DNA from: Opitutaceae bacterium
Lineage (GTDB): Bacteria; Verrucomicrobiota; Verrucomicrobiia; Opitutales; Opitutaceae
Direction: 5' to 3'
Assembly (NCBI GenBank): GCA_014879845.1
Contig: JACSRI010000214.1
Location: 1-57,409, forward strand
Length of the DNA stretch: 57,409 nt
In this document: one piece after another, positions 1 to 57,409 of the stretch
How positions within the stretch are numbered: position 1 is the first letter of the stretch
Layout: every line of letters begins with the position of its first letter
Notes under the pieces: model-generated
The model's database searches: none
What the model was told of the DNA's origin: nothing
The model's input: only the letters and a program-made list of their open reading frames with translations
Made by a program: the position numbers and the translations under genes

Positions 1-369
1 AGCCCAACCAGGCGCTACAGACAACCCCGATGACGCGCAGCGTTTGCGAGAAGACCATTGAGTTCGGACGTCCCCAGATAACCACACGGATCGCGTCGGC
101 GGCGGTGTGTTCTGCATGACCACAGCCTACCACCGCGTCGCGACGGCCGTGAGTTGAGGCCGGTGCCCGGGAGATCAGATTTCCATCAAGAGCCATCGGC
201 GCGAGGCATCGCTGGCGCGACTCTCGTTCTTCGGGATGCGCCGCTCGGCGCGGCCGCGGCTGCTGCGGATGCACAGCACGCGTGCACACAAGTCTACCCT
301 GGGCGACGACCTTGATTGGTCGTGCATCCAGTCGCGCAATGCACCGGCCGTCCCGGTGACCTTGCGTCG
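1..369. other. No gene recognised at left edge
   Basis: I find no ORF here with convincing protein features. Short ORFs on both strands are arginine- and serine-rich and look like GC-rich noise. The stretch lies downstream of the minus-strand gene ending at position 370, so it could hold its terminator, but I see no clear hairpin followed by a T tract. Confidence 0.5.
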
Positions 370-1077
370 TCAGTTCTCCTCTTCGCTGACGCGGCGATCG
401 AGTTCCTCGCGGCAATCGCGCATCACGCGCAGCCAGATCTCGCGGATGTCGAAGAGCCGCGTGAGGGCCTGGTGACGGAACTGCGCCACGGCCGGGTGAA
501 TCGAATCCTCGATCATCTGAAGCGTGCGCAGCGCGCTGTTCAATTCGGACATGCCGCGCTTGATCTGGCAGACGACGAGCGAGAAGTCGCCCATGTCGAG
601 CGAGTGCACGGCGAGCAACCCGTAGTGCTCCGCTCGCGACAGGCTGCCGGCGAATCCAAGGGCCGTGCGCATCGGGACCTTCGGGCCGCAGGCCGGAGCG
701 AGAAAATCCCAGGCGCGATGCAGCCAGAAAAAGAGCGAGTGGGTCGAGATGTAGACCGGGTGCTTCTGGATCGTGTAGGGATCGAATCCCTGGGCGCCGG
801 GCGGGCGGGAGGTCTCCTCGGGCGATTCGGACTCGTCGCTCGCGGCCGAACCTTCGCCATCGTCATTGGTCCAGCCGTCCTGGTCCCAACCCATGAGATG
901 CGCGACCTCGTCGATGCGATCGCCGCGCTCAATGACCTTTTCGTAGTGCGCGAGATAGCGGTGCGTGGTCTTGTCCTGCTCCTGCAGGTGCTTCTCCCAG
1001 TCGAATTCGGTCCAGGCGAAGTCCCATGACTCGTCCCAATCGTTGTCCGAGAGACCGTCGAATTCGTTTTCGTTCAT
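370..1077 (-). CDS. Acidic hypothetical protein, 235 aa
   Basis: Function not recognised. The ATG at 1077 is chosen because the protein then opens with an acidic, Trp- and Asp-rich stretch (MNENEFDGLSDNDWDES) typical of a real N-terminus, whereas the in-frame extension to 1350 reads as arginine/proline-rich noise. Residues about 90-110 form a second acidic Ser/Glu-rich linker. The C-terminal half looks helical, with a segment like SLFFWLHRAWDFLAP, and ends in a charged helix. No signal peptide or membrane segment is evident, so it is probably cytoplasmic. The leader before the ATG is pyrimidine-rich (CTCCCTCCTCCC) with no Shine-Dalgarno. The next gene (acyP) is divergent. It may be a lineage-restricted protein. 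Confidence 0.7.
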   Translation of the reverse strand: MNENEFDGLSDNDWDESWDFAWTEFDWEKHLQEQDKTTHRYLAHYEKVIERGDRIDEVAHLMGWDQDGWTNDDGEGSAASDESESPEETSRPPGAQGFDPYTIQKHPVYISTHSLFFWLHRAWDFLAPACGPKVPMRTALGFAGSLSRAEHYGLLAVHSLDMGDFSLVVCQIKRGMSELNSALRTLQMIEDSIHPAVAQFRHQALTRLFDIREIWLRVMRDCREELDRRVSEEEN

Positions 1078-1140
1078 GGGAGGAGGGAGTAGGTCCACCG
1101 TGCGACGAACCTGTGAAGGCAGCGTGCTCCGGCACTCGTA

Positions 1141-1180
1141 AAACTCAAATAAAATACCGACGGGCGCTGCGAAACAGTTG
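1141..1180 (-). promoter_or_regulatory. AT-rich island, possible promoter for the 370-1077 gene
   Basis: An AT-rich patch (1141-1158) stands out in GC-rich surroundings about 70 bases upstream of the minus-strand ATG. On the minus strand it reads TATTTTATTT, a plausible -10 region. No good -35 hexamer at standard spacing is visible, so this is only a candidate. Confidence 0.3.
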
Positions 1181-1352
1181 AGGTCAATTCCCCGCGCAGG
1201 TCGGAGTCGGCGGCGTTGTTTGCGTTGACCCGGCGTGAGCCTATCCTTTTCTACGAGAATACCTTCGATCCTAGGTGGCCGCGCGCCGCCCTCGGCGCTT
1301 GAGGGATTCTCCCCAGTGCCGGCGTGCGTCCCTACCGACCGATCCGCCAATC

Positions 1353-1637
1353 ATGAGTAGTCTTTCGCCCATCGCGCGCGCCGAGGTGCACTTCACCGGA
1401 CATGTCCAGGGTGTCGGCTTTCGCTACTCGGTCATGCAGGTGGCGCGCGGCTACGAGGTGTCCGGCGTCGTGGAAAACCTCGCCGACGGCCGGGTGCGCT
1501 TGGTGGCGGAGGGCGAACGCAGCGAGGTGGATGCCTTCATCGCGGCCGTCGGCGAGCGCATGCACGGGTACATCCGGAAGACCGAGCGCACCGATTCGGC
1601 CGGGGCGCGCCAGCACGAAGGATTTGTCATCCAATGA
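1353..1637 (+). CDS. acyP: Acylphosphatase
   Basis: Predicted acylphosphatase (EC 3.6.1.7), a small cytoplasmic enzyme that hydrolyses carboxyl-phosphate bonds. The 94-aa length fits the family. The signature HFTGHVQGVGFRYSV near residues 13-28 contains the phosphate-binding loop and catalytic Arg; the second signature lies around VVENLADGRVRLVAEG, including the catalytic Asn of the VxNxxDGxV motif. The ATG at 1353 is preferred over the in-frame upstream start at 1275, which would add an arginine-rich tail. The stop overlaps the next start (ATGA at 1634), so acyP is probably translationally coupled to the ABC genes behind it, although a functional link is not obvious. Confidence 0.95.
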   Translation: MSSLSPIARAEVHFTGHVQGVGFRYSVMQVARGYEVSGVVENLADGRVRLVAEGERSEVDAFIAAVGERMHGYIRKTERTDSAGARQHEGFVIQ

Positions 1638-2545
1638 GCGCGGTTCCGCCGCCCGCGATCAGCGTTGAGGGTTTGACCAAGGACTTTCTGCTTTCGGTCC
1701 GCGGCTACCGCGTGCGCGCGGTCGATGATCTGACGCTGCAGGTTCCGGCCGGCCAGGTGTTCGGACTGCTCGGGCCCAACGGATCGGGCAAGAGCACGAC
1801 GATCAAGGTGGTGCTCGGACTGATCGAGCCGACGCTCGGACGCACCGCGATCTTCGGCGTGCGCAGCGCCGAGGTGCGCTCGCGGCTCAATGTCGGTTAC
1901 CTGCCGGAGAATCCCAACTTTCACCGCTTTCTCAGCGGGCGCGAACTGGTGACGTTCTACGCGCGGGTGTGCGGGGTGGACCGCGCGCGCCTCCGCGACC
2001 GCGTGGACGAGGTCATCGAGTGGGTCGGGCTCAAGGATGCGGCGTCGCGCCGGCTGTCGACCTATTCAAAGGGCATGCTGCAGCGCATCGGCCTGGCCCA
2101 GGCGGTCGTGCATGATCCGCGGTTGCTCATCCTCGACGAGCCGACCGCGGGCGTCGATCCCGTGGGTTCCGCCGAGATCGGCGAACTCATTCTCCGGCTC
2201 AAGGCCCAGGGTAAGACGGTCGTACTCTCCTCGCATCTGCTGGCGCAGGTCGAGGACCTTTGCGACCGGATCGCGATCCTCAACCGCGGTCGTCTCGTGC
2301 TGGAAGGTGGGGTCGACGATCTGGTGACTGAGAAGGGCCGCGACGCCCTGATCGTGCGAGGCCTGGACGCGTCGGCGCTTGGCGACCTGCGCGGCTGGCT
2401 GGACGGGCGCGGCGCGGAACTGGTCGCGGTGGAGAAACCGCGCACCACGCTGGATCGGATCTTTCGCGAGCACGTCGCGGAGCGTATGCAGGCGGCGGAT
2501 GCACCGACCGCGCCGGGGCCCGGCACGGAGGGCCGGCCACGATGA
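1634..2545 (+). CDS. ABC transporter ATP-binding protein
   Basis: ATPase subunit of an ABC-2 type exporter, 303 aa. Visible motifs are Walker A GPNGSGKST (about residues 47-55), signature YSKGMLQRIGLAQ, Walker B LLILDEPTAGVD and the switch His in SSHL. The C-terminal region after about residue 220 is the variable extension usual in NatA/CcmA-like ATPases. It overlaps acyP by four bases and the permease by four bases (ATGA at both ends), so the three are one operon and the ATPase almost certainly pairs with the permease at 2542-3387. Substrate unknown; the family includes gliding-motility and sodium exporters. Confidence 0.95.
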   Translation: MSAVPPPAISVEGLTKDFLLSVRGYRVRAVDDLTLQVPAGQVFGLLGPNGSGKSTTIKVVLGLIEPTLGRTAIFGVRSAEVRSRLNVGYLPENPNFHRFLSGRELVTFYARVCGVDRARLRDRVDEVIEWVGLKDAASRRLSTYSKGMLQRIGLAQAVVHDPRLLILDEPTAGVDPVGSAEIGELILRLKAQGKTVVLSSHLLAQVEDLCDRIAILNRGRLVLEGGVDDLVTEKGRDALIVRGLDASALGDLRGWLDGRGAELVAVEKPRTTLDRIFREHVAERMQAADAPTAPGPGTEGRPR

Positions 2546-3387
2546 GCGCGCCGGGCACCGTGAGCTTTTCGCTCCGGCGGATCGGCGTCATCGCCGAGTT
2601 GACCGTGCTCGAGGCCGTGCGGCAGCGGCTCTTCGGCGTGCTGCTCGTCCTCGCCGCCGGCATGATCGCCGGCGCGCAGTTGCTGCGGGAGTTCAACTTC
2701 GGTTCCTCGGAGCTCAAGTTCATCACCGACTTCGGTTTCGGGGCGGTCACGCTCTTCGGCACGATCCTCGCGGTCGTGACCGCGGCGCAGCTCTTCTTCG
2801 CAGAGATCGAGAACCGCACCGCGCTCACCCTGCTGGCCAAGCCCGTGTTCCGGGCGGAGTTCGTCCTCGGCAAGTTCGCGGGCGTGGCCGCGGTGCTCGC
2901 GCTCTTCGTCGGGGTGACCACGGGTGTGCTTGTCGCCGTGCTGTGGATGCGCGAGCAGTCGTTGATGGCGTCCGTGCCGGAGGCGTTCGAGCGCGGGCGG
3001 CTCGTGCAGTACGGCAGCGTCGTGGCGTTCGGCGCGCTGCAGTGGCTGAAGTTCTCCGTCATCGCGGCGCTGACCCTCGTCATCGCGGGTTTTGCCAACA
3101 CCAACCTCTACTCCGTGGTGATCTCCTTCCTCGTCGTGCTGATCTGCCACCTGCAGTACCTGGCGCACGAGTCGTGGCGCCGCATGGCGTCGGGTGTGGG
3201 GCGCACGGCGGCCATGTTGCTGGCGGCGGTGTTTCCGAATTTCCAGATGTTCAACGTGGGCGATCGCGTCGCCGCGGGGCAGGCGATCGACCCGGTCGTG
3301 CTCGGTGGCAGCGCCGCCTACGGTGCGCTCTACCTCGCGGTGTTTCTCGCGCTGGCGGTCTATGTTTTCCGGCGTCGTGAGATCTAG
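2542..3387 (+). CDS. ABC-2 type permease
   Basis: Inner-membrane subunit of the exporter, 281 aa. About six hydrophobic segments can be read, including LFGVLLVLAAGMIAGA near residues 30-45, VTLFGTILAVVTAAQLFF, VAAVLALFVGVTTGVLVAVL and ALYLAVFLALAVYVF at the C-terminus. The motif FFAEIENRTALTLLAKPVFRAEFVLGK, split here into FFAEIENRTALTLLA and the following KPVFR, is typical of ABC-2 permeases of the NosY/GldF kind. Start ATG overlaps the ATPase stop. The next gene begins inside its last 26 bases. Export substrate cannot be inferred from sequence. Confidence 0.9.
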   Translation: MSAPGTVSFSLRRIGVIAELTVLEAVRQRLFGVLLVLAAGMIAGAQLLREFNFGSSELKFITDFGFGAVTLFGTILAVVTAAQLFFAEIENRTALTLLAKPVFRAEFVLGKFAGVAAVLALFVGVTTGVLVAVLWMREQSLMASVPEAFERGRLVQYGSVVAFGALQWLKFSVIAALTLVIAGFANTNLYSVVISFLVVLICHLQYLAHESWRRMASGVGRTAAMLLAAVFPNFQMFNVGDRVAAGQAIDPVVLGGSAAYGALYLAVFLALAVYVFRRREI

Positions 3388-4183
3388 GGCGACCACGCTG
3401 CTCGTCGTGCTGGTGGTGCTCGGCGTCGCCGGATGGACCGGCGCGCGCGTCGGTGCCGGAGCGTGGGCGGTGCTGCGCGCGGACATGCCGGTGCTCACTT
3501 CGGCGGATATCGAGGCCGCGGCAGGCGAGGGGATCATGGTCGGGCTGCTCGGCGGGTTCCGCGCCGTCACGGCTGACTTTCTCTGGGTGCGCGCCAACGC
3601 GGTCTGGGAGGAGCAGGACATCCCGGGTACGCAGACCCTGATCAAACTCGTGACGGCGGTGGATTCCCGTCCGCTGCTCTTCTGGATCAACGGATCGCGA
3701 ATGATCGGCTACGACATGCCGGTGTGGCGGATCGACGCCGCAGCGCGGGAGGGCGATGCGATGCCCGCCGTCGTGCAGGCCCGCGTGTACGCCGAGCAGG
3801 CGCGCGCGGCGATCAGCCTGCTCGAGCGGGCACGGGTCTATCACCCCGAGGAGGCGTTGCTGGTCATCGAAATCGCGAATCTCCGGCATCGGAAACTCGG
3901 CGACCTCGCGGGCGCCGCGGAACTCTACCGACAGGCGGCGCGACTGCCGGGCGCGCCGTACTATGCGGCGCGGATCCATGCCGAGATGCTTCGGCAACTC
4001 GGCCGCGAGCGCGACGCCTGGGCGTGGCTCGTCGAGGTGCATCGGGGATTGCCACGCGAGGATCCGATGGCGATGGCTGAGATCGTGCTCGGACGAATTC
4101 GAGAACTGGAGGAGCGTTTGCATCTTACCGAGGGTGAGCGATATGCACCGCGCGCCGAACGGTTGCCGGTAGGTGGCCAGTGA
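3362..4183 (+). CDS. Membrane-anchored helical-repeat (TPR-like) protein
   Basis: Protein of 273 aa with an N-terminal membrane anchor (TTLLVVLVVLGVAGW, about residues 11-25) followed by a long soluble, probably periplasmic, helical domain. Alternating Ala/Tyr/Leu helices such as AGAAELYRQAARLPG and AAISLLERARVYHPEEALL resemble tetratricopeptide repeats. The ATG at 3362 overlaps the permease gene by 26 bases; a GTG at 3377 is an alternative. It is the last gene of the acyP-ABC chain and probably works with the exporter, for example as a partner-binding subunit. That role is inference from position only. Confidence 0.8.
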   Translation: MFSGVVRSRATTLLVVLVVLGVAGWTGARVGAGAWAVLRADMPVLTSADIEAAAGEGIMVGLLGGFRAVTADFLWVRANAVWEEQDIPGTQTLIKLVTAVDSRPLLFWINGSRMIGYDMPVWRIDAAAREGDAMPAVVQARVYAEQARAAISLLERARVYHPEEALLVIEIANLRHRKLGDLAGAAELYRQAARLPGAPYYAARIHAEMLRQLGRERDAWAWLVEVHRGLPREDPMAMAEIVLGRIRELEERLHLTEGERYAPRAERLPVGGQ

Positions 4184-4230
4184 TTTATTTAGTAGTTTAG
4201 TAAAGATAGTAAGATTAGCATTGTCTTCGT
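4184..4230 (+). promoter_or_regulatory. AT-rich promoter region of the cysCDN operon
   Basis: Directly after the stop at 4183 comes a run of about 40 AT-rich bases (TTATTTAGTAGTTTAGTAAAG and onward), in sharp contrast to the GC-rich surroundings. It sits 40-85 bases before the cysC ATG at 4271, where a promoter and regulator sites would be expected. TAGTAAAG and TAGTAAG are repeated, which could be a direct-repeat operator. Exact hexamers cannot be assigned. Confidence 0.45.
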
Positions 4231-4270
4231 CCGCCGGAGGCATTTTGTCGCACCTCTCTCGACGCCGCCC

Positions 4271-4879
4271 ATGAGCACACCTTCTGACAACCTCTTTCCG
4301 ACCGACCACCTGCTGCGCTCCCGCGCGGAGCGCGAGGTGTTGCTTCGGCAGCGGGCCGTCGTCGTCTGGCTGTGTGGCCTTTCGGGATCGGGCAAGACGA
4401 CACTGGCCAATGCCCTCGACCGCCGGCTCGCCGCGGCGGGCTTCGCCTCGGCCGTACTCGATGGCGACAATGTCCGGAACGGCCTCAACCGCGGGCTGGG
4501 GTTTTCCGATGACGATCGTCGCGAAAACATCCGCCGCGTGGCCGAGGTTTCGAGGCTCTTCGTGCAGTCGGGCCTGATCGTGATCAATTCCTTCATTACG
4601 CCGCGCCACGAGTTGCGCGACCTCGCCCGCGAGATCATCGGGGCGGGCGACCTGCTCGAGGTCCATGTGGAGGCGTCGTTCGAGACTTGCGCACGACGCG
4701 ACCCGAAGGGCCTCTACGCCAAGGCGGGTGCCGGCGGGGTGGCATCGTTCACCGGCCGCGACTCCGCTTTCGAGCCGCCGACCCGCTCCGACCTCGTGCT
4801 CCACACCGAGCGCGAGTCGCCCACCGAAAGCCTCGAGCGCCTGTGGGCGCTGGTTCATCCGCGCGTGGTGCGCGCCTGA
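4271..4879 (+). CDS. cysC: Adenylylsulfate kinase (APS kinase)
   Basis: Phosphorylates adenosine 5'-phosphosulfate to PAPS with ATP (EC 2.7.1.25) in the cytoplasm, last step of sulfate activation. The 202-aa protein has the P-loop GLSGSGKTTLA at residues 36-46, then DGDNVRNGLNRGLGFSDDDR (APS-binding region), FITPRHELRDLAREI and the lid region DPKGLYAKA. Length matches stand-alone CysC. It is followed after 15 bases by cysD and then cysN, so the operon gives both ATP sulfurylase subunits and the kinase. CysC is a separate gene here rather than fused to CysN. The leader before the ATG is CTCTCGACGCCGCCC, without a Shine-Dalgarno. Confidence 0.96.
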   Translation: MSTPSDNLFPTDHLLRSRAEREVLLRQRAVVVWLCGLSGSGKTTLANALDRRLAAAGFASAVLDGDNVRNGLNRGLGFSDDDRRENIRRVAEVSRLFVQSGLIVINSFITPRHELRDLAREIIGAGDLLEVHVEASFETCARRDPKGLYAKAGAGGVASFTGRDSAFEPPTRSDLVLHTERESPTESLERLWALVHPRVVRA

Positions 4880-4894
4880 TCTTCCCCCTCCGAC

Positions 4895-5800
4895 ATGAGT
4901 CAATACAACCTCAGCCACCTCGATCAGCTCGAGGCCGAGTCGATCTTCGTCATGCGCGAGGTCGCGGCCCAGTTCGAAAAAGCCGCGCTTCTGTTTTCCG
5001 GCGGCAAGGACTCGATCGTCCTCGTGCGCCTCGCGCAGAAGGCGTTTCACCCGGCGAAGATTCCGTTCACGCTCCTGCACGTCGACACCGGTCACAACTT
5101 TCCGGAGACGATCGAGTTTCGCGACTTCCTCGTGAACAAGGTCGGGGCCCGCCTCGTCGTGCGCCTCGTGCAGGACTCGATCGACCAGGGCCGCTGCGTG
5201 GAGGAGAAGGGCATCAACGCCAGCCGCAACACGCTGCAGACCGTGACGCTGCTCGACGCGCTCGCGGAGTTCCAGTTCGACGTCGCCATCGGCGGCGCGC
5301 GTCGTGACGAGGAGAAGGCCCGCGCCAAGGAGCGCTTCTTCTCGCACCGCGATGAGTTCGGCCAGTGGGACCCGAAGAACCAGCGCCCGGAACTGTGGAA
5401 CCTCTTCAACGGCCGAAAGGCCCACGGCGAGCATTTCCGCGTCTTCCCGCTCTCCAACTGGACGGAGATGGACGTGTGGCAGTACATCCAGCGCGAGAGG
5501 CTCGACATCCCGAGCATCTATTTCGCGCACGAGCGCGAGGTCTTTGATCGCAACGGCACGATCTACGCGGCCTCGCCATTCATGCAGCGCCTCCCCGAGG
5601 AGAAGGTCGAGAAGCGCATCGTGCGGTTTCGCACCGTCGGTGACATGACCTGTACTGGCGCGGTGGATTCGCCGGCCGCCACCCTCGACGAGATCATCGC
5701 CGAGGTCGCCGCCGCCCGCAAGACCGAGCGCGGCACCCGCGCCGACGACCGCCGCTCCGAGACCGCGATGGAAGACCGCAAGAAAGCGGGCTATTTCTGA
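4895..5800 (+). CDS. cysD: Sulfate adenylyltransferase subunit 2
   Basis: Small catalytic subunit of ATP sulfurylase (EC 2.7.7.4), which makes APS from ATP and sulfate. The 301-aa protein contains the PP-loop motif SGGKDS at residues 35-40 and the family blocks HVDTGHNFPETIEFRD, GGARRDEEKARAKER and FPLSNWTEMDVWQYI. It ends with the characteristic KKAGYF tail. It forms a heterodimer with CysN encoded 50 bases downstream. The ATG at 4895 is preceded by CTTCCCCCTCCGAC, a pyrimidine-rich leader with no Shine-Dalgarno. Confidence 0.97.
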   Translation: MSQYNLSHLDQLEAESIFVMREVAAQFEKAALLFSGGKDSIVLVRLAQKAFHPAKIPFTLLHVDTGHNFPETIEFRDFLVNKVGARLVVRLVQDSIDQGRCVEEKGINASRNTLQTVTLLDALAEFQFDVAIGGARRDEEKARAKERFFSHRDEFGQWDPKNQRPELWNLFNGRKAHGEHFRVFPLSNWTEMDVWQYIQRERLDIPSIYFAHEREVFDRNGTIYAASPFMQRLPEEKVEKRIVRFRTVGDMTCTGAVDSPAATLDEIIAEVAAARKTERGTRADDRRSETAMEDRKKAGYF

Positions 5801-5850
5801 CCACCGACCGCGTCCTTCCCACCTTTCACCATCCCTGACTTCTCTTTTCC

Positions 5851-7092
5851 ATGGATCTGTTGCGATTCACGACGGCGGGCAGCGTTGACGACGGCAAGAG
5901 CACGCTCATCGGGCGCCTCCTCTACGACTCGAAGGCGATCTTCGAGGACCAACTCGACGCGATCGAGCGGGTCAGCAACCAGCGCGGCGCCGGTTATGTC
6001 GACCTCTCACTCCTGACCGACGGACTGCGTGCCGAGCGCGAGCAGGGCATCACGATCGACGTGGCCTACCGCTACTTCGCCACGCCGCGGCGCAAGTTCA
6101 TCATCGCCGACACGCCCGGCCACACGCAGTACACGCGCAACATGGTGACGGGCGCCTCCACGGCCAACCTCGCGATCATTCTCGTCGACGCGCGCAAGGG
6201 CGTGATCGAGCAGACGCGACGGCACTCGTTCATCGCCTCGCTCCTGCGCATCCAGCACATCATCGTGTGCGTGAACAAAATGGACCTCGTCGGCTACGAC
6301 GAGGCGGTGTTCAATAAGATCGTCGCCGACTACAGCGAGTTCGCCTCCCGCCTCGAGGTCTCGGACATCAAGTTCATCCCGATCAGCGCGCTGCTCGGGG
6401 ACAACGTCGTCGACAAGTCCACGAACATGCCGTGGTACGAGGGCGCCTCGCTGCTCTATACGCTTGAGACGGTCTACATCGGCAGCGACAGCAACCACGT
6501 CGACCCGCGCTTTCCCGTGCAGTACGTGATCCGTCCGCACACGGCGGAGCATCACGATTTTCGCGGCTTCGCGGGCCGCGTCGCCGGCGGCGTGTTCAAG
6601 CCGGGCGACGAGGTCGTCGCTCTCCCCAGCGGCTTCACGACGAAGATCAAGGCCATCCACACGTTCGAGGGTGAGGTGCAGGAGGCGTTCTTCCCGATGT
6701 CGGTGACGATGACACTCGAGAACGAGATCGACATCAGCCGCGGCGACATGATCGCCAAGCCGAACAACGCGCCGGTCGCGAGCCAGGACCTGGAGGCGAT
6801 GATCTGCTGGTTCCACGAACAGAAACTTCGTCCGAACGGCCGCTACATCATCCGGCAGACGACCCGCGAGGCGAAGTGCCTGGTCAAGGCGATCCGCTAC
6901 AAGGTCGACATCAACACGCTCCACAAGACGGAGAACGACCTTGAGATCGGCATGAACGACATCGCGCGCATCCAGATCCGCACGACGTCGCCGATCCTGC
7001 ACGACCCTTACCGCCGCAATCGCCACACCGGAAGCATCATCCTGGTCGACGAGTTCACGAACAACACGGTTGCCGCGGGCATGATCCTGTAG
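5851..7092 (+). CDS. cysN: Sulfate adenylyltransferase subunit 1 (GTPase)
   Basis: Large regulatory subunit of ATP sulfurylase, an EF-Tu-like GTPase whose GTP hydrolysis drives APS formation by CysD. The 413-aa protein shows G1 GSVDDGKST (residues 10-18), G2 in the segment ending EQGITIDVAYRYF, G3 DTPGHTQYTRNM and G4 NKMD, followed by two beta-barrel domains. There is no C-terminal APS-kinase domain; that activity is supplied by cysC upstream. The leader TTCTCTTTTCC immediately before the ATG is pyrimidine-rich. The operon seems to end here, because palindromic repeats follow directly and no sulfite-reduction genes are nearby. Confidence 0.97.
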   Translation: MDLLRFTTAGSVDDGKSTLIGRLLYDSKAIFEDQLDAIERVSNQRGAGYVDLSLLTDGLRAEREQGITIDVAYRYFATPRRKFIIADTPGHTQYTRNMVTGASTANLAIILVDARKGVIEQTRRHSFIASLLRIQHIIVCVNKMDLVGYDEAVFNKIVADYSEFASRLEVSDIKFIPISALLGDNVVDKSTNMPWYEGASLLYTLETVYIGSDSNHVDPRFPVQYVIRPHTAEHHDFRGFAGRVAGGVFKPGDEVVALPSGFTTKIKAIHTFEGEVQEAFFPMSVTMTLENEIDISRGDMIAKPNNAPVASQDLEAMICWFHEQKLRPNGRYIIRQTTREAKCLVKAIRYKVDINTLHKTENDLEIGMNDIARIQIRTTSPILHDPYRRNRHTGSIILVDEFTNNTVAAGMIL

Positions 7093-7134
7093 GCCCGGTG
7101 GCCTCACCGGGCGCGCCGGCCGGGCTTCAGCCCG
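7093..7134. repeat. Paired REP-like palindromes after cysN
   Basis: Two perfect short hairpins follow the cysN stop: GCCCGGTG-gcct-CACCGGGC (7093-7112) and CGGGC-ttca-GCCCG (7121-7134). There is no T tract, so these look more like dispersed REP-type palindromes than an intrinsic terminator, although they could stabilise the mRNA end. Similar elements occur elsewhere in the window. Confidence 0.6.
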
Positions 7135-7175
7135 CGCGTCGTTCCGGCGCCGTTTCGACCTGACGCGAGGGATCG

Positions 7176-8120
7176 ATTGCCATTCATTCCGATCCTCTGA
7201 GCTTCGAGTCCCGACATCTCACTCCCGTCTCCGGCCGGCCTTCCACCGCGGGCATCTGGCTCGAAGCGGCGCGGCCGAAGACACTGCCAGCCGCAGTCAT
7301 CCCCGTGCTCGTCGGCTCGGCCCTGGCCTTTCGCGCCGGCGCCTTCGACTGGCGACCCGCGTCGGTCTGCCTGGTCTTCGCCTTGCTGGTGCAGATCGGC
7401 ACCAACTTCGCCAACGACTACTCCGACTTCCTCAAGGGGGCCGACCGGGAGGACCGGCAGGGACCGCGGCGCGCGGTGGCCTCGGGGCTCGTCTCCGCGC
7501 GGACGATGGCGATCGCCACCGGGGTCACCTTCGGCGCGGCCTTTCTCGCCGGTCTCTCGCTTGTCCTCTGGGGCGGGTGGGTGCTGCTGCCGATTGGAAT
7601 CCTGAGCCTGCTCTTCGGCTGGGCCTACACGGCGGGACCGTATCCGCTCGCCTATCACGGGCTCGGCGACGTGTTCGTGTTTGTCTTCTTCGGCCTGGTT
7701 GCGGTCGGCGGCACGGCCTTCGTGATGACCCACCGAGTCGATGCGTTTGCGTTGCTCGCCGCGACGCCGGTCGGGCTCCTCGCGGTCAATATTCTCGTCG
7801 TGAACAACTATCGCGACATGGAGACCGACGCGCGCGCGGGAAAGCGCACGGCGGTGGTGCGGTTTGGCCGGGGTGTGGCGCGATTTCAGTACATGCTCTC
7901 ATTCGCGGCGGCCTTCGGCGTGCCGACGGTACTCGCGCTCGTGCGCCAGAGCCCGGTGCTCGCGCTTCCGCTCCTGGCCGTGCCGCTCGCGCTGCCGCTC
8001 GTGCGCGAGTTGGCGATGTCGAGCGGGGGGGCGGCGCTCAACGCGCTGCTCGGGAAGACCGCGCGCGCGTTGCTCGTGTTCGGCGTGCTCTGGGCTGCGG
8101 CGTTGGCGGTGACACGATAG
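7176..8120 (+). CDS. menA: 1,4-dihydroxy-2-naphthoate polyprenyltransferase (MenA)
   Basis: UbiA-superfamily integral membrane prenyltransferase that attaches the polyprenyl chain in menaquinone synthesis. The Mg-diphosphate motif [15 protein letters not shown] and the second motif [16 protein letters not shown] are present with several hydrophobic segments. The first ATG/GTG/TTG in frame is the GTG at 7305, but that would remove the conserved N-terminal block [16 protein letters not shown], which is clearly coded upstream. In-frame codons back to the stop at 7161 contain no ATG, GTG or TTG. An ATT at 7176 with GAGG five bases upstream, or a CTG at 7197, are the candidate starts; 7176 is used here, giving 314 aa. 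Start confidence is low, product confidence high. Confidence 0.85.
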
Positions 8121-8135
8121 GCCAGGCAGGCCGCG

Positions 8136-8852
8136 TCAGGACGATGGACGCCGCAGCACGAGCGTGCGTGTCGTGCCGCGGAAGAACTCGTAGTCGACGT
8201 CGACGATCTCGCTCACGATGCCGTAGACCAGGAGCGCCTCGCGGACCGGCGCGACGAGGGGCGAGAGTTCGCCGCGCAGATTGACGATCGGGTGCAGGCG
8301 CACCTCGGTCTCAGGCCGCGCTACGCGTGCGAGTTCACGGCAGGCGGCGACGTGGAAGTCGAGGTCGAGCCGGTCGTCGTAGACGAAGAGCAGGTGTCCG
8401 CAGAGCACGAGGTCGAAGGTCCCGGCTCCGAACGGCAGGCTCGGCAGCGCCGCCGACACGTAGCGGCCGACCGCGACACCGGTGTAGTAGTCGGCGAGGA
8501 AGCGCGCGGCTGCGCGGCGCCGGTCGGCCTCGGCCGCCTCGAGCGACGCGAAGGAACGCAGCCGAAACATCTCCGGGCGTGTGCGCATCGTGGCGAACAT
8601 GCGGTTCAGCCCGTCGGTCGCGCGCATGCGCAGGGCGTGCTCGTTGCAGCGGTAGAGCGGGTCGACGGCGGTGACGTCGACACCTGCACACGCCGCCTCG
8701 GCGGCAAACGACGAGGGCCCGGCGCCGACGTCGAGCACGCGCTGACCGATGTGATCGGAGGCGCGGATGCCGAAGAAGACCTGGTACTCGGCGAGACTGC
8801 GTCCAAAGAAGGCGATGTCGGGAACGGGGAGGGAGGTGGTGGTGGAAATCAT
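8136..8852 (-). CDS. Class I SAM-dependent methyltransferase, 238 aa, Trp-free
   Basis: Rossmann-fold methyltransferase of unknown substrate. Motif I is VLDVGAGPSS (about residues 39-48), the following acidic strand is VTAVDPLY, and the motif IV region is FDLVLCGHLLF. ATG 8852 is preferred over a TTG at 8870. The protein contains no tryptophan at all. Upstream on the same strand lie a Trp-rich short ORF and an intrinsic terminator that together resemble an amino-acid attenuator, so expression may rise when charged tRNA-Trp is scarce. The gene is convergent with menA and is separated from lacI by the divergent leader region. The substrate may be a small molecule or lipid; nothing in the sequence decides this. 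Confidence 0.88.
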   Translation of the reverse strand: MISTTTSLPVPDIAFFGRSLAEYQVFFGIRASDHIGQRVLDVGAGPSSFAAEAACAGVDVTAVDPLYRCNEHALRMRATDGLNRMFATMRTRPEMFRLRSFASLEAAEADRRRAAARFLADYYTGVAVGRYVSAALPSLPFGAGTFDLVLCGHLLFVYDDRLDLDFHVAACRELARVARPETEVRLHPIVNLRGELSPLVAPVREALLVYGIVSEIVDVDYEFFRGTTRTLVLRRPSS

Positions 8853-8947
8853 GACTGGAATCGATGGCAAGCGGTGGAAGGATGCGCCCGGGATCTGGCG
8901 TGGTTCGCCGGCTGGGCGATCGGATTGTGGTGAAGGCGACGGAGACG

Positions 8948-8976
8948 AAAAAGGCCCGGTCTCTGGTGACCGGGCC
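8948..8976 (-). terminator. Intrinsic terminator between leader ORF and methyltransferase
   Basis: On the minus strand the arms GGCCCGGTC and GACCGGGCC pair perfectly (plus coordinates 8953-8961 and 8968-8976) around a six-base loop and are followed by five U (8948-8952). It lies about 95 bases upstream of the methyltransferase ATG and about 45 bases after the stop of a Trp-rich leader ORF, i.e. in the position of an attenuator rather than at the end of a gene. Confidence 0.85.
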
Positions 8977-9042
8977 CGATGGGCGACGTGGAGTCGCCGG
9001 GGTGTGCTGATGAGATCAACTCAGCGACACCATCGCCGGGCC
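8973..9042 (-). promoter_or_regulatory. Predicted antiterminator pairing of the attenuator
   Basis: In plus coordinates, 8973-8982 (GGCCCGATGG) is complementary to 9030-9042 (CCATCG, three extra bases, then GGCC), giving ten pairs with a three-base bulge. The 9030-9042 segment lies within the last leader codons just after the Trp triplet, and 8973-8976 is part of the terminator arm, so the two folds exclude each other. A small separate hairpin, GGCGAC/GTCGCC at 8982-8998, lies between them. Folding energies have not been calculated. Confidence 0.5.
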
Positions 9043-9155
9043 TTGCCGTTGTGCCACCACCACGCACCGACATGGCGGGACGTGTTCGTGGGGCTGAGCG
9101 GGCGACGCAGGGACTGTGGCACGAGCGAGGAGATGTCGGACCGCCGGCACGACAT
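9021..9155 (-). CDS. Trp-rich leader peptide, 44 aa (putative attenuator)
   Basis: Short ORF from ATG 9155 to the TGA at 9021-9023. Its last residues are GAWWWHNGKARRWCR, with three consecutive Trp codons (residues 32-34) and a fourth at residue 42, which is a strong composition signal because Trp is the rarest residue. A Shine-Dalgarno-like GAGGAAG stands about eight bases before the ATG on the minus strand. A GTG at 9122 could start a 33-aa version. The ORF is followed by mutually exclusive RNA structures, a perfect terminator, and a Trp-free methyltransferase gene. By analogy to trpL, ribosome stalling at the Trp codons would free the antiterminator. No trp gene lies downstream, which is what makes the arrangement odd. 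Confidence 0.55.
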   Translation of the reverse strand: MSCRRSDISSLVPQSLRRPLSPTNTSRHVGAWWWHNGKARRWCR

Positions 9156-9195
9156 CAAGATCTTCCTCGCACGGCGTGTCCGTCGAGGTTGCGAA

Positions 9196-9209
9196 GAAAC
9201 AGACGTTTC
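9196..9209. promoter_or_regulatory. Inverted repeat, candidate operator in the divergent region
   Basis: GAAAC-AGAC-GTTTC is a perfect five-base inverted repeat with a four-base spacer between the leader ORF (minus) and lacI (plus). It could be a regulator site for either promoter. Confidence 0.35.
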
Positions 9210-9243
9210 AGAGGCGAAATTCTGCACATCGATGCAACCTGGA

Positions 9244-9255
9244 CGAAACGTTGCG
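9244..9255. promoter_or_regulatory. LacI-type operator candidate
   Basis: CGAAACGTTGCG is a palindrome apart from its third and tenth bases, with the central CpG (AACGTT) characteristic of LacI/GalR-family operators. It is about 25 bases before the lacI start at 9280 and about 90 bases from the divergent leader ORF, so autoregulation and control of the methyltransferase unit are both possible. Confidence 0.45.
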
Positions 9256-9279
9256 CGCTGACAGGCGTCATTTTGGTCC

Positions 9280-10293
9280 GTGAAGCCCAGCCCTACTATG
9301 GAGGATGTCGCGCGAACCGCCGGCGTCCACCAGACCACTGTCTCTCGAGCCCTGCGCAACGACCGCCGCCTGCCGGAGTCGACGCGCCATCGCATCAAGG
9401 CCATCGCCGATACGATGGGCTACCGACCCAATCCGCTCCTCTCGGCGCTCGGCGCGAACTTGCGCCAGCGGCGCACGGCGGAGTTTTCCGCGACGCTCGC
9501 CTACATCGTGCGTGCCGACGCGCCCAGCGAGCGCCGCCGGGAGCATTTCGCCGGCGCGGGCCAGGCTGCGGGCGCGCAGGGCTACCGCCTCGAGGAGTTC
9601 GTCGTGGGCTCGGCCGGACTGACGCCCGAGCGGCTCAACGACATCCTGCTCACGCGCAACGTCCAGGGTGTGATCATCGGCCCGCTGCCGGAGCCGCGTG
9701 GCACGATCGAGCTGCGGTGGGACGAATTCTGCGCGGTCTCCATCGAGCTCACGCTCACGCAGCCGCTGCTCGACCGGGTCGTTCATGACAACTTCTCCGG
9801 CATGCGCGCGATCATGCAGCAGTGCCGGTCGCGCGGATACCGCCGGCCGGGCCTCGTGCTCACCGAGGCGGGCAACGCCCGGACCGAGGGCCTCAATGTC
9901 GGCGCCTACCTGCTCGAACAGCGCGGCGGCGTCGTTGACGCGCTGGCGCCGCTGCTCGTGGCGGCGTGGTCGCCCGATGTCTTCTCGGCCTGGTTCCGCA
10001 CCGAGCGTCCCGACGTGATCATCACGTCCAACGCGTTGACCGAATCGATCCAGGCGTGGTGTGCCGGCGAGGGCCTCGCGGTCGGCCGCGACTTGGGGTT
10101 CGTCAATGTCAACGCGCTGCCAGAGCAGTCGATTTCCGGCGTGCAGCAGGCGTGGGACTCGATCGGCGCGATCGCGGCACAACTCGTGATCGACAAGATC
10201 AACCGCAACGACCGCGGCGCCCCGGCGCTCTATCGCACGATCCTGACACCCGGCACGTGGTGTGAGGGCACGACGCTGCCGGCTCGTTCTTGA
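9280..10293 (+). CDS. LacI-family transcriptional regulator
   Basis: Sugar-responsive DNA-binding regulator of 337 aa. The N-terminal helix-turn-helix reads MEDVARTAGVHQTTVSRALR, followed by the hinge helix region MGYRPNPLLSALG, then a periplasmic-binding-protein-like effector domain. The GTG at 9280 gives six residues (MKPSPT) before the usual LacI start; an ATG at 9298 is the alternative. It precedes the aldose epimerase, sugar symporter and arabinofuranosidase genes on the same strand and probably controls them, and perhaps the divergent methyltransferase. The inducer is likely a pentose or oligosaccharide, by context only. Confidence 0.92.
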   Translation: MKPSPTMEDVARTAGVHQTTVSRALRNDRRLPESTRHRIKAIADTMGYRPNPLLSALGANLRQRRTAEFSATLAYIVRADAPSERRREHFAGAGQAAGAQGYRLEEFVVGSAGLTPERLNDILLTRNVQGVIIGPLPEPRGTIELRWDEFCAVSIELTLTQPLLDRVVHDNFSGMRAIMQQCRSRGYRRPGLVLTEAGNARTEGLNVGAYLLEQRGGVVDALAPLLVAAWSPDVFSAWFRTERPDVIITSNALTESIQAWCAGEGLAVGRDLGFVNVNALPEQSISGVQQAWDSIGAIAAQLVIDKINRNDRGAPALYRTILTPGTWCEGTTLPARS

Positions 10294-10713
10294 CGTTAAG
10301 GCCGGGGAAGCCCGATCGGTTGTCGGGTTTGCTCTGGTCGGGGGCGCATGGAGGTGAGATGAGCCTGCCTGTGTTCAACCGCCGCTTTTGCCGCACCGGC
10401 GGTGTTTGAGGTTGTTCTAATGTAATAAACCCTTTGATCTCGAACGGATCGCGGACGTCCCGGACAACTCGTGCCTTGGACGTCGTCTCGTGCCCCTCAC
10501 GCGAGTTCGCGTCCTGTCAGCACACCTGCCACCCCGCTTGAACGGAGCCACCCACACCCGTCCCATGCCCGGCCCGGCCGCGCGGCCTCGAGTCGCTTTC
10601 GCGGCACGGCACCATCGCGCGGCGGGACGTCGCGGACGCAGACGCGCATGAGGCATCTCGGCCCGCGCGCGCATCCCTTTTCACCCCCGCTCGAAATCCT
10701 CCATCCCAACACC
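10294..10713 (+). other. Intergenic region between lacI and the aldose epimerase gene
   Basis: No gene seen. A hairpin AAGCCCGA/TCGGGTTT (10308-10330, seven-base loop) directly after lacI may be a weak terminator. A second hairpin ACCGCCG/CGGCGGT lies near 10377-10403. An AT-rich island at 10408-10436 (TTCTAATGTAATAAACC) is the best candidate for the promoter of the sugar operon, nearly 300 bases upstream of the ATG at 10714. Confidence 0.4.
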
Positions 10714-11853
10714 ATGAAGACGTTTCGCGAATGGTCGCTCATCGCCGGCTTGGTCGCCAGCGCCGCCGGATTCGTCGGCAGTGCTGACGCCGCCGTCGAG
10801 GTCACAAAAAAGCCCTGGGGCAAGACGCCGGACGGCACCGCCGTCGACCTCTACACCTTGAAGAACGCCAAGGGCGCCGAGGCCACGATCACCAACTATG
10901 GTGGCATCGTCGTGACGCTGCTCATGCCGGATCGCACGGGAAAGCTCGGGGACATCGTCCTCGGCTACGACAACCTCCAGGGCTACATCGACAAGACGCC
11001 GTATTTTGGCGCGCTGATCGGCCGCTACGGCAACCGCATCGGCGGCGCGCAGTTCTCCATCGACGGCAAGACCTACACGCTCGCCAAGAACGACGGCCCG
11101 AACTCCCTGCACGGCGGCGTGAAGGGTTTCGACAAGGTCGTCTGGAACGCGCGTCCGCTCGAGTCGGCCGAGGGCGCCGCGCTCGAGCTCACTTACCTGA
11201 GCAAGGACGGCGAGGAAGGTTTCCCCGGCAACCTGCAGGTTACGGCGGTCTACACGCTGACGAACAACAATGAGCTTAAGCTCACCTTCGCCGCCGTCAC
11301 CGACAAGCCCACGGTCGTCAACCTCACGCACCATTCCTACTTCAACCTCCGCGGCCAGGGCGACGGCGACATCCTCGGCCACGAGGTGATGATCGCGTCC
11401 TCGAAGACCACGCCGGTCGACAAGACGCTCATCACCACCGGTGAGCTCGCGTCCGTCGAGGGCACGCCCTTCGACTTCCGCAAACCGACCACGATCGGCG
11501 CCCGCATCAACGATCCCGATACCGTGCTGCAGTACGGCCCGGGCTACGACCACAACTGGGTCATCGACAAGCAGCCGGGCGAACTCGGGCTGCACGCCAG
11601 CGTCTACGAGCCCACGTCCGGCCGCCTCATGCTCGTGATCAGCGACGAGCCGGGCCTGCAGTTCTACGCCGGCAACTTCCTCGACGGCACGATCAAGGGC
11701 AAGGGTGGGGTGGCCTACCAGCACCGCACCGGATTCTGCATGGAGCCGCAGCACTATCCCGACTCGCCGAACAAGCCGCAGTTTCCGTCCGTGGTCCTGC
11801 GCCCGGGCGAGACCTACAAGAACACCATCATCTACCGCTTCAGCACGCGCTGA
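10714..11853 (+). CDS. galM: Exported aldose 1-epimerase (mutarotase)
   Basis: Interconverts alpha and beta anomers of aldoses (EC 5.1.3.3). The ATG at 10714 is chosen because it yields a classical signal peptide (MKTFREWSLIAGLVASAAGF, cleavage near ADA-AV); the upstream in-frame extension is arginine-rich noise. The 379-aa protein shows the family blocks LIGRYGNRIGGAQF, SLHGGVKGFDKVVW, NLTHHSYFNLRGQG (catalytic His) and GFCMEPQHYPDSPN (catalytic Glu region). Export places it in the periplasm, where it would prepare sugars for uptake by the symporter encoded 24 bases downstream. Unlike its neighbour it lacks a Shine-Dalgarno. Confidence 0.95.
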   Translation: MKTFREWSLIAGLVASAAGFVGSADAAVEVTKKPWGKTPDGTAVDLYTLKNAKGAEATITNYGGIVVTLLMPDRTGKLGDIVLGYDNLQGYIDKTPYFGALIGRYGNRIGGAQFSIDGKTYTLAKNDGPNSLHGGVKGFDKVVWNARPLESAEGAALELTYLSKDGEEGFPGNLQVTAVYTLTNNNELKLTFAAVTDKPTVVNLTHHSYFNLRGQGDGDILGHEVMIASSKTTPVDKTLITTGELASVEGTPFDFRKPTTIGARINDPDTVLQYGPGYDHNWVIDKQPGELGLHASVYEPTSGRLMLVISDEPGLQFYAGNFLDGTIKGKGGVAYQHRTGFCMEPQHYPDSPNKPQFPSVVLRPGETYKNTIIYRFSTR

Positions 11854-11877
11854 CCCGCCTTCTCCCCAAGGAACTCT

Positions 11878-13575
11878 ATGCACTGGCTAGACTGGATTGT
11901 CATCTCACTCTACTTCGGCCTCATCGGCTGGGTCGCCTGGTGGTATGGTCGCCACCAAAAGGATACCAAGGACTACTTCCTCGCCGGAAGAAACGCCGGC
12001 TGGGTGGTCATCGGTGCCTCGATCTTCACGTCCAACATCGGCTCCGAGCACATCGTCGGACTCGCCGGTCAGGGCGCCTTCACCGGCATGGCGATGGCGC
12101 ACTGGGAACTGCACGCGTGGTGTCTCATCGTCCTCGCGGGCTTCTTCGTGCCGTTCTATTACAAGTCCGGCGTGCAGACGATTCCTGAGTTCCTGGAAAA
12201 GCGCTTCAGCGCTCGCACCCGCCTCGTGCTGTCCTGCGTGTCGCTCGTGGCGTATGTGTTCACGAAGGTGAGCGTCACGGTTTACGCCGGCGCGATCGTC
12301 TTCCAGGCCCTGCTCCCCGAGATCTCGCTGACGATCGGTGGCTTCACGGCCAACGCCTTCTGGATCGGTGCCCTCTCGACGGTGATCATCACCGGCATCT
12401 ACACGGTTTTCGGTGGCATGCGCGCGATCATGAACACCGCCACGCCGCAGGCCGTGATCATCCTCTTCGGCTCGTTTGTCATCACCTACATCGGCCTCTC
12501 CAAGCTGGGTGGGTGGGGTGAACTGGTCGCGATGTGCAAGGCCAACAAGGAAAACTTCGCCCTCTGGCGTCCGCTCACCGACCCCGGCTTCCCGTGGCTC
12601 GGCGTGATGATCGCCTCGCCCATCATCGGCATCTGGTACTGGTGCACCGACCAGTACATCGTGCAGCGCGCGCTCTCGGCCAAGGATCTCGCCACCGCCC
12701 GCCGCGGCTCGCTCTTCGGCGGTCTGCTCAAGATCTGGCCGGTGCTGATCTTCCTCGTCCCCGGCCTCATCGGCTGGGCCCTGCACCAGAAGGGCATCAT
12801 CACCCTCCCGCCCAAGATCGTCGGCGGCGAGGTGGTTGGCCCCATCGATGGCGACCAGGTGTTCCCCACGCTGGTCAAGGCCCTGCTGCCCGCGGGCATC
12901 CGCGGCCTGATCGTGGCGTGCCTGCTTGCCGCGCTCATGAGTTCGCTCGCCTCGCTCTTCAATTCCAGCGCGTCGCTCTTCACGGTCGACATCTACGAGA
13001 AGCTCCGTCCGGGCCGCCCCGAGCGCCACCTGCTCAATGTCGGTCGCTTCACCACCGCGCTGATCGTGGTGCTCGGTATCCTCTGGATCCCGGTCATGGC
13101 CAAGGTCTCGGGCGGCGGCCTCTATCAATACCTGCAGAGCGTGCAGGGGTACCTCGCGCCGCCCATCACGGCGGTGTTCATCATCGGCATGGCCTGGCCG
13201 CGCATCAACTCGGCGGGTGCCACCTGGGCCCTGGTCGGCGGCTTCATCCTCGGCATCATCAAGCTCACGCTCCAGACCTTCTACGGCGCGGGCAAGATCG
13301 AGAGCCCGGCCCTGCTCGCCTCCATCGGGGACTTCAACTTCCTCTACGCCACCGGCGCGCTCTTCCTCGCCAGTGCGGTGATTCTCGTGGTCGTGTCTCT
13401 GCTCACGGCGCCGCCGTCGCGCGAGAAGACTCACGGGCTCACCTACGGGTCGATCCATCAGGTCTACGGTGCGGAGATCCGCGAGAGCTGGGACACCGGC
13501 AACAAGCTCCTCGCCGGCCTGATTCTCGTGCTCGTGCTCGGCATGTATACCTACTTCAGCTTCTGGCTGAACTAG
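11878..13575 (+). CDS. Sodium/sugar symporter (SSS family)
   Basis: Inner-membrane sodium:solute symporter of 565 aa, the SGLT-like branch. Features include DWIVISLYFGLIGWVAWW at the N-terminus, the motif KDYFLAGRNAGWVVIGASIF, and NIGSEHIVGLAGQG, typical of sugar transporters, then about 13-14 hydrophobic segments. The ATG has a Shine-Dalgarno-like AAGGA at suitable spacing. The gene follows the exported mutarotase and precedes a GH51 arabinofuranosidase, so arabinose or a related pentose/hexose is the likely substrate (inference). A strong terminator follows at 13609-13643. Confidence 0.94.
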   Translation: MHWLDWIVISLYFGLIGWVAWWYGRHQKDTKDYFLAGRNAGWVVIGASIFTSNIGSEHIVGLAGQGAFTGMAMAHWELHAWCLIVLAGFFVPFYYKSGVQTIPEFLEKRFSARTRLVLSCVSLVAYVFTKVSVTVYAGAIVFQALLPEISLTIGGFTANAFWIGALSTVIITGIYTVFGGMRAIMNTATPQAVIILFGSFVITYIGLSKLGGWGELVAMCKANKENFALWRPLTDPGFPWLGVMIASPIIGIWYWCTDQYIVQRALSAKDLATARRGSLFGGLLKIWPVLIFLVPGLIGWALHQKGIITLPPKIVGGEVVGPIDGDQVFPTLVKALLPAGIRGLIVACLLAALMSSLASLFNSSASLFTVDIYEKLRPGRPERHLLNVGRFTTALIVVLGILWIPVMAKVSGGGLYQYLQSVQGYLAPPITAVFIIGMAWPRINSAGATWALVGGFILGIIKLTLQTFYGAGKIESPALLASIGDFNFLYATGALFLASAVILVVVSLLTAPPSREKTHGLTYGSIHQVYGAEIRESWDTGNKLLAGLILVLVLGMYTYFSFWLN

Positions 13576-13608
13576 GTCCGGCCGCGGCACGTTCCCTTGC
13601 CTGTCTTC

Positions 13609-13643
13609 CGAAAGCCCCGGCCGAAACCGGGGCTTTCGTTTTT
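13609..13643 (+). terminator. Intrinsic terminator after the sugar symporter
   Basis: CGAAAGCCCCGG and CCGGGGCTTTCG pair perfectly (12 bp) around the six-base loop CCGAAA, followed by five T. It closes the epimerase-symporter transcript, so the arabinofuranosidase gene needs its own promoter. Confidence 0.92.
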
Positions 13644-13912
13644 CCGCGCGTCGACGCGGTATCGTTCATTCCACGTGTGCAGTTGGACCCCCGGATTCCG
13701 CGGATAGGAACGGATGATGGCGCGCCCGCCCGCCGCGTGCCTCCATCCACCGGGTCTGGCTTCTGGGGATCATCCAAGGCGCCAAGTGCCCGAATCGGCG
13801 CCGTCCTGGAGACCCGGGGCCAGGTTTGTCTGCGGGATCTTGGTTCATTCTCCTGTCTGAATCCACCCGGCCTTGCGCCCCGGTCGCGCGCGGCCAGTTT
13901 TACTTCGTATCC

Positions 13913-15499
13913 ATGAAACTCGTGCAACACTCCATCCTCCTCGCTGCCGGCCTGGCTCTCGCCGCACCGGCACTCCTCGCCGCCGACGCGCCCGCGGCCG
14001 CGCCGGCGCCCGATAGCCGCGTGAGCGGCGTCCTGCGCGCCGACCAGCCCGGCGCGGTCATCGATCGCCATCTCTACGGCCATTTCTCCGAACACCTCGG
14101 CCGCTGCATCTACGAGGGCATTTGGGTCGGCGAGAACTCGCCCATTCCGAACACCCGGGGCATCCGCAACGACACCGTGGCCGCGCTCAGGGCGATCAAG
14201 GTGCCCGTGCTCCGCTGGCCGGGCGGCTGCTTCGCCGACGAATACCACTGGAAGGACGGCATCGGCCCGCGCGAGAAGCGCCCGTCCATGATCAACACCC
14301 ACTGGGGTGGCGTGGTGGAGGACAACTCCTTCGGCACGCACGAGTTCATGGACCTCTGCGAGCAGATCGGCGCCGAGCCATTTATCTCCGTCAATGTCGG
14401 CAGCGGCACAGTGCAGGAGATGATGGAGTGGATCGAATACATGACCTCCGACGCCGACTCGCCCATGACGCGCCTGCGCAAGGCCAACGGCCGCGCCGAG
14501 CCGTGGAAGGTCAAATACCTCGGCGTGGGCAACGAGAACTGGGGCTGCGGCGGCAACATGCGTCCGGCCTTCTACGCCGACGTCTACCGCCGGTACAATA
14601 CTTTCGCGAAGAACTACGGCGGCAACCGGCTCTTCCGCATCGCCTGCGGCCCGAGCGGCGACGACACCGAGTGGAGTGACACGCTCATGGACATCGCCGG
14701 CCGCCAGATGAACGGCCTCTCGCTGCACTACTACACGCTGCCGACCGGCTCGTGGAGCGGCTCGAAGGGCTCGGCCACGCAGTTCGACGAGGCCGCCTGG
14801 CACACCACGCTCTGGCGCACGCTTAAGATCGACGAGTACATCGCCAAGCACTCCGCCGTCATGGACAAGCACGACCCGGAGAAGAAGGTCGGCCTGATCG
14901 TGGACGAGTGGGGCACCTGGTACGACGTCGAACCCGGCACGAACCCCGGTTTCCTCTACCAACAGAACACGCTGCGCGACGCCATCGTCGCCGGCCTCAA
15001 CCTGCACATATTCCACAAGCACGCCGACCGCGTGCGCATGGCCAACATCGCGCAGATCATCAACGTGCTCCAGGCGATGATCCTCACCGACAAGGAGAAG
15101 CTCATCGTCACGCCGACCTACCATGTGTTCGAGATGTTCACCGTGCACCACGACGCCACGGCGCTGCGTCTCGACCTGGTCACGCCGGACTACACGCTCG
15201 ACGGCAAGGCCATCCCGGCGGTCAGCGCCTCGGCCTCGCGCGACGCCGCCGGCGTTGTGCATGTCTCCCTGGTCAACACCGACCCGAACCGCGCGCTCGA
15301 CGTCGCGCTGCGCGTCACCGGCATGGCCGCGAAGGGCGTGACCGGCCGCGTGCTCACCGCCGATGCGATGAATGCGCACAACTCGTTCGGCGCGCCTCAG
15401 GCGGTGAAGCCCGGCGTCTTCAACGGCGCCAAACTCACGGGCGAGACGCTTTCCGTCGCCCTGCCGGCGAAATCAGTTGTGGTCCTCGAGTTGAAGTGA
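13913..15499 (+). CDS. Exported alpha-L-arabinofuranosidase (GH51)
   Basis: Retaining alpha-L-arabinofuranosidase (EC 3.2.1.55) releasing arabinose from arabinan or arabinoxylan fragments. The ATG at 13913 gives 528 aa with a signal peptide ([20 protein letters not shown]). The family N-terminus [19 protein letters not shown] is followed by the barrel; the acid/base is Glu208 in GVGNENWG and the nucleophile Glu332 in [10 protein letters not shown]. The C-terminal beta domain runs to the end. Most GH51 enzymes are cytoplasmic, so the signal peptide implies periplasmic work beside the exported mutarotase. It lies behind the symporter terminator, about 340 bases downstream of that gene. Confidence 0.95.
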
Positions 15500-15588
15500 C
15501 CTCCTGTCGGGCCGGCGGCTTTCACTCCAGGCCGCCGGTCCCGCAGTTCCCCATACCACCCCATACCCCGTTTCTCGCGGTCTCCTGC

Positions 15589-16260
15589 ATGGGCCCGTTC
15601 CAGTCTTTCGCCGTCCTCACGCTCCTCTGTTCTTCGCCCTGGATGCCGCCCGACTGGTGCAATACCACGACGGCCGTGCTCGTCCTCGACCGTGCGGTCC
15701 TCGCCGATCGCCCCGATCGTGTGAGTCTGCTCGGCGCGCCCGGCGTGGCGTCGCTCGCAGGTCACGAGGGGCTGGCCTTTGACGGCGTCGACGACGGCCT
15801 GGTCGCGAGCTGCAATCCGCTCACCGGGGTGCAGGCGTTTGCCATCGAGATGCTCATCGCGCCGGCCTCGGGCGGACCGGAGGAGCAGCGGTTTCTCCAC
15901 ATCCAGGACGACGCCGGGCGGCGCCTGCTGCTCGAGTTGCGCATGGTCGGCCCGGACGCCTGGACGCTCGATACATTCCTGCGCGAAGATGACGCCAACC
16001 GGCGCACGCTGATCGATCGCACCAAGACTCATCCGACCGATCGCTGGCACTGGGTGGCGCTGCGCTACGACGGCAGGATGATGCAGCACTACGTCGACGG
16101 CGTGCTCGAGAGCGAGGGGCCGGTCGCCTTGCAGCCGTTCACGACGGGACGGATCTCGCTCGGGGCGCGGCTGAATCAAGTCTCCTGGTACAAGGGATTG
16201 ATCCGCGAGGTGCGCATCCATCGCACGCTCCTGCCCGCGGAAGCTCTGCAGCGCCCGTAG
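15589..16260 (+). CDS. Exported LamG/concanavalin-like lectin-domain protein
   Basis: Protein of 223 aa with an N-terminal hydrophobic segment (FQSFAVLTLLCSSPW), then one LamG-like jelly-roll domain. Diagnostic stretches are GLAFDGVDDGLVAS, FAIEMLIAPAS, WHWVALRYDGRMMQHYVDG and GRISLGARLNQVSWYKG with the closing strand IREVRIHRTLL. ATG 15589 is chosen for the signal-like start; upstream in-frame sequence is a shadow of the arabinofuranosidase gene. It is 89 bases behind that gene on the same strand and probably binds glycan or serves as an accessory to it. No catalytic residues can be assigned. Confidence 0.82.
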   Translation: MGPFQSFAVLTLLCSSPWMPPDWCNTTTAVLVLDRAVLADRPDRVSLLGAPGVASLAGHEGLAFDGVDDGLVASCNPLTGVQAFAIEMLIAPASGGPEEQRFLHIQDDAGRRLLLELRMVGPDAWTLDTFLREDDANRRTLIDRTKTHPTDRWHWVALRYDGRMMQHYVDGVLESEGPVALQPFTTGRISLGARLNQVSWYKGLIREVRIHRTLLPAEALQRP

Positions 16261-16266
16261 CCCGTG

Positions 16267-16288
16267 GGGCAGGCCTCCGTGCCTGCCC
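16267..16288. repeat. REP-like palindrome
   Basis: GGGCAGGC-ctccgt-GCCTGCCC, a perfect eight-base inverted repeat starting six bases after the stop of the preceding gene. It shares the AGGCCTC core with the copies at 25891 and 35222. Confidence 0.6.
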
Positions 16289-16507
16289 GAATCGGAGGGA
16301 AGGATGCCGGCCTGGGCGCCGGCCGGTCCTGTTGGCGAACGAGCCGGCAGGGACGCCGTCCCGACGCGGCGGCACGCCTCGCGCTCTCAGGTCTTTCCCC
16401 GACCGAATTTCTGTCGCCTCGCTCGGCGCCCCCGCGTAGCGAATACGGAGAATTCTCCCCGTCTGCCGGACTCCCCCGACCGGCATGCGACCGCACCACT
16501 CCCTCGC

Positions 16508-18475
16508 ATGTCCTCCCAGCCGAACTCCGGCCCCGAGCCAGTCTCTTCAGTCTCCGACGTCGAACCCGGATCGTCCCGCGACACCTTCGCCATTGCCGCC
16601 GACCCCGCCACGACCGAGGTGCAGTGGCACGAGCAGGTCTATCGCGGCGATACGGTTCCGCAGCTCACCTGGCGCGCCGTCCTGACCGGCGGTGTCATCG
16701 GCATGGCCATGAGTGCGGCCAATCTCTACACCGTCGTGAAGATCGGCTGGTCCTTCGGCGTGGCCATCACGTCGGTCGTGATCTCCTTCACGCTCTGGAA
16801 CCTCCTGCGGCTGTTCACGGCCGGGCGCGTGTCGCCCATGTCGGTCCTTGAGAACAACTGCATGGCCTCGACCGCGTCGTCGGCCGGCGCGGCGACGGGC
16901 AACACCATCGCGACCGCGTTTGGCGCGCTCCTGCTCATCCAGGGCTACCACCAGCCGTGGTGGGCGGTGGCTGGCTTCACGCTCTTCACGGCGGCGCTCG
17001 GCGTGTTCATCGCCGTGCCGATGAAACGCCAGCTCATCAACCGCGAGAAGCTCGCCTTTCCCAGCGGCGTCGCCGCGGCCACCACGCTACGCAGTCTCTA
17101 CAGCCACGGCGCCGATGCGGTGCGCAAGGCCTACGTGCTGCTCGCCGGCTTCATCGCCGGCATCCTCTCCGGCCTGCTCAAGGCGCCGGAGGGTGCGATC
17201 AAGGCGTTCGACCACTTCTTCCAGCGGGTGCCGATCCGACTGCCCGATCTCCTGCCCGCGGGAGGATATTGGTCGCTCAACGGGCGCTCGATGCTGGGCT
17301 TCGGTTTTGAGCCGAGCCTGCTGCTCATCGGCGCGGGCATGATCGTCGGCTTGCGCGTGTCGCTTTCGATGTTCGCGGGTGCCGCGCTGCTCTATTTCTG
17401 GATCGGACCGGCGCTCGCGGCCATGGACCTCGCGCACGCGGGCGAGACAGCGTACCTCGTGTCGATCCCGATCGTCGGCGGCGACACGATCTACCATTTC
17501 CCGCGCTGGGCGCTGTGGGGCGGGACGTCGGTGATGGTGTTTTCCAGCCTCGCGGCCTTCGCGCTGCAGTGGCAGACGATCGCGCGTGCCTTTTCCGGGC
17601 TGCGGCGCAAGGCAGCCGTGTCCGACGCCGAGGCGCGGCTCACCGCCATCAACGTGCCCGTGAGCTGGCTCGTGGCCGGGCTCATCCCGATCTCGCTGGG
17701 CATGCTCACGGTGCAGTATTTTGCCTTCGGGCTGAGTCCCTGGCTCGGCCTGGTCGCGATCGCCGCATCGATGGTTTTATCGATGGTCGCGGCACGGGCG
17801 ACGGGCGAAACCGACACCACGCCGATCGGCGCGATGGGCAAGGTGATGCAGCTGCTTTTCGCCGCGTTCTCGCCGGGCAACATTCCGCACAACCTCATGT
17901 CCGCCGGCTGCGCCGCCAACGCCGCCTCGGCCAGTGCCGACCTGCTCACCGACCTGAAGAGCGGCTACATGCTCGGAGCGAATCCGCGCAAGCAGTTCAT
18001 CGCGCAATTCGTCGGCATCTTCTTCGGCACGGTCTCGGTCGTGCCGGCCTGGTACCTGATGATCCCGAACAAGGAGACGCTCGAGTCCTACAGCCCGCCC
18101 GCGACGAACATGTGGCGCGCGGTGGCTGAGGTGCTGGCGGGCGGCGGCATCGACCAGCTGCCCATGAGCGCGCGTTGGGCCATCGTGATCGGCGCGCTCG
18201 TCGGCGTGGCCATCCCGCTCGCGTCGAGGCTGGCGCCGCGCCTCGCGCCGTTCATCCCGTCGGCGATGGGCCTGGGACTCTCGTGGGTCATGCAGTTCAA
18301 GGATGCCCAGGCGTTTCTCATCGGCGCGATCCTCGTGCTGGTCTGGCGCCGCCTGAGCGCGCGCACGGCCGACGGATACTCCATCCCGGTCGCCTCCGGC
18401 CTGATCGCCGGCGAGTCGCTCGCCGCCGCCGGCGTGGCCATCGCCGCGACGCTGATCGGGTGGTTCAGTCTTTGA
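16508..18475 (+). CDS. OPT-family oligopeptide transporter
   Basis: Inner-membrane transporter of the oligopeptide transporter (OPT) superfamily, 655 aa from ATG 16508 (an in-frame extension to 16304 is arginine/proline-rich and rejected). A soluble N-terminal tail of about 55 residues is followed by roughly 14-16 hydrophobic segments. Family features include MAMSAANLYTVVKIGWSFG, SVLENNCMASTASSAGAATG and FPSGVAAATTLRSLYSHG. Bacterial OPT proteins take up small peptides or metal chelates driven by protons; the substrate here is unknown. It is convergent with the reductase gene at 18514-19902. Confidence 0.93.
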   Translation: MSSQPNSGPEPVSSVSDVEPGSSRDTFAIAADPATTEVQWHEQVYRGDTVPQLTWRAVLTGGVIGMAMSAANLYTVVKIGWSFGVAITSVVISFTLWNLLRLFTAGRVSPMSVLENNCMASTASSAGAATGNTIATAFGALLLIQGYHQPWWAVAGFTLFTAALGVFIAVPMKRQLINREKLAFPSGVAAATTLRSLYSHGADAVRKAYVLLAGFIAGILSGLLKAPEGAIKAFDHFFQRVPIRLPDLLPAGGYWSLNGRSMLGFGFEPSLLLIGAGMIVGLRVSLSMFAGAALLYFWIGPALAAMDLAHAGETAYLVSIPIVGGDTIYHFPRWALWGGTSVMVFSSLAAFALQWQTIARAFSGLRRKAAVSDAEARLTAINVPVSWLVAGLIPISLGMLTVQYFAFGLSPWLGLVAIAASMVLSMVAARATGETDTTPIGAMGKVMQLLFAAFSPGNIPHNLMSAGCAANAASASADLLTDLKSGYMLGANPRKQFIAQFVGIFFGTVSVVPAWYLMIPNKETLESYSPPATNMWRAVAEVLAGGGIDQLPMSARWAIVIGALVGVAIPLASRLAPRLAPFIPSAMGLGLSWVMQFKDAQAFLIGAILVLVWRRLSARTADGYSIPVASGLIAGESLAAAGVAIAATLIGWFSL

Positions 18476-18513
18476 GGTCTAGAGAAAGGAAGGGGTTCCA
18501 ACTCCCTCCGATC

Positions 18514-19902
18514 TCAGCCTTGCCCGATATTCTCCGCGATCTCCTCGAGCGGGTAGGTGACGATCTCCGCCAGCGTCGGATGATACCACGGCGCCTTGAG
18601 CAGGTCGAAGACCGTGAGCCGGGCCGCGAGCGCGACGGAGAAGATGTGGATCAGCTCGCCGGCATCGCGTCCGACGATCTCCGCGCCGAGGACCCGGCCG
18701 TAGGTCGGGTCGGCCAGGACCTTCACGTGGCCGATCTTCGCCTCCATGAGGATCGACTTGCCGTGGTCATCGAACGGATACGAGGCAGCCAGGTAGGGGA
18801 TCCCGGCGGCGTCGAGTTGCGGTTGCGTCGGCCCGACCGTGGCGAGCTGAGGGTCGGTGAAGGTGACGGAAAGCAGGGTGCCGTAGTCGACGGGTTCGAC
18901 CGGCTGGGCGAAGGCGTGCTTGACCGCGACTTCGGCCTGCTGGATCGCGACGTGCACGATCTCATGCGGGCCGGCGCAATCACCCGCGGCGTAGACCGCG
19001 GGATTGGTCGTCTGCTGGTACTCGTTGGTGCGGATGTGCCCGCTCGCGAGCGTCTCGATGCCGGCGGCCTCGAGCCCGAGCAGCGCCGTGTGCGGTTCGC
19101 GGCCGAGCGCGTTGAGGCAATGACGCGCACGCCGCACGACCTCGCGTCCCTCGTGTTCAAACGACACGGCGAACTCGGCACCGTCGAAGGCGACGCGCGT
19201 GAGCCGGGTGCCCGTGAAGAGTTCGATGCCGTCCGCGCGCAGGGCGCGTTCGACCGCGGCGGAGGCGTCGGGGCTGTTCTCCTTGAGGATGTGGGGGCTG
19301 CGCTGGACCTGGATCACCTTCGCGCCCATGCGGACGAGGTAGTGCGCGAGTTCGCAGGCGACCACGCCGCCGCCGAGCACGATGACCGACTCGGGCAGGA
19401 AATCGAGGTCGAGGACCTGGTCGCTCGTCCAGGGCTGGGACTCCCGCAGCCCCGGCACGGCCGGCCAGGCGATGCGCGAGCCGGTGCCGATGAGGAAACG
19501 GTCGGCGGTGACGAGCGTGCCGTCGGAGAGTTCAAGCCGGTTCGGTCCGACGAAGTGGGCCTGGGCGCGGATGAGCGTGAACTTGCCCGACTCGAGCTGT
19601 TGTTTCCGGAAGTCGGCAAACTCGCCGATGATCCGGCGCTTGCGCTCGAGCACGGCGCGCATGTTGGCCGCGGCGCTCGGGATATCGAGGCCGAGCGTCG
19701 CGCCGTGGCGTGCGTGATGCAGCACCTCGGCGGTGTAGATCAGCGTCTTTGAGGGCATGCAACCGCGCAGGATGCACAGGCCGCCGAGGTCCTTCGCGCC
19801 GTCGATGATCGCGACACGATCCGCGAAGCGTGTGGCCGCGCGCGCGGCATTGAACCCGGCGCTGCCGCCGCCGATCGCGATGAAATCGTAGTGGGTCTGC
19901 AT
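18514..19902 (-). CDS. FAD-dependent pyridine nucleotide-disulfide oxidoreductase
   Basis: Flavoprotein disulfide reductase of 462 aa, in the family of dihydrolipoyl dehydrogenase, glutathione reductase and mercuric reductase. The FAD dinucleotide motif IGGGSAGFNAA (residues 10-20) is followed by the redox-active pair Cys43 and Cys48 in GGLCILRGCMPSK. The NAD(P) motif is VLGGGVVACELAHYL, the second FAD motif is YAAGDCAG, and the dimerisation domain ends with WYHPTLAEIV, which carries the catalytic His/Glu. All catalytic residues are present. ATG 19902 is chosen; the extension to 19944 adds nothing conserved. No lipoyl-complex genes are adjacent, so the substrate is not fixed. Confidence 0.93.
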   Translation of the reverse strand: MQTHYDFIAIGGGSAGFNAARAATRFADRVAIIDGAKDLGGLCILRGCMPSKTLIYTAEVLHHARHGATLGLDIPSAAANMRAVLERKRRIIGEFADFRKQQLESGKFTLIRAQAHFVGPNRLELSDGTLVTADRFLIGTGSRIAWPAVPGLRESQPWTSDQVLDLDFLPESVIVLGGGVVACELAHYLVRMGAKVIQVQRSPHILKENSPDASAAVERALRADGIELFTGTRLTRVAFDGAEFAVSFEHEGREVVRRARHCLNALGREPHTALLGLEAAGIETLASGHIRTNEYQQTTNPAVYAAGDCAGPHEIVHVAIQQAEVAVKHAFAQPVEPVDYGTLLSVTFTDPQLATVGPTQPQLDAAGIPYLAASYPFDDHGKSILMEAKIGHVKVLADPTYGRVLGAEIVGRDAGELIHIFSVALAARLTVFDLLKAPWYHPTLAEIVTYPLEEIAENIGQG

Positions 19903-19930
19903 GTCAGCCGTGTTTGGAGATTTGGAGCCT

Positions 19931-20083
19931 AACCACAAAGACACGAAGGCACAAAGAAGGACGGATGGGACGCAACGAGGCGCAGAGGGCCCAGAGTGAA
20001 AGACTCGGTCTTGCGCCTTCTGCGCCTCCTCGCGGCTCCGTTGTTTCCTGCCTTCCTTTGTGCTCTCGGTGTCCTCTGTGGTT
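19931..20083. repeat. Long imperfect palindromic repeat (MITE/REP-like)
   Basis: The left arm starts AACCACAAAGACACGAAGGC and the right arm ends GGTGTCCTCTGTGGTT; the reverse complement of the right arm starts AACCACAGAGGACACCGAGA, and the match continues inward through ACAAAG.AAGG, CAACG and GAGGCGCAGA to a short centre near 20000. The whole intergenic space between two minus-strand genes is this element. It has no ORF of its own. Its form and position suggest a non-autonomous mobile or palindromic element. Confidence 0.75.
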
Positions 20084-20097
20084 CAAACGGATCGGTG

Positions 20098-20655
20098 TCA
20101 GTTCGGATAGCAGATCGCGTCGGCGACCTTTTTCGCCGCGGCGTCGTCGACGAGCGCGCGGATCAGCTCGAGTGCGAAGGGCACGGCCGTGCCGGCGCCG
20201 CGCGAGGTGATGATGTGGCCGTGGCGCACGACGGCGACGTCCTTGCGCATGTGCGGCAACTCATTCTCGACCGAGAAGTGCGCGGTGTGCGGGAGGGCAC
20301 CGAGGATGCCCGCATCCTTGAGCACGGTCGGCGCGGCGCAGATCGCGGCCACGTAGCGGCCGGCGGCGGCATGTTTCTTCACGAGATCGATCACGACAGA
20401 CGAGGCTCGCAGGTGGCGCACCCCCGGACCGCCCGGAATGAGAAGGAGGTCGTACATGCGGCCGGCCACGGAGGCGAGGGCGGTGTCGGTGCCGATCACG
20501 ATATTGGTCCGTCCGGTCACGCGTGGCTCGTCACTCAGGCTGGCCACGGTCACATCGACGCCGGCGCGGCGAAGCAGATCGATCGGGGTGATGGCTTCCA
20601 CTTCCTCCACACCCTCGGGCATGACGATCAGGGCGGTCTTTGTCGGATTTGCCAT
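20098..20655 (-). CDS. DJ-1/PfpI family protein (YajL-like)
   Basis: Cytoplasmic DJ-1/ThiJ/PfpI-superfamily protein of 185 aa. The motif VMPEGVEEVE (residues 11-20) carries the conserved acidic residue that tunes the catalytic cysteine; the nucleophile elbow is YVAAICAAPTVL with Cys106, and DLLLIPGGPGVRHL is the family's central strand. Members of the YajL/DJ-1 branch are described as oxidative-stress proteins or deglycase/glyoxalase-like enzymes; which applies cannot be told from sequence. ATG 20655 is chosen because the extension to 20706 is unrelated to the family. It is divergent from the SDR gene at 20705 with 49 bases between. Confidence 0.92.
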   Translation of the reverse strand: MANPTKTALIVMPEGVEEVEAITPIDLLRRAGVDVTVASLSDEPRVTGRTNIVIGTDTALASVAGRMYDLLLIPGGPGVRHLRASSVVIDLVKKHAAAGRYVAAICAAPTVLKDAGILGALPHTAHFSVENELPHMRKDVAVVRHGHIITSRGAGTAVPFALELIRALVDDAAAKKVADAICYPN

Positions 20656-20704
20656 GCCGTCTTTTGACACGGGCGGGATGTCGGGACAAGACTCGTCCCC
20701 GCCC

Positions 20705-21637
20705 ATGAATCACGCCGCGCCCAGCCACGGTCATGCGCCGAAGCGCCTCGCCATCTTTGGCTGCGGCTACGTCGGCAGCGCCCTTGCCTGTGAGGCGCGG
20801 CATCGCGGCTGGCATGTCCTGGCTCTCACGCGCAATGCCGCGCGCGGCGAGGAGTTGCGCGCGCACGGTGTCGAGGTCGTCGCCGCCGACCTCGCGGGAG
20901 ACGACTGGCACGAGACGGTGTCGCGCGAGCAGGATCTTGTCGTCAACTGCGTGAGCTCGGGCGGCGGCGGCCTGCCCGGCTACTGGCGCTCCTACGTCGA
21001 TGGCACCAAAAGCATCCTGCGCTGGGCGGCGCACGGTGTGCCGGCGACCTATGTCTACACGAGCAGCACGAGCGTGTATGGACAGGGTGGAGGCGAGGTC
21101 GTGACCGAAGAATCGGCCACGGGCGGCGGGTCCGAGGCGGCGGAGCCGCTCCTCGTCGCGGAGAGACTCGTGCGGGAGGCGACGGAGTTTCGCCGCGTCT
21201 TCATCCTGCGCCTCGCCGGGATCTACGGCCCGGGCCGGCACTATCTCGTCGATCAACTGCGCTCCGGCGCGACGCTCTTTCCCGGCACCGGTGCGCATCG
21301 CCTCAACCTCGCGCACCGCGACGACATCGTCGGTGCGATCGTCGCGTGCCTGCTCGCGCCCGCGGGCATCGGGAGCACGGTTTTCAACGTCGCTGACGAC
21401 ACACCGACTCCGAAGGGCGAAGTTGCCTCCTGGCTCGCCCAGCAGCTGGGTGTGGCGCCGCCCCAGTTCGCGCACGACCTGGCCGAGCCGCCGCCATCGG
21501 GTGTTTCGCCCGTGCGCGGGCGCAGCGGCCCGGTGCCCGACCGGATCATCAGCAACGCCCGACTCAAGCGCGTACTGCACTGGTCGCCGCGGTATCCCGA
21601 CTACCGGGCCGGCTACGAGGCGATCCTGGGGGCGTGA
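20705..21637 (+). CDS. NAD(P)-dependent epimerase/SDR protein (YeeZ-like)
   Basis: Extended short-chain dehydrogenase-like protein of 310 aa. The Rossmann motif is [17 protein letters not shown] (from about residue 15), with TSSTSVYGQ as the active-site Ser/Tyr strand and [13 protein letters not shown] as the substrate-binding region. A YxxxK catalytic pair is not obvious, as is common in the YeeZ/atypical SDR branch. ATG 20705 follows directly on the divergent DJ-1 promoter region. The substrate is unknown, perhaps a nucleotide sugar or cofactor. Confidence 0.87.
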
Positions 21638-21781
21638 GTCAGTTGGCGTCCGAGCCGCGCTTGGCAGGCGCGGCCACGGATACACACGGCGCACGACTGT
21701 TGCCGCGTTTGCCAAACGCCGCGATGGCGCTCATCCCGCGCTTGCCTTGGACCTGCGGCCTGCGCCACGATCCGCTCCGCG

Positions 21782-22192
21782 ATGCGGATACGCCGGCGTC
21801 AGACCCCCGCCGAGGATTTCCAGATGGCACCCATGATCGACATGGTGTTCCTGCTGCTGGTGTTTTTCATGTGCGTGAGTTCGCTCTCCCAGGCGGAGCG
21901 CGCCATGCCGGTCGACTTGCCGGCCTCGACCGAGAGCACGGTGCCGGAGGATCTGGCGGACCGGGCCACGATTTCCATCACGGCGGACGGCTCGCTTTAC
22001 CTGGGCGCGGAAAAGGCCGACGAGGCCGCGCTCGGCGAGCGCGTGCGCCGCGCCATGCAGGCCAACCCGAAGACCCGGCTTCACGTCCGTGCCGACGGGA
22101 CCGTACGCTTCGATGTGATACGACGCGTCCTGCGCACCTGCGCGGCGGCGGGTGCGTACGACGTGATCTACTCCACGCATCAGGAAGGTTGA
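21782..22192 (+). CDS. ExbD/TolR biopolymer transport protein (copy 1)
   Basis: Inner-membrane protein of 136 aa with one transmembrane helix (about residues 17-36) carrying the conserved proton-path Asp in [16 protein letters not shown], followed by a periplasmic domain. It belongs to the ExbD/TolR family, which energises TonB or Tol systems together with an ExbB/TolQ partner. No ExbB or TonB gene is next to it. The stop is three bases before the start of a second ExbD gene, so the two are cotranscribed and probably form a mixed subunit pair. A TonB-dependent receptor lies far downstream at 52529-54598. Confidence 0.92.
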
Positions 22193-22195
22193 GCG

Positions 22196-22642
22196 ATGGC
22201 GATCCGCCTGAAGAAGAAACCGCTGCCGCCGGCGATCTTCCAGATCGCGCCGATGATCGACGTGGTCTTCCTGCTGCTCATCTACTTCATGGTCGGCACG
22301 ACGATCCACAAGCAGGAGGCGGACATCAGCTTCCTGCTCCCCGGCGTGGCCGAGACGAGCGAGGCGATCGATTTCCCCGACGAGCAGATCATCGAGATCC
22401 GCGCCGACGGGCAGGTGATCGTCAACGACTACGCCTACGATACGCCGGCGGCCGCGCGCCTTACGCAACTGGCGGGGATGCTCACGCGCTTTCGCCAGGC
22501 GAGCGAGGCCAGCAAGGCGACCGCGGCGGTGACGATCGCGCCCGATCCGGCAACGCCCCATCAGCGCATCGTTCGGGTCATGGACGCGTGCGCGCAGGCG
22601 GGGATCACGCAGGTGAACTTCGCGCTCGGCGACGACGAGTAG
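22196..22642 (+). CDS. ExbD/TolR biopolymer transport protein (copy 2)
   Basis: Second ExbD/TolR-type protein, 148 aa, with the helix [18 protein letters not shown] including the conserved Asp and a periplasmic domain ending with [12 protein letters not shown]. It shares the MID-VFLLL core with copy 1 but little else, so the pair is diverged rather than a recent duplication. Tandem ExbD genes usually accompany one ExbB (TonB-ExbB-ExbD-ExbD layouts); here the ExbB partner must be elsewhere in the genome. argH follows after 224 bases. Confidence 0.92.
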
Positions 22643-22866
22643 CCGGGGCGGTGGTGGCGCGACGCGCCGAGCGGAAACGCAGAACAACCCAGATCGAACG
22701 CCCAGCCTCGACGTGCGGGGTTTGTCACATGTTCGATCCGGGTGCCGATACCGCCAGCGACCGTCGTCCGCGCCACCTCCGGATTGTTGGCACTTCGGCC
22801 GGGCGGGGCGCCGGGCCGGCCGCGTTTCGCGTTGCCACCGCCGCCGGCCGCCAAAACCCTTCCCGG

Positions 22867-24303
22867 ATGGCCAAGGCCAAGTCGCAGCTCTCTCCCGCCG
22901 CCCAAGCCACCTGGGGCGGCCGCTTCTCCACCGGACCCGCGGAGCTCATGCTCCGGTTCAGCGAATCCGTGTCGTTCGACAAGCGCCTGGCTCCGTTCGA
23001 CATCGCGGTGAACAAGGCCCACTCGGCCATGCTCGCGCACGTCGGTCTGCTCACGCCGCCCGAGCGCGACGCCATCCACCGCGGGCTCGACGAGATCGCC
23101 GCCGAGATCGCGGCCGGGAAGTTCGTCTGGGAGACGAAGTTCGAGGACGTGCACATGAACATCGAGCAGGCGCTCACCAAGCGTGTGCCCGCCGCCGCCC
23201 GCCTCCACACCGCCCGCTCGCGCAACGACCAGGTCGCCACCGACGTCCGTCTGTTCTTCCGCTACGCCTGCGAAGCCCTGATGACGCGCGTGCGCCACCT
23301 CCAGGCCAACTTCGTGCAGTTGGCCGAGGCCAACGCCGACGTGCTCGTGCCCGGCTACACGCACCTGCAGCGCGCGCAACCGGTGTCGCTCATGCACCAC
23401 CTGCTGGCCTACGTCGAGATGCTCGACCGGGACGCCGGCCGCTTCGCCGAGGTGCGCGCCCACGCCAATGTCTGCCCGCTCGGCGCCGGTGCCATCGCCG
23501 GGACGACCTTGCCGATCGACCGCGAGTACACCGCGCGCGCCCTGGGCTTCGTCGACGAGCGCGGCCGCGTGCGCGTCACGACCAACAGCATGGACGCGGT
23601 GGCCGACCGCGACGTGTTCATCGAGTTCGCCTCCGCCTGCGCGCTCGCCGGCGTGCACCTCTCGCGCCTGGCCGAGGACATGATCCTGTGGAGCAGCGCG
23701 GAGTTTGGCTTTGTCGACTTGTCCGACGCATTTTGCACGGGCTCGAGCCTGATGCCGCAGAAGCGCAACCCCGACGCCATGGAGCTGATCCGCGGCAAGG
23801 CCGCGCGCCTGCAGGGCAACCTCCAGACCCTGCTCACCATGGTCAAGGGCCTGCCGCTGACCTACAACCGCGACCTGCAGGAGGACAAGGTGCCGGCCTT
23901 CGACAGCTTCGACCAGCTCGCGCTCTGCCTCGAGGTGGCCGACGGCGCGATGGGCGGCCTGCGCGTGAAGCGCGCGCGCTGCGTCGCGGCCGTGGCCGAT
24001 CCGGCGCTGCTCGCGACCGACCTTGCCGACTGGCTCGTGTTGCGCGGCGTGCCGTTTCGCGAGGCACACCATGCCGTGGGCGGCCTCGTCGCTGCGGCGG
24101 AAAAACTCGGCTGCGTGCTGCCCGACGTGCCGCAGGCCGAAGCGGTGAAGGTGCACCCGGGCTTCAAGGAAGGCTGGCGCGAAGTCTTCGATCTCGACCG
24201 CGCCATGACCCGCCGCGGCGGCATCGGCATGCCCGGTCCGACGCGGGTGAAGGCGGAACTCCGGCGCTGGCGCAAGAAGCTCGGACTGGACAGGAAGGCG
24301 TGA
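22867..24303 (+). CDS. argH: Argininosuccinate lyase
   Basis: Cleaves argininosuccinate to arginine and fumarate (EC 4.3.2.1), the last step of arginine synthesis. The 478-aa protein opens [20 protein letters not shown] and contains [19 protein letters not shown]-type [10 protein letters not shown] with the catalytic region, and the fumarase/aspartase signature [12 protein letters not shown] (about residues 292-303) with its catalytic Ser. An in-frame extension to 21634 exists but overlaps the exbD genes and is a shadow. No other arg genes are nearby, so it is a single-gene unit. Confidence 0.97.
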
Positions 24304-24321
24304 GCGCCATGACCCGGAGAT

Positions 24322-24441
24322 TGGGTCACAGAGTGCACGGGCGAGGCACAGAGTTCACAGAGCGGTCAACGGCTGCGAACTCCGGTCGATCGTGCGGCCG
24401 TTCGTCATCGGCGCCATCGCCACGTCTCTCTGTGGAACTCC
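24322..24441. repeat. Possible degenerate palindromic repeat
   Basis: Between argH and the MFS gene, GTCACAGAGTGC and GCACAGAGTTCACAGAG face CTCTCTGTGGAACTCCGCT at the other end. This resembles the ends of the palindromic element at 19931-20083 but is less complete. Reported with low confidence. Confidence 0.35.
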
Positions 24442-24453
24442 GCTAGAAGCGCT

Positions 24454-25860
24454 GTGACCTCGGTGCCCACTTCCGACGGTTCGGTCCATCCGGCCTCGCT
24501 CCGCCGCGTGCACGCCGCCATCGCATTCAACTTCTTCAACGCGATGACCTGGCAGGTCGCGCTGGGGACGCCGATGGTGCTGTTTGCGGAAAAGCTCGGC
24601 GCCTCGGCCGCCGCGGTCGGCCTCGCTTACTCGTTCGTTTTTGTCCTCACGCCGATCCAGGTGCTGTCGACCGCCTTTCTCCCGCGCTACGGATTCAAGG
24701 GCATGATGCTCTCGGGGTGGGGCGCGCGCAGTCTCTTCCTGCTCCCGCCGGTTGCGCTCGCCTGGATGAACCCCGGGCCGGGCTCCGGCATGGTGTGGAT
24801 CTTCATCGGCAGCCTGTTTCTCTTCACCTTCTTCCGCTCGATCGGCGCATGCGCCTGGCAGCCGTGGATGAATGCCCTGCTCAACGAGAGCAACCGCGGC
24901 CGCTATTTCTCCCTGGAGCAGGTCGCCTCGGGTATCGCCGGCGTGGGCACGTTGCTGGTGTGCTGGTATTCGCTGCGTGTGATGCCGCTGCACCAGGCGT
25001 TTCTCCTGCAGTATGGTTTCGCCTTCATCGGGTCGTGGCTGGCCTACTACGCGCTCTCGCGCCTGCCGGACGCGCCCAGGCCGTCGGCGCTGCCGCTCGC
25101 GACCGTCGTGCGCGAGTCGCCGCGGATCGTCGCGCAGCCGGGGCCGTTTCGACGCTATCTCGTCATCGGCGTGGTCAACGGCGTCGCCATCTCGGCCATC
25201 CCGCCGTTTTGCGCCTACTACCTGAAGGTCGTGCCGCAGCTCTCGGCCTCGGCGGTGGTGGGTTTCACGCTGCTGCAGTACCTCGGCGTGATCTGCGGCG
25301 CGTTCTCGATCCGCAATCACGTCGACCGCCTCGGCTCGAAGCCGTTCTTCGCGCTGGCGCTCGTCATCTACATCCTGGTCGCGACGTTTTGGATCGGCGT
25401 GCTGCGTGGCTGGACCGACGGGCTCGTGCCGATCGGCGTGGCGTATTTTGGCGTCGGCGTGGCGGCCTCGTGCTGGGCGAGCGCCGCGAACAAGTACCTG
25501 CCGCTCGTCGTCGGCACGGAGAACCGCACGCTCGCGTTTTCCGTCCAGGGCGCGGTCACGGCCGTGGTGAGCGGATTCTCGCCCGCGATCTGGGGCCTCT
25601 TCATCAAGGGACACACCGACGCGCCGTCGGTCGATGTCGTCGCGTTCCAGGTCTTCTTCGCGGTCACGATCGCATGTGCGCTCTTTGTCATGGTGCGCGT
25701 CGTCCGGCTGCCGTCCAACGCCCGCGTCGGCGCCGACCGCGCCCTCTTCGGCGGCGTGAACCTGCGCGCGTTCCGTGGGTTCACGTATCTTGCGAGCCTG
25801 GTGCTCCCGGCTGCGAGCGAGCCGGCCTCGAAGGATGGGAAGAAGGCGGAGGATGCCTAG
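24454..25860 (+). CDS. Major facilitator superfamily transporter
   Basis: Inner-membrane MFS-type transporter of 468 aa with about 12 hydrophobic segments. It starts at a GTG (24454) preceded by AGAAGCGCT; the opening MTSVPTSDGSVHPASLRRVH gives a short cytoplasmic tail before the first helix AAIAFNFFNAMTWQVALG. The ends are hydrophilic. Recognisable stretches are MVWIFIGSLFLFTFFRS and AYFGVGVAASCWASAANKYLPL. Substrate unknown; this branch is common beside sugar metabolism genes in Opitutaceae (inference). mutL follows on the same strand after a REP-like palindrome. Confidence 0.87.
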   Translation: MTSVPTSDGSVHPASLRRVHAAIAFNFFNAMTWQVALGTPMVLFAEKLGASAAAVGLAYSFVFVLTPIQVLSTAFLPRYGFKGMMLSGWGARSLFLLPPVALAWMNPGPGSGMVWIFIGSLFLFTFFRSIGACAWQPWMNALLNESNRGRYFSLEQVASGIAGVGTLLVCWYSLRVMPLHQAFLLQYGFAFIGSWLAYYALSRLPDAPRPSALPLATVVRESPRIVAQPGPFRRYLVIGVVNGVAISAIPPFCAYYLKVVPQLSASAVVGFTLLQYLGVICGAFSIRNHVDRLGSKPFFALALVIYILVATFWIGVLRGWTDGLVPIGVAYFGVGVAASCWASAANKYLPLVVGTENRTLAFSVQGAVTAVVSGFSPAIWGLFIKGHTDAPSVDVVAFQVFFAVTIACALFVMVRVVRLPSNARVGADRALFGGVNLRAFRGFTYLASLVLPAASEPASKDGKKAEDA

Positions 25861-25890
25861 GATGGTGCGCGACATCCGCAGCATAGCGAC

Positions 25891-25917
25891 CAAGGGTAGG
25901 GAGGCCTCCCTGCCTTG
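25891..25917. repeat. REP-like palindrome before mutL
   Basis: GGGAGGCCTCCC (25899-25910) is a perfect 12-base palindrome inside AGGGTAGGGAGGCCTCCCTG. The same GGTAGGGAGGCCTC sequence recurs at 35223-35236. Confidence 0.6.
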
Positions 25918-25926
25918 CTGAACAGC

Positions 25927-27765
25927 ATGCCCGCCATCCGCATCCTCTCCGATCGTGTCGCCAACCAGATCGCCGCTGGCGAGGTGGTGGAACGGCCAGC
26001 GTCGATCGTGAAGGAGCTCGTGGAAAACTCCCTCGACGCCGGCGCCACGCGCATCGAGGTGGAGTTTCACCACGGCGGCAGGTCATTCATCCGCGTGGAG
26101 GACGACGGCTGCGGCATGTCACGCGACGACGCGCTGCTCTGCCTCGAGCGCCACGCCACGAGCAAGATCCGCGAGGCGACCGACCTCGATCACGTGCGCA
26201 CCTTCGGCTTCCGGGGTGAGGCCATGCCCTCGATCGCGAGCGTGTCGCGCTTCACGCTTCAATCGCGCGACGCCGCCTCGGAAAACGGCACGGAGATCCT
26301 GGTCAACGGCGGCAAGATCGTGCACGTGCGCGATTGTGGCATGCCGGTGGGCACGCGCATCACCGTCTCGCACCTCTTCAACTCCGTGCCCGCGCGGCGC
26401 AAGTTTCTCAAGAGCGACGCGACCGAGGCCGCGCACCTCATCCACCACACGCGCCTCTACGCGCTGGCGAGTCCGCAGGTGTCGTTCACGCTCATCGAGG
26501 ACGGGCGCACGATCTTCCGCTCGCCCGTGTGCGCGACACTGGAGGAGCGCGTTGCCGAGGTGTTCGGCCGGCAGGTCGCCACAGAGCTGATACCGATCGA
26601 CGCCAAAGAGGACGCGCTGACGCTTCGCGGCCTGATCAGCCGGCCCGGCGTGGCGCGCTCCACGCGGCACGAGATGATCACCTTCGTCAACCGCCGCCCC
26701 GTCGACAGCCGCACGCTCGCCTACGCGCTGCTCGAGAGCTACCACACGCTCATCCCGAAGGGCCGCTACCCGATCGCCTTCGTCTTTCTCGACCTCGATC
26801 CCGCGGCCGTCGATGTGAACGTGCACCCGGCGAAGCGCGAGGTCCGATTCCGCGACGAATCGCGCGTGCGCGGGTTCACGATCCGGACGGTCCTGGCGGC
26901 CTTGCGAGGGGGAGCGCGGACCGAGGACGGAGGGGCGAAGCCGGAGGTTGAAGCTCGGCCGGCATCATCGTCTCCCGCTCCCGCGGCCTCGTCGGCCCCG
27001 GCACGTTCGGAACCGTCCGCGGCGCCCTCGTCCTCGGTCGACCACCTCGCGCCGGCCGCGCAACCGCGCGCTTTGCCCAGCGCAGCCCGGCCTCTGCCTC
27101 CAGCGTCCAGCGCCGCTCGTCCATCGCCGGCCGCGACTTCGCGGGTCGCGGCTTGGCGTCAGCTCAGTGCGCTCGACGGCGGCTACTCGCTCTTTGAGGG
27201 ACACGGCGGGAGCCTCATCGTGCTCGATCGTCGCGCCGCGTCGGAGCGTGTCTGGTTCGAGCGACTTCTCGCCCAGTACCGTGCCGGCCGCGTGGAGACG
27301 CAGCGGCTGCTCCTGCCTCTGCCGCTCGAGCTCGACCCGGTTTCCTCGGCGACGCTCAGTGATTCACTCGCGCACCTGCGCGCACACGGCGTGGAGATCG
27401 AGCCGTTCGGCCGCGACTTCTTCCGCATCGAGGGCGTGCCGGCGTTTCTCGCGCCGGGCGAGGCCGAGGTGTTTGTCCGCGATGTTCTCGGGTTGCTGCG
27501 TGGCGGCCAGGCGGGTGGGCGGGGGACGGCGATGAGCGACGAGGAACTCGCGCGTGCCGCCGCCGCGCGGGCGTCCGTCGCCGCGGCCGGCCCGATGGCC
27601 GCGCCCGCGCTCGAGGCACTCGTCGTTGACCTTCTGCGCTGTCACACCCCGCACACCAGCCCGGCGGGTCGGCCGACCTTCATCGAGATCACCCCAGGCG
27701 AGCTGCTGCGTCGATTTCACAAGGCGCCATCCTCCTCCCAGCCCGACCTCGGACCGTCGCGGTGA
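25927..27765 (+). CDS. mutL: DNA mismatch repair protein MutL
   Basis: MutL couples MutS mismatch recognition to downstream repair. The GHKL ATPase domain is intact: ELVENSLDAGAT (residues 30-41), DDGCGM (59-64), GFRGEAMPSI and HPAKREVRFRD. A Pro/Ala/Ser-rich linker occupies about residues 320-410. The C-terminal domain carries a copy of the endonuclease motif that is altered: DRRAASERVWFE at residues 434-445 instead of DQHA-x2-E-x4-E, and SPAGRP at 578-583 instead of CPHGRP, so predicted metal ligands are missing. ATG 25927 is chosen over a TTG at 25915. Length 612 aa is usual. It is in the same direction as the MFS gene. Confidence 0.95.
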   Translation: MPAIRILSDRVANQIAAGEVVERPASIVKELVENSLDAGATRIEVEFHHGGRSFIRVEDDGCGMSRDDALLCLERHATSKIREATDLDHVRTFGFRGEAMPSIASVSRFTLQSRDAASENGTEILVNGGKIVHVRDCGMPVGTRITVSHLFNSVPARRKFLKSDATEAAHLIHHTRLYALASPQVSFTLIEDGRTIFRSPVCATLEERVAEVFGRQVATELIPIDAKEDALTLRGLISRPGVARSTRHEMITFVNRRPVDSRTLAYALLESYHTLIPKGRYPIAFVFLDLDPAAVDVNVHPAKREVRFRDESRVRGFTIRTVLAALRGGARTEDGGAKPEVEARPASSSPAPAASSAPARSEPSAAPSSSVDHLAPAAQPRALPSAARPLPPASSAARPSPAATSRVAAWRQLSALDGGYSLFEGHGGSLIVLDRRAASERVWFERLLAQYRAGRVETQRLLLPLPLELDPVSSATLSDSLAHLRAHGVEIEPFGRDFFRIEGVPAFLAPGEAEVFVRDVLGLLRGGQAGGRGTAMSDEELARAAAARASVAAAGPMAAPALEALVVDLLRCHTPHTSPAGRPTFIEITPGELLRRFHKAPSSSQPDLGPSR

Positions 27766-27801
27766 AGTCGAGTTGAGAAGAGGCCGCCGCCCGCGGCGCG
27801 A

Positions 27802-30372
27802 TCAGTCCAGGCTCAGACCGTCAAAGGTCGCGGTCGCCGCGGTGGACTTGTTGCCTGAGGTGACCGCCAAACCTGCCAGCGCAGCGTCCGGGAGATCGAC
27901 AGTGATGAAGTCGAGGAGCACCCACGTGCTGCCGTCGGTCGAGTGAAACGCGTAGAACGTGTCGCCCATGCGCGTGATCTTGAGCCAGCGTGGCGCTGTG
28001 CCCGTCGTGTAGTATTTCTGGCGTGTGGTGGCGCCCGAACTCTGGCGGTACTGAAGCACGATCCGCCCGCCGGCAGTCACGCACACATAGACGTTGGCGG
28101 CTCGCCGGAACGTGCTGGCCCGGTACATCAGGCCGGCTTTCGCCGTGCTGCCGGACGACGAGAGGCTCGCGACGCGCACCGTCATTTCAGAGTCCCCCGT
28201 GACCGACAGTCGGCCAAAATGGAACTGATCGGAACTGCCCGTGATGCCAGTCCCGCCGGCGCGAATCTGGATCGCCGACGCCGTCTCCGTGTGGCTGCCG
28301 ACGATTGCCGGCCCGCCGATGTCTTCGTAGGTCAGGGCCGTGGCGACAGTGATGTCGAAGGTCGACATCTGTGTGAGCGATCCATCGCTCACCTCGATCG
28401 TGATCGTCGAGGTTCCGGTGGACGAGGCGGCCGGCGTGACCGTGACGGTGCGATTCGCCCCGCTGCCGCCGAGGACGATGTTCTGGAGCGGCGTGAGCGC
28501 GGTGTTTGAGGCGCTGGCTGTCAGGGTGAGACTGCTGGCGGCGGTCTCCGCGTCACCGATGGTGAACGCGATGGCGCCGGAGGTCCCATTCATCGCGATG
28601 GATTTGTCGGCGATCGCCGAGATCGTCGGGGCCGTGTTGACCGCGCGGACGGTGAGCACAAGCGAGTCGCTCGCGACGAGTGATCCGTCGCTCACCGTGA
28701 CCGTGATGGTGGCCGTCCCCGATTGGCCGTTGGCGGGCGTGAGGGTGATCGTGCGGCTGGCGCCACTACCGCCGAGCACGATGGCCGAGGCGGGGACGAG
28801 GGTGGAGTTGCTGGAGGTGGCGGAGACCGTGAGGCTGCCCGCGCTCGTTTCGATATCGCCCACGGTGAACGGTATGGTTCCGGTGGTGGCATCTTGGTCG
28901 ATTGTGCGGTCCGCCACGTTGCTGATGGTCGGCGCGTCGTTCACAGCTGCGACGGTGAGCACGAAGGTGTCCGTGGCGCTGAGCGAGCCATCGCTGACAC
29001 GCACGGTGATCGTCGATGTTCCGCTCGCGTTTGCGGCCGGCGTCATCGTCACCGTGCGGCTCGCGCCGCTGCCACCCAGCACGATGTTGCCCGCCGGAAC
29101 GACGGCCGTGTTGGAGGATGTGGCCGTGACCGTGAGGCTCGCGGCCGCGGTCTGGGCATCGCCGATGCTGAAGGCAATGGCCCCGGTGGATCCATCCTCG
29201 TTGATCGTTCGGTCGGCCAGATTGGAGATCGTCGGGGCTGTGTTCACGGGCGCGGTCGTGATCGACATCGATCCAATCGTGATCGATCCCGTTGCGGTCG
29301 TCGTCCTCGCGCACCAGTTGCCCAAGCTCGTGGCCGAGGCCTGCTCGCTGCGGAAGGCGTAGTCGGATGCAAGCTGCACTTCCGAGCCTCCCGACGGCGT
29401 GAGATAGACCGAGTAGGTGCGGCTCGCGACATTGATCACGAATCGCAGGCGATAAGTCCGGCCGCTGGTGTAGGATACGGCCTGGGCGGCCGAATAGGTC
29501 CCGCCGTTTCGCACATCGACGGACCCGGTGTTGGTGAAGCGCACCATTGCCGCGACTTGCGTGTAGCCACTGACCGTTGCAGGCGAGAAACCGATGACCG
29601 CGTCGAGGTTGTTCGCCGACGGCGTCACATCGATCGATGCGGTGAACGCGCCGGTCTGGACCGGCGAGACGGCTGTATTCATCCATCCTGACGCGGCCGT
29701 GACGATCGTCGACCCGCTGGCCGGTGCGACCGTGACGTTGAAGGTATCGGAACTCGAGAGCTGGCCGTCGCTCACGGTGATCGTGATGGTGGCCGTGCCG
29801 GACTGCCCGGCGGCGGGCGTGATCGTGACCGTGCGGCTGCTCCCGCTACCGCCGAGCACGATGTTGGCCACGGGGATGAGCGTGGTGTTGCTCGAGCTGC
29901 GAGACACGACGAGGCTAGTCGCCGCGGTCTCGATGTCCGACACCGAGAAGCTGATCGCGCCGGTGCTGGAGCCGGCGCTGAGAGTCTGATCGGCGATGTT
30001 GCTGAGGGTGGGGGCGCTGTTGCTGGCGACCGCTGGTGTCGTGCCGGTGGCGACATTGGAGTAGCCGGAGTTGCCCGCGCTGTTGTAGGCGCGCAGCCGG
30101 TACGAGTAGGGCGCCGAGTTGGGCAGGCCGGCGTCGACGAAGCTGGTCGTGTTGGCGCCGACGGTGGCGATCTCCGCGAAGCCGCTCGTGGCCGAGAGTC
30201 CGGCGGCGCGCTCGATCCTGAATCCGGTCTCGTTGGTCGAGTTGTCGGACCAGGTCAGGGTGAATTGCGCCGCCGAGGCGTCGGGCATCCACCCGAGGGC
30301 CAGCGTGGCGACAAGTGCGAGCGCGCGGCCGTCAAGCCGGGTGATGCGCTGGGCGAAGTGGAACAGGTTCAT
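27802..30372 (-). CDS. Large exported protein: FN3, four Ig/cadherin-like repeats, LamG-like domains
   Basis: Secreted protein of 856 aa from ATG 30372; the extension to 30549 has no signal peptide and is rejected. A signal sequence (RALALVATLALGWMPDASAA) ends near residue 35. Residues 36-115 form a fibronectin type III domain (SYRLRAYNSAGNSGYSN). One cadherin/Ig-like repeat (121-216) is separated from three tandem copies (381-676) by a LamG-like insert at 222-375. Each repeat has the IVLGGSG.SRTVT core. The C-terminal 177 residues look like a concanavalin-type domain with AGLMYRAS and YAFHSTDGSTWV, as in DUF1349. No catalytic site or sorting signal is visible. Probably a cell-surface or extracellular adhesion protein. 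Confidence 0.85.
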   Translation of the reverse strand: MNLFHFAQRITRLDGRALALVATLALGWMPDASAAQFTLTWSDNSTNETGFRIERAAGLSATSGFAEIATVGANTTSFVDAGLPNSAPYSYRLRAYNSAGNSGYSNVATGTTPAVASNSAPTLSNIADQTLSAGSSTGAISFSVSDIETAATSLVVSRSSSNTTLIPVANIVLGGSGSSRTVTITPAAGQSGTATITITVSDGQLSSSDTFNVTVAPASGSTIVTAASGWMNTAVSPVQTGAFTASIDVTPSANNLDAVIGFSPATVSGYTQVAAMVRFTNTGSVDVRNGGTYSAAQAVSYTSGRTYRLRFVINVASRTYSVYLTPSGGSEVQLASDYAFRSEQASATSLGNWCARTTTATGSITIGSMSITTAPVNTAPTISNLADRTINEDGSTGAIAFSIGDAQTAAASLTVTATSSNTAVVPAGNIVLGGSGASRTVTMTPAANASGTSTITVRVSDGSLSATDTFVLTVAAVNDAPTISNVADRTIDQDATTGTIPFTVGDIETSAGSLTVSATSSNSTLVPASAIVLGGSGASRTITLTPANGQSGTATITVTVSDGSLVASDSLVLTVRAVNTAPTISAIADKSIAMNGTSGAIAFTIGDAETAASSLTLTASASNTALTPLQNIVLGGSGANRTVTVTPAASSTGTSTITIEVSDGSLTQMSTFDITVATALTYEDIGGPAIVGSHTETASAIQIRAGGTGITGSSDQFHFGRLSVTGDSEMTVRVASLSSSGSTAKAGLMYRASTFRRAANVYVCVTAGGRIVLQYRQSSGATTRQKYYTTGTAPRWLKITRMGDTFYAFHSTDGSTWVLLDFITVDLPDAALAGLAVTSGNKSTAATATFDGLSLD
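28345..29232 (-). repeat. Three tandem coding repeats in the exported protein
   Basis: DNA for residues 381-676: three units of about 97-101 codons, each beginning with a TIS..AD motif, containing IVLGGSGA, and ending with SDGSL and a short strand. A fourth unit lies apart at 29725-30012. The units are diverged, so this is old duplication rather than recent slippage. Confidence 0.75.
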
Positions 30373-31249
30373 GATGCGGGAGATTTCTGGGAGGACTTGA
30401 CTTGCGCGCTCGTGCGGACCCCTGGACGCAGGCACGGCTCCCCCATGCCGCGAGGGTGTCTCGGCGGCGCAGGTGCCTTCTGCCTGGTCTGCCGGCCGGG
30501 ACGCTTGCCTTGCGCGTGTTTCGGCAAGTCGTCCGGCCGGGCAACGCATGCCCTAGAGGTCCGGGTTGGCATCCGACGCTCGCGTGGAGCGTGGACGCCT
30601 CGCCCGCCGCTGGCGGTGCGGCGGGAGGTGGACGGTGGGATTGGCCGGTGCTGGCTTCATGCGTGTGCGGTAGTCACGTGATCGGCCCGCGGGTTCCAAA
30701 GCCGTAGCAAGTCTGCGATGAAAAAAGGACGAAGGAACGTCGTCGGCAGAAATAGGATACGAATGCCTACGGTGTTGTCCGTGGCCCCGCGCGCGAGGCT
30801 ACCGCGGAGGCCGTATGGCCGGGCGGGGTGACGCCTGTAGTCGTGGTGTCCCGGCGGGCGGTGTGCGGGACACGCCCGTTGCCGAGCCTTCGGCCTGCGG
30901 CGGACGGCGACGGGTGGGCCGCGCCGTCGAGTGCCGCTCCGAAGCCCGCTCCGGCGCAGGCCGCCAGGTCAGCCACCGATCGGGTTCCCTCGGTGCATCG
31001 CGCTGCTGAAGGCGCGTGCGACGGCCCGTGGGTAGGCGATCCGTGGATACGCATTCCGCCCGGTGTCCGGCGGTCCGAGCGCATCTCCGGCGCCTCGGCC
31101 GACGTCCTCGCCCGTCGCGGCGGATTTTCATGGGCGCGTGGCGGCCTGCCCCGATGACCTCGCGGATGAGTTTCGGTTCCCGCGCCAATCCGGGCCGGGC
31201 GAGTCCACTACAGCATCGAACCCAGGGATCGACAGCGGCCGTGGAGAAA
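30373..31249. other. About 880 bases without a recognisable gene
   Basis: Between the exported-protein gene and the enolase terminator. All ORFs here are arginine/proline-rich on both strands with no family features. A short ATG ORF at 30718 (37 codons) is basic and unconvincing. The region may carry the long leader and promoter of the minus-strand exported-protein gene, or decayed DNA. No hairpin terminator other than the one at 31251 was noticed. Confidence 0.5.
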
Positions 31250-31250
31250 C

Positions 31251-31282
31251 AAAAAGCCCCGCGCTCGGGTGCGCGGGGCTTT
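31251..31282 (-). terminator. Intrinsic terminator of enolase
   Basis: On the minus strand AAAGCCCCGCGC pairs perfectly with GCGCGGGGCTTT (12 bp, six-base loop), followed by a U tract (31251-31255 plus neighbours). It lies about 50 bases behind the enolase stop. Confidence 0.92.
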
Positions 31283-31329
31283 GTTGAAGCAGGAGCGAAC
31301 CAGGACAGGCGTTCGCGGGTGCTCGATGC

Positions 31330-32733
<1,404 letters not shown>

Positions 32734-32781
32734 TCATCCTGGCTTGGCAGCCGATCCAGGCGGGGAACGACCACCGGACAG

Positions 32782-33118
32782 AATGGGCCGCATAGCGGCT
32801 CAGAAGGCGCAGAAGAAGCATCGAAACCAGGCGGCCAGGGGCCGACTCGACCCACCAAACTGGGGAGTACCCACGAATGGACACGAATGAACACGAATCT
32901 GGAGAGAGCCCCGGAAACGGGAGTGCGCCCGATCAACGGACGGTGGACCGCGGTTTGCAGGCCTGATCGGAGCTCTGGCTTGATTCGAGTTCATCCGTGT
33001 CCATTCGTGGGTAAGCTGATTTGTTCCGGCCGAGATTCTTCTGGGTCTCGTTTGGTCACCACGACTCCCCTACCGCCGGCTCGGCCCTTCGCGCCTTCAG
33101 CGCCCCTTTGCGGCCATT
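32782..33118. repeat. Nested long inverted repeat between enolase and ygiQ-type genes
   Basis: Inner arms at 32868-32899 and 32982-33013 match in reverse complement at 30 of 32 positions (motif ACCCACGAATGGACACGAAT). Outer arms at 32782-32815 and 33087-33118 also match in reverse complement with a few gaps (AATGG.CCGC and GAAGGCGC blocks). The element fills the divergent promoter region of eno and the radical SAM gene and could form a long hairpin or cruciform. Confidence 0.8.
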
Positions 33119-33209
33119 CCCGCCTTTGACAATCCGCCGCCGGCCACCGACCTTCTGCGCTCGTCCACTCCGCATTCCGCGCCCTGCGCTCCGCATTTTC
33201 CCATCCGCC

Positions 33210-35369
33210 TTGGCCAGTACACCCTCCAATTCCACACCTGCGCCGACCGCCCCGGCCGCCGGCTACACCCGCGAACCCGTCTGGGACCCGCGGCGCTGGC
33301 TGCCGACCACGCGCGAGGAGGTCGAGGCCCGCGGCTGGGACCAGCTCGACGTCATCATCGTCTCCGGCGACGCCTACGTCGACCACCCGGCTTTCGGCAC
33401 GGCCGTGATCGGCCGCATGCTCGAGGCCGAGGGCCTGCGCGTGGCCATCATCGCCCAGCCGAACTGGCGCGACGACCTGCGCGACTTCAAGAAACTCGGC
33501 GTGCCGCGGCTGTTTTTCGGCGTCACGGGCGGCTGCATGGACTCGATGGTCAACCGCTACACCGCGGCCAAGAAACTCCGCAGCGAGGACGCCTACACCC
33601 CCGGCGGCGAGCACGGCTTCCGACCCGACTACGCGACCACCGTCTACTCGAAAATCCTCAAGGAGCTCTTCCCCGAGGTGCCCGTGATGATCGGCGGCAT
33701 CGAGGCCAGCCTGCGCCGCGTCACCCACTACGACTACTGGTCCGATACGACCAAACCCTCGATCCTCGCCGACAGCGGCGCCGACCTGCTCGTCTACGGC
33801 ATGGGCGAGCTCCCGCTCAAGGAGACCGTGCGCCTGCTCAAGCAGGGCGTGCCGTTCGCCTCGCTAAAGACAATTCCCCAGACCGCCGTGCTTCTCCCGC
33901 CCGGCGCCACCGCGCCGAAGAACAAGCATTGGGACGACTTCACCCTCCACTCGCACGAGGAGTGCCTGGCCGACCGCGGGCTCTACGCGAAGAACTTCAA
34001 GGACATCGAGACCGAGTCCAACCGCGTGAAAGCCCGCCGGCTCCTGCAGCCGACCGGCGACCGCCTGCTCGTGGTCAATCCGCCGTTCCCCACCATGGAG
34101 GAGCGCGAGATCGATGCCGCCTTCGACCTGCCCTACACGCGACTCCCGCACCCGAAGTATCGCAAGCGCGGCCCGATCCCCGCGTATGAGATGATCAAGC
34201 ACTCGATCAACATGCACCGCGGGTGTTTCGGCGGGTGCAGCTTCTGCACGATCTCCGCCCACCAGGGCAAGTTCGTCGCCAGCCGCTCGAAGGAGTCGAT
34301 CCTGCGCGAGGTCGAGTCGATCAAGCAGATGCCGGACTTCCGCGGCACGATCAGCGACCTCGGCGGACCCTCGGCGAACATGTACAAGATGAAGGGCAAG
34401 GAGCAGTGGATCTGCGACGAGTGCATCCGCCCCTCCTGCATCTGGCCCGACGTCTGCCGGAATCTGGATACAGACCACACCGCGCTTTTGGACATCTACA
34501 AGAGCGTGCGCGAGACCGAGGGCGTGAAGCACGCCTTCGTCACGAGCGGCATCCGCTACGACCTCTTCCTCCACGACAAGGGCGCTTCGCCGCAGGCGAA
34601 GGCCAGCCACGAGCGTTACGTCGACGAACTCGCGCAGCACCACGTCTCCGGCCGCCTCAAGGTCGCGCCCGAGCACACGAGCGACCACGTGCTGCGCGTC
34701 ATGCGCAAGCCGACGTTCGATCTCTTCTACAAGTTCAAAGCCAAGTTCGACCGCGCGGCGAAGCGGGCGGGAAAGGAGCAGATGCAGATCATCCCGTACT
34801 TCATCAGCTCGCATCCCGGCTCGCGTCCCGAGGACATGGCCGAGCTCGCACTCAAGACCAAGGACCTCGGCTTCCGCCTCGAGCAGGTGCAGGACTTCAC
34901 GCCCACGCCGATGACCGTCGCGACGGAGATCTACGCCACCGGCGTGCATCCCTACGACAGCCAGCCCGTCTGCGTCGCGCGCACGCCCGAGGAGAAACAG
35001 GAGCAGCGCAGCTTCTTCTTCTGGTACAAACCCGAGATGAAGGCCGCGCTCCGCGCCAGCATGCAGCGCCTCGGCCTCGGCGACATGGCCGCGCGCCTGC
35101 TCGACGGGCGCAAGAAGACGACCGATGTCACCCCGCCGCCGCATATCACGCCTTGCAGTCAACACGCGCAGCAACCGGGCCGACGCCTAGCCGCCGCACT
35201 GGGCAAGCCGCATGCCGCTCCGGGTAGGGAGGCCTCGCCGAGGCCTTCGTCGCGGCACGAGAAATCCAGCGTGGCACGGCCGCCTCACCCGGCGTCGCCG
35301 AAGTCTGGTGACGAGAAAAAGCCGCATCCCTTCCAGCGCTTCTTCCGCGGGGACAAAGGGGCACGGTAG
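33210..35369 (+). CDS. YgiQ-family radical SAM protein
   Basis: Radical S-adenosylmethionine protein of the YgiQ/UPF0313 family, function uncharacterised. It contains an N-terminal B12-binding-like region with VPVMIGGIEASLRRVTHYDY and the 4Fe-4S motif CFGGCSFC (Cys339, 343, 346), followed by TISDLGGPSANMYKM and RVMRKPTFDLFYKF, all family landmarks. ATG is absent near the conserved start (GYTREPVWDPRRWLP), so a TTG at 33210 is used; the true start could differ. Length 719 aa. The last 60 residues are low-complexity Pro/Ser/Arg-rich and include a translated REP palindrome (35222-35246), probably a late addition. Confidence 0.9.
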   Translation: MASTPSNSTPAPTAPAAGYTREPVWDPRRWLPTTREEVEARGWDQLDVIIVSGDAYVDHPAFGTAVIGRMLEAEGLRVAIIAQPNWRDDLRDFKKLGVPRLFFGVTGGCMDSMVNRYTAAKKLRSEDAYTPGGEHGFRPDYATTVYSKILKELFPEVPVMIGGIEASLRRVTHYDYWSDTTKPSILADSGADLLVYGMGELPLKETVRLLKQGVPFASLKTIPQTAVLLPPGATAPKNKHWDDFTLHSHEECLADRGLYAKNFKDIETESNRVKARRLLQPTGDRLLVVNPPFPTMEEREIDAAFDLPYTRLPHPKYRKRGPIPAYEMIKHSINMHRGCFGGCSFCTISAHQGKFVASRSKESILREVESIKQMPDFRGTISDLGGPSANMYKMKGKEQWICDECIRPSCIWPDVCRNLDTDHTALLDIYKSVRETEGVKHAFVTSGIRYDLFLHDKGASPQAKASHERYVDELAQHHVSGRLKVAPEHTSDHVLRVMRKPTFDLFYKFKAKFDRAAKRAGKEQMQIIPYFISSHPGSRPEDMAELALKTKDLGFRLEQVQDFTPTPMTVATEIYATGVHPYDSQPVCVARTPEEKQEQRSFFFWYKPEMKAALRASMQRLGLGDMAARLLDGRKKTTDVTPPPHITPCSQHAQQPGRRLAAALGKPHAAPGREASPRPSSRHEKSSVARPPHPASPKSGDEKKPHPFQRFFRGDKGAR
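35222..35246. repeat. REP-like palindrome inside the radical SAM gene
   Basis: GGGTAGGGAGGCCTC followed by GCC and GAGGCCT: AGGCCTC/GAGGCCT is a perfect seven-base inverted repeat (35230-35246). It matches the element before mutL (GGGTAGGGAGGCCTC) and is translated as GREASPRP in the C-terminal tail. Confidence 0.65.
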
Positions 35370-35406
35370 GGCTCGCGGAGAGGGATTGGTTCTTGCCTGG
35401 CTTGTT

Positions 35407-35437
35407 GTAGGCCGCCCGCAAGCGGCCAGCCTACGAC
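35407..35437. repeat. REP-like palindrome
   Basis: GTAGGCCGC facing GCGGCCAGCCTAC gives an imperfect stem (GTAGGC/GCCTAC ends) between the radical SAM gene and the next plus-strand gene. Confidence 0.45.
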
Positions 35438-35536
35438 AGAACGATTCGCCCCTGGGGAACGGATCTCTTTACATCCGACCCCGCGGGGGGGCTTCGGGCT
35501 TGTTGACGCGGATCACCAGGTGTAGTCAGCCTCGCT

Positions 35537-36343
35537 GTGAACCGTACCCTGCTTGCTTGCACAGTCGCGTGCGCGTTGGGCGCGCGTGTTGTCGCGGTGG
35601 ATGCACCGCCGTCGGTGGCAAATACTTGGTTGAACCTGGAGCTGACCAATCGGGGAGGAAGCCCCACCGCGCATTCCATCGTCGTCAGTCTCAGGAGCGA
35701 TGGGACCTACCAGGAGTTGCGCCGCATTTTCTGGAACACGATCAGCTCCGGTCCCCAGACGCTGCTCTCGGGCACGTACACCTACGCCGTCTCGATGAGT
35801 CAACCGGATCAGGCCTCGCTGCGGTTTTCCGAGGATCTCATGCCGCGCACGCTGATCTTCACGACGTCATATTCCGGAACGATCGATACGGATAGCCGGT
35901 TCACCTTCTTCGCGGCGCAACCCGAGAGCGGTGCGGTGAACGTCTCGAACCGGTGCTGGATCTCCGCCGGGCGCACGGCGATCACGGGGTTTGTCATCGG
36001 AGGGAACCAGCGTCGCTGGGTGCTCCTGCGCGCCGTCGGACCGAGCCTGCTCGAGCACGGTGTGCCGGTCGTGGTGGCGGCGCCGACGCTGACGCTTTTC
36101 CCGCCCGGCCAGGCGAGCCAGACCTTCGGCAGTTGGACAGCTGCCCCGAGTCAAGTGCCCGGGTTTGAAGAGGTGTTCGCCAGCGCGGGCGCCTTCTCGC
36201 TGGTCCCTGATTCGGCCGATTGCGCGACGTTCGTGCTCCTGTCGCCGGGCAACTACACGGTTCATGCGGGTGGCGCGACGAGCGACGCGGAGGTGTTGAC
36301 CGAGGCCTACATCCTTGACTACGCCGCGCCGATGGGGCCGTGA
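35537..36343 (+). CDS. Exported hypothetical protein with Opitutaceae-type C-terminal domain
   Basis: Secreted protein of 268 aa starting at a GTG (35537), with a signal peptide (MNRTLLACTVACALGARVVA). The N-terminal half (about 25-130) is a beta-rich domain containing SIVVSLRSDGTYQELRR. The C-terminal half has FVIGGNQRRWVLLRAVGPSLLEHG followed by PTLTLFPPGQ, a motif I recognise as recurring in exported Verrucomicrobiota proteins; here it is split at 20 residues as FVIGGNQRRWVLL and RAVGPSLLEHG. Function unknown. No Shine-Dalgarno is seen. It stands alone between a plus-strand and a convergent minus-strand gene. Confidence 0.75.
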   Translation: MNRTLLACTVACALGARVVAVDAPPSVANTWLNLELTNRGGSPTAHSIVVSLRSDGTYQELRRIFWNTISSGPQTLLSGTYTYAVSMSQPDQASLRFSEDLMPRTLIFTTSYSGTIDTDSRFTFFAAQPESGAVNVSNRCWISAGRTAITGFVIGGNQRRWVLLRAVGPSLLEHGVPVVVAAPTLTLFPPGQASQTFGSWTAAPSQVPGFEEVFASAGAFSLVPDSADCATFVLLSPGNYTVHAGGATSDAEVLTEAYILDYAAPMGP

Positions 36344-36375
36344 CGATCGGATCGCGCGGGTCGTCAAACCCCGCG

Positions 36376-39045
36376 TCACGGCGTCACCGCGAAAATGTTC
36401 GCGATGAGTTCCGGGCGTCGCGTAACCCTGATCAGAGGGCGAAAGGGTTCGCGGGGGAAGTGTGTCTCAAAAATCCAGTGCCAGATGCTGCCATCGGCCG
36501 CGAGAGCGGCGACGCCCCCGCCGGTCGCGACCAAGGCGGTCCAGTCGGATGATCGGCTTAGCTGTTGGGACGTGACTTCCACCACCTCGGATTCCCGACT
36601 TGGCTTGGAATAGGTCCACACCCAGAGCGTGCCGTCGTCACGCAATGTGATGAGATGGACGCCGGCACAGGCAAAATCGGTCCAGCGATAACCTGCGCCC
36701 ACGGATCGAATAGGAGCGGCCGGCCACCTTTCGAATCCCTTGGTTTCGATGGGAGTTGTCTCGAGCGAGCCATCCGCGGTGAGTGCGACACGAAGAGGTG
36801 GCGCCCAGCCGTTCGGCTGTGCCCTCCAGGTCGTGTTGTAGCCGTCCTGTAAAGCCGGCACCGAGTCGACCGGCTGAAGGAGCGAGCTCATGCCTTCGAG
36901 TTTCAGATGGTCCGGCGGATTGACGCGGTCGGGCGGCGAGATGTAGAGCGCGCCGCTTTGCTTCCGGATGACGAGGTGGAAGGCCGATTCACCCACGTCG
37001 GACCAATCACTCGAACCACCGAGGCGACGCGGCTCGAGGTCGACCGGTGCAAACGCGCCCGAGTCTCTGTCCCACCGCGTCGAGCACACGCGCCAAAAGG
37101 TTCCGTCACGCTTCACCGCGTAACCGCCGTCCCAGCGCTGGGCGAGCGCGGTCCAGTCTTCGCTGGCGTCGTATCGGTCGAGGCGGAGATGGTTTCCGGA
37201 CTCAGGATCGTGCCCGTGACGAGTGTTGACCCAGAGACGTCCGGTTTGATCGAGCGCGAGGATGGCGTCCGCGAAGACGACGATCGATTTCCATGCGCCA
37301 TCGGGTAGCGGACCGTCGCCAGCCGTGGCCGTCAGACGCCGCTCGTTCGCGAGTCGGTCCAGGAACGTCGGTTCCTCCGGAGTAATTCGATGTACAGCGG
37401 TGCGACCGTCCGCCAGTGTGGTGATGAAACCGGCAGTCTTGATTTCAAAACGGACGACCTCCCCCGCGCCGATCCTCGGAGCGCCGTGTTGGCTCTCAAG
37501 CGGCATGATATACTCCCAGGCGCGCTGGTAGACGACCGTCGTCACGACGATGGAGGCAACGAGCGTGGCGCCCACGGTGGCGAGATTGCGTCGCACCTGC
37601 GGCCAACCCGGTTGCGGATGGTTGAAGTTCCAGCGTGCCAGCGCGACGAGTGCGACGAGCGAGGCGGGCAATGCGATGAGATGAATCAACAGACCGCTCC
37701 ACAGCGGAACGAGCACGGGCCGCTCGATGTCTCGGGCGAGGGTTGGGTAGGCAAGCATCACGACGCCGAACACGACGCCGAGTCCGAGGGCGCGCATGAC
37801 ATGGCGCGTCAGGCTCGACGCAAAAAAACCGCAGCCGAAGAGCACGATCGGCGCCGGGACCACAGCGACGAATCTCCCGACGGGGCCAAGTGCGCCGAGC
37901 GCGGATGACCACATCACCGGCAGGGTGTGGCGCACCACCGGACTTGTGGGCTCGAGCAACTCCGGGAGCCTGCGTCCGCCTTCAATCAGATGTGGGAGCA
38001 CGGCACCGAAGAGCAGGGCCAAGGTCGCGCCGAGGCCGATCTTGATGAAAAATTGTGTCCGCCGCGACACGGGCAGGCAGAGCTGAGCCTGATGCGTTCC
38101 ATAGCGGCGTTCATCGGCAACGGCCATCGCACCGAGGAGCAGAGGCAGCACCAGCCAAAGGTTCCAAAACTCCGAGCTGATGAACTCGATGGTGGAGTTG
38201 GCTTTGAAGCCGTGTGCGAGTGTGCGTGCGCCAACGAGGCCAAGATGGATGATGGCGAACAGGGCTCCAAGCAGGAGCACGGGTTCGAAGAAGCGCAGTT
38301 CCTTGGCGATGAGCGCGCGTCGACTACCCGACTTCGATCCAGCGCGCCCCAGGATTCGGGCCAGGCCGAGGCGCGCCTGCATCCATCGCGGCGCCGCCAC
38401 CTGTTTTTCCGAGTGTGCGATATCCTCGGCGCGTGTGAATAGGCGGTACGACCATGCGATCGCGCCGATCGTGTAGCCCGCCAGAGCGATGCCGACACAC
38501 GTGGTGTCTGCGACCTGTCCGGCGAACAGCGAGGCGGTGAAATCGGCGACGACGGCGACCAACGCAGGCGCCGCGATGATGACCGCGAAAGCCGTGGAGC
38601 TCTGGCGAACGAGAAGCGGTATCGCGAGCCCTCCGGCGAAGGCGGTAGCCGCAATCCATGCCGACCAGAGTGGCATGTCTGCGCGGTCATGTGGCGTGAT
38701 TCGCGATAACGAGTGGACTTGAAAGGCGAGCCACCAGGCTAACCAGCAAAGCAGAAGCGCTCCGGCGAGCGTCAGTGCCTTGGTCTGCCACATCGTGCGT
38801 CGCTCGACCGGAAGGACAAGTTGACCCGCGAGAGTGTTGTCGTCGATCTCGCGCCCGACCGACGCGTTCGCCACGGCCACGATCGTGATGATGTAGCCGA
38901 GTGAGAGGAACATGGCGCGCAACTCCCGCGCGAAGATCGGCACCACCTGCGAGTCCGGCCAGACTGCAAAAAGACCGGCAGCCAGCACGGTGACGACCGT
39001 GCCCGGCGCGAGCAGGCGGAGCTCTTTTCTGAGCAGGGCGGTCAT
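36376..39045 (-). CDS. Duplicated ABC-2 permease fused to a C-terminal RCC1-like propeller, 889 aa
   Basis: Inner-membrane ABC permease partner of the ATPase at 39042-39947. Two homologous permease halves are seen: LLRKELRLLAPG (residues 4-15) repeats as LIAKELRFFEPV (245-256), and VLPVERRTMWQTK repeats as CLPVSRRTQFFIK, so the protein is an internal tandem duplication with about 12 helices. After a last helix (about 491-506) comes a soluble domain of some 370 residues with four repeats of the type DWTxL..xx.DGxLWxW, for example GVHLITLRDDGTLWVW and GVAALAADGSIWHW, resembling RCC1 blades and probably outside the membrane. The start ATG 39045 overlaps the ATPase stop. Confidence 0.87.
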   Translation of the reverse strand: MTALLRKELRLLAPGTVVTVLAAGLFAVWPDSQVVPIFARELRAMFLSLGYIITIVAVANASVGREIDDNTLAGQLVLPVERRTMWQTKALTLAGALLLCWLAWWLAFQVHSLSRITPHDRADMPLWSAWIAATAFAGGLAIPLLVRQSSTAFAVIIAAPALVAVVADFTASLFAGQVADTTCVGIALAGYTIGAIAWSYRLFTRAEDIAHSEKQVAAPRWMQARLGLARILGRAGSKSGSRRALIAKELRFFEPVLLLGALFAIIHLGLVGARTLAHGFKANSTIEFISSEFWNLWLVLPLLLGAMAVADERRYGTHQAQLCLPVSRRTQFFIKIGLGATLALLFGAVLPHLIEGGRRLPELLEPTSPVVRHTLPVMWSSALGALGPVGRFVAVVPAPIVLFGCGFFASSLTRHVMRALGLGVVFGVVMLAYPTLARDIERPVLVPLWSGLLIHLIALPASLVALVALARWNFNHPQPGWPQVRRNLATVGATLVASIVVTTVVYQRAWEYIMPLESQHGAPRIGAGEVVRFEIKTAGFITTLADGRTAVHRITPEEPTFLDRLANERRLTATAGDGPLPDGAWKSIVVFADAILALDQTGRLWVNTRHGHDPESGNHLRLDRYDASEDWTALAQRWDGGYAVKRDGTFWRVCSTRWDRDSGAFAPVDLEPRRLGGSSDWSDVGESAFHLVIRKQSGALYISPPDRVNPPDHLKLEGMSSLLQPVDSVPALQDGYNTTWRAQPNGWAPPLRVALTADGSLETTPIETKGFERWPAAPIRSVGAGYRWTDFACAGVHLITLRDDGTLWVWTYSKPSRESEVVEVTSQQLSRSSDWTALVATGGGVAALAADGSIWHWIFETHFPREPFRPLIRVTRRPELIANIFAVTP

Positions 39046-39947
39046 GACGACTTCCCGGCGAGCGCGCGCCCGGCGACGAAGATTTCCTCGAGCGAGAGGG
39101 ACTCGACCTGCAGGTCCTCGGGGAAGTGGGTCTTCAGGTGTGTGAGGACCGCGTCGCTGGCGCCGTCGGCCAGCACCTCGAGTTCGCGGCCGCGCTGCTT
39201 GACGCTCAGCGCGCCGGCGATCGTCAGGCTGTCGGGCGGCTGCGCGAATCGTGCCCGGATCTTGCGAAACCGCGCCCGCGCCTCGTCGGCCTCGAGCGTG
39301 AGCAGCGCGCGGCCCTCGTCGATGATGGTGAACTCGTCGATCAGCCCCTCGAACTCGGAAATCAGGTGCGTCGATACGAAGATCGTGCGCCGCTCGGGGT
39401 CTCCGGCCTGGTAGGCGCCGATGATCGTCTCGATGAACTCGCGCCGCACGATCGGATCGAGGCCCGAGGTCGGCTCGTCGAGCACAAGCAACTCCGGTTC
39501 CGGGCAGATGGCTGCGAGCAGCGCGAGCTGCGTCTTCTGGCCCTTCGAAAGGTCGTTGGCTTTCTGCTCCGGCTTCAGGCCGAAGCGCGCGAGCAGATCC
39601 GTCTCGATCGTGCGGTTCCACGTCGTGCGGAACGACGCGTGGTAGTCGAGCACCTCGCGCACGCTCATCCACGGATAGAACGCGACCGCATCCGGCACGT
39701 AGGCGAGGCGCGATTTCACCGCCACTTCGTCGCGGCGTGGATCGAGGCCGAAGACCCGCACGCTGCCGCGCGTCGGGCGCAGGAGATTGAGCAGGCACTT
39801 GATCGTGGTGGTCTTGCCGGCGCCGTTGCGCCCGAAGAATCCGTAGCAGCGCCCCGGCTGGACGCGGAGCGATAGCCCATGGACGGCCTCGAGCCGGCCG
39901 TAGCTGCGATGGAGATCGTGAATGTCGATGACGGGGTTCGTATCCAT
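39042..39947 (-). CDS. ABC transporter ATP-binding protein (YtrB/BceA-like)
   Basis: ATPase subunit of 301 aa: Walker A GRNGAGKTTT (about residues 40-49), signature LSKGQKTQLALLAAI, Walker B LLVLDEPTSGLD and switch His in STHL. The C-terminal extension (about residues 215-301) is typical of this branch. The gene overlaps the permease by four bases and follows the GntR regulator by seven bases. The layout GntR-ATPase-permease equals the ytrAB-permease arrangement, in which the operon is released by cell-wall stress; that regulatory logic is inference here. Confidence 0.94.
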   Translation of the reverse strand: MDTNPVIDIHDLHRSYGRLEAVHGLSLRVQPGRCYGFFGRNGAGKTTTIKCLLNLLRPTRGSVRVFGLDPRRDEVAVKSRLAYVPDAVAFYPWMSVREVLDYHASFRTTWNRTIETDLLARFGLKPEQKANDLSKGQKTQLALLAAICPEPELLVLDEPTSGLDPIVRREFIETIIGAYQAGDPERRTIFVSTHLISEFEGLIDEFTIIDEGRALLTLEADEARARFRKIRARFAQPPDSLTIAGALSVKQRGRELEVLADGASDAVLTHLKTHFPEDLQVESLSLEEIFVAGRALAGKSS

Positions 39948-39954
39948 GGTTCGG

Positions 39955-40356
39955 TCACTCGTTGTCCAGGGCGGCCTTGGCCGCGAAATAGGCGAGGCGC
40001 TCTTTGACGAGGGCGAGCAGGGCGTCGCCGTCGATTTGGAGGTGGTGCGCGGTCACGACGGCGTCATCCACGTCCTTGGCGAGGAGTTTCAGCCGGGCGC
40101 TGCGCGTGAACGGGGTGTCCGTCTCCTTGAGAAAGCATCCCTTGCCGGGAATCGATTCGATCACGCCCTGGCTCTCCAACTCGGCGTAGGCCTTGGCCAC
40201 GGTGTTGCGGTTGACCCGCAACTCTTCCGCGAGCTGGCGCACCGACGGCAGGACCTCCCCGGCGCGCAACGCACCGGACGCCGCGGCGTAGCGCACCTGG
40301 TCGACGAGCTGCAGGTAGGGGGATTTGCCCGTCTTGAAGTCGATGTGGAAGAGCAT
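39955..40356 (-). CDS. GntR-family transcriptional regulator (YtrA-like)
   Basis: Short regulator of 133 aa, the usual YtrA length, consisting of the winged helix-turn-helix LPSVRQLAEELRVNRNTVAKAY and the signature IESIPGKGCFL, with a small C-terminal dimerisation part instead of a ligand domain. It heads the operon with the ABC genes. A perfect 9-bp inverted repeat lies directly upstream over the predicted -10 region, so it is probably an autorepressor. The ATG at 40356 follows GCCAGGAACGCCTCGC, with GGAA as a weak Shine-Dalgarno. Confidence 0.93.
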   Translation of the reverse strand: MLFHIDFKTGKSPYLQLVDQVRYAAASGALRAGEVLPSVRQLAEELRVNRNTVAKAYAELESQGVIESIPGKGCFLKETDTPFTRSARLKLLAKDVDDAVVTAHHLQIDGDALLALVKERLAYFAAKAALDNE

Positions 40357-40371
40357 GCGAGGCGTTCCTGG

Positions 40372-40393
40372 CTGTCCTAGGACACTAGGACAG
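40372..40393 (-). promoter_or_regulatory. GntR operator overlapping the ABC operon promoter
   Basis: CTGTCCTAG-GACA-CTAGGACAG is a perfect nine-base inverted repeat with a four-base spacer; the same bases contain two tandem CTAGGACA units. On the minus strand a -35 TTGACC (40406-40411) and a -10 TAGTGT (40382-40387) are 18 bases apart, so the palindrome covers the -10 element. It sits 16 bases from the GntR start codon. Confidence 0.78.
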
Positions 40394-40543
40394 TGATTGG
40401 CTTCGGGTCAAGCGGGCAAGCGCGGCCGGGTACGCCGGCAGCGCGCTTTACGGGAGATTTGCGCGGCCCGGCACGGGGCGGGCGCGTACGAGGCCCGTGC
40501 AGAATTTCCGCAACCGCGGCGGGGTGAGCGGGGTTGAGTCGGT

Positions 40544-42994
40544 GTGCACCTCCCGATTGCGCCCCTAACCCTCGTCCGCCAGGCCCTGCGCCGTCTCGCG
40601 CGGGAGCGCGGCTTCACGGCCACCGTCCTGTTCACGCTTGCACTGTGCATCGGCGCCAATGTCGCGATCTTCGCCGTGGTCGACGCGATCCTCGTGCGAT
40701 CGCTGCCGTTCCCGGCGGCCGATCGGTTGGTCATCGTGCGCAATTCCTACCCGGGCGCCGGGGCCGACCGCAGCCAGAGCTCCCTGCCCAACTACTACGA
40801 CCGGCGCGAGCATCTGGAGGCGTTTGCCTCGACCTCGATCCACCAGCGCGGGAGCGCCATCGTCGGGCCCGCGGGGTCGCCGCTGCGCATCGAGCGCGAC
40901 CGCGTGTCGCCCGAGTTTTTCGCGACACTGGGCGTGCCGCTGGCGCTGGGGCGCACGTTCACGGAGGACGAGATGCTGTATGCCAACGCGCAGGTGCTGA
41001 TCATCACGCACGAGTTCTGGCGGGATCAGTTCGGCGGCGCGCCGGATGTGCTCGGGCGCGAGTTACTCGTCGACGGACTCAAGCACACGGTGGTCGGTGT
41101 GCTGCCGCCGAAGTTCCGCTTCCTCGACAGCCGCGCGCGTTTCTTCATCCCGCTCGCGTCCAACCTGGAGGACCGCGCTCCCAATCGCCGCCACAGCAAC
41201 AACCAGCAGATGATCGTGCGCTTGGGAGCGGGCGTGAGCGTGGCGGAGGCCCAGGCGCAGATGGACGCGTTGAATGAGGTGCTGCTCAAGGACGATCCCT
41301 TCGCGGAACTCGTGCGGGCGGCGGGATTTCGCACGTTCGTGACGCCTCTGCACGCGGACACGGTGCGCGAGGTGCGACCCGTCCTCGTGCTCCTGCAGGC
41401 GGGCGTCCTCGCACTCCTGCTCATCGGTGGAGTCAACCTGGTGAACCTGCTCCTCATCCGCGCGAGCGGTCGGGCCAAGGAGTTCGCGGTCCGCCAGGCG
41501 CTCGGAGCCGGTCAGGGGCATCTCGTGCGCGAGATCGTCGTCGAGACCCTGCTCCTGGCTGTCGTCGGCGGCGCGCTCGGACTCGCGCTCGGCGCGTTCG
41601 GCATCGAGCTGCTCGCCGCACTCGGCACGGATCGCCTGCCGCTCGGCGCCGACATCGCGCTCGACGCTCGCGTGGCGGGCGTCGCGCTGGGCGCCTCGGT
41701 CGGCGTGGGGCTCGTGTTGGCGCTGCCGGTCGTGGTGTTCAACCTCCGCCGCGATCTCGCGCCGGTCCTGCACGCGGAGACGCGCGGTGGCACGGTGTCG
41801 CGCGCCGCGCAGCGCGTGCGGCACGGTTTCATCGTCGCGCAGATCGCTTTGGCCTTCGTGCTGCTCAGCGGTGCGGGCCTGCTCGGCCTGAGTCTGCGCA
41901 AGGTGCTTGCGACGTCGCCGGGCTTTCAGACCGACCGCGTGCTGACGGCGAGCGTGAGCCTCCCCTGGAAAAACTATCCGGACGCCGGACCGCGGCTCGC
42001 CTTCCTCGAGCGCCTTCTGGCGGAGTTGCGGCGTCAGCCGGGCGTGAGCCACGCGGGATTCTGCGGCGGTCTGCCGTTCAGTGGCAGCATCAGCGACAAC
42101 GCGACGACGGTCGAGGGCGTGGAGCGCGCGCCCGGCGAGTCGTTGCGCACCCACTACGTCGCCTTCGCCATGGGCGAGTACTGGCAGGCGCTGGGGATCC
42201 CGCTGATCGAGGGCCGCTTGCTCGAGGATGCCGACAACCAGCGCGAGCAGCGCGTGTGCGTGGTCGACCAGGCCTTCGCCCAGCGCTACTGGCCGGGCCA
42301 GAGCGCGCTCGGCCGCCGCATCGTCGACGACGTCGAGATCAATGACCAGAACGCGATCACGATCGTCGGCGTCGTCGGCACGGTGAAACAGAAGGACCTC
42401 ACGGACCCGGCGCCGCTCGGCACCTACTACACGCCCTACAAGCAGCGTCCCTTTGGCAGCGTCTCGATCGTGCTGCGCACGGCGCAGGGTCCCGAGGCCT
42501 TTGGCCCGACGCTGCGCCGCCTCGTGCTCGCGCTCGATCCGGAGCTGCCGGTCGACGACATCCGCCTGTTCCAGGAACGGCTCGACGACAGCCTCGTGGC
42601 TCGGCGTTCTCCCGCCATGCTCGTCGCGATCTTCGCATCGGTCGCGCTGGTCCTTGCCGCGATCGGCACGTATGGTGTGCTCGCCTACGCAGTCAACCAG
42701 CGGCGCCGCGAGATCGGCGTGCGCATGGCACTCGGTGCGCAACCGGGACAGGTGCTGCAGCAGTTTCTCGGACTCGGCGCCCGTCTCCTGGTCGCCGGCA
42801 TCGTGCTGGGCGCGGGCGGAGCCTGGATCGCCGGCTCGCTCATGCGCAGCGTGCTCTACGATGTCGCTGGATATCATGCCGGTGTCGCGGCCGCGACGGC
42901 GGGTGTGATGATCGTGGTGGTCCTCGTCGCGACCCTGCTGCCGTCCCAGCGCGCGGCGCGGGTGTCGCCGATCGAGGCGCTGCGCGACGACTGA
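40544..42994 (+). CDS. ADOP-type ABC transporter permease (MacB/FtsX-like)
   Basis: Inner-membrane permease of 816 aa in the duplicated orphan permease family. It starts at GTG 40544 and has the first helix FTATVLFTLALCIGANVAIFA, two MacB-type periplasmic domains and a second helix set (LLQAGVLALLLIGGVNLVNLLLIRASGR and LAAIGTYGVLAYAVNQRRREIGVRMALGAQ, here abbreviated to LLQAGVLALLLIGG and YAVNQRRREIGVRMALG). The internal repeat of the permease core is evident. No ATPase is encoded beside it, which is usual for ADOP proteins. Divergent from the GntR operon. Substrate unknown. Confidence 0.88.
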   Translation: MHLPIAPLTLVRQALRRLARERGFTATVLFTLALCIGANVAIFAVVDAILVRSLPFPAADRLVIVRNSYPGAGADRSQSSLPNYYDRREHLEAFASTSIHQRGSAIVGPAGSPLRIERDRVSPEFFATLGVPLALGRTFTEDEMLYANAQVLIITHEFWRDQFGGAPDVLGRELLVDGLKHTVVGVLPPKFRFLDSRARFFIPLASNLEDRAPNRRHSNNQQMIVRLGAGVSVAEAQAQMDALNEVLLKDDPFAELVRAAGFRTFVTPLHADTVREVRPVLVLLQAGVLALLLIGGVNLVNLLLIRASGRAKEFAVRQALGAGQGHLVREIVVETLLLAVVGGALGLALGAFGIELLAALGTDRLPLGADIALDARVAGVALGASVGVGLVLALPVVVFNLRRDLAPVLHAETRGGTVSRAAQRVRHGFIVAQIALAFVLLSGAGLLGLSLRKVLATSPGFQTDRVLTASVSLPWKNYPDAGPRLAFLERLLAELRRQPGVSHAGFCGGLPFSGSISDNATTVEGVERAPGESLRTHYVAFAMGEYWQALGIPLIEGRLLEDADNQREQRVCVVDQAFAQRYWPGQSALGRRIVDDVEINDQNAITIVGVVGTVKQKDLTDPAPLGTYYTPYKQRPFGSVSIVLRTAQGPEAFGPTLRRLVLALDPELPVDDIRLFQERLDDSLVARRSPAMLVAIFASVALVLAAIGTYGVLAYAVNQRRREIGVRMALGAQPGQVLQQFLGLGARLLVAGIVLGAGGAWIAGSLMRSVLYDVAGYHAGVAAATAGVMIVVVLVATLLPSQRAARVSPIEALRDD

Positions 42995-43046
42995 GTGGCT
43001 GGGGAATTCGGTCGCGCCTGCCGCTCGGGGCGCGAGACTGCGTGCC

Positions 43047-43886
43047 ATGAAACAAGTCGTGGTGACCGGGGGCAGCGGGAAGGCCGGGCAAGCCGTCGTG
43101 CGCGACCTGCTCGAGCACGGCTATGACGTGCTCATCGTGGATCGGGTGGCGCCGGCAGAACGCGCGTGCCCGGTCCTGAATGTCGATCTCACCGACTACG
43201 GCGCGACCGTCGAGGCGCTGGCCGGCGCTTGGGCTGTGGTCCACCTGGCGGCCATCCCGGCGCCGGGGCTCTTCGCGCCGGAGCACACGTTTCGCGTCAA
43301 CTGCGCGAGCACGTTTAATGTGTTCCAGGCCGCCGTCCTGCACCGGCTAAGTCGCGTGGTCTGGGCGTCGAGCGAGACCACACTGGGCCTGCCGTTCGAC
43401 CGCGTGCAGCCGGCTGAGGCGCCGATCGCGGAGGATCACTTCCCGTACCCGGAGTCGACCTACGCCCTGTCCAAGGTCGTGGGCGAGACGATGGCGGCGC
43501 AGTTCGCCCGCTGGAGCGGCGTGCCGTTCGTCGGCCTGCGCTTCTCCAACGTGATGGCCTCGCCCGCCGACTACGCGGCGATCCGGGCGGCCCAGGGAAA
43601 TCCCGCGGCGCGCAAGTGGAACCTTTGGGGCTACGTCGATGCCCGCGATGTGGCGCAGAGCTGCCGGCTCGCGCTCGAGGCGGCGACGACCGGCAGCGAG
43701 GACATGATCATCGCCGCGGCCGACACCTGCATGGCGATGACCAATGCGGAGTTGCTCGCGGCCGTGTTTCCCGCCTGCCGGCTGCGGCCGGGCACGGGAC
43801 CGCACGAGACTCTGCTTTCGATCGCGAAGGCGAAGCGGATGCTCAGCTACGCGCCGCAGCACTCCTGGCGCGCTGCCATGGCATGA
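43047..43886 (+). CDS. NAD-dependent epimerase/dehydratase family protein
   Basis: Extended SDR of 279 aa. The nucleotide motif is VVVTGGSGKAGQAVV at the very N-terminus; the catalytic Tyr and Lys are in STYALSKVVGE, and the substrate region is WGYVDARDVAQ. The pattern resembles uronate dehydrogenase-like and UDP-sugar epimerase-like SDRs. ATG 43047 lies directly before the fold begins, supporting the start. Substrate not determined; the region has no operon partners on the same strand before a terminator at 44028. Confidence 0.88.
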   Translation: MKQVVVTGGSGKAGQAVVRDLLEHGYDVLIVDRVAPAERACPVLNVDLTDYGATVEALAGAWAVVHLAAIPAPGLFAPEHTFRVNCASTFNVFQAAVLHRLSRVVWASSETTLGLPFDRVQPAEAPIAEDHFPYPESTYALSKVVGETMAAQFARWSGVPFVGLRFSNVMASPADYAAIRAAQGNPAARKWNLWGYVDARDVAQSCRLALEAATTGSEDMIIAAADTCMAMTNAELLAAVFPACRLRPGTGPHETLLSIAKAKRMLSYAPQHSWRAAMA

Positions 43887-44027
43887 CCGGCGGCTGGCCC
43901 GCCTGGACTCGTCACGGGCAAGGGCGGACTCATCACGCATCAAGGTCGCTTTATCCCGCGTTCCTGCGGCCGCCTTGACACTCGAGGTGCGCGTGACTCC
44001 TCTGGCGGCTCAGCAGTAGGGGTTCGG

Positions 44028-44064
44028 GCCCCGGCGGTGTCGCAGCCGCCGGGGCTATTTTTTT
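44028..44064 (+). terminator. Intrinsic terminator upstream of doxX-like gene
   Basis: GCCCCGGCGG and CCGCCGGGGC pair perfectly (10 bp, eight-base loop) and are followed by TATTTTTTT. It is 140 bases behind the SDR stop and 75 bases before the next gene. Between the SDR stop and the hairpin a very short ORF (about 43987-44019, ending at a TAG) reads MRVTPLAAQQ; I do not call it a gene. Confidence 0.88.
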
Positions 44065-44137
44065 CCGCCGAGTCGTGGCCGAGTGTCCGGGATGGCGCGC
44101 GCCGATCGTCGCTCAGGGAAACACCACGACCCACCTT

Positions 44138-44602
44138 ATGAGCCATCCCTCATCCCCCTCCTCCTCGCCGGCCCCGGGCGTCCCGTCTCGTCCGTCTGGG
44201 CGCCTCGCACGAATCGCGGCCGTCGCCGCGCGGCTGCTTCTCGGCCTGCCGCTCATCGTCTTCGGGCTGAACGGCTTCTTGAACTTCATCCCGCCTCCGC
44301 CCGAGCCTCTGGCCGAGGGCGCGACCGCGTTTGCGAAGGCCCTCCTGGACACCGGCTACATGATGCCGCTGATCGGCGGGACCCAGTTGCTCGTCGGCGT
44401 GCTCCTGGTCGTCAACCGGTTCGTGCCGCTCGCGCTGGTGCTGTTCACGCCATTCATCGTGAACGCCGTGGCGTTCCATCTCGCGCTGGAGCCGACGGGA
44501 CTCGTGCCGGCTCTCGTCTTCTTGGGACTGCACCTCGGCCTCGCGTGGTGCCACCGCGCGGCTTACGCGCCGCTGCTGCGGGCGAGCTTTTCGGCGGACT
44601 GA
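44138..44602 (+). CDS. DoxX-family membrane protein
   Basis: Small inner-membrane protein of 154 aa. The N-terminal tail is Ser/Pro-rich (SSPSSSPAPGVPSRPSG) and is followed by four hydrophobic helices: LLLGLPLIVFGLNGF, MMPLIGGTQLLVGVLLVV, ALVLFTPFIVNAVAFHL and GLVPALVFLGLHLGLAW. The FGLNGFLNFIPPPP pattern is typical of DoxX proteins. ATG 44138 is chosen; the upstream in-frame region reads through the terminator. Function unknown; family members are linked to redox and membrane stress in other organisms. Confidence 0.82.
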   Translation: MSHPSSPSSSPAPGVPSRPSGRLARIAAVAARLLLGLPLIVFGLNGFLNFIPPPPEPLAEGATAFAKALLDTGYMMPLIGGTQLLVGVLLVVNRFVPLALVLFTPFIVNAVAFHLALEPTGLVPALVFLGLHLGLAWCHRAAYAPLLRASFSAD

Positions 44603-44702
44603 GCGTTGACCCGGCGGGCGGCGGCGCGGTCGCGGTACGCCGGGGCCGAGGCACGGACGGACTTTGACGGCGCGGCCGTTTGCGCGCATGGGCCTGAGCG
44701 CC

Positions 44703-45119
44703 ATGACCACGAACAACACCCCCGCCATGCCTGCGTTCATGCTCCTGTTTCGCAATGCCGGTCCCGAAACCCACGCGCATCTTTCGGCCGACGAAAAGGC
44801 CGCGCTGGCGCGCCAGTGGAACGCCTGGTACGACGGCCTCGCCGCCACGGGCAAGGTCGAGCATGGCCAACCCCTGGCACTCGCGGGCCGGGTCGTGTCG
44901 GGCCCGCGCGGTGAACGGATCGTCGACGGTCCCTACGCCGAGGCCAAGGAAGTGATCGGGGGCTATTTTCTGCTCCGCGTGGCCGATCTCGAGGAGGCGA
45001 CGGCGATCGCGCAGCAGTGCCCGGGGTTGCCGCTCGGTCTCACGGTGGAGGTGCGGCCGCTCGCCGCCGTGAGTCCGGTGCTCGACAACGTGCACGGTCG
45101 TCCGCCGCGGTCCCGCTGA
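44703..45119 (+). CDS. YCII-related domain protein
   Basis: Small cytoplasmic protein of 138 aa from ATG 44703 (alternatives 44688 and 44727). The family core is MPAFMLLFRNAGPETHAHLS, then DGPYAEAKEVIGGYFLLR (the DGPF-type signature) and DLEEATAIAQQCPGL. It resembles the YCII/PhnB-like dimeric alpha-beta barrel proteins, sometimes found with extracytoplasmic sigma factors. No sigma factor lies beside it. Function unknown. The gene is 101 bases behind doxX and 62 before the pterin dehydratase gene. Confidence 0.85.
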   Translation: MTTNNTPAMPAFMLLFRNAGPETHAHLSADEKAALARQWNAWYDGLAATGKVEHGQPLALAGRVVSGPRGERIVDGPYAEAKEVIGGYFLLRVADLEEATAIAQQCPGLPLGLTVEVRPLAAVSPVLDNVHGRPPRSR

Positions 45120-45181
45120 AAGCCGCGCGGTCCGATCGAGCGCCGCAGTTGACAAGGACGCCGGTCCGCCTTGCGTGCGTC

Positions 45182-45481
45182 ATGCAACCGCTCGCGCCGC
45201 TCGACCCCGAGGAGATTCAGAAGACGCTGGCCGGCCTGCCGGGCTGGACGTGGAGCCGCGAGGCGCTGGAGCGGTGCTTCACGTTCGCGGACTTCTCGGC
45301 CGCCCTCGGCTTCATTGTGCGTGTGGGCCTGGCGGCCGAGCGCCTCGATCACCATCCGGAGATCCACCATGTCTACGCGCGGGTGGTCCTGCGGCTCAAC
45401 ACCCACGCTGCCGGCGACAAGGTGACGATGCGCGACGTGGCCCTGGCGCGCGCGATCCAGGACCTCGCGCCGGGTGGCTGA
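45182..45481 (+). CDS. phhB: Pterin-4a-carbinolamine dehydratase
   Basis: Dehydrates 4a-hydroxytetrahydropterin (EC 4.2.1.96), recycling the pterin cofactor of aromatic amino-acid hydroxylases and acting in some other pterin pathways. The 99-aa length fits; the active-site motif LDHHPEIHHVYARVVLRL and LNTHAAGDKVTMRDVALA are the family hallmarks, with the His-His pair conserved. ATG 45182 is chosen; the in-frame upstream extension is arginine-rich. No phenylalanine hydroxylase gene is adjacent, so its substrate partner is elsewhere or it serves another pterin. Confidence 0.95.
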   Translation: MQPLAPLDPEEIQKTLAGLPGWTWSREALERCFTFADFSAALGFIVRVGLAAERLDHHPEIHHVYARVVLRLNTHAAGDKVTMRDVALARAIQDLAPGG

Positions 45482-45829
45482 TCCCGAGGTCTGCGAGTCG
45501 ACCCGCGTTGTCCGGGTCGATCCATCGCGGTCGAGGCTCGTGACGTCCGGCGGGTCGTCCCTGGCGCCGCCCCGGAGATCGTTCGTGGGGGATACTGCCC
45601 GGATCCGCTGAGCGGATACACGCATGGCGGCGCCGCTGCTGAGGTTTCCTGCGGTCCTGGCGTGGTGAACCGGGCCCGTCGCATGCGTCGGCTCGGTTGA
45701 CGGGCACGGAGATCGGGTCGAAATTTCGCTCAATTTTGACGGGGCGCGGCCGATTTTACGGGATGTTTACAGTCGGCATCGACCGGCGCTGGCCTTCCGA
45801 ACCGCCCACGTCACCCGCACACCACCGCC
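45482..45829 (+). other. Intergenic region with possible promoter for 45830-46159
   Basis: No gene seen in about 350 bases. A -35-like TTGACG at 45736-45741 lies in an AT-richer stretch (GAAATTTCGCTCAATTTTGACG), and CGATTTTACGGGATG follows at about the right distance, giving a weak -10. The first 200 bases are GC-rich without structure. Confidence 0.4.
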
Positions 45830-46159
45830 ATGTATCGCGTCCTCGTCCAGAACCGCACGGATCGAAAACTCTCGCTGTGCGAGACCACCACGATCGCTCC
45901 GGGCATGGGGCGCATCGTCGGGGCGTCTGATGACATCCTCGTGGCCGACCGCCTGGTCGCCGTGGTCGGCGTAGCCGTGGTGATGGACTTCCCGGAGGCG
46001 GAACGCGGGCACTTCGTCGTGACTGCGACCGAGTTCGGCTGCGAGATCGACCACCCCGGGCACGGACGCGTGAGCGTGACGATCTTCGATCCGCATGCGC
46101 AGGAGATCGGGCTGCCGGAGGCGGCTCCGGGTGGCGCCGAAGCGACCGCCGGCGCCTGA
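45830..46159 (+). CDS. Hypothetical protein, 109 aa
   Basis: Function not recognised. A small, mostly beta-type soluble protein opening MYRVLVQNRTDRKLSLCETT. No signal peptide is seen; VADRLVAVVGVAVVMDF is a moderately hydrophobic strand pair rather than a clear helix. The C-terminal tail is Ala/Gly/Glu-rich. Codon composition (strong GC at third positions) supports coding. The gene is convergent with the barrel-protein gene and has its own AT-richer upstream region. Confidence 0.7.
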   Translation: MYRVLVQNRTDRKLSLCETTTIAPGMGRIVGASDDILVADRLVAVVGVAVVMDFPEAERGHFVVTATEFGCEIDHPGHGRVSVTIFDPHAQEIGLPEAAPGGAEATAGA

Positions 46160-46192
46160 GTCCCGGAACGCGTCACCGCCTGGTGCGCGATC

Positions 46193-46804
46193 TCAGAAGA
46201 TCACGCTCAACCCGAGTGTCGCCTGACCCTGCCAGAGCGTGGAGCCGCTGTAGTGCAGCAACGTGCTGCCTTCGCCGATCGAGATGATGGTGGCCTCGGT
46301 ATCGACAAACGTACAGATGCCGCGCACCTCGGCCTTCAGGGCCACGTTCGGCTTGATGAAGAACTTCGCGCCGACGGCCGCCGAGAGGTTGACGCGGGTG
46401 TCCGAACCGTGCCCGCTCGTCGAGATATGGGTCAGCCCGACGTGGGCGGAGATGTACTCGACGAAGTCGTCCTTGGTCTCCTCGGCGATGGCGCCGAGTT
46501 CCCACAGATCGACGGTGAGGTCGACCAGACCCGGACCATCGGTACCGGGAAACTGGATCTCCGTGTCCTGTCGGCACCACAGCAACTCGGTGCGGATCGG
46601 ATTTGAGCCGATGGGAACGTCGATCATGACGCCGAAGGTCGGCGCGGCCTGGATGGTGTAGCGATCGCCCGTGGCGGCGTTCTCAAACTCGCCGCCGAAA
46701 CGATAGCCGACGAACGGGGAGACCTCGACGCCTTGGGCGCGGAGGTCGGAGCACGTCGCGGCCAGCAGGGCTCCCGCGGCGAGAAACGTGGCTCGGATTG
46801 TCAT
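46193..46804 (-). CDS. Outer-membrane beta-barrel-like protein, 203 aa
   Basis: Exported protein with a signal peptide (MTIRATFLAAGALLAATCSD, cleavage near LRAQ). The mature part has alternating hydrophobic strands (VSPFVGYRFGGEFEN, FVEYISAHVGLTHIS, LWQGQATLGLSVIF) and ends in a C-terminal Phe preceded by alternating hydrophobics, as in OmpA/OprF-type barrels. Its size suits an eight-stranded barrel. The 21-base gap and shared strand suggest it may be cotranscribed behind the GH27 gene. Function unknown. Confidence 0.78.
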   Translation of the reverse strand: MTIRATFLAAGALLAATCSDLRAQGVEVSPFVGYRFGGEFENAATGDRYTIQAAPTFGVMIDVPIGSNPIRTELLWCRQDTEIQFPGTDGPGLVDLTVDLWELGAIAEETKDDFVEYISAHVGLTHISTSGHGSDTRVNLSAAVGAKFFIKPNVALKAEVRGICTFVDTEATIISIGEGSTLLHYSGSTLWQGQATLGLSVIF

Positions 46805-46825
46805 GGTGGAGGGGTGTTCGGTGGA

Positions 46826-48649
46826 TCAGTGCCGGGGCGCGGGCGAGAGTCGGTAGAGCCCGGCGCCGTGGAAGGGGATCACGGGAGCGAATGTGCCGGT
46901 GGCGGTGCCCAGGTCGGTGTGCGTCCATAGGTCGCGGATACGCGCTCCCGCGGCGAAGCCGAGGTCCGCGAGGGTGACGGGCACGGGCATGCCGGCGTCG
47001 GCGCCGGTGTTCCCCGGAGTGCCGACGACGACCAGGAACTGGACGGGCCCGGGCGTCTGCCCGCGTCCGTTGCTCAGCACCTCGGCCGAGGCGCGCAGCC
47101 GGACCGCACCGGCCGGCAGCGCGTAGCTGACGACCGCGGGTATCTCGGCGCCGATGCCGAGCACTTTTCCAGACTCGTCCTTCTTCACGGCAGTGCTGTC
47201 CCAGCAGGCATCGGCGTGCGTCCACGTGAACTCGGCGAGCGGCTTTTCCGAGCCGTCGGCGAACGCGAGGCGCGCGTCGCGCCAGAGCACGCGATTCCAC
47301 TCGCCGCTCACGTGCAGCGGCCGGGCGACGAGGAAGAGCTGCGAGCCGCCGGCCACGTCCACATCCAGCGTCGCGGCCGTCGATGGGTCGCCCGTGACCG
47401 GGCCGCTGGCGTAGCGGGCGTTCTCGGGCGTGAGCGGGACGCGGTCGCGCGCGTTGAACATGGCGAGATACTTGTCGGGCGAACCGGGCACGTCGGCGGT
47501 CCAGGCGATGAAGTCGTCGTTCGAGAAGAGCGGACGGTTGTTTTCGCTGCGCTGGTTCACGGCGAGCACTTCGTCGTTGGTGAGCAACGACAGGGTGAAG
47601 TCGTCCGTCTTGGTCATGTCGCCGCCGTGCATGAGTGGTGAGCGCGCGATCGACCAGAGGGTCATGAGCGTGCGTTGTTCGTCCGGCGTGAAGCGCGTGG
47701 TGCGCTCGCCCAGCACGAGTGTGCCGAGCGGGAGCATGTCGGCGTCGGGCCAGGCTCCCGGGCGGCGGTGGGGATTCCAGGCGGCGAGCCGGCCGAACTG
47801 GTCATGCAGCGCCAGCCAGCGGTCCCAGAAATCGTCGCTGATGCGCCAGAGGTTGGCGTGGCGCGTGACGTGGTCGGCCGCCTCGAGCACGGTCTCGCCG
47901 GGTGAGAGGCTCAGCACGATCGGGTGACCGGTGCGGTCGATCGCCTTGCGCACGGCCTCGATCTCGTCCTGGTGCTTCAGATACGGGCGGCTGATGTCGT
48001 CGACCTTCACGTAGTCGACGCCCCATGAGGCGAGGAGGGCGAAGACCGAGTCGTAGTACTCCTGCGCGCCGGGCTTTGTCACATCGACGCCGTACATGTC
48101 GGGATTCCACGGGCAGATGTTGTCGCGGTCGGCGATGTCCTGCGCCCGGTACTTCGTGCCGAGGATGGGCAGGTTCTTTTCGACGGCCTGGCGCGGGATG
48201 CCGCGCATGAGGTGCACACCGAACTTCAAGCCGAGCCCGTGCACGTAATCGGCGAGGGGCTTGAATCCGCGGCCTGCGGTGGACGACGGGAAGCGGTTCG
48301 GCGCCGGCAGGAGGCGGCCGTGCTCGTCCATCACGAGCGTGGCGTCGGCGCGGTAGGCATGGCTTTTCGCGCCGGGTTCATACCATTGGATGTCGACGAC
48401 GATGTACTGCCATCCGTGCGCCTTGAGCTTGGCGGCCATGAAATCGGCCTGCGCCTTGGTCTGCTCCTCGGTGACGGTGGTCGCGAAGCAGTCCCAGCTG
48501 TTCCAGCCCATCGGCGGGGTCGGCGCCCAGTCGTGAAACGTCGGTCGGTCGGCCGAGCCGGCGTGGGCGTCGGCTGCCGCGGCGAGGAGGACGGGAAGGA
48601 GCGGGCGGGTCATGCGTCGGAGGAATGAAGTGGGGTGACGTGTGGCCAT
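46826..48649 (-). CDS. Exported alpha-galactosidase-like glycoside hydrolase (GH27)
   Basis: Glycoside hydrolase family 27 protein of 607 aa, likely removing terminal alpha-galactose or a related sugar. A signal peptide runs to about residue 30 (PLLPVLLAAAADAHA). The barrel begins PPMGWNSWDCF, the nucleophile region is VDYVKVDD with Asp217, and the acid/base region is RISDDFW with Asp272, both as in characterised GH27 enzymes. The C-terminal part (about 430-607) is beta-rich and includes an NPCBM-like stretch. ATG 48649 is used; a start at 48613 is possible. It lies in a polysaccharide-related cluster with a TonB receptor. Confidence 0.92.
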   Translation of the reverse strand: MATRHPTSFLRRMTRPLLPVLLAAAADAHAGSADRPTFHDWAPTPPMGWNSWDCFATTVTEEQTKAQADFMAAKLKAHGWQYIVVDIQWYEPGAKSHAYRADATLVMDEHGRLLPAPNRFPSSTAGRGFKPLADYVHGLGLKFGVHLMRGIPRQAVEKNLPILGTKYRAQDIADRDNICPWNPDMYGVDVTKPGAQEYYDSVFALLASWGVDYVKVDDISRPYLKHQDEIEAVRKAIDRTGHPIVLSLSPGETVLEAADHVTRHANLWRISDDFWDRWLALHDQFGRLAAWNPHRRPGAWPDADMLPLGTLVLGERTTRFTPDEQRTLMTLWSIARSPLMHGGDMTKTDDFTLSLLTNDEVLAVNQRSENNRPLFSNDDFIAWTADVPGSPDKYLAMFNARDRVPLTPENARYASGPVTGDPSTAATLDVDVAGGSQLFLVARPLHVSGEWNRVLWRDARLAFADGSEKPLAEFTWTHADACWDSTAVKKDESGKVLGIGAEIPAVVSYALPAGAVRLRASAEVLSNGRGQTPGPVQFLVVVGTPGNTGADAGMPVPVTLADLGFAAGARIRDLWTHTDLGTATGTFAPVIPFHGAGLYRLSPAPRH

Positions 48650-48787
48650 GGTCGATCGGTGAGCAGAGACTCCCGTCTCTTCGATGGCAAACTCCCTCCG
48701 TGGCGCGCCCGGGGACGAAGGTGCATCGCGATGCTCCGTCAGCCTCGTCGCAGGGACGGGCCCGGCGCCGCAGGCGTGTGCTCGCTG

Positions 48788-50008
48788 CTAAGGTTTGAGA
48801 GAGAAATGCAGCACGGGGCCGCGGCGCTGCGTGTCTTCCGACGCGAATACGGTGGCGGCGATCGCACCGAGCGGCCGGATGACGAGGCCGCGCGTGCGTC
48901 CGTCGACGAGGCGCTGCATGACCGGGCGAGGCAAGGTGAGCAGGGTGCGACCACCCGGCTCGGGCGTGAGGTCGTAATCGATCACCATCTGGCCGTTGAA
49001 GACCGTCTCGGCTGCTTCGCCGCGCAGGAGACTCGCGTAGGTCACACTGGTTTGATCCCAGGCCGGATCGCCGCCGAGGATCTCGTAGACGCGGATCTTC
49101 CCAAACTCGATGCCAAGGTCCTCGCCGAAGGCGCCGACATAGTCGCCGCCGAGCGCGAGCGAGGCGGTCGTGAGTTCCAGCACGCCGGCACCATCTACCG
49201 TGCGGCCGCGCCAGGCCGAGAAGTCCCATCGCATCACGACCCATTGGTTGGCTGTGACGGTCAGCACAGGCACGGGGCCGGAGCCGAGGTCGGTGCGCCA
49301 GCCGTTGAAGTTCACCTTCGGGTAGTCGAGCCGCACCACGCTGTCGTGGGCGGCCGGGAGATGCTGGGCAAAGCCCGCCGGCGCGACCGGGGCGGGATGG
49401 TAGACGAGGGGCTCGCCCACGTCGGCGGTGCCGCGGCGGACGACGTCGGCGCGGTAGGTGTCGATGTCGAGATGACATTGCCCGCTGCCCCAGTCGGTCA
49501 CGCCGAGCTGCACGAACACCTGGTCGCCCGGTCCGGCGTCGAGGTTTCGCGTGGTCATGCTGATCGTGTGCCAGCCATCCGTGTCCGCGATGTCGTACTC
49601 GCGCAGGTGCTCGTGAAAATCGGTGGTGCGCTGGGTGTTGATCATGAAGTTCACCCGCCGGGGCGCGTGGCTCGCGCGCACGCGGGCCTCCACGCGCAGT
49701 TCGTACTCGGGATCGCGGAGCTTCGCGAGGTCGAGGTGAGCCGACACATCGCGCTTGATGATCGTCCACCACACGCCGTGCGCATCCTGCCGGCTGTCGA
49801 TGCGCATGCGGGCGAAGCCCGTGTCGGGATGGGGCTCGAAGGCGATGGTTGCACCCCCGTCGCCGGCCAAGGTGAACCAGCCGTCGATCGTCGGTGCATC
49901 AAATCCATCGAGGAACTGGGCGTGCATGGTCGCCGGCACGCCCAGGCAGAGCACGGCAGCGAGCAGGGGCAGGGCGCGAACGCGCGTCGCGGTGGGGTGG
50001 TGGCGCAT
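48788..50008 (-). CDS. Exported DNRLRE/CBM-like protein, 406 aa
   Basis: Secreted protein of unknown function with a signal peptide (VRALPLLAAVLCLGVPATMHA). The N-terminal region (about 30-190) is a beta-sandwich-like domain opening FLDGFDAPTIDGWF. The C-terminal part contains IRVYEILGGDPAWDQTSVTY and VIDYDLTPEPGGRTLLTL, which is the pattern of DNRLRE/CBM96-like carbohydrate-binding domains. No catalytic residues are recognised. It lies directly upstream of the GH27 gene on the same strand and is probably part of the same glycan system. Confidence 0.75.
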   Translation of the reverse strand: MRHHPTATRVRALPLLAAVLCLGVPATMHAQFLDGFDAPTIDGWFTLAGDGGATIAFEPHPDTGFARMRIDSRQDAHGVWWTIIKRDVSAHLDLAKLRDPEYELRVEARVRASHAPRRVNFMINTQRTTDFHEHLREYDIADTDGWHTISMTTRNLDAGPGDQVFVQLGVTDWGSGQCHLDIDTYRADVVRRGTADVGEPLVYHPAPVAPAGFAQHLPAAHDSVVRLDYPKVNFNGWRTDLGSGPVPVLTVTANQWVVMRWDFSAWRGRTVDGAGVLELTTASLALGGDYVGAFGEDLGIEFGKIRVYEILGGDPAWDQTSVTYASLLRGEAAETVFNGQMVIDYDLTPEPGGRTLLTLPRPVMQRLVDGRTRGLVIRPLGAIAATVFASEDTQRRGPVLHFSLKP

Positions 50009-50139
50009 GAGGGGCGGACTGTGCGGCGCAGGCGGCCGGGTCGCGAGCCCGGTGTTCTTCGAACGGTGGACCGTCGAGGAGTGCAGCCGGTCCGGGCCCT
50101 ACGACTCGCTGGGGCGGAGTCCAAACCATGGCTCTCGGG

Positions 50140-50153
50140 GGCGACCTGTCGCC
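50140..50153. repeat. REP-like palindrome
   Basis: GGCGAC-ct-GTCGCC, a perfect six-base stem inside GGGGGCGACCTGTCGCCGTAG, between the DNRLRE-like gene and the methyltransferase gene. Same style as other short palindromes in the window. Confidence 0.5.
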
Positions 50154-50232
50154 GTAGCCGCCCGACGACGTCTGCCTACACGCCCAATCGCAGGCGTTGT
50201 CCGGGCGGGCGGGTTTATCCGTCGCCGATCGC

Positions 50233-51270
50233 CTATCGCGCGTCGCCCAGATCCTGCGTGTCGCGTGCGCCCTTGCGGCTGACCCGCAGGACCGCGATCT
50301 TCGTCGCGTGGTTGAACGGCGCGGGATCGGTCACCGGCGCACCCGCGCGCGTGGTCGCGTAGCCGGCAAAGTCATCCGGCACCGGCACGAGCGTCTCGAT
50401 CGCGAGGTAGCCGTCGGCGCAGAGCGCCTCGAGCTCGGCCATGAACTGGGCACCGCTCACATAGAGCGCGTTGTTCACGACGACGAGGCGGCCGTCGTGG
50501 GCGATGAGCGGGCGGACTTTGTTGATCAGTCGGGTGATGCTGTTCTCGAGGTCGATGGTGCCGCGCGCCGAGGTGGCGAAAAACGGCGGGTCGAGCAGGA
50601 CGCAGTCGAAGAGGCGGCCCGCGCGCTTGAGCTGCGCGACGCGCGGGAAGAAGTCGCCGGCCAGGATCTCGTGCGCGCGCGGGTCCAGGCCGTTGAGCTC
50701 GGCGGAGCGGCGCGCGAGTTCGAGGAAGCGTCGGTTGAGGTCGAGCTGCACGACCGGGGCGGCGCCGCCCGCCAGCGCGGCCACGCCGAGGCTGCCCGTG
50801 TAGGCGAAGGTGTTGAGCACGGCCTTGCCGCGCAGGTGGTCGAACACCCAACGACGCAGGTTGCGCGTGTCGAGATAGAGCGAGGCGTCGCGGTTCATCG
50901 CGAGGTCGACGGCATACCAGACGCCGTGCTCGCGCACGCGCCGGTCGGGCGCGTCGCCGAAGGCGATCTCGCCGCGTCGGGCCTGCGGTGTCGCCCCGGC
51001 GCGGGTCTTGACGACGCCGCACCGCAGCCACGGCAGCTTCGTGCGCAGGATGTCGATCGCCTCGCGCGCCCGCGCGGCGCCGGCCTCCGGCGCTTCGTCG
51101 TAGTCGTGGATGACTGCGGTGGTCGCGTAGAGGTCGATCGCCAGGGCCGGCTCACTCTCGGTGAAGCCGTTGAAGGCGCGAAACGCCGACTCATGCGCCG
51201 CGTCGACGAGTGCCGCGCGCGCCTCCAGGGCGCGGACGAGCAGGAGGGCGAGCGGTGACGTGGTCTGCAT
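50233..51270 (-). CDS. Class I SAM-dependent methyltransferase (RlmI-like)
   Basis: Methyltransferase of 345 aa related to 23S rRNA (cytosine-C5) methyltransferases such as RlmI/YccW. Motif I is NTFAYTGSLGVAAL (about residues 153-166) and the active-site loop is VLLDPPFFATSARG (224-237). The N-terminal part lacks a typical PUA domain, so it resembles a shorter RlmI/RlmK-type enzyme. ATG 51270 is chosen; the in-frame sequence to 51885 is a shadow of the SGNH gene. Divergent from the SGNH hydrolase gene. RNA target inferred from family only. Confidence 0.85.
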   Translation of the reverse strand: MQTTSPLALLLVRALEARAALVDAAHESAFRAFNGFTESEPALAIDLYATTAVIHDYDEAPEAGAARAREAIDILRTKLPWLRCGVVKTRAGATPQARRGEIAFGDAPDRRVREHGVWYAVDLAMNRDASLYLDTRNLRRWVFDHLRGKAVLNTFAYTGSLGVAALAGGAAPVVQLDLNRRFLELARRSAELNGLDPRAHEILAGDFFPRVAQLKRAGRLFDCVLLDPPFFATSARGTIDLENSITRLINKVRPLIAHDGRLVVVNNALYVSGAQFMAELEALCADGYLAIETLVPVPDDFAGYATTRAGAPVTDPAPFNHATKIAVLRVSRKGARDTQDLGDAR

Positions 51271-51372
51271 CGGCGCAGGCAAGAGCACGCTCCGGCGCGG
51301 CGCGAGCCGCGAGTGCATCGCCGTGCCCAAGAACGGCCTCGTCAGGCGCGACGGGTCTGGTAGCACCGGCCC

Positions 51373-52029
51373 ATGCCTCTCCGGTTGTTTGCCCTCGTGT
51401 TCTGTGTCGCGTCGCTCGGTGCTGTTGTCTCGGGCGCTCCGGAGACGTGGCAGGCCGAGATCGACGCACTCACCGCCGCCGACGCGGCGCAACCGCCGCC
51501 CCCGGGCGCGGTGCTCTTTGTCGGCAGCTCGTCCATCCGCCTGTGGGCCAGCCTGGCGGATGACTTTCCGGGTGAGACGATCATCCAGCGCGGCTTCGGC
51601 GGTTCCGAGCTCGCGGACAGCGTGTTCTATTTCGACCGCATCGTCGCGCCCTACCGTCCGCGCGCGGTCGTGCTCTACGCCGGCGACAACGACATCGCCG
51701 CGGGCAGGACCGCGGAACAGGTGCTCGCCGATTTCCTGGACTTCCGCGCCCGGCTTCGTGCGGTTCTGCCGGATACGCGGCTGGTTTTCCTCGCGATCAA
51801 GGAATCTCCCGCGCGGGCGCAAGTGCGGGGCGAGGCGAGGAGGGCCAACCAGATGATCGCCGGCGCCTGCTGGCGAGACCCGCACTGCCGGTTCGTCGAT
51901 GTCGCCGCGACGCTGCTCAATGCCGACGGCACCTTTCGCACGGAGTTATTCGAGGCGGACGAACTCCACATCAACCGGACGGGCTACGCCGCCTGGGCGG
52001 CGGTGGTTGCACCCGCGCTCGCGAAGTAG
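51373..52029 (+). CDS. Exported SGNH/GDSL hydrolase
   Basis: Secreted esterase-like hydrolase of 218 aa with a signal peptide (MPLRLFALVFCVASLGAVVS). SGNH blocks are present: block I VLFVGSSSIRLW with nucleophile Ser53, block II GFGGSE, block III YAGDNDI with the Asn, and block V DELHINRTGY with Asp196 and His199. Proteins of this type remove acetyl or other esters from polysaccharides or act on lipids. Its location inside a glycan-degradation region favours carbohydrate deacetylation, but the substrate is not determined. Confidence 0.9.
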   Translation: MPLRLFALVFCVASLGAVVSGAPETWQAEIDALTAADAAQPPPPGAVLFVGSSSIRLWASLADDFPGETIIQRGFGGSELADSVFYFDRIVAPYRPRAVVLYAGDNDIAAGRTAEQVLADFLDFRARLRAVLPDTRLVFLAIKESPARAQVRGEARRANQMIAGACWRDPHCRFVDVAATLLNADGTFRTELFEADELHINRTGYAAWAAVVAPALAK

Positions 52030-52057
52030 CCCGGCCGCCGACTGCGGGCTCGCGCGG

Positions 52058-52500
52058 CGGTGGCTCGCGGTCGGATGTTCATTTCTGATCGGCGCGGCCG
52101 GCGCGATCGCCCGCCCACAGACCGTCCCCTTCGTGGCTCTCCCCGGGGAGAGCGAGACGGAACGCCGGGTGTTGTCCTTCCTCGGCGCGGTCGGTGACGC
52201 GTGGTTCTGGGGGGTGGTCGAGCCGGCCGGTGGTCGCGTGGAGGCCATCCTGCCGGCGACGGTCGAGGGCGTCGACCAGCGGTGGTCACCGATCTCACGA
52301 TGCCCCAGATCACCGGCATGGACCACATCGCGGCGATCCGCGAGGTCGCGCCGCTCGTGCCGGTGGTGATCATCTCCGGATACAGCCCGGAACTCGCCGG
52401 GCTCGGGGAGGGTCGTCTCCCGCGCGCGGCCGTGCTGACCAAGCCCTTTTCCGGCGAGGATCTCGGCCGCGCGCTCGCGCGGCTGCTCGGCGACGACTGA
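52058..52500 (+). pseudogene. Decayed gene: exported N-terminal piece and response-regulator C-terminal piece
   Basis: Two coding remnants in different frames. In one frame ARRWLAVGCSFLIGAAGAIA reads as a signal peptide followed by TVPFVALPGESETERRVLSF, with strongly biased third codon positions, but no start codon precedes it and it leaves frame near 52290. In the second frame, from about 52283 to the stop at 52500, VVTDLTMPQITG, PVVIISGYSPE and VLTKPFSGEDL are the phospho-acceptor strand, the switch Ser/Thr-region strand and the Lys strand of a receiver domain, lacking the first third with its acidic pair. It is most likely the residue of a lost regulator or histidine-kinase gene fused to other debris. 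Confidence 0.65.
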
Positions 52501-52528
52501 ACCGCCGGACGCGCCGGGCGTGCGCGCA

Positions 52529-54598
52529 TCACCAGATGAACCGCACGCCGCCGCGCAGCGCGCGCGGCTGGTCGTAGGTGACGAGGCCGGCCGGGCTCCG
52601 GCTCGTCTGCGCCGGACGATCGAGGATGTTCTGCAGCTCGAGAAAGCCTGCGGCGCCGGGCGAGATGCGATGGTCGATCCGCACGTCGACAGTCGCGGCC
52701 GCGGCGAGCACGAGGCGGTTCTCGTCGTCCTCGAACTGACGGCCGCATGCGCGCAGGCTCGCGCCCACCCGCGTATCCGTCGTGGCCTGCCAGTCGGCCG
52801 CGAAGGTGACCACGTAGTCGGGCACCTGGGCGAGGCGCTTCCCGACCAGGCCCGGCTGCGCCCGCGCGGCTGCGACCTCCGCGTCGACCGCGAGGCCGGC
52901 GGCCCGGAGCGTGAGCGCCTCGAGCGGCGACCAGCGCAGCGCGACCTCGAGCCCGCGCACCCGGATCTCCTCGATGTTCTGCCGCTGGCGCGTCGTGCCT
53001 GCCGGCCCGCTCGTGAGCGTGATGTTGCCCACGCCGTCCTCGAGCCGGTTCCAGAAGGCGCCGAGGGAGAGCCGGGCCGCGCCCAGCGCCTGCTCGAGCC
53101 CGAGGTCGACGCCGTCGAGCGTCTCGGGATCGAGGTCGGCGTTGGCCAACGTGCTGGTCGAACCGACGCGGAAGGGCCGGAAATACTCGTTGAGTGTCGG
53201 CTGGCGAAACGCGCGGTAGGCCGCCGCGCGCACGCGCGTGTCGCGTGCCAGCATGGCGGATACGCCCAGGCGCGGGCTGAACTCGACGCCGTCGCGGTCG
53301 GGATGGATGTCGTCCCGCGTGATCGCGCCCGTCGCCAGGGTCGTTTCTTGCGTGTGGCCGTCGCGTCCCGCCCAATGGTCGATGCGCAACGCGCCCGTGA
53401 GGTGCCAGCGTTCGCCGAGGGCGCGGTCGTGGTGGAGAAATGCCCCGAGCGTGTGCTGGACACCGCCGGCCTGGCGGCGCTGGGTGAAGGCGCCATCGCG
53501 GTAAAAGTAGTCCTCGCGAGTCTCACCCTCGACCCAGCGGAGGTCGGCGCCGGCCACGGTGGTTGCTCCCGTGTGACGGAAGATGCGACTGGCCTGGGCG
53601 CCCGCCGCGGTGGCAGGGACGGAGAACTGGTCGTTGGCCGGCGTCTCCTGCATCCGGTCGGCGGAGACAGCGGTGAAGAAGCTGGAGTAGTCGCTGCGCT
53701 GCATCCAGGCCGCGGCCTGCCAGAGCGGTTGCGCCGCCTCGCGGCCCTCGAGGGCGAGGGCGAGGTGGCCGAGTTCGGTGTGGTTTTCCTGCAATTCGGT
53801 CCCGTTGCCGCGATCCTCCTCGAAGAGGCGCGCGGTGAGGCGGGCCTCGGTGTCGGTGGCGAGCCGGTGCGACCAGGCGACTTGCGCGAGTCGGTGGCGG
53901 TGGTCGAGCGGACGATCCACATCGCCGCGATCCTCCGGCGGCACCGGATGAAACCCGGAAAGTCCCTCGGCGCGGGCGTCGAGGCGCACCGCCCCGGACG
54001 CGAGGGCCTGCGTGTGCGCCAGGTCCGCGCGCCACAAGCCGTCGCTCCCGGCCTGGACGTCGAGTGTCCCGGCCGTGGTCGCGAGCGGTGCGCTCGCGAG
54101 CGCGACCGTGCCGCCCAGCGCGGCATTGCCCCACGTGCCCGATCCGCCGCCGTGGGCGATCTCGGCGCCTTCGAGCGAGAGCGCCGGCACCGCGCCCCAG
54201 GTGATCCAGCCACCAAACGGGTCGTTCAGCGGGAGCCCGTCGAGCAGCACGGCCGTGCGGCTCGCTCCGCTCGGGCCGACGCCGCGGATCGAGACGCCCT
54301 GGGCGGTGGGATTTGCGGAAAAGCTCGAGTTGCGCCGGAACAGGCTGAAACCCGGGTCGTCGCGTAGGGCCGTGTCGATCGTCGGCGCGGCGGCGAGCGC
54401 GTCGCCCCCGATGATCCGCACCTCGATCGGCAGCGTCTCGATCGCTTGCGGTGAGCGCGCGACCGAGACCACATAGGTCGGCAGGAGTGTCGGCGGCTCG
54501 TCCGACGCGTGGAGCATCGTCGCGCAGACCGCAGTCAGGATGGGGAGTGAGGAAGGGATGAGACGCACGTGATTCGAGAAGCGGGCAACAATACGCAT
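52529..54598 (-). CDS. TonB-dependent outer-membrane receptor
   Basis: Receptor of 689 aa that imports a ligand across the outer membrane using TonB/ExbBD energy. The N-terminus has a signal-like segment (IPSSLPILTAVCATMLHA), followed by the plug: PTIDTALRDDPGFSLFRR, SIRGVGPSGASRTAVLLDG and GSGTWGNAALGGTVAL. The remainder is a barrel ending GGVRFIW with a terminal aromatic residue. The size fits cobalamin/iron-complex type receptors rather than the larger SusC type, and no SusD gene is adjacent. A cobalamin riboswitch was looked for upstream and not found. Two ExbD genes are at 21782-22642, but in another operon. Confidence 0.93.
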   Translation of the reverse strand: MRIVARFSNHVRLIPSSLPILTAVCATMLHASDEPPTLLPTYVVSVARSPQAIETLPIEVRIIGGDALAAAPTIDTALRDDPGFSLFRRNSSFSANPTAQGVSIRGVGPSGASRTAVLLDGLPLNDPFGGWITWGAVPALSLEGAEIAHGGGSGTWGNAALGGTVALASAPLATTAGTLDVQAGSDGLWRADLAHTQALASGAVRLDARAEGLSGFHPVPPEDRGDVDRPLDHRHRLAQVAWSHRLATDTEARLTARLFEEDRGNGTELQENHTELGHLALALEGREAAQPLWQAAAWMQRSDYSSFFTAVSADRMQETPANDQFSVPATAAGAQASRIFRHTGATTVAGADLRWVEGETREDYFYRDGAFTQRRQAGGVQHTLGAFLHHDRALGERWHLTGALRIDHWAGRDGHTQETTLATGAITRDDIHPDRDGVEFSPRLGVSAMLARDTRVRAAAYRAFRQPTLNEYFRPFRVGSTSTLANADLDPETLDGVDLGLEQALGAARLSLGAFWNRLEDGVGNITLTSGPAGTTRQRQNIEEIRVRGLEVALRWSPLEALTLRAAGLAVDAEVAAARAQPGLVGKRLAQVPDYVVTFAADWQATTDTRVGASLRACGRQFEDDENRLVLAAAATVDVRIDHRISPGAAGFLELQNILDRPAQTSRSPAGLVTYDQPRALRGGVRFIW

Positions 54599-54716
54599 CC
54601 CGCCCGCCGTGCAACCTTGGCGGCGGTCTCACGTGTGCAGCGACGCCTGCCAGTCCGCTCGACCCGCGCGCGCAGGCTGGATGTCGGCGCCGCCGTCGCG
54701 GGCCGTCGCGACCGCG

Positions 54717-56105
54717 CTACGGACGCCCCATCTCGAAGGTCGCCGGGTGCACCTTCTCGTCGTAGGTGCGCTCGAGCCAGGCCTTCGGCACCGGCACGAT
54801 GCAGATGTTCATCGACCGGTCGTCCACGGAGAGCATGGCGGACTGGATCTGGACGCGCGTGCCATCCGCGCTGAAGGTCGGGTGGATGTGGTCCGCGGCC
54901 GTCACCTTGTGGCCGGTCGTGAGCAGCATCTGCTCGCCCGTGCGCCGGTCGATTAACCACAGGTTGCGGGCGAAGTCATCGCCCACGGCCCAGCGGCCGT
55001 CAGCCGAGCCGTGCACGTGCCAGTGGCCGCTGCCGCCGCGCGTCTGGCCCACGATCATCATCTCGCGCGTGCGCAGGTTGACGATGCCCAGGCCGGTCGG
55101 GTGTTCACGCGTGCCGCTCGGACCCCAGCCGTCGCTCGTACCCGGTTTGCGGTGACCGAGGATGGCGATGGCGACCTCGTCCGGGCCGATGACGGCCTCG
55201 TGCGTGACCCAGTCATAGGGCGCCTCCGGGAAGAGGGGCCGCAGCCCGGTTCCGTCGGCCATGACGGTCCAGGTGCGCTGGGGCGACTTGCCGCCCGTCT
55301 CCCAGCAGAAGACGATCTCGCCCGGCTTCCAGGGGTTGGACTGGATGTGACCGACCTGGAAAGGCACGACGACGACGGGCGACACCTTGCCGGTCGCAAG
55401 TTCCATCTTGGCCACACCGGTCGGACCGGCGCCCATATTGCGCGGGCCGAAGTTGTCCTCGATCTTCGTGCCCGCGGGCAGGAGGGGCGTCGCGCCCTCC
55501 TTCACGATGCGGAAGTAGACGTAGTCCTCGTTGGCATCGAGGGCGAGTTCGCCGGCGCCGCCGATCTCGACCGGGATGGTGCCGAAGATCGTCTCGTAGC
55601 TGGCCGCGGGCTTGAGCGCGCCGGCGGCGCTGTCGGCGAACAGCCGGCCGAGGTCGATCGCGACGACCTGCATGGGCGCCGGCGGGATGTTCGGTCGCTG
55701 GCCGGGCTGGGGAGGCTCGGGCCGGAAGGTGGCGTGGTCCTCGCGCCGCGTGAAGAACAGGCGCATCGATTTCTGTGCGATGCAGAGCGCGCCCTGGTAG
55801 CCGGTCTCGGTCACCTGGACGATGTCGCCCGTCGCCTCGTTCACCGCCATCGCCTGGCCGCGCACGCGATTGGAGCGGAAGACCAGCCACTGGCCGTCGG
55901 CCGTCCATTGCGGGTGGGTCGGGTAGATCTTGGAGTCGCCCGCTGGTGTGCTGGTCAGAAAAGTCAACGGCGTGCCCGTGACCGGGTCGATCACGACCTT
56001 GCGTTCGGAGGGGAAACGACGGCCGATCTGCGCGTCGGCGGAGGTGCAGAAGGCGGCCGCGGTGAACACGGTGAGAAGGCAGGGGAGGACGATTCTGGGG
56101 ATCAT
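54717..56105 (-). CDS. Exported seven-bladed propeller, oligogalacturonate-lyase-like (PL22)
   Basis: Exported protein of 462 aa with a signal peptide (IVLPCLLTVFTAAAFCTSADA). It is built of TolB/PD40-type propeller blades such as YPTHPQWTADGQWLVFRSNR and HVHGSADGRWAVGDD. His-rich sites (HWHVHGSADG, DHIHPTFSADG, VGHIQSNPW) are placed like the Mn-binding histidines of oligogalacturonate lyases of family PL22, which split unsaturated galacturonate disaccharides. The fit is to the family pattern only. In a cluster with a PKD/CBM9-like protein, a TonB receptor and GH27. Confidence 0.8.
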   Translation of the reverse strand: MIPRIVLPCLLTVFTAAAFCTSADAQIGRRFPSERKVVIDPVTGTPLTFLTSTPAGDSKIYPTHPQWTADGQWLVFRSNRVRGQAMAVNEATGDIVQVTETGYQGALCIAQKSMRLFFTRREDHATFRPEPPQPGQRPNIPPAPMQVVAIDLGRLFADSAAGALKPAASYETIFGTIPVEIGGAGELALDANEDYVYFRIVKEGATPLLPAGTKIEDNFGPRNMGAGPTGVAKMELATGKVSPVVVVPFQVGHIQSNPWKPGEIVFCWETGGKSPQRTWTVMADGTGLRPLFPEAPYDWVTHEAVIGPDEVAIAILGHRKPGTSDGWGPSGTREHPTGLGIVNLRTREMMIVGQTRGGSGHWHVHGSADGRWAVGDDFARNLWLIDRRTGEQMLLTTGHKVTAADHIHPTFSADGTRVQIQSAMLSVDDRSMNICIVPVPKAWLERTYDEKVHPATFEMGRP

Positions 56106-56151
56106 GGTGAAAAGGGACGGGAAGGGATCGATGGGATGGGACGACGAGGCG

Positions 56152-57294
56152 CTACTTCAGGCGCACGTCCCAGACCTTGGAGCGGCGGGCCGTTCCGTCG
56201 GGACCGGTGATGTCGAGGATGACGACGTAGTTTCCGGGCTTGGCGTACGCGTGTTGCGGATGTTGCTCGGTGGAGGTGGTACCGTCGCCGAAGTCCCACT
56301 TCCAGCCGGTGATCGTGCCCACGGATGCATCGGTGAACGCGACGAGCCCGCGTTCCATGTCCACGACTTTCCAGCGCCAGTCGGCCGCGAGGCGCGGGCG
56401 CAGCTCGGGCTCGAGCGGCATGAGCCGGAAGGCGCACAACTCCGAGGCGTGTCCGTACATCGTGTGCCGCGGCGAGAGGTTCCAGAAACCGCCGGCGGAA
56501 CGGGCCGTGGGGTCGTCGTAGTCGAGCACCGCCCACGCGAGGCCGATGACCTTGTTTTCCTCCAGGATCGACTCGACCGCGCGCGCGGGACCCTCCGGCC
56601 CGGCGTAGTCGAAGGGCGTTATCCAGAATTCGAGTACGAGGCGCCCGGGCTCGCCCTGCTTGAAGCTCCAGGTCGTGGCCGAATTGGCCCACGGCAGTTC
56701 CTTGACCCAGGTCGGCGTGCCCCACAGCAGCGTCCAGTCCTTGTCCTTCGCCGGCGTGAAGATGTGGTAGTTCTGCGCATGCACGCTGTGGATCGCCCAC
56801 GCCGATTCGGACGGCGCGATGCGATCGTCGGGCGTGGCCGCGATCTGGCCGACGCGGTCGGGCGTCCAGACATCGCGGATACCCTTGCCGACGAGCGGAC
56901 CGCCGGAGGCGTCGCCGTCGACGACGATCTCGAAGGTGTCCTGGTTTAATCCGGGCCGGGCGAAGTCCCAGAAGTCGTCGCTCGCCTCATAGAGGAAGTA
57001 GAGTCGGTTGAGACCCTTCACCCAGCCGACGCGCACGCGCACGTCGAGATTGGCGGGGTCGGCCTGCGGGTGGTTGCCGGTGTCGTCGCGCAGCTGGTCC
57101 ATGCCGACGATGTAGGGGGCCGGCACGACCGCCCAGTCCGCGGCGTCGCCGTCGATGCGCGGGATCTGGTCCGCCGGGAACTGGAAGATCGGGTACGTGA
57201 TCTCGGGTTTTTCCAGCGCGTGGACCGGGACGAAGAGGAGGCTTCCGCCGGTGGCGAGGAGGGCGGCGTGGAGTCGATTCTTCAGGGACGACAT
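56152..57294 (-). CDS. Exported CBM9-like/PKD-domain protein
   Basis: Secreted protein of 380 aa from ATG 57294 (57333 gives a longer, less likely N-terminus), with a signal peptide (LHAALLATGGSLLFVPVHA). Residues about 25-270 resemble a carbohydrate-binding module of the CBM9-like type (PRIDGDAADWAVVPAPYIVG, YFLYEASDDFWDFARPG). The C-terminal 90 residues form a PKD domain with WDFGDGTTSTEQHPQHAY and the closing strand GNYVVILDITGPDGTAR. No hydrolase active site is seen. It directly precedes the PL22-like gene on the same strand (46 bases), so the two are probably one unit. Confidence 0.82.
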   Translation of the reverse strand: MSSLKNRLHAALLATGGSLLFVPVHALEKPEITYPIFQFPADQIPRIDGDAADWAVVPAPYIVGMDQLRDDTGNHPQADPANLDVRVRVGWVKGLNRLYFLYEASDDFWDFARPGLNQDTFEIVVDGDASGGPLVGKGIRDVWTPDRVGQIAATPDDRIAPSESAWAIHSVHAQNYHIFTPAKDKDWTLLWGTPTWVKELPWANSATTWSFKQGEPGRLVLEFWITPFDYAGPEGPARAVESILEENKVIGLAWAVLDYDDPTARSAGGFWNLSPRHTMYGHASELCAFRLMPLEPELRPRLAADWRWKVVDMERGLVAFTDASVGTITGWKWDFGDGTTSTEQHPQHAYAKPGNYVVILDITGPDGTARRSKVWDVRLK

Positions 57295-57409
57295 GCGGGA
57301 TGCGGGGCTGACCGGGGCGGGGTGGCTGGCCATGGTCCTGCTGTTGGCGTGGCACTACGTCGACAAGCTCGGCGCAGCCTTCCGGCAGGGCGGGCCGGCT
57401 GCGGCCATG
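57295..57409. other. Right-edge remainder, no complete gene
   Basis: About 115 bases upstream of the last minus-strand gene. On the minus strand it encodes Ala/Pro-rich frames; it may hold the promoter of that operon or the end of a gene that continues outside the window. No motif was recognised. Confidence 0.4.

Follow-up and report, generated by a model that had tools for sequence, protein, structure and literature searches.

The trp leader of Escherichia coli (trpL), whose peptide ends GWWRTS, carries tandem Trp codons close to the end of the leader, followed by an antiterminator and a terminator that compete for one RNA arm and by a U tract. Excerpts of several reports describe the nearest relatives of this arrangement. 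In Sinorhizobium meliloti, the Trp-leader attenuator RNA rnTrpL has its 5' end at the trpL start codon (PMC7298713), and RcsR1 is transcribed from the same position (PMC7143759). In Actinobacteria, candidate Trp attenuators with conserved complementary triples in antiterminator and terminator precede trp operons and trpS, and trpS2 lies outside the biosynthetic operon (PMC1262725). Leader peptides with an RNA switch are also found in front of methyltransferases in erm-type systems (PMC12121999). According to the cited part of a 2010 survey, no amino acid leader peptides were then known outside Proteobacteria and Actinobacteria, erm leaders apart, and the survey itself went on to report one in Firmicutes (PMC2965389).

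The DNA analyzed here (the window) is a 57,409-nucleotide stretch from an Opitutaceae bacterium of the Verrucomicrobiota. On its minus strand, a stand-alone methyltransferase (MTase) gene is preceded by what we consider, at a probability of roughly 85%, to be a trp-type, ribosome-mediated and Trp-responsive attenuator of its transcription, the Trp response being read from the arrangement of the following parts.

8136 to 8849, minus strand: stand-alone MTase gene, class I SAM-dependent, FFGR-type subfamily, 237 amino acids, no Trp (Pfam, predicted structure)
8948 to 8977, minus strand: intrinsic terminator GGCCCGGUC-ACCAGA-GACCGGGCC, then five U; 10 pairs including an outer G-U (sequence, family pairs)
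8973 to 8979, minus strand: antiterminator 3' arm (region 3) UCGGGCC, overlapping the terminator 5' arm (folding, family pair counts)
9036 to 9042, minus strand: antiterminator 5' arm (region 2) GGCCCGG, within the leader open reading frame (ORF) (folding, family pair counts)
9030 to 9032, minus strand: fourth Trp codon, adjoining the antiterminator 5' arm (sequence)
9054 to 9062, minus strand: run of three Trp codons at which the ribosome is predicted to stall (sequence)
9021 to 9122, minus strand: leader ORF, favored form, GTG start, 33 codons, ending GAWWWHNGKARRWCR, stop UGA at 9023 to 9021 (promoter pattern and sequence)
9021 to 9155, minus strand: leader ORF, long form as first read, ATG start, 44 codons, GAGGA upstream (sequence)
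9130 to 9135, minus strand: -10-like box CATCTC; the transcript is expected to start at the leader start codon (promoter pattern)
9153 to 9158, minus strand: -35-like box TTGATG of a recurring promoter pattern (TTGNNN-N17-CATC-N6..9-in-frame start)
8948 to 9072, minus strand: end-to-end match of the covariance model R1 at 44.8 bits, with the window itself among the 27 rows of the model

The tandem Trp codons, the competition of antiterminator and terminator for one arm and the U tract are those of E. coli trpL, but the switch in the window would control an MTase rather than trpE, is unrelated in sequence and is probably leaderless in Opitutales. Some MTase attenuators of Alphaproteobacteria match the trpL/rnTrpL RNA of the S. 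meliloti trpE(G) genes (RcsR1, Rfam RF02552) end to end; this match lies below the curated cut-off, however, the target is again an MTase, and the window itself has no Rfam match at curated cut-offs. With the actinobacterial candidates the locus shares conserved complementary triples and, as at trpS2, a Trp attenuator whose gene is not part of the biosynthetic operon; the actinobacterial targets, however, make or charge Trp, and the one here is an orphan MTase found in other phyla. The resemblance to erm-type leaders lies in the leader peptide and RNA switch before a methyltransferase; unlike those, the MTase of the window matches no rRNA methylase family, and the copies described here share Trp codons.

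Two mutually exclusive pairings and a perfect 9-bp terminator with a U tract, as the initial annotation had reported, were confirmed in the sequence. Positions 9042 to 9036 can pair with 8979 to 8973, or the terminator hairpin can form, its core being 8976 to 8968 paired with 8961 to 8953 and followed by five U, and the two structures share the terminator 5' arm. The overlap of the 3' part of the leader ORF with the antiterminator segment, also part of that annotation, is likewise present, with region 2 lying inside the ORF. Folding of the minus-strand RNA, which the annotation had proposed as a check, gave one structure or the other according to the position of the ribosome: with the ribosome at the third Trp codon and the RNA ending before region 4, the exposed RNA folds as the antiterminator (-36.7 kcal/mol), and with the ribosome at the stop codon it folds as the terminator. 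When region 4 is included and region 2 is free, the terminator is more stable than the enforced antiterminator (-48.7 versus -44.6 kcal/mol), so antitermination must be kinetic, set by the order of synthesis, as is usual for attenuators.

For this attenuator we infer stalling, a direction of response and a specificity for Trp of the following kind. RNA polymerase would start at the promoter and the transcript would probably begin at the leader start codon. With plentiful Trp-tRNA, the ribosome would pass the UGG codons and the antiterminator arm and reach the stop codon; the terminator hairpin would then form and transcription would end before the MTase. With scarce Trp-tRNA, the ribosome would stall at UGG just upstream of the antiterminator arm; this arm would pair with the 5' half of the terminator, and the MTase would be transcribed. 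An MTase controlled in this way would presumably serve in Trp, or perhaps aromatic amino acid, shortage.

The minus-strand frame from 9155 to 9021 reads MSCRR...GAWWWHNGKARRWCR* and, as first described, has 44 codons when started at ATG 9155, with three adjacent Trp codons. The frame, its coordinates and the WWW stand, but the start is probably GTG 9122, giving 33 codons. A promoter pattern recurs upstream of these leaders and takes the form TTGATG (9158 to 9153), 17 nt, CATCTC (9135 to 9130), 7 nt and GTG 9122 in the window; the -35 box of this pattern probably includes ATG 9155, so the shorter form is more likely, and the long form from ATG 9155, with GAGGA ahead of the ATG, is the less likely of the two. 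The pattern TTGNNN-N17-CATC-N6..9-in-frame start was found at 19 of 30 loci against 0.05 expected in mononucleotide shuffles, a figure that is no independent test because the pattern was derived from those same loci; spacers of 16 to 18 were allowed, and all 19 matching loci have 17. Since the pattern sets the start codon at the expected 5' end of the transcript, the leader would be leaderless. Judged by promoter spacing in the sequence, then, the leader is probably both shorter than first read and leaderless. Most Opitutales leaders have no Shine-Dalgarno match, and a scan with the sigma-70 consensus found no site. A gene for a LacI-type regulator (window 9280 to 10293) diverges from the leader and starts about 120 bp from the proposed leader promoter.

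The same leader was sought, as the initial annotation had suggested, before orthologous MTases, and it was found in the sampled Opitutaceae genomes. The MTase was detected in 55 of 150 genomes of the family, which are an even sample of a larger group, and in 50 of these 55 a Trp leader or an R1 match lies just upstream. Upstream DNA was read for 46 of the 55; the other 9 were counted through a same-strand R1 match directly upstream. Leaders are present at all 30 of the best MTase loci, where the frames were picked by eye with the alignment (that of L017 sits further upstream than the others and was first read in L152), at 5 of 6 further loci, the sixth having an R1 match, and at 5 of the last 10 loci read. 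The five MTase genomes without a leader comprise three with the divergent VPWGR type (L179, L181, L182), one with an MTase fragment (L177) and one in which the locus lies at a contig end (L175). Orthologues that keep the gene and lack the leader, which would have spoken against the attenuator, were thus largely not found. A strict terminator rule found none at 7 of 49 family loci.

At E values of at most 0.05, R1 matched 51 of the 150 genomes, and in 41 of these the match lies immediately upstream of the MTase; the rows used to build the model are bound to match, and several of them are from the 150 genomes. The matches number 58, of which 41 precede an MTase and 17 lie elsewhere. Ten of these 17 were inspected: one (L168) is a trpE leader, and nine are not Trp leaders by eye. 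An exact pattern, TGGTGGTGGCAYNNNGGNAAR, proved too strict as a marker of the family; it occurs in 2 of 150 genomes, and its second occurrence is out of frame, within a long ORF of unrelated function. Every one of 29 leader tails has at least one Trp (one in 3 tails, two in 9, three in 13 and four in 4), and WW or WWW occurs in 14. Where the antiterminator arm is recognizable by eye, a Trp codon stands 3 to 5 codons before it, and in Opitutales leaders the Trp codons are flanked by Arg codons. The earlier expectation of a conserved Trp triplet and conserved stems therefore holds for the alternative stems; the WWW itself varies, with one to four Trp per tail. Two other families of the order also have Trp leaders: L242 has a WWW leader and no terminator under the rule used, and L243 has leader and terminator, but a stop inside its MTase match. 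In a sample of the phylum, the MTase was present in 32 of 387 genomes, and the VPWGR-type loci read there have no leader, with one doubtful case (L244 of G583) showing a WW frame and no recognized terminator. R1 did not match L242, L243 or L244.

Covariation, which had also been proposed as a check, was examined in an alignment (A3) of 27 rows, made of the window and 26 of 43 loci selected for recognizable stems; both stems are conserved, with some covariation. The antiterminator GGCUCGGCG/CGCCGAGCC varies on both sides together, mainly to GGCUUGGCG/CGCCAAGCC. In it, 93.8% of cells are paired, versus 44 to 51% when the arms are slid by one column, and its covariation score is 0.169, compared with 0.104 for shuffles, none of 500 of which reaches the observed value. 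Sixteen cells are doubly changed, 13 of them in one pair, and these 13 may go back to few events. Double changes affect three pairs, a number reached by 19 of 500 shuffles, and further pair types are not more numerous than in shuffles. The terminator is 99.6% paired and has 3 doubly changed pairs, reached by 0 of 500 shuffles.

The MTase is rare in Alphaproteobacteria, where it was found in 7 of 337 genomes of the class and in 8 of 61 of another order, and most other loci from these searches have no leader. All 16 Parvibaculum-type MTase loci carry a Trp leader, an antiterminator and a terminator, in sequence unrelated to those of Opitutales. Their leaders end WWTT, WWTI or WWTA or continue WWTT-x-R-V, with Trp-Arg in L109, and the WWTT end is much like the end of the E. 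coli trpL peptide. Two more alphaproteobacterial genomes (L227 and L236) have WWTVF and WWTPF leaders, each with a terminator and again unrelated in sequence to those of Opitutales. In L126 (2841 to 2933), and also in L232, the MTase leader reads ...REFYWFA*; the run Phe-Tyr-Trp-Phe hints at a response to aromatic amino acids as a group. The 2:3 helix of the alphaproteobacterial copies is 99.1% paired, with covariation no higher than in shuffles, and the 1:2 helix, between the control codons and region 2, is 96.7% paired with 1 doubly changed pair. R1 matched none of the alphaproteobacterial MTase leaders tested. Rfam RcsR1 matched end to end in 4 of 9 alphaproteobacterial sources scanned, plus L097 weakly; the best match (L114, full length, 40.7 bits, E value of 6.7e-5) lies below the curated cut-off of 60 bits, and L099, L102 and L111 have no such match up to an E value of 1. 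The window has no Rfam match at curated cut-offs, and its locus L001 has none up to an E value of 1.

A tree built from 52 MTases requires 4 changes of the leader label, at least 3 of them forced by well supported branches, versus 17.0 in shuffles, with labels set by hand and the doubtful L244 counted as leader bearing. The MTase homologues examined from Nitrospirota, Planctomycetota, Obscuribacterales and a cyanobacterium lack a Trp leader with a terminator behind it within the stretch of up to 400 nt that was read. In four Nitrospirota-type contigs (L118, L120, L123, L124), the leaderless homologue adjoins, by eye, a methyltransferase-like gene or an apparent gene for a sulfur-amino-acid PLP enzyme. 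Two more class I methyltransferase genes stand directly upstream of the Parvibaculum MTase attenuator in L099 (1001 to 2693).

The trpE loci of the same genomes bear on what the attenuator belongs to. In the family, trpE was found in 134 of 150 genomes, and among the best 30 trpE loci only those of G067 and G046 have a Trp leader and terminator; upstream DNA was short at two loci (L190, 91 nt; L192, 295 nt). Two others (L189 and L194) have a WW or WxW frame and no terminator. Six of these best 30 genomes carry the MTase. The trpE loci of 20 more MTase genomes showed no WW/WxW frame and no terminator, upstream DNA again being short at two of the loci (L277, 51 nt; L273, 316 nt). In total, a Trp leader with terminator precedes trpE in 0 of 27 MTase-bearing genomes read, out of 55 and including the window's own trpE, so in this family the attenuator accompanies the MTase and not trpE. 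The five alphaproteobacterial MTase genomes examined similarly have no Trp leader at their 9 trpE/pabB loci; one (L221) has a four-residue WWSR frame with no start and no terminator. The two trpE leaders, GAWWRYSGSEKVTRT and WAWWWHSGSEKATRR, are of the same type as that of the window, and R1, built on MTase leaders, also finds the one of G067 and matches the one of G046. These loci (L186 and L187) encode a divergent type of TrpE, 72% identical between the two genomes and about 40 to 45% identical to others. The attenuator of this TrpE type may be the source of the MTase attenuator, or the reverse.

The MTase starts at ATG 8849. It matches Pfam PF08241 with 32 bits, above the curated cut-off of 21.2, and its predicted structure (pLDDT of 92) matches SAM-dependent MTases, the structure search returning only generic MTase folds, RNA methylases among them. 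No NCBIfam family cut-off was reached, and no relative was found by sequence among solved structures (best E value of 0.19). Assignment as a demethylmenaquinone methyltransferase (UbiE/MenG) was rejected at 12.9 bits for NF001241 versus a cut-off of 327. An erm-type rRNA methylase was rejected as well; three Pfam families were matched up to an E value of 0.001, with no rRNA adenine dimethylase or RNA methylase family among them. The protein had been described as 238 amino acids long and free of Trp: the absence of Trp stands, but the length from ATG 8849 is 237. That absence was not a meaningful clue to regulation, and a low Trp content as an adaptation was rejected, Trp content showing no consistent trend with the presence of a leader. 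The mean Trp content per 100 residues is 0.34 in 13 Opitutales MTases with a leader, 1.17 in 5 alphaproteobacterial MTases with a leader and 0.75 in 14 MTases without one; those behind alphaproteobacterial leaders thus have more Trp per residue than the leaderless ones.

Genomes of this kind have many strong GC-rich hairpins, and the locus might be a plain 3' terminator beside a Trp-rich frame that arose by chance. Such a coincidence is scarcely credible given the upstream frames of the 30 best MTase loci, where 25 loci have an ORF whose last 20 residues include two or more Trp, against 1.6 expected in dinucleotide shuffles, and 16 have one with three or more, against 0.2, although the loci are not independent because they are related. 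The window and 20 MTase neighborhoods, 659,298 strand bases in all, contain 27 perfect-stem terminators. In 7 cases the terminator stands behind an ORF that has WW or WxW towards its end, and each of these belongs to an MTase attenuator; the remaining 20 include MTase terminators whose leaders miss the strict WW/WxW rule. Only slightly less far-fetched is a relic, in which a trp attenuator has lost its own trp gene and has come to lie before the MTase by chance. This possibility was raised in the initial annotation and finds some encouragement in the likeness of two trpE-locus leaders to that of the window, but it is not supported: it is contradicted by the linkage to the MTase in 50 of 55 sampled family genomes and the conserved alternative stems, Trp leaders precede the MTase in Alphaproteobacteria too, and the attenuator goes with the MTase.

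Two further explanations accept a working leader and give it another role. The leader might be a general sensor of slow translation, responding to antibiotics, cold or any stall in the control region, in the manner of erm-type genes or whiB7, with UGG chosen as a rare codon and an MTase that acts on RNA or protects the ribosome. Upstream ORFs that sense translation stress are described in excerpts of two reports (PMC12121999, PMC12218461), erm genes are the best-known MTase genes under leader peptides, and the Arg codons around the Trp codons in Opitutales would suit such a role. What the two phyla share, however, is Trp and not an Arg-rich peptide, as the WWTT, WWTI, WWTA and WWTT-x-R-V ends of the Parvibaculum-type leaders illustrate; the MTase matches no RNA methylase family in Pfam, its fold matches being generic with RNA methylases included; and G067 and G046 have leaders of the same kind before trpE. 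A general sensor is therefore considered unlikely. Alternatively, the terminated leader RNA or the leader peptide could act in trans on trp genes, as rnTrpL and peTrpL of Sinorhizobium do, with the MTase as a passenger. The alphaproteobacterial copies resemble RcsR1, rnTrpL acts in trans, and the trpE loci read in MTase genomes have no Trp leader with terminator of their own, yet the leader RNA sequences differ between the phyla whereas the linked MTase family is the same, and no other neighbor recurs in more than 7 of 20 neighborhoods. A trans-acting product is accordingly judged distinctly improbable. Control of the MTase by a Trp attenuator, the claim from which this analysis began, is supported by the leader, by the conserved stems, by the promoter pattern and by the link of Trp leaders to this MTase family in two phyla.

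The mechanism is the known one of trp attenuation, and the target, the phylum and the repeated recruitment are not reported in the literature searched; no Trp attenuator before this MTase was found in open-licence literature searched by title and start of abstract. With this finding, Verrucomicrobiota would join the groups that have amino acid leader peptides. Few labels that a bacterium can give a gene are as specific as a Trp attenuator, and the occurrence of the same orphan MTase family under unrelated Trp attenuators in two phyla ties the MTase to Trp shortage and makes its role testable. There is perhaps an even chance that the MTase is an unrecognized part of Trp or aromatic amino acid homeostasis, of such use when Trp is short that Verrucomicrobiota and Alphaproteobacteria each placed it under a Trp attenuator independently. 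A more speculative and improbable proposal is that the MTase modifies tRNA-Trp or UGG decoding, which would close a feedback loop through its own UGG-rich leader.

The genes around the MTase are not conserved; besides the MTase, none recurs in more than 7 of 20 neighborhoods under crude gene calls. A link to menaquinone through the convergent neighbor menA was rejected, the UbiE/MenG cut-offs being missed and the neighbors not conserved. In the window, menA (7305 to 8120) follows a likely sulfate assimilation cluster (4271 to 7092) with genes for an APS kinase, a PAPS reductase-domain protein and an elongation-factor-like GTPase.
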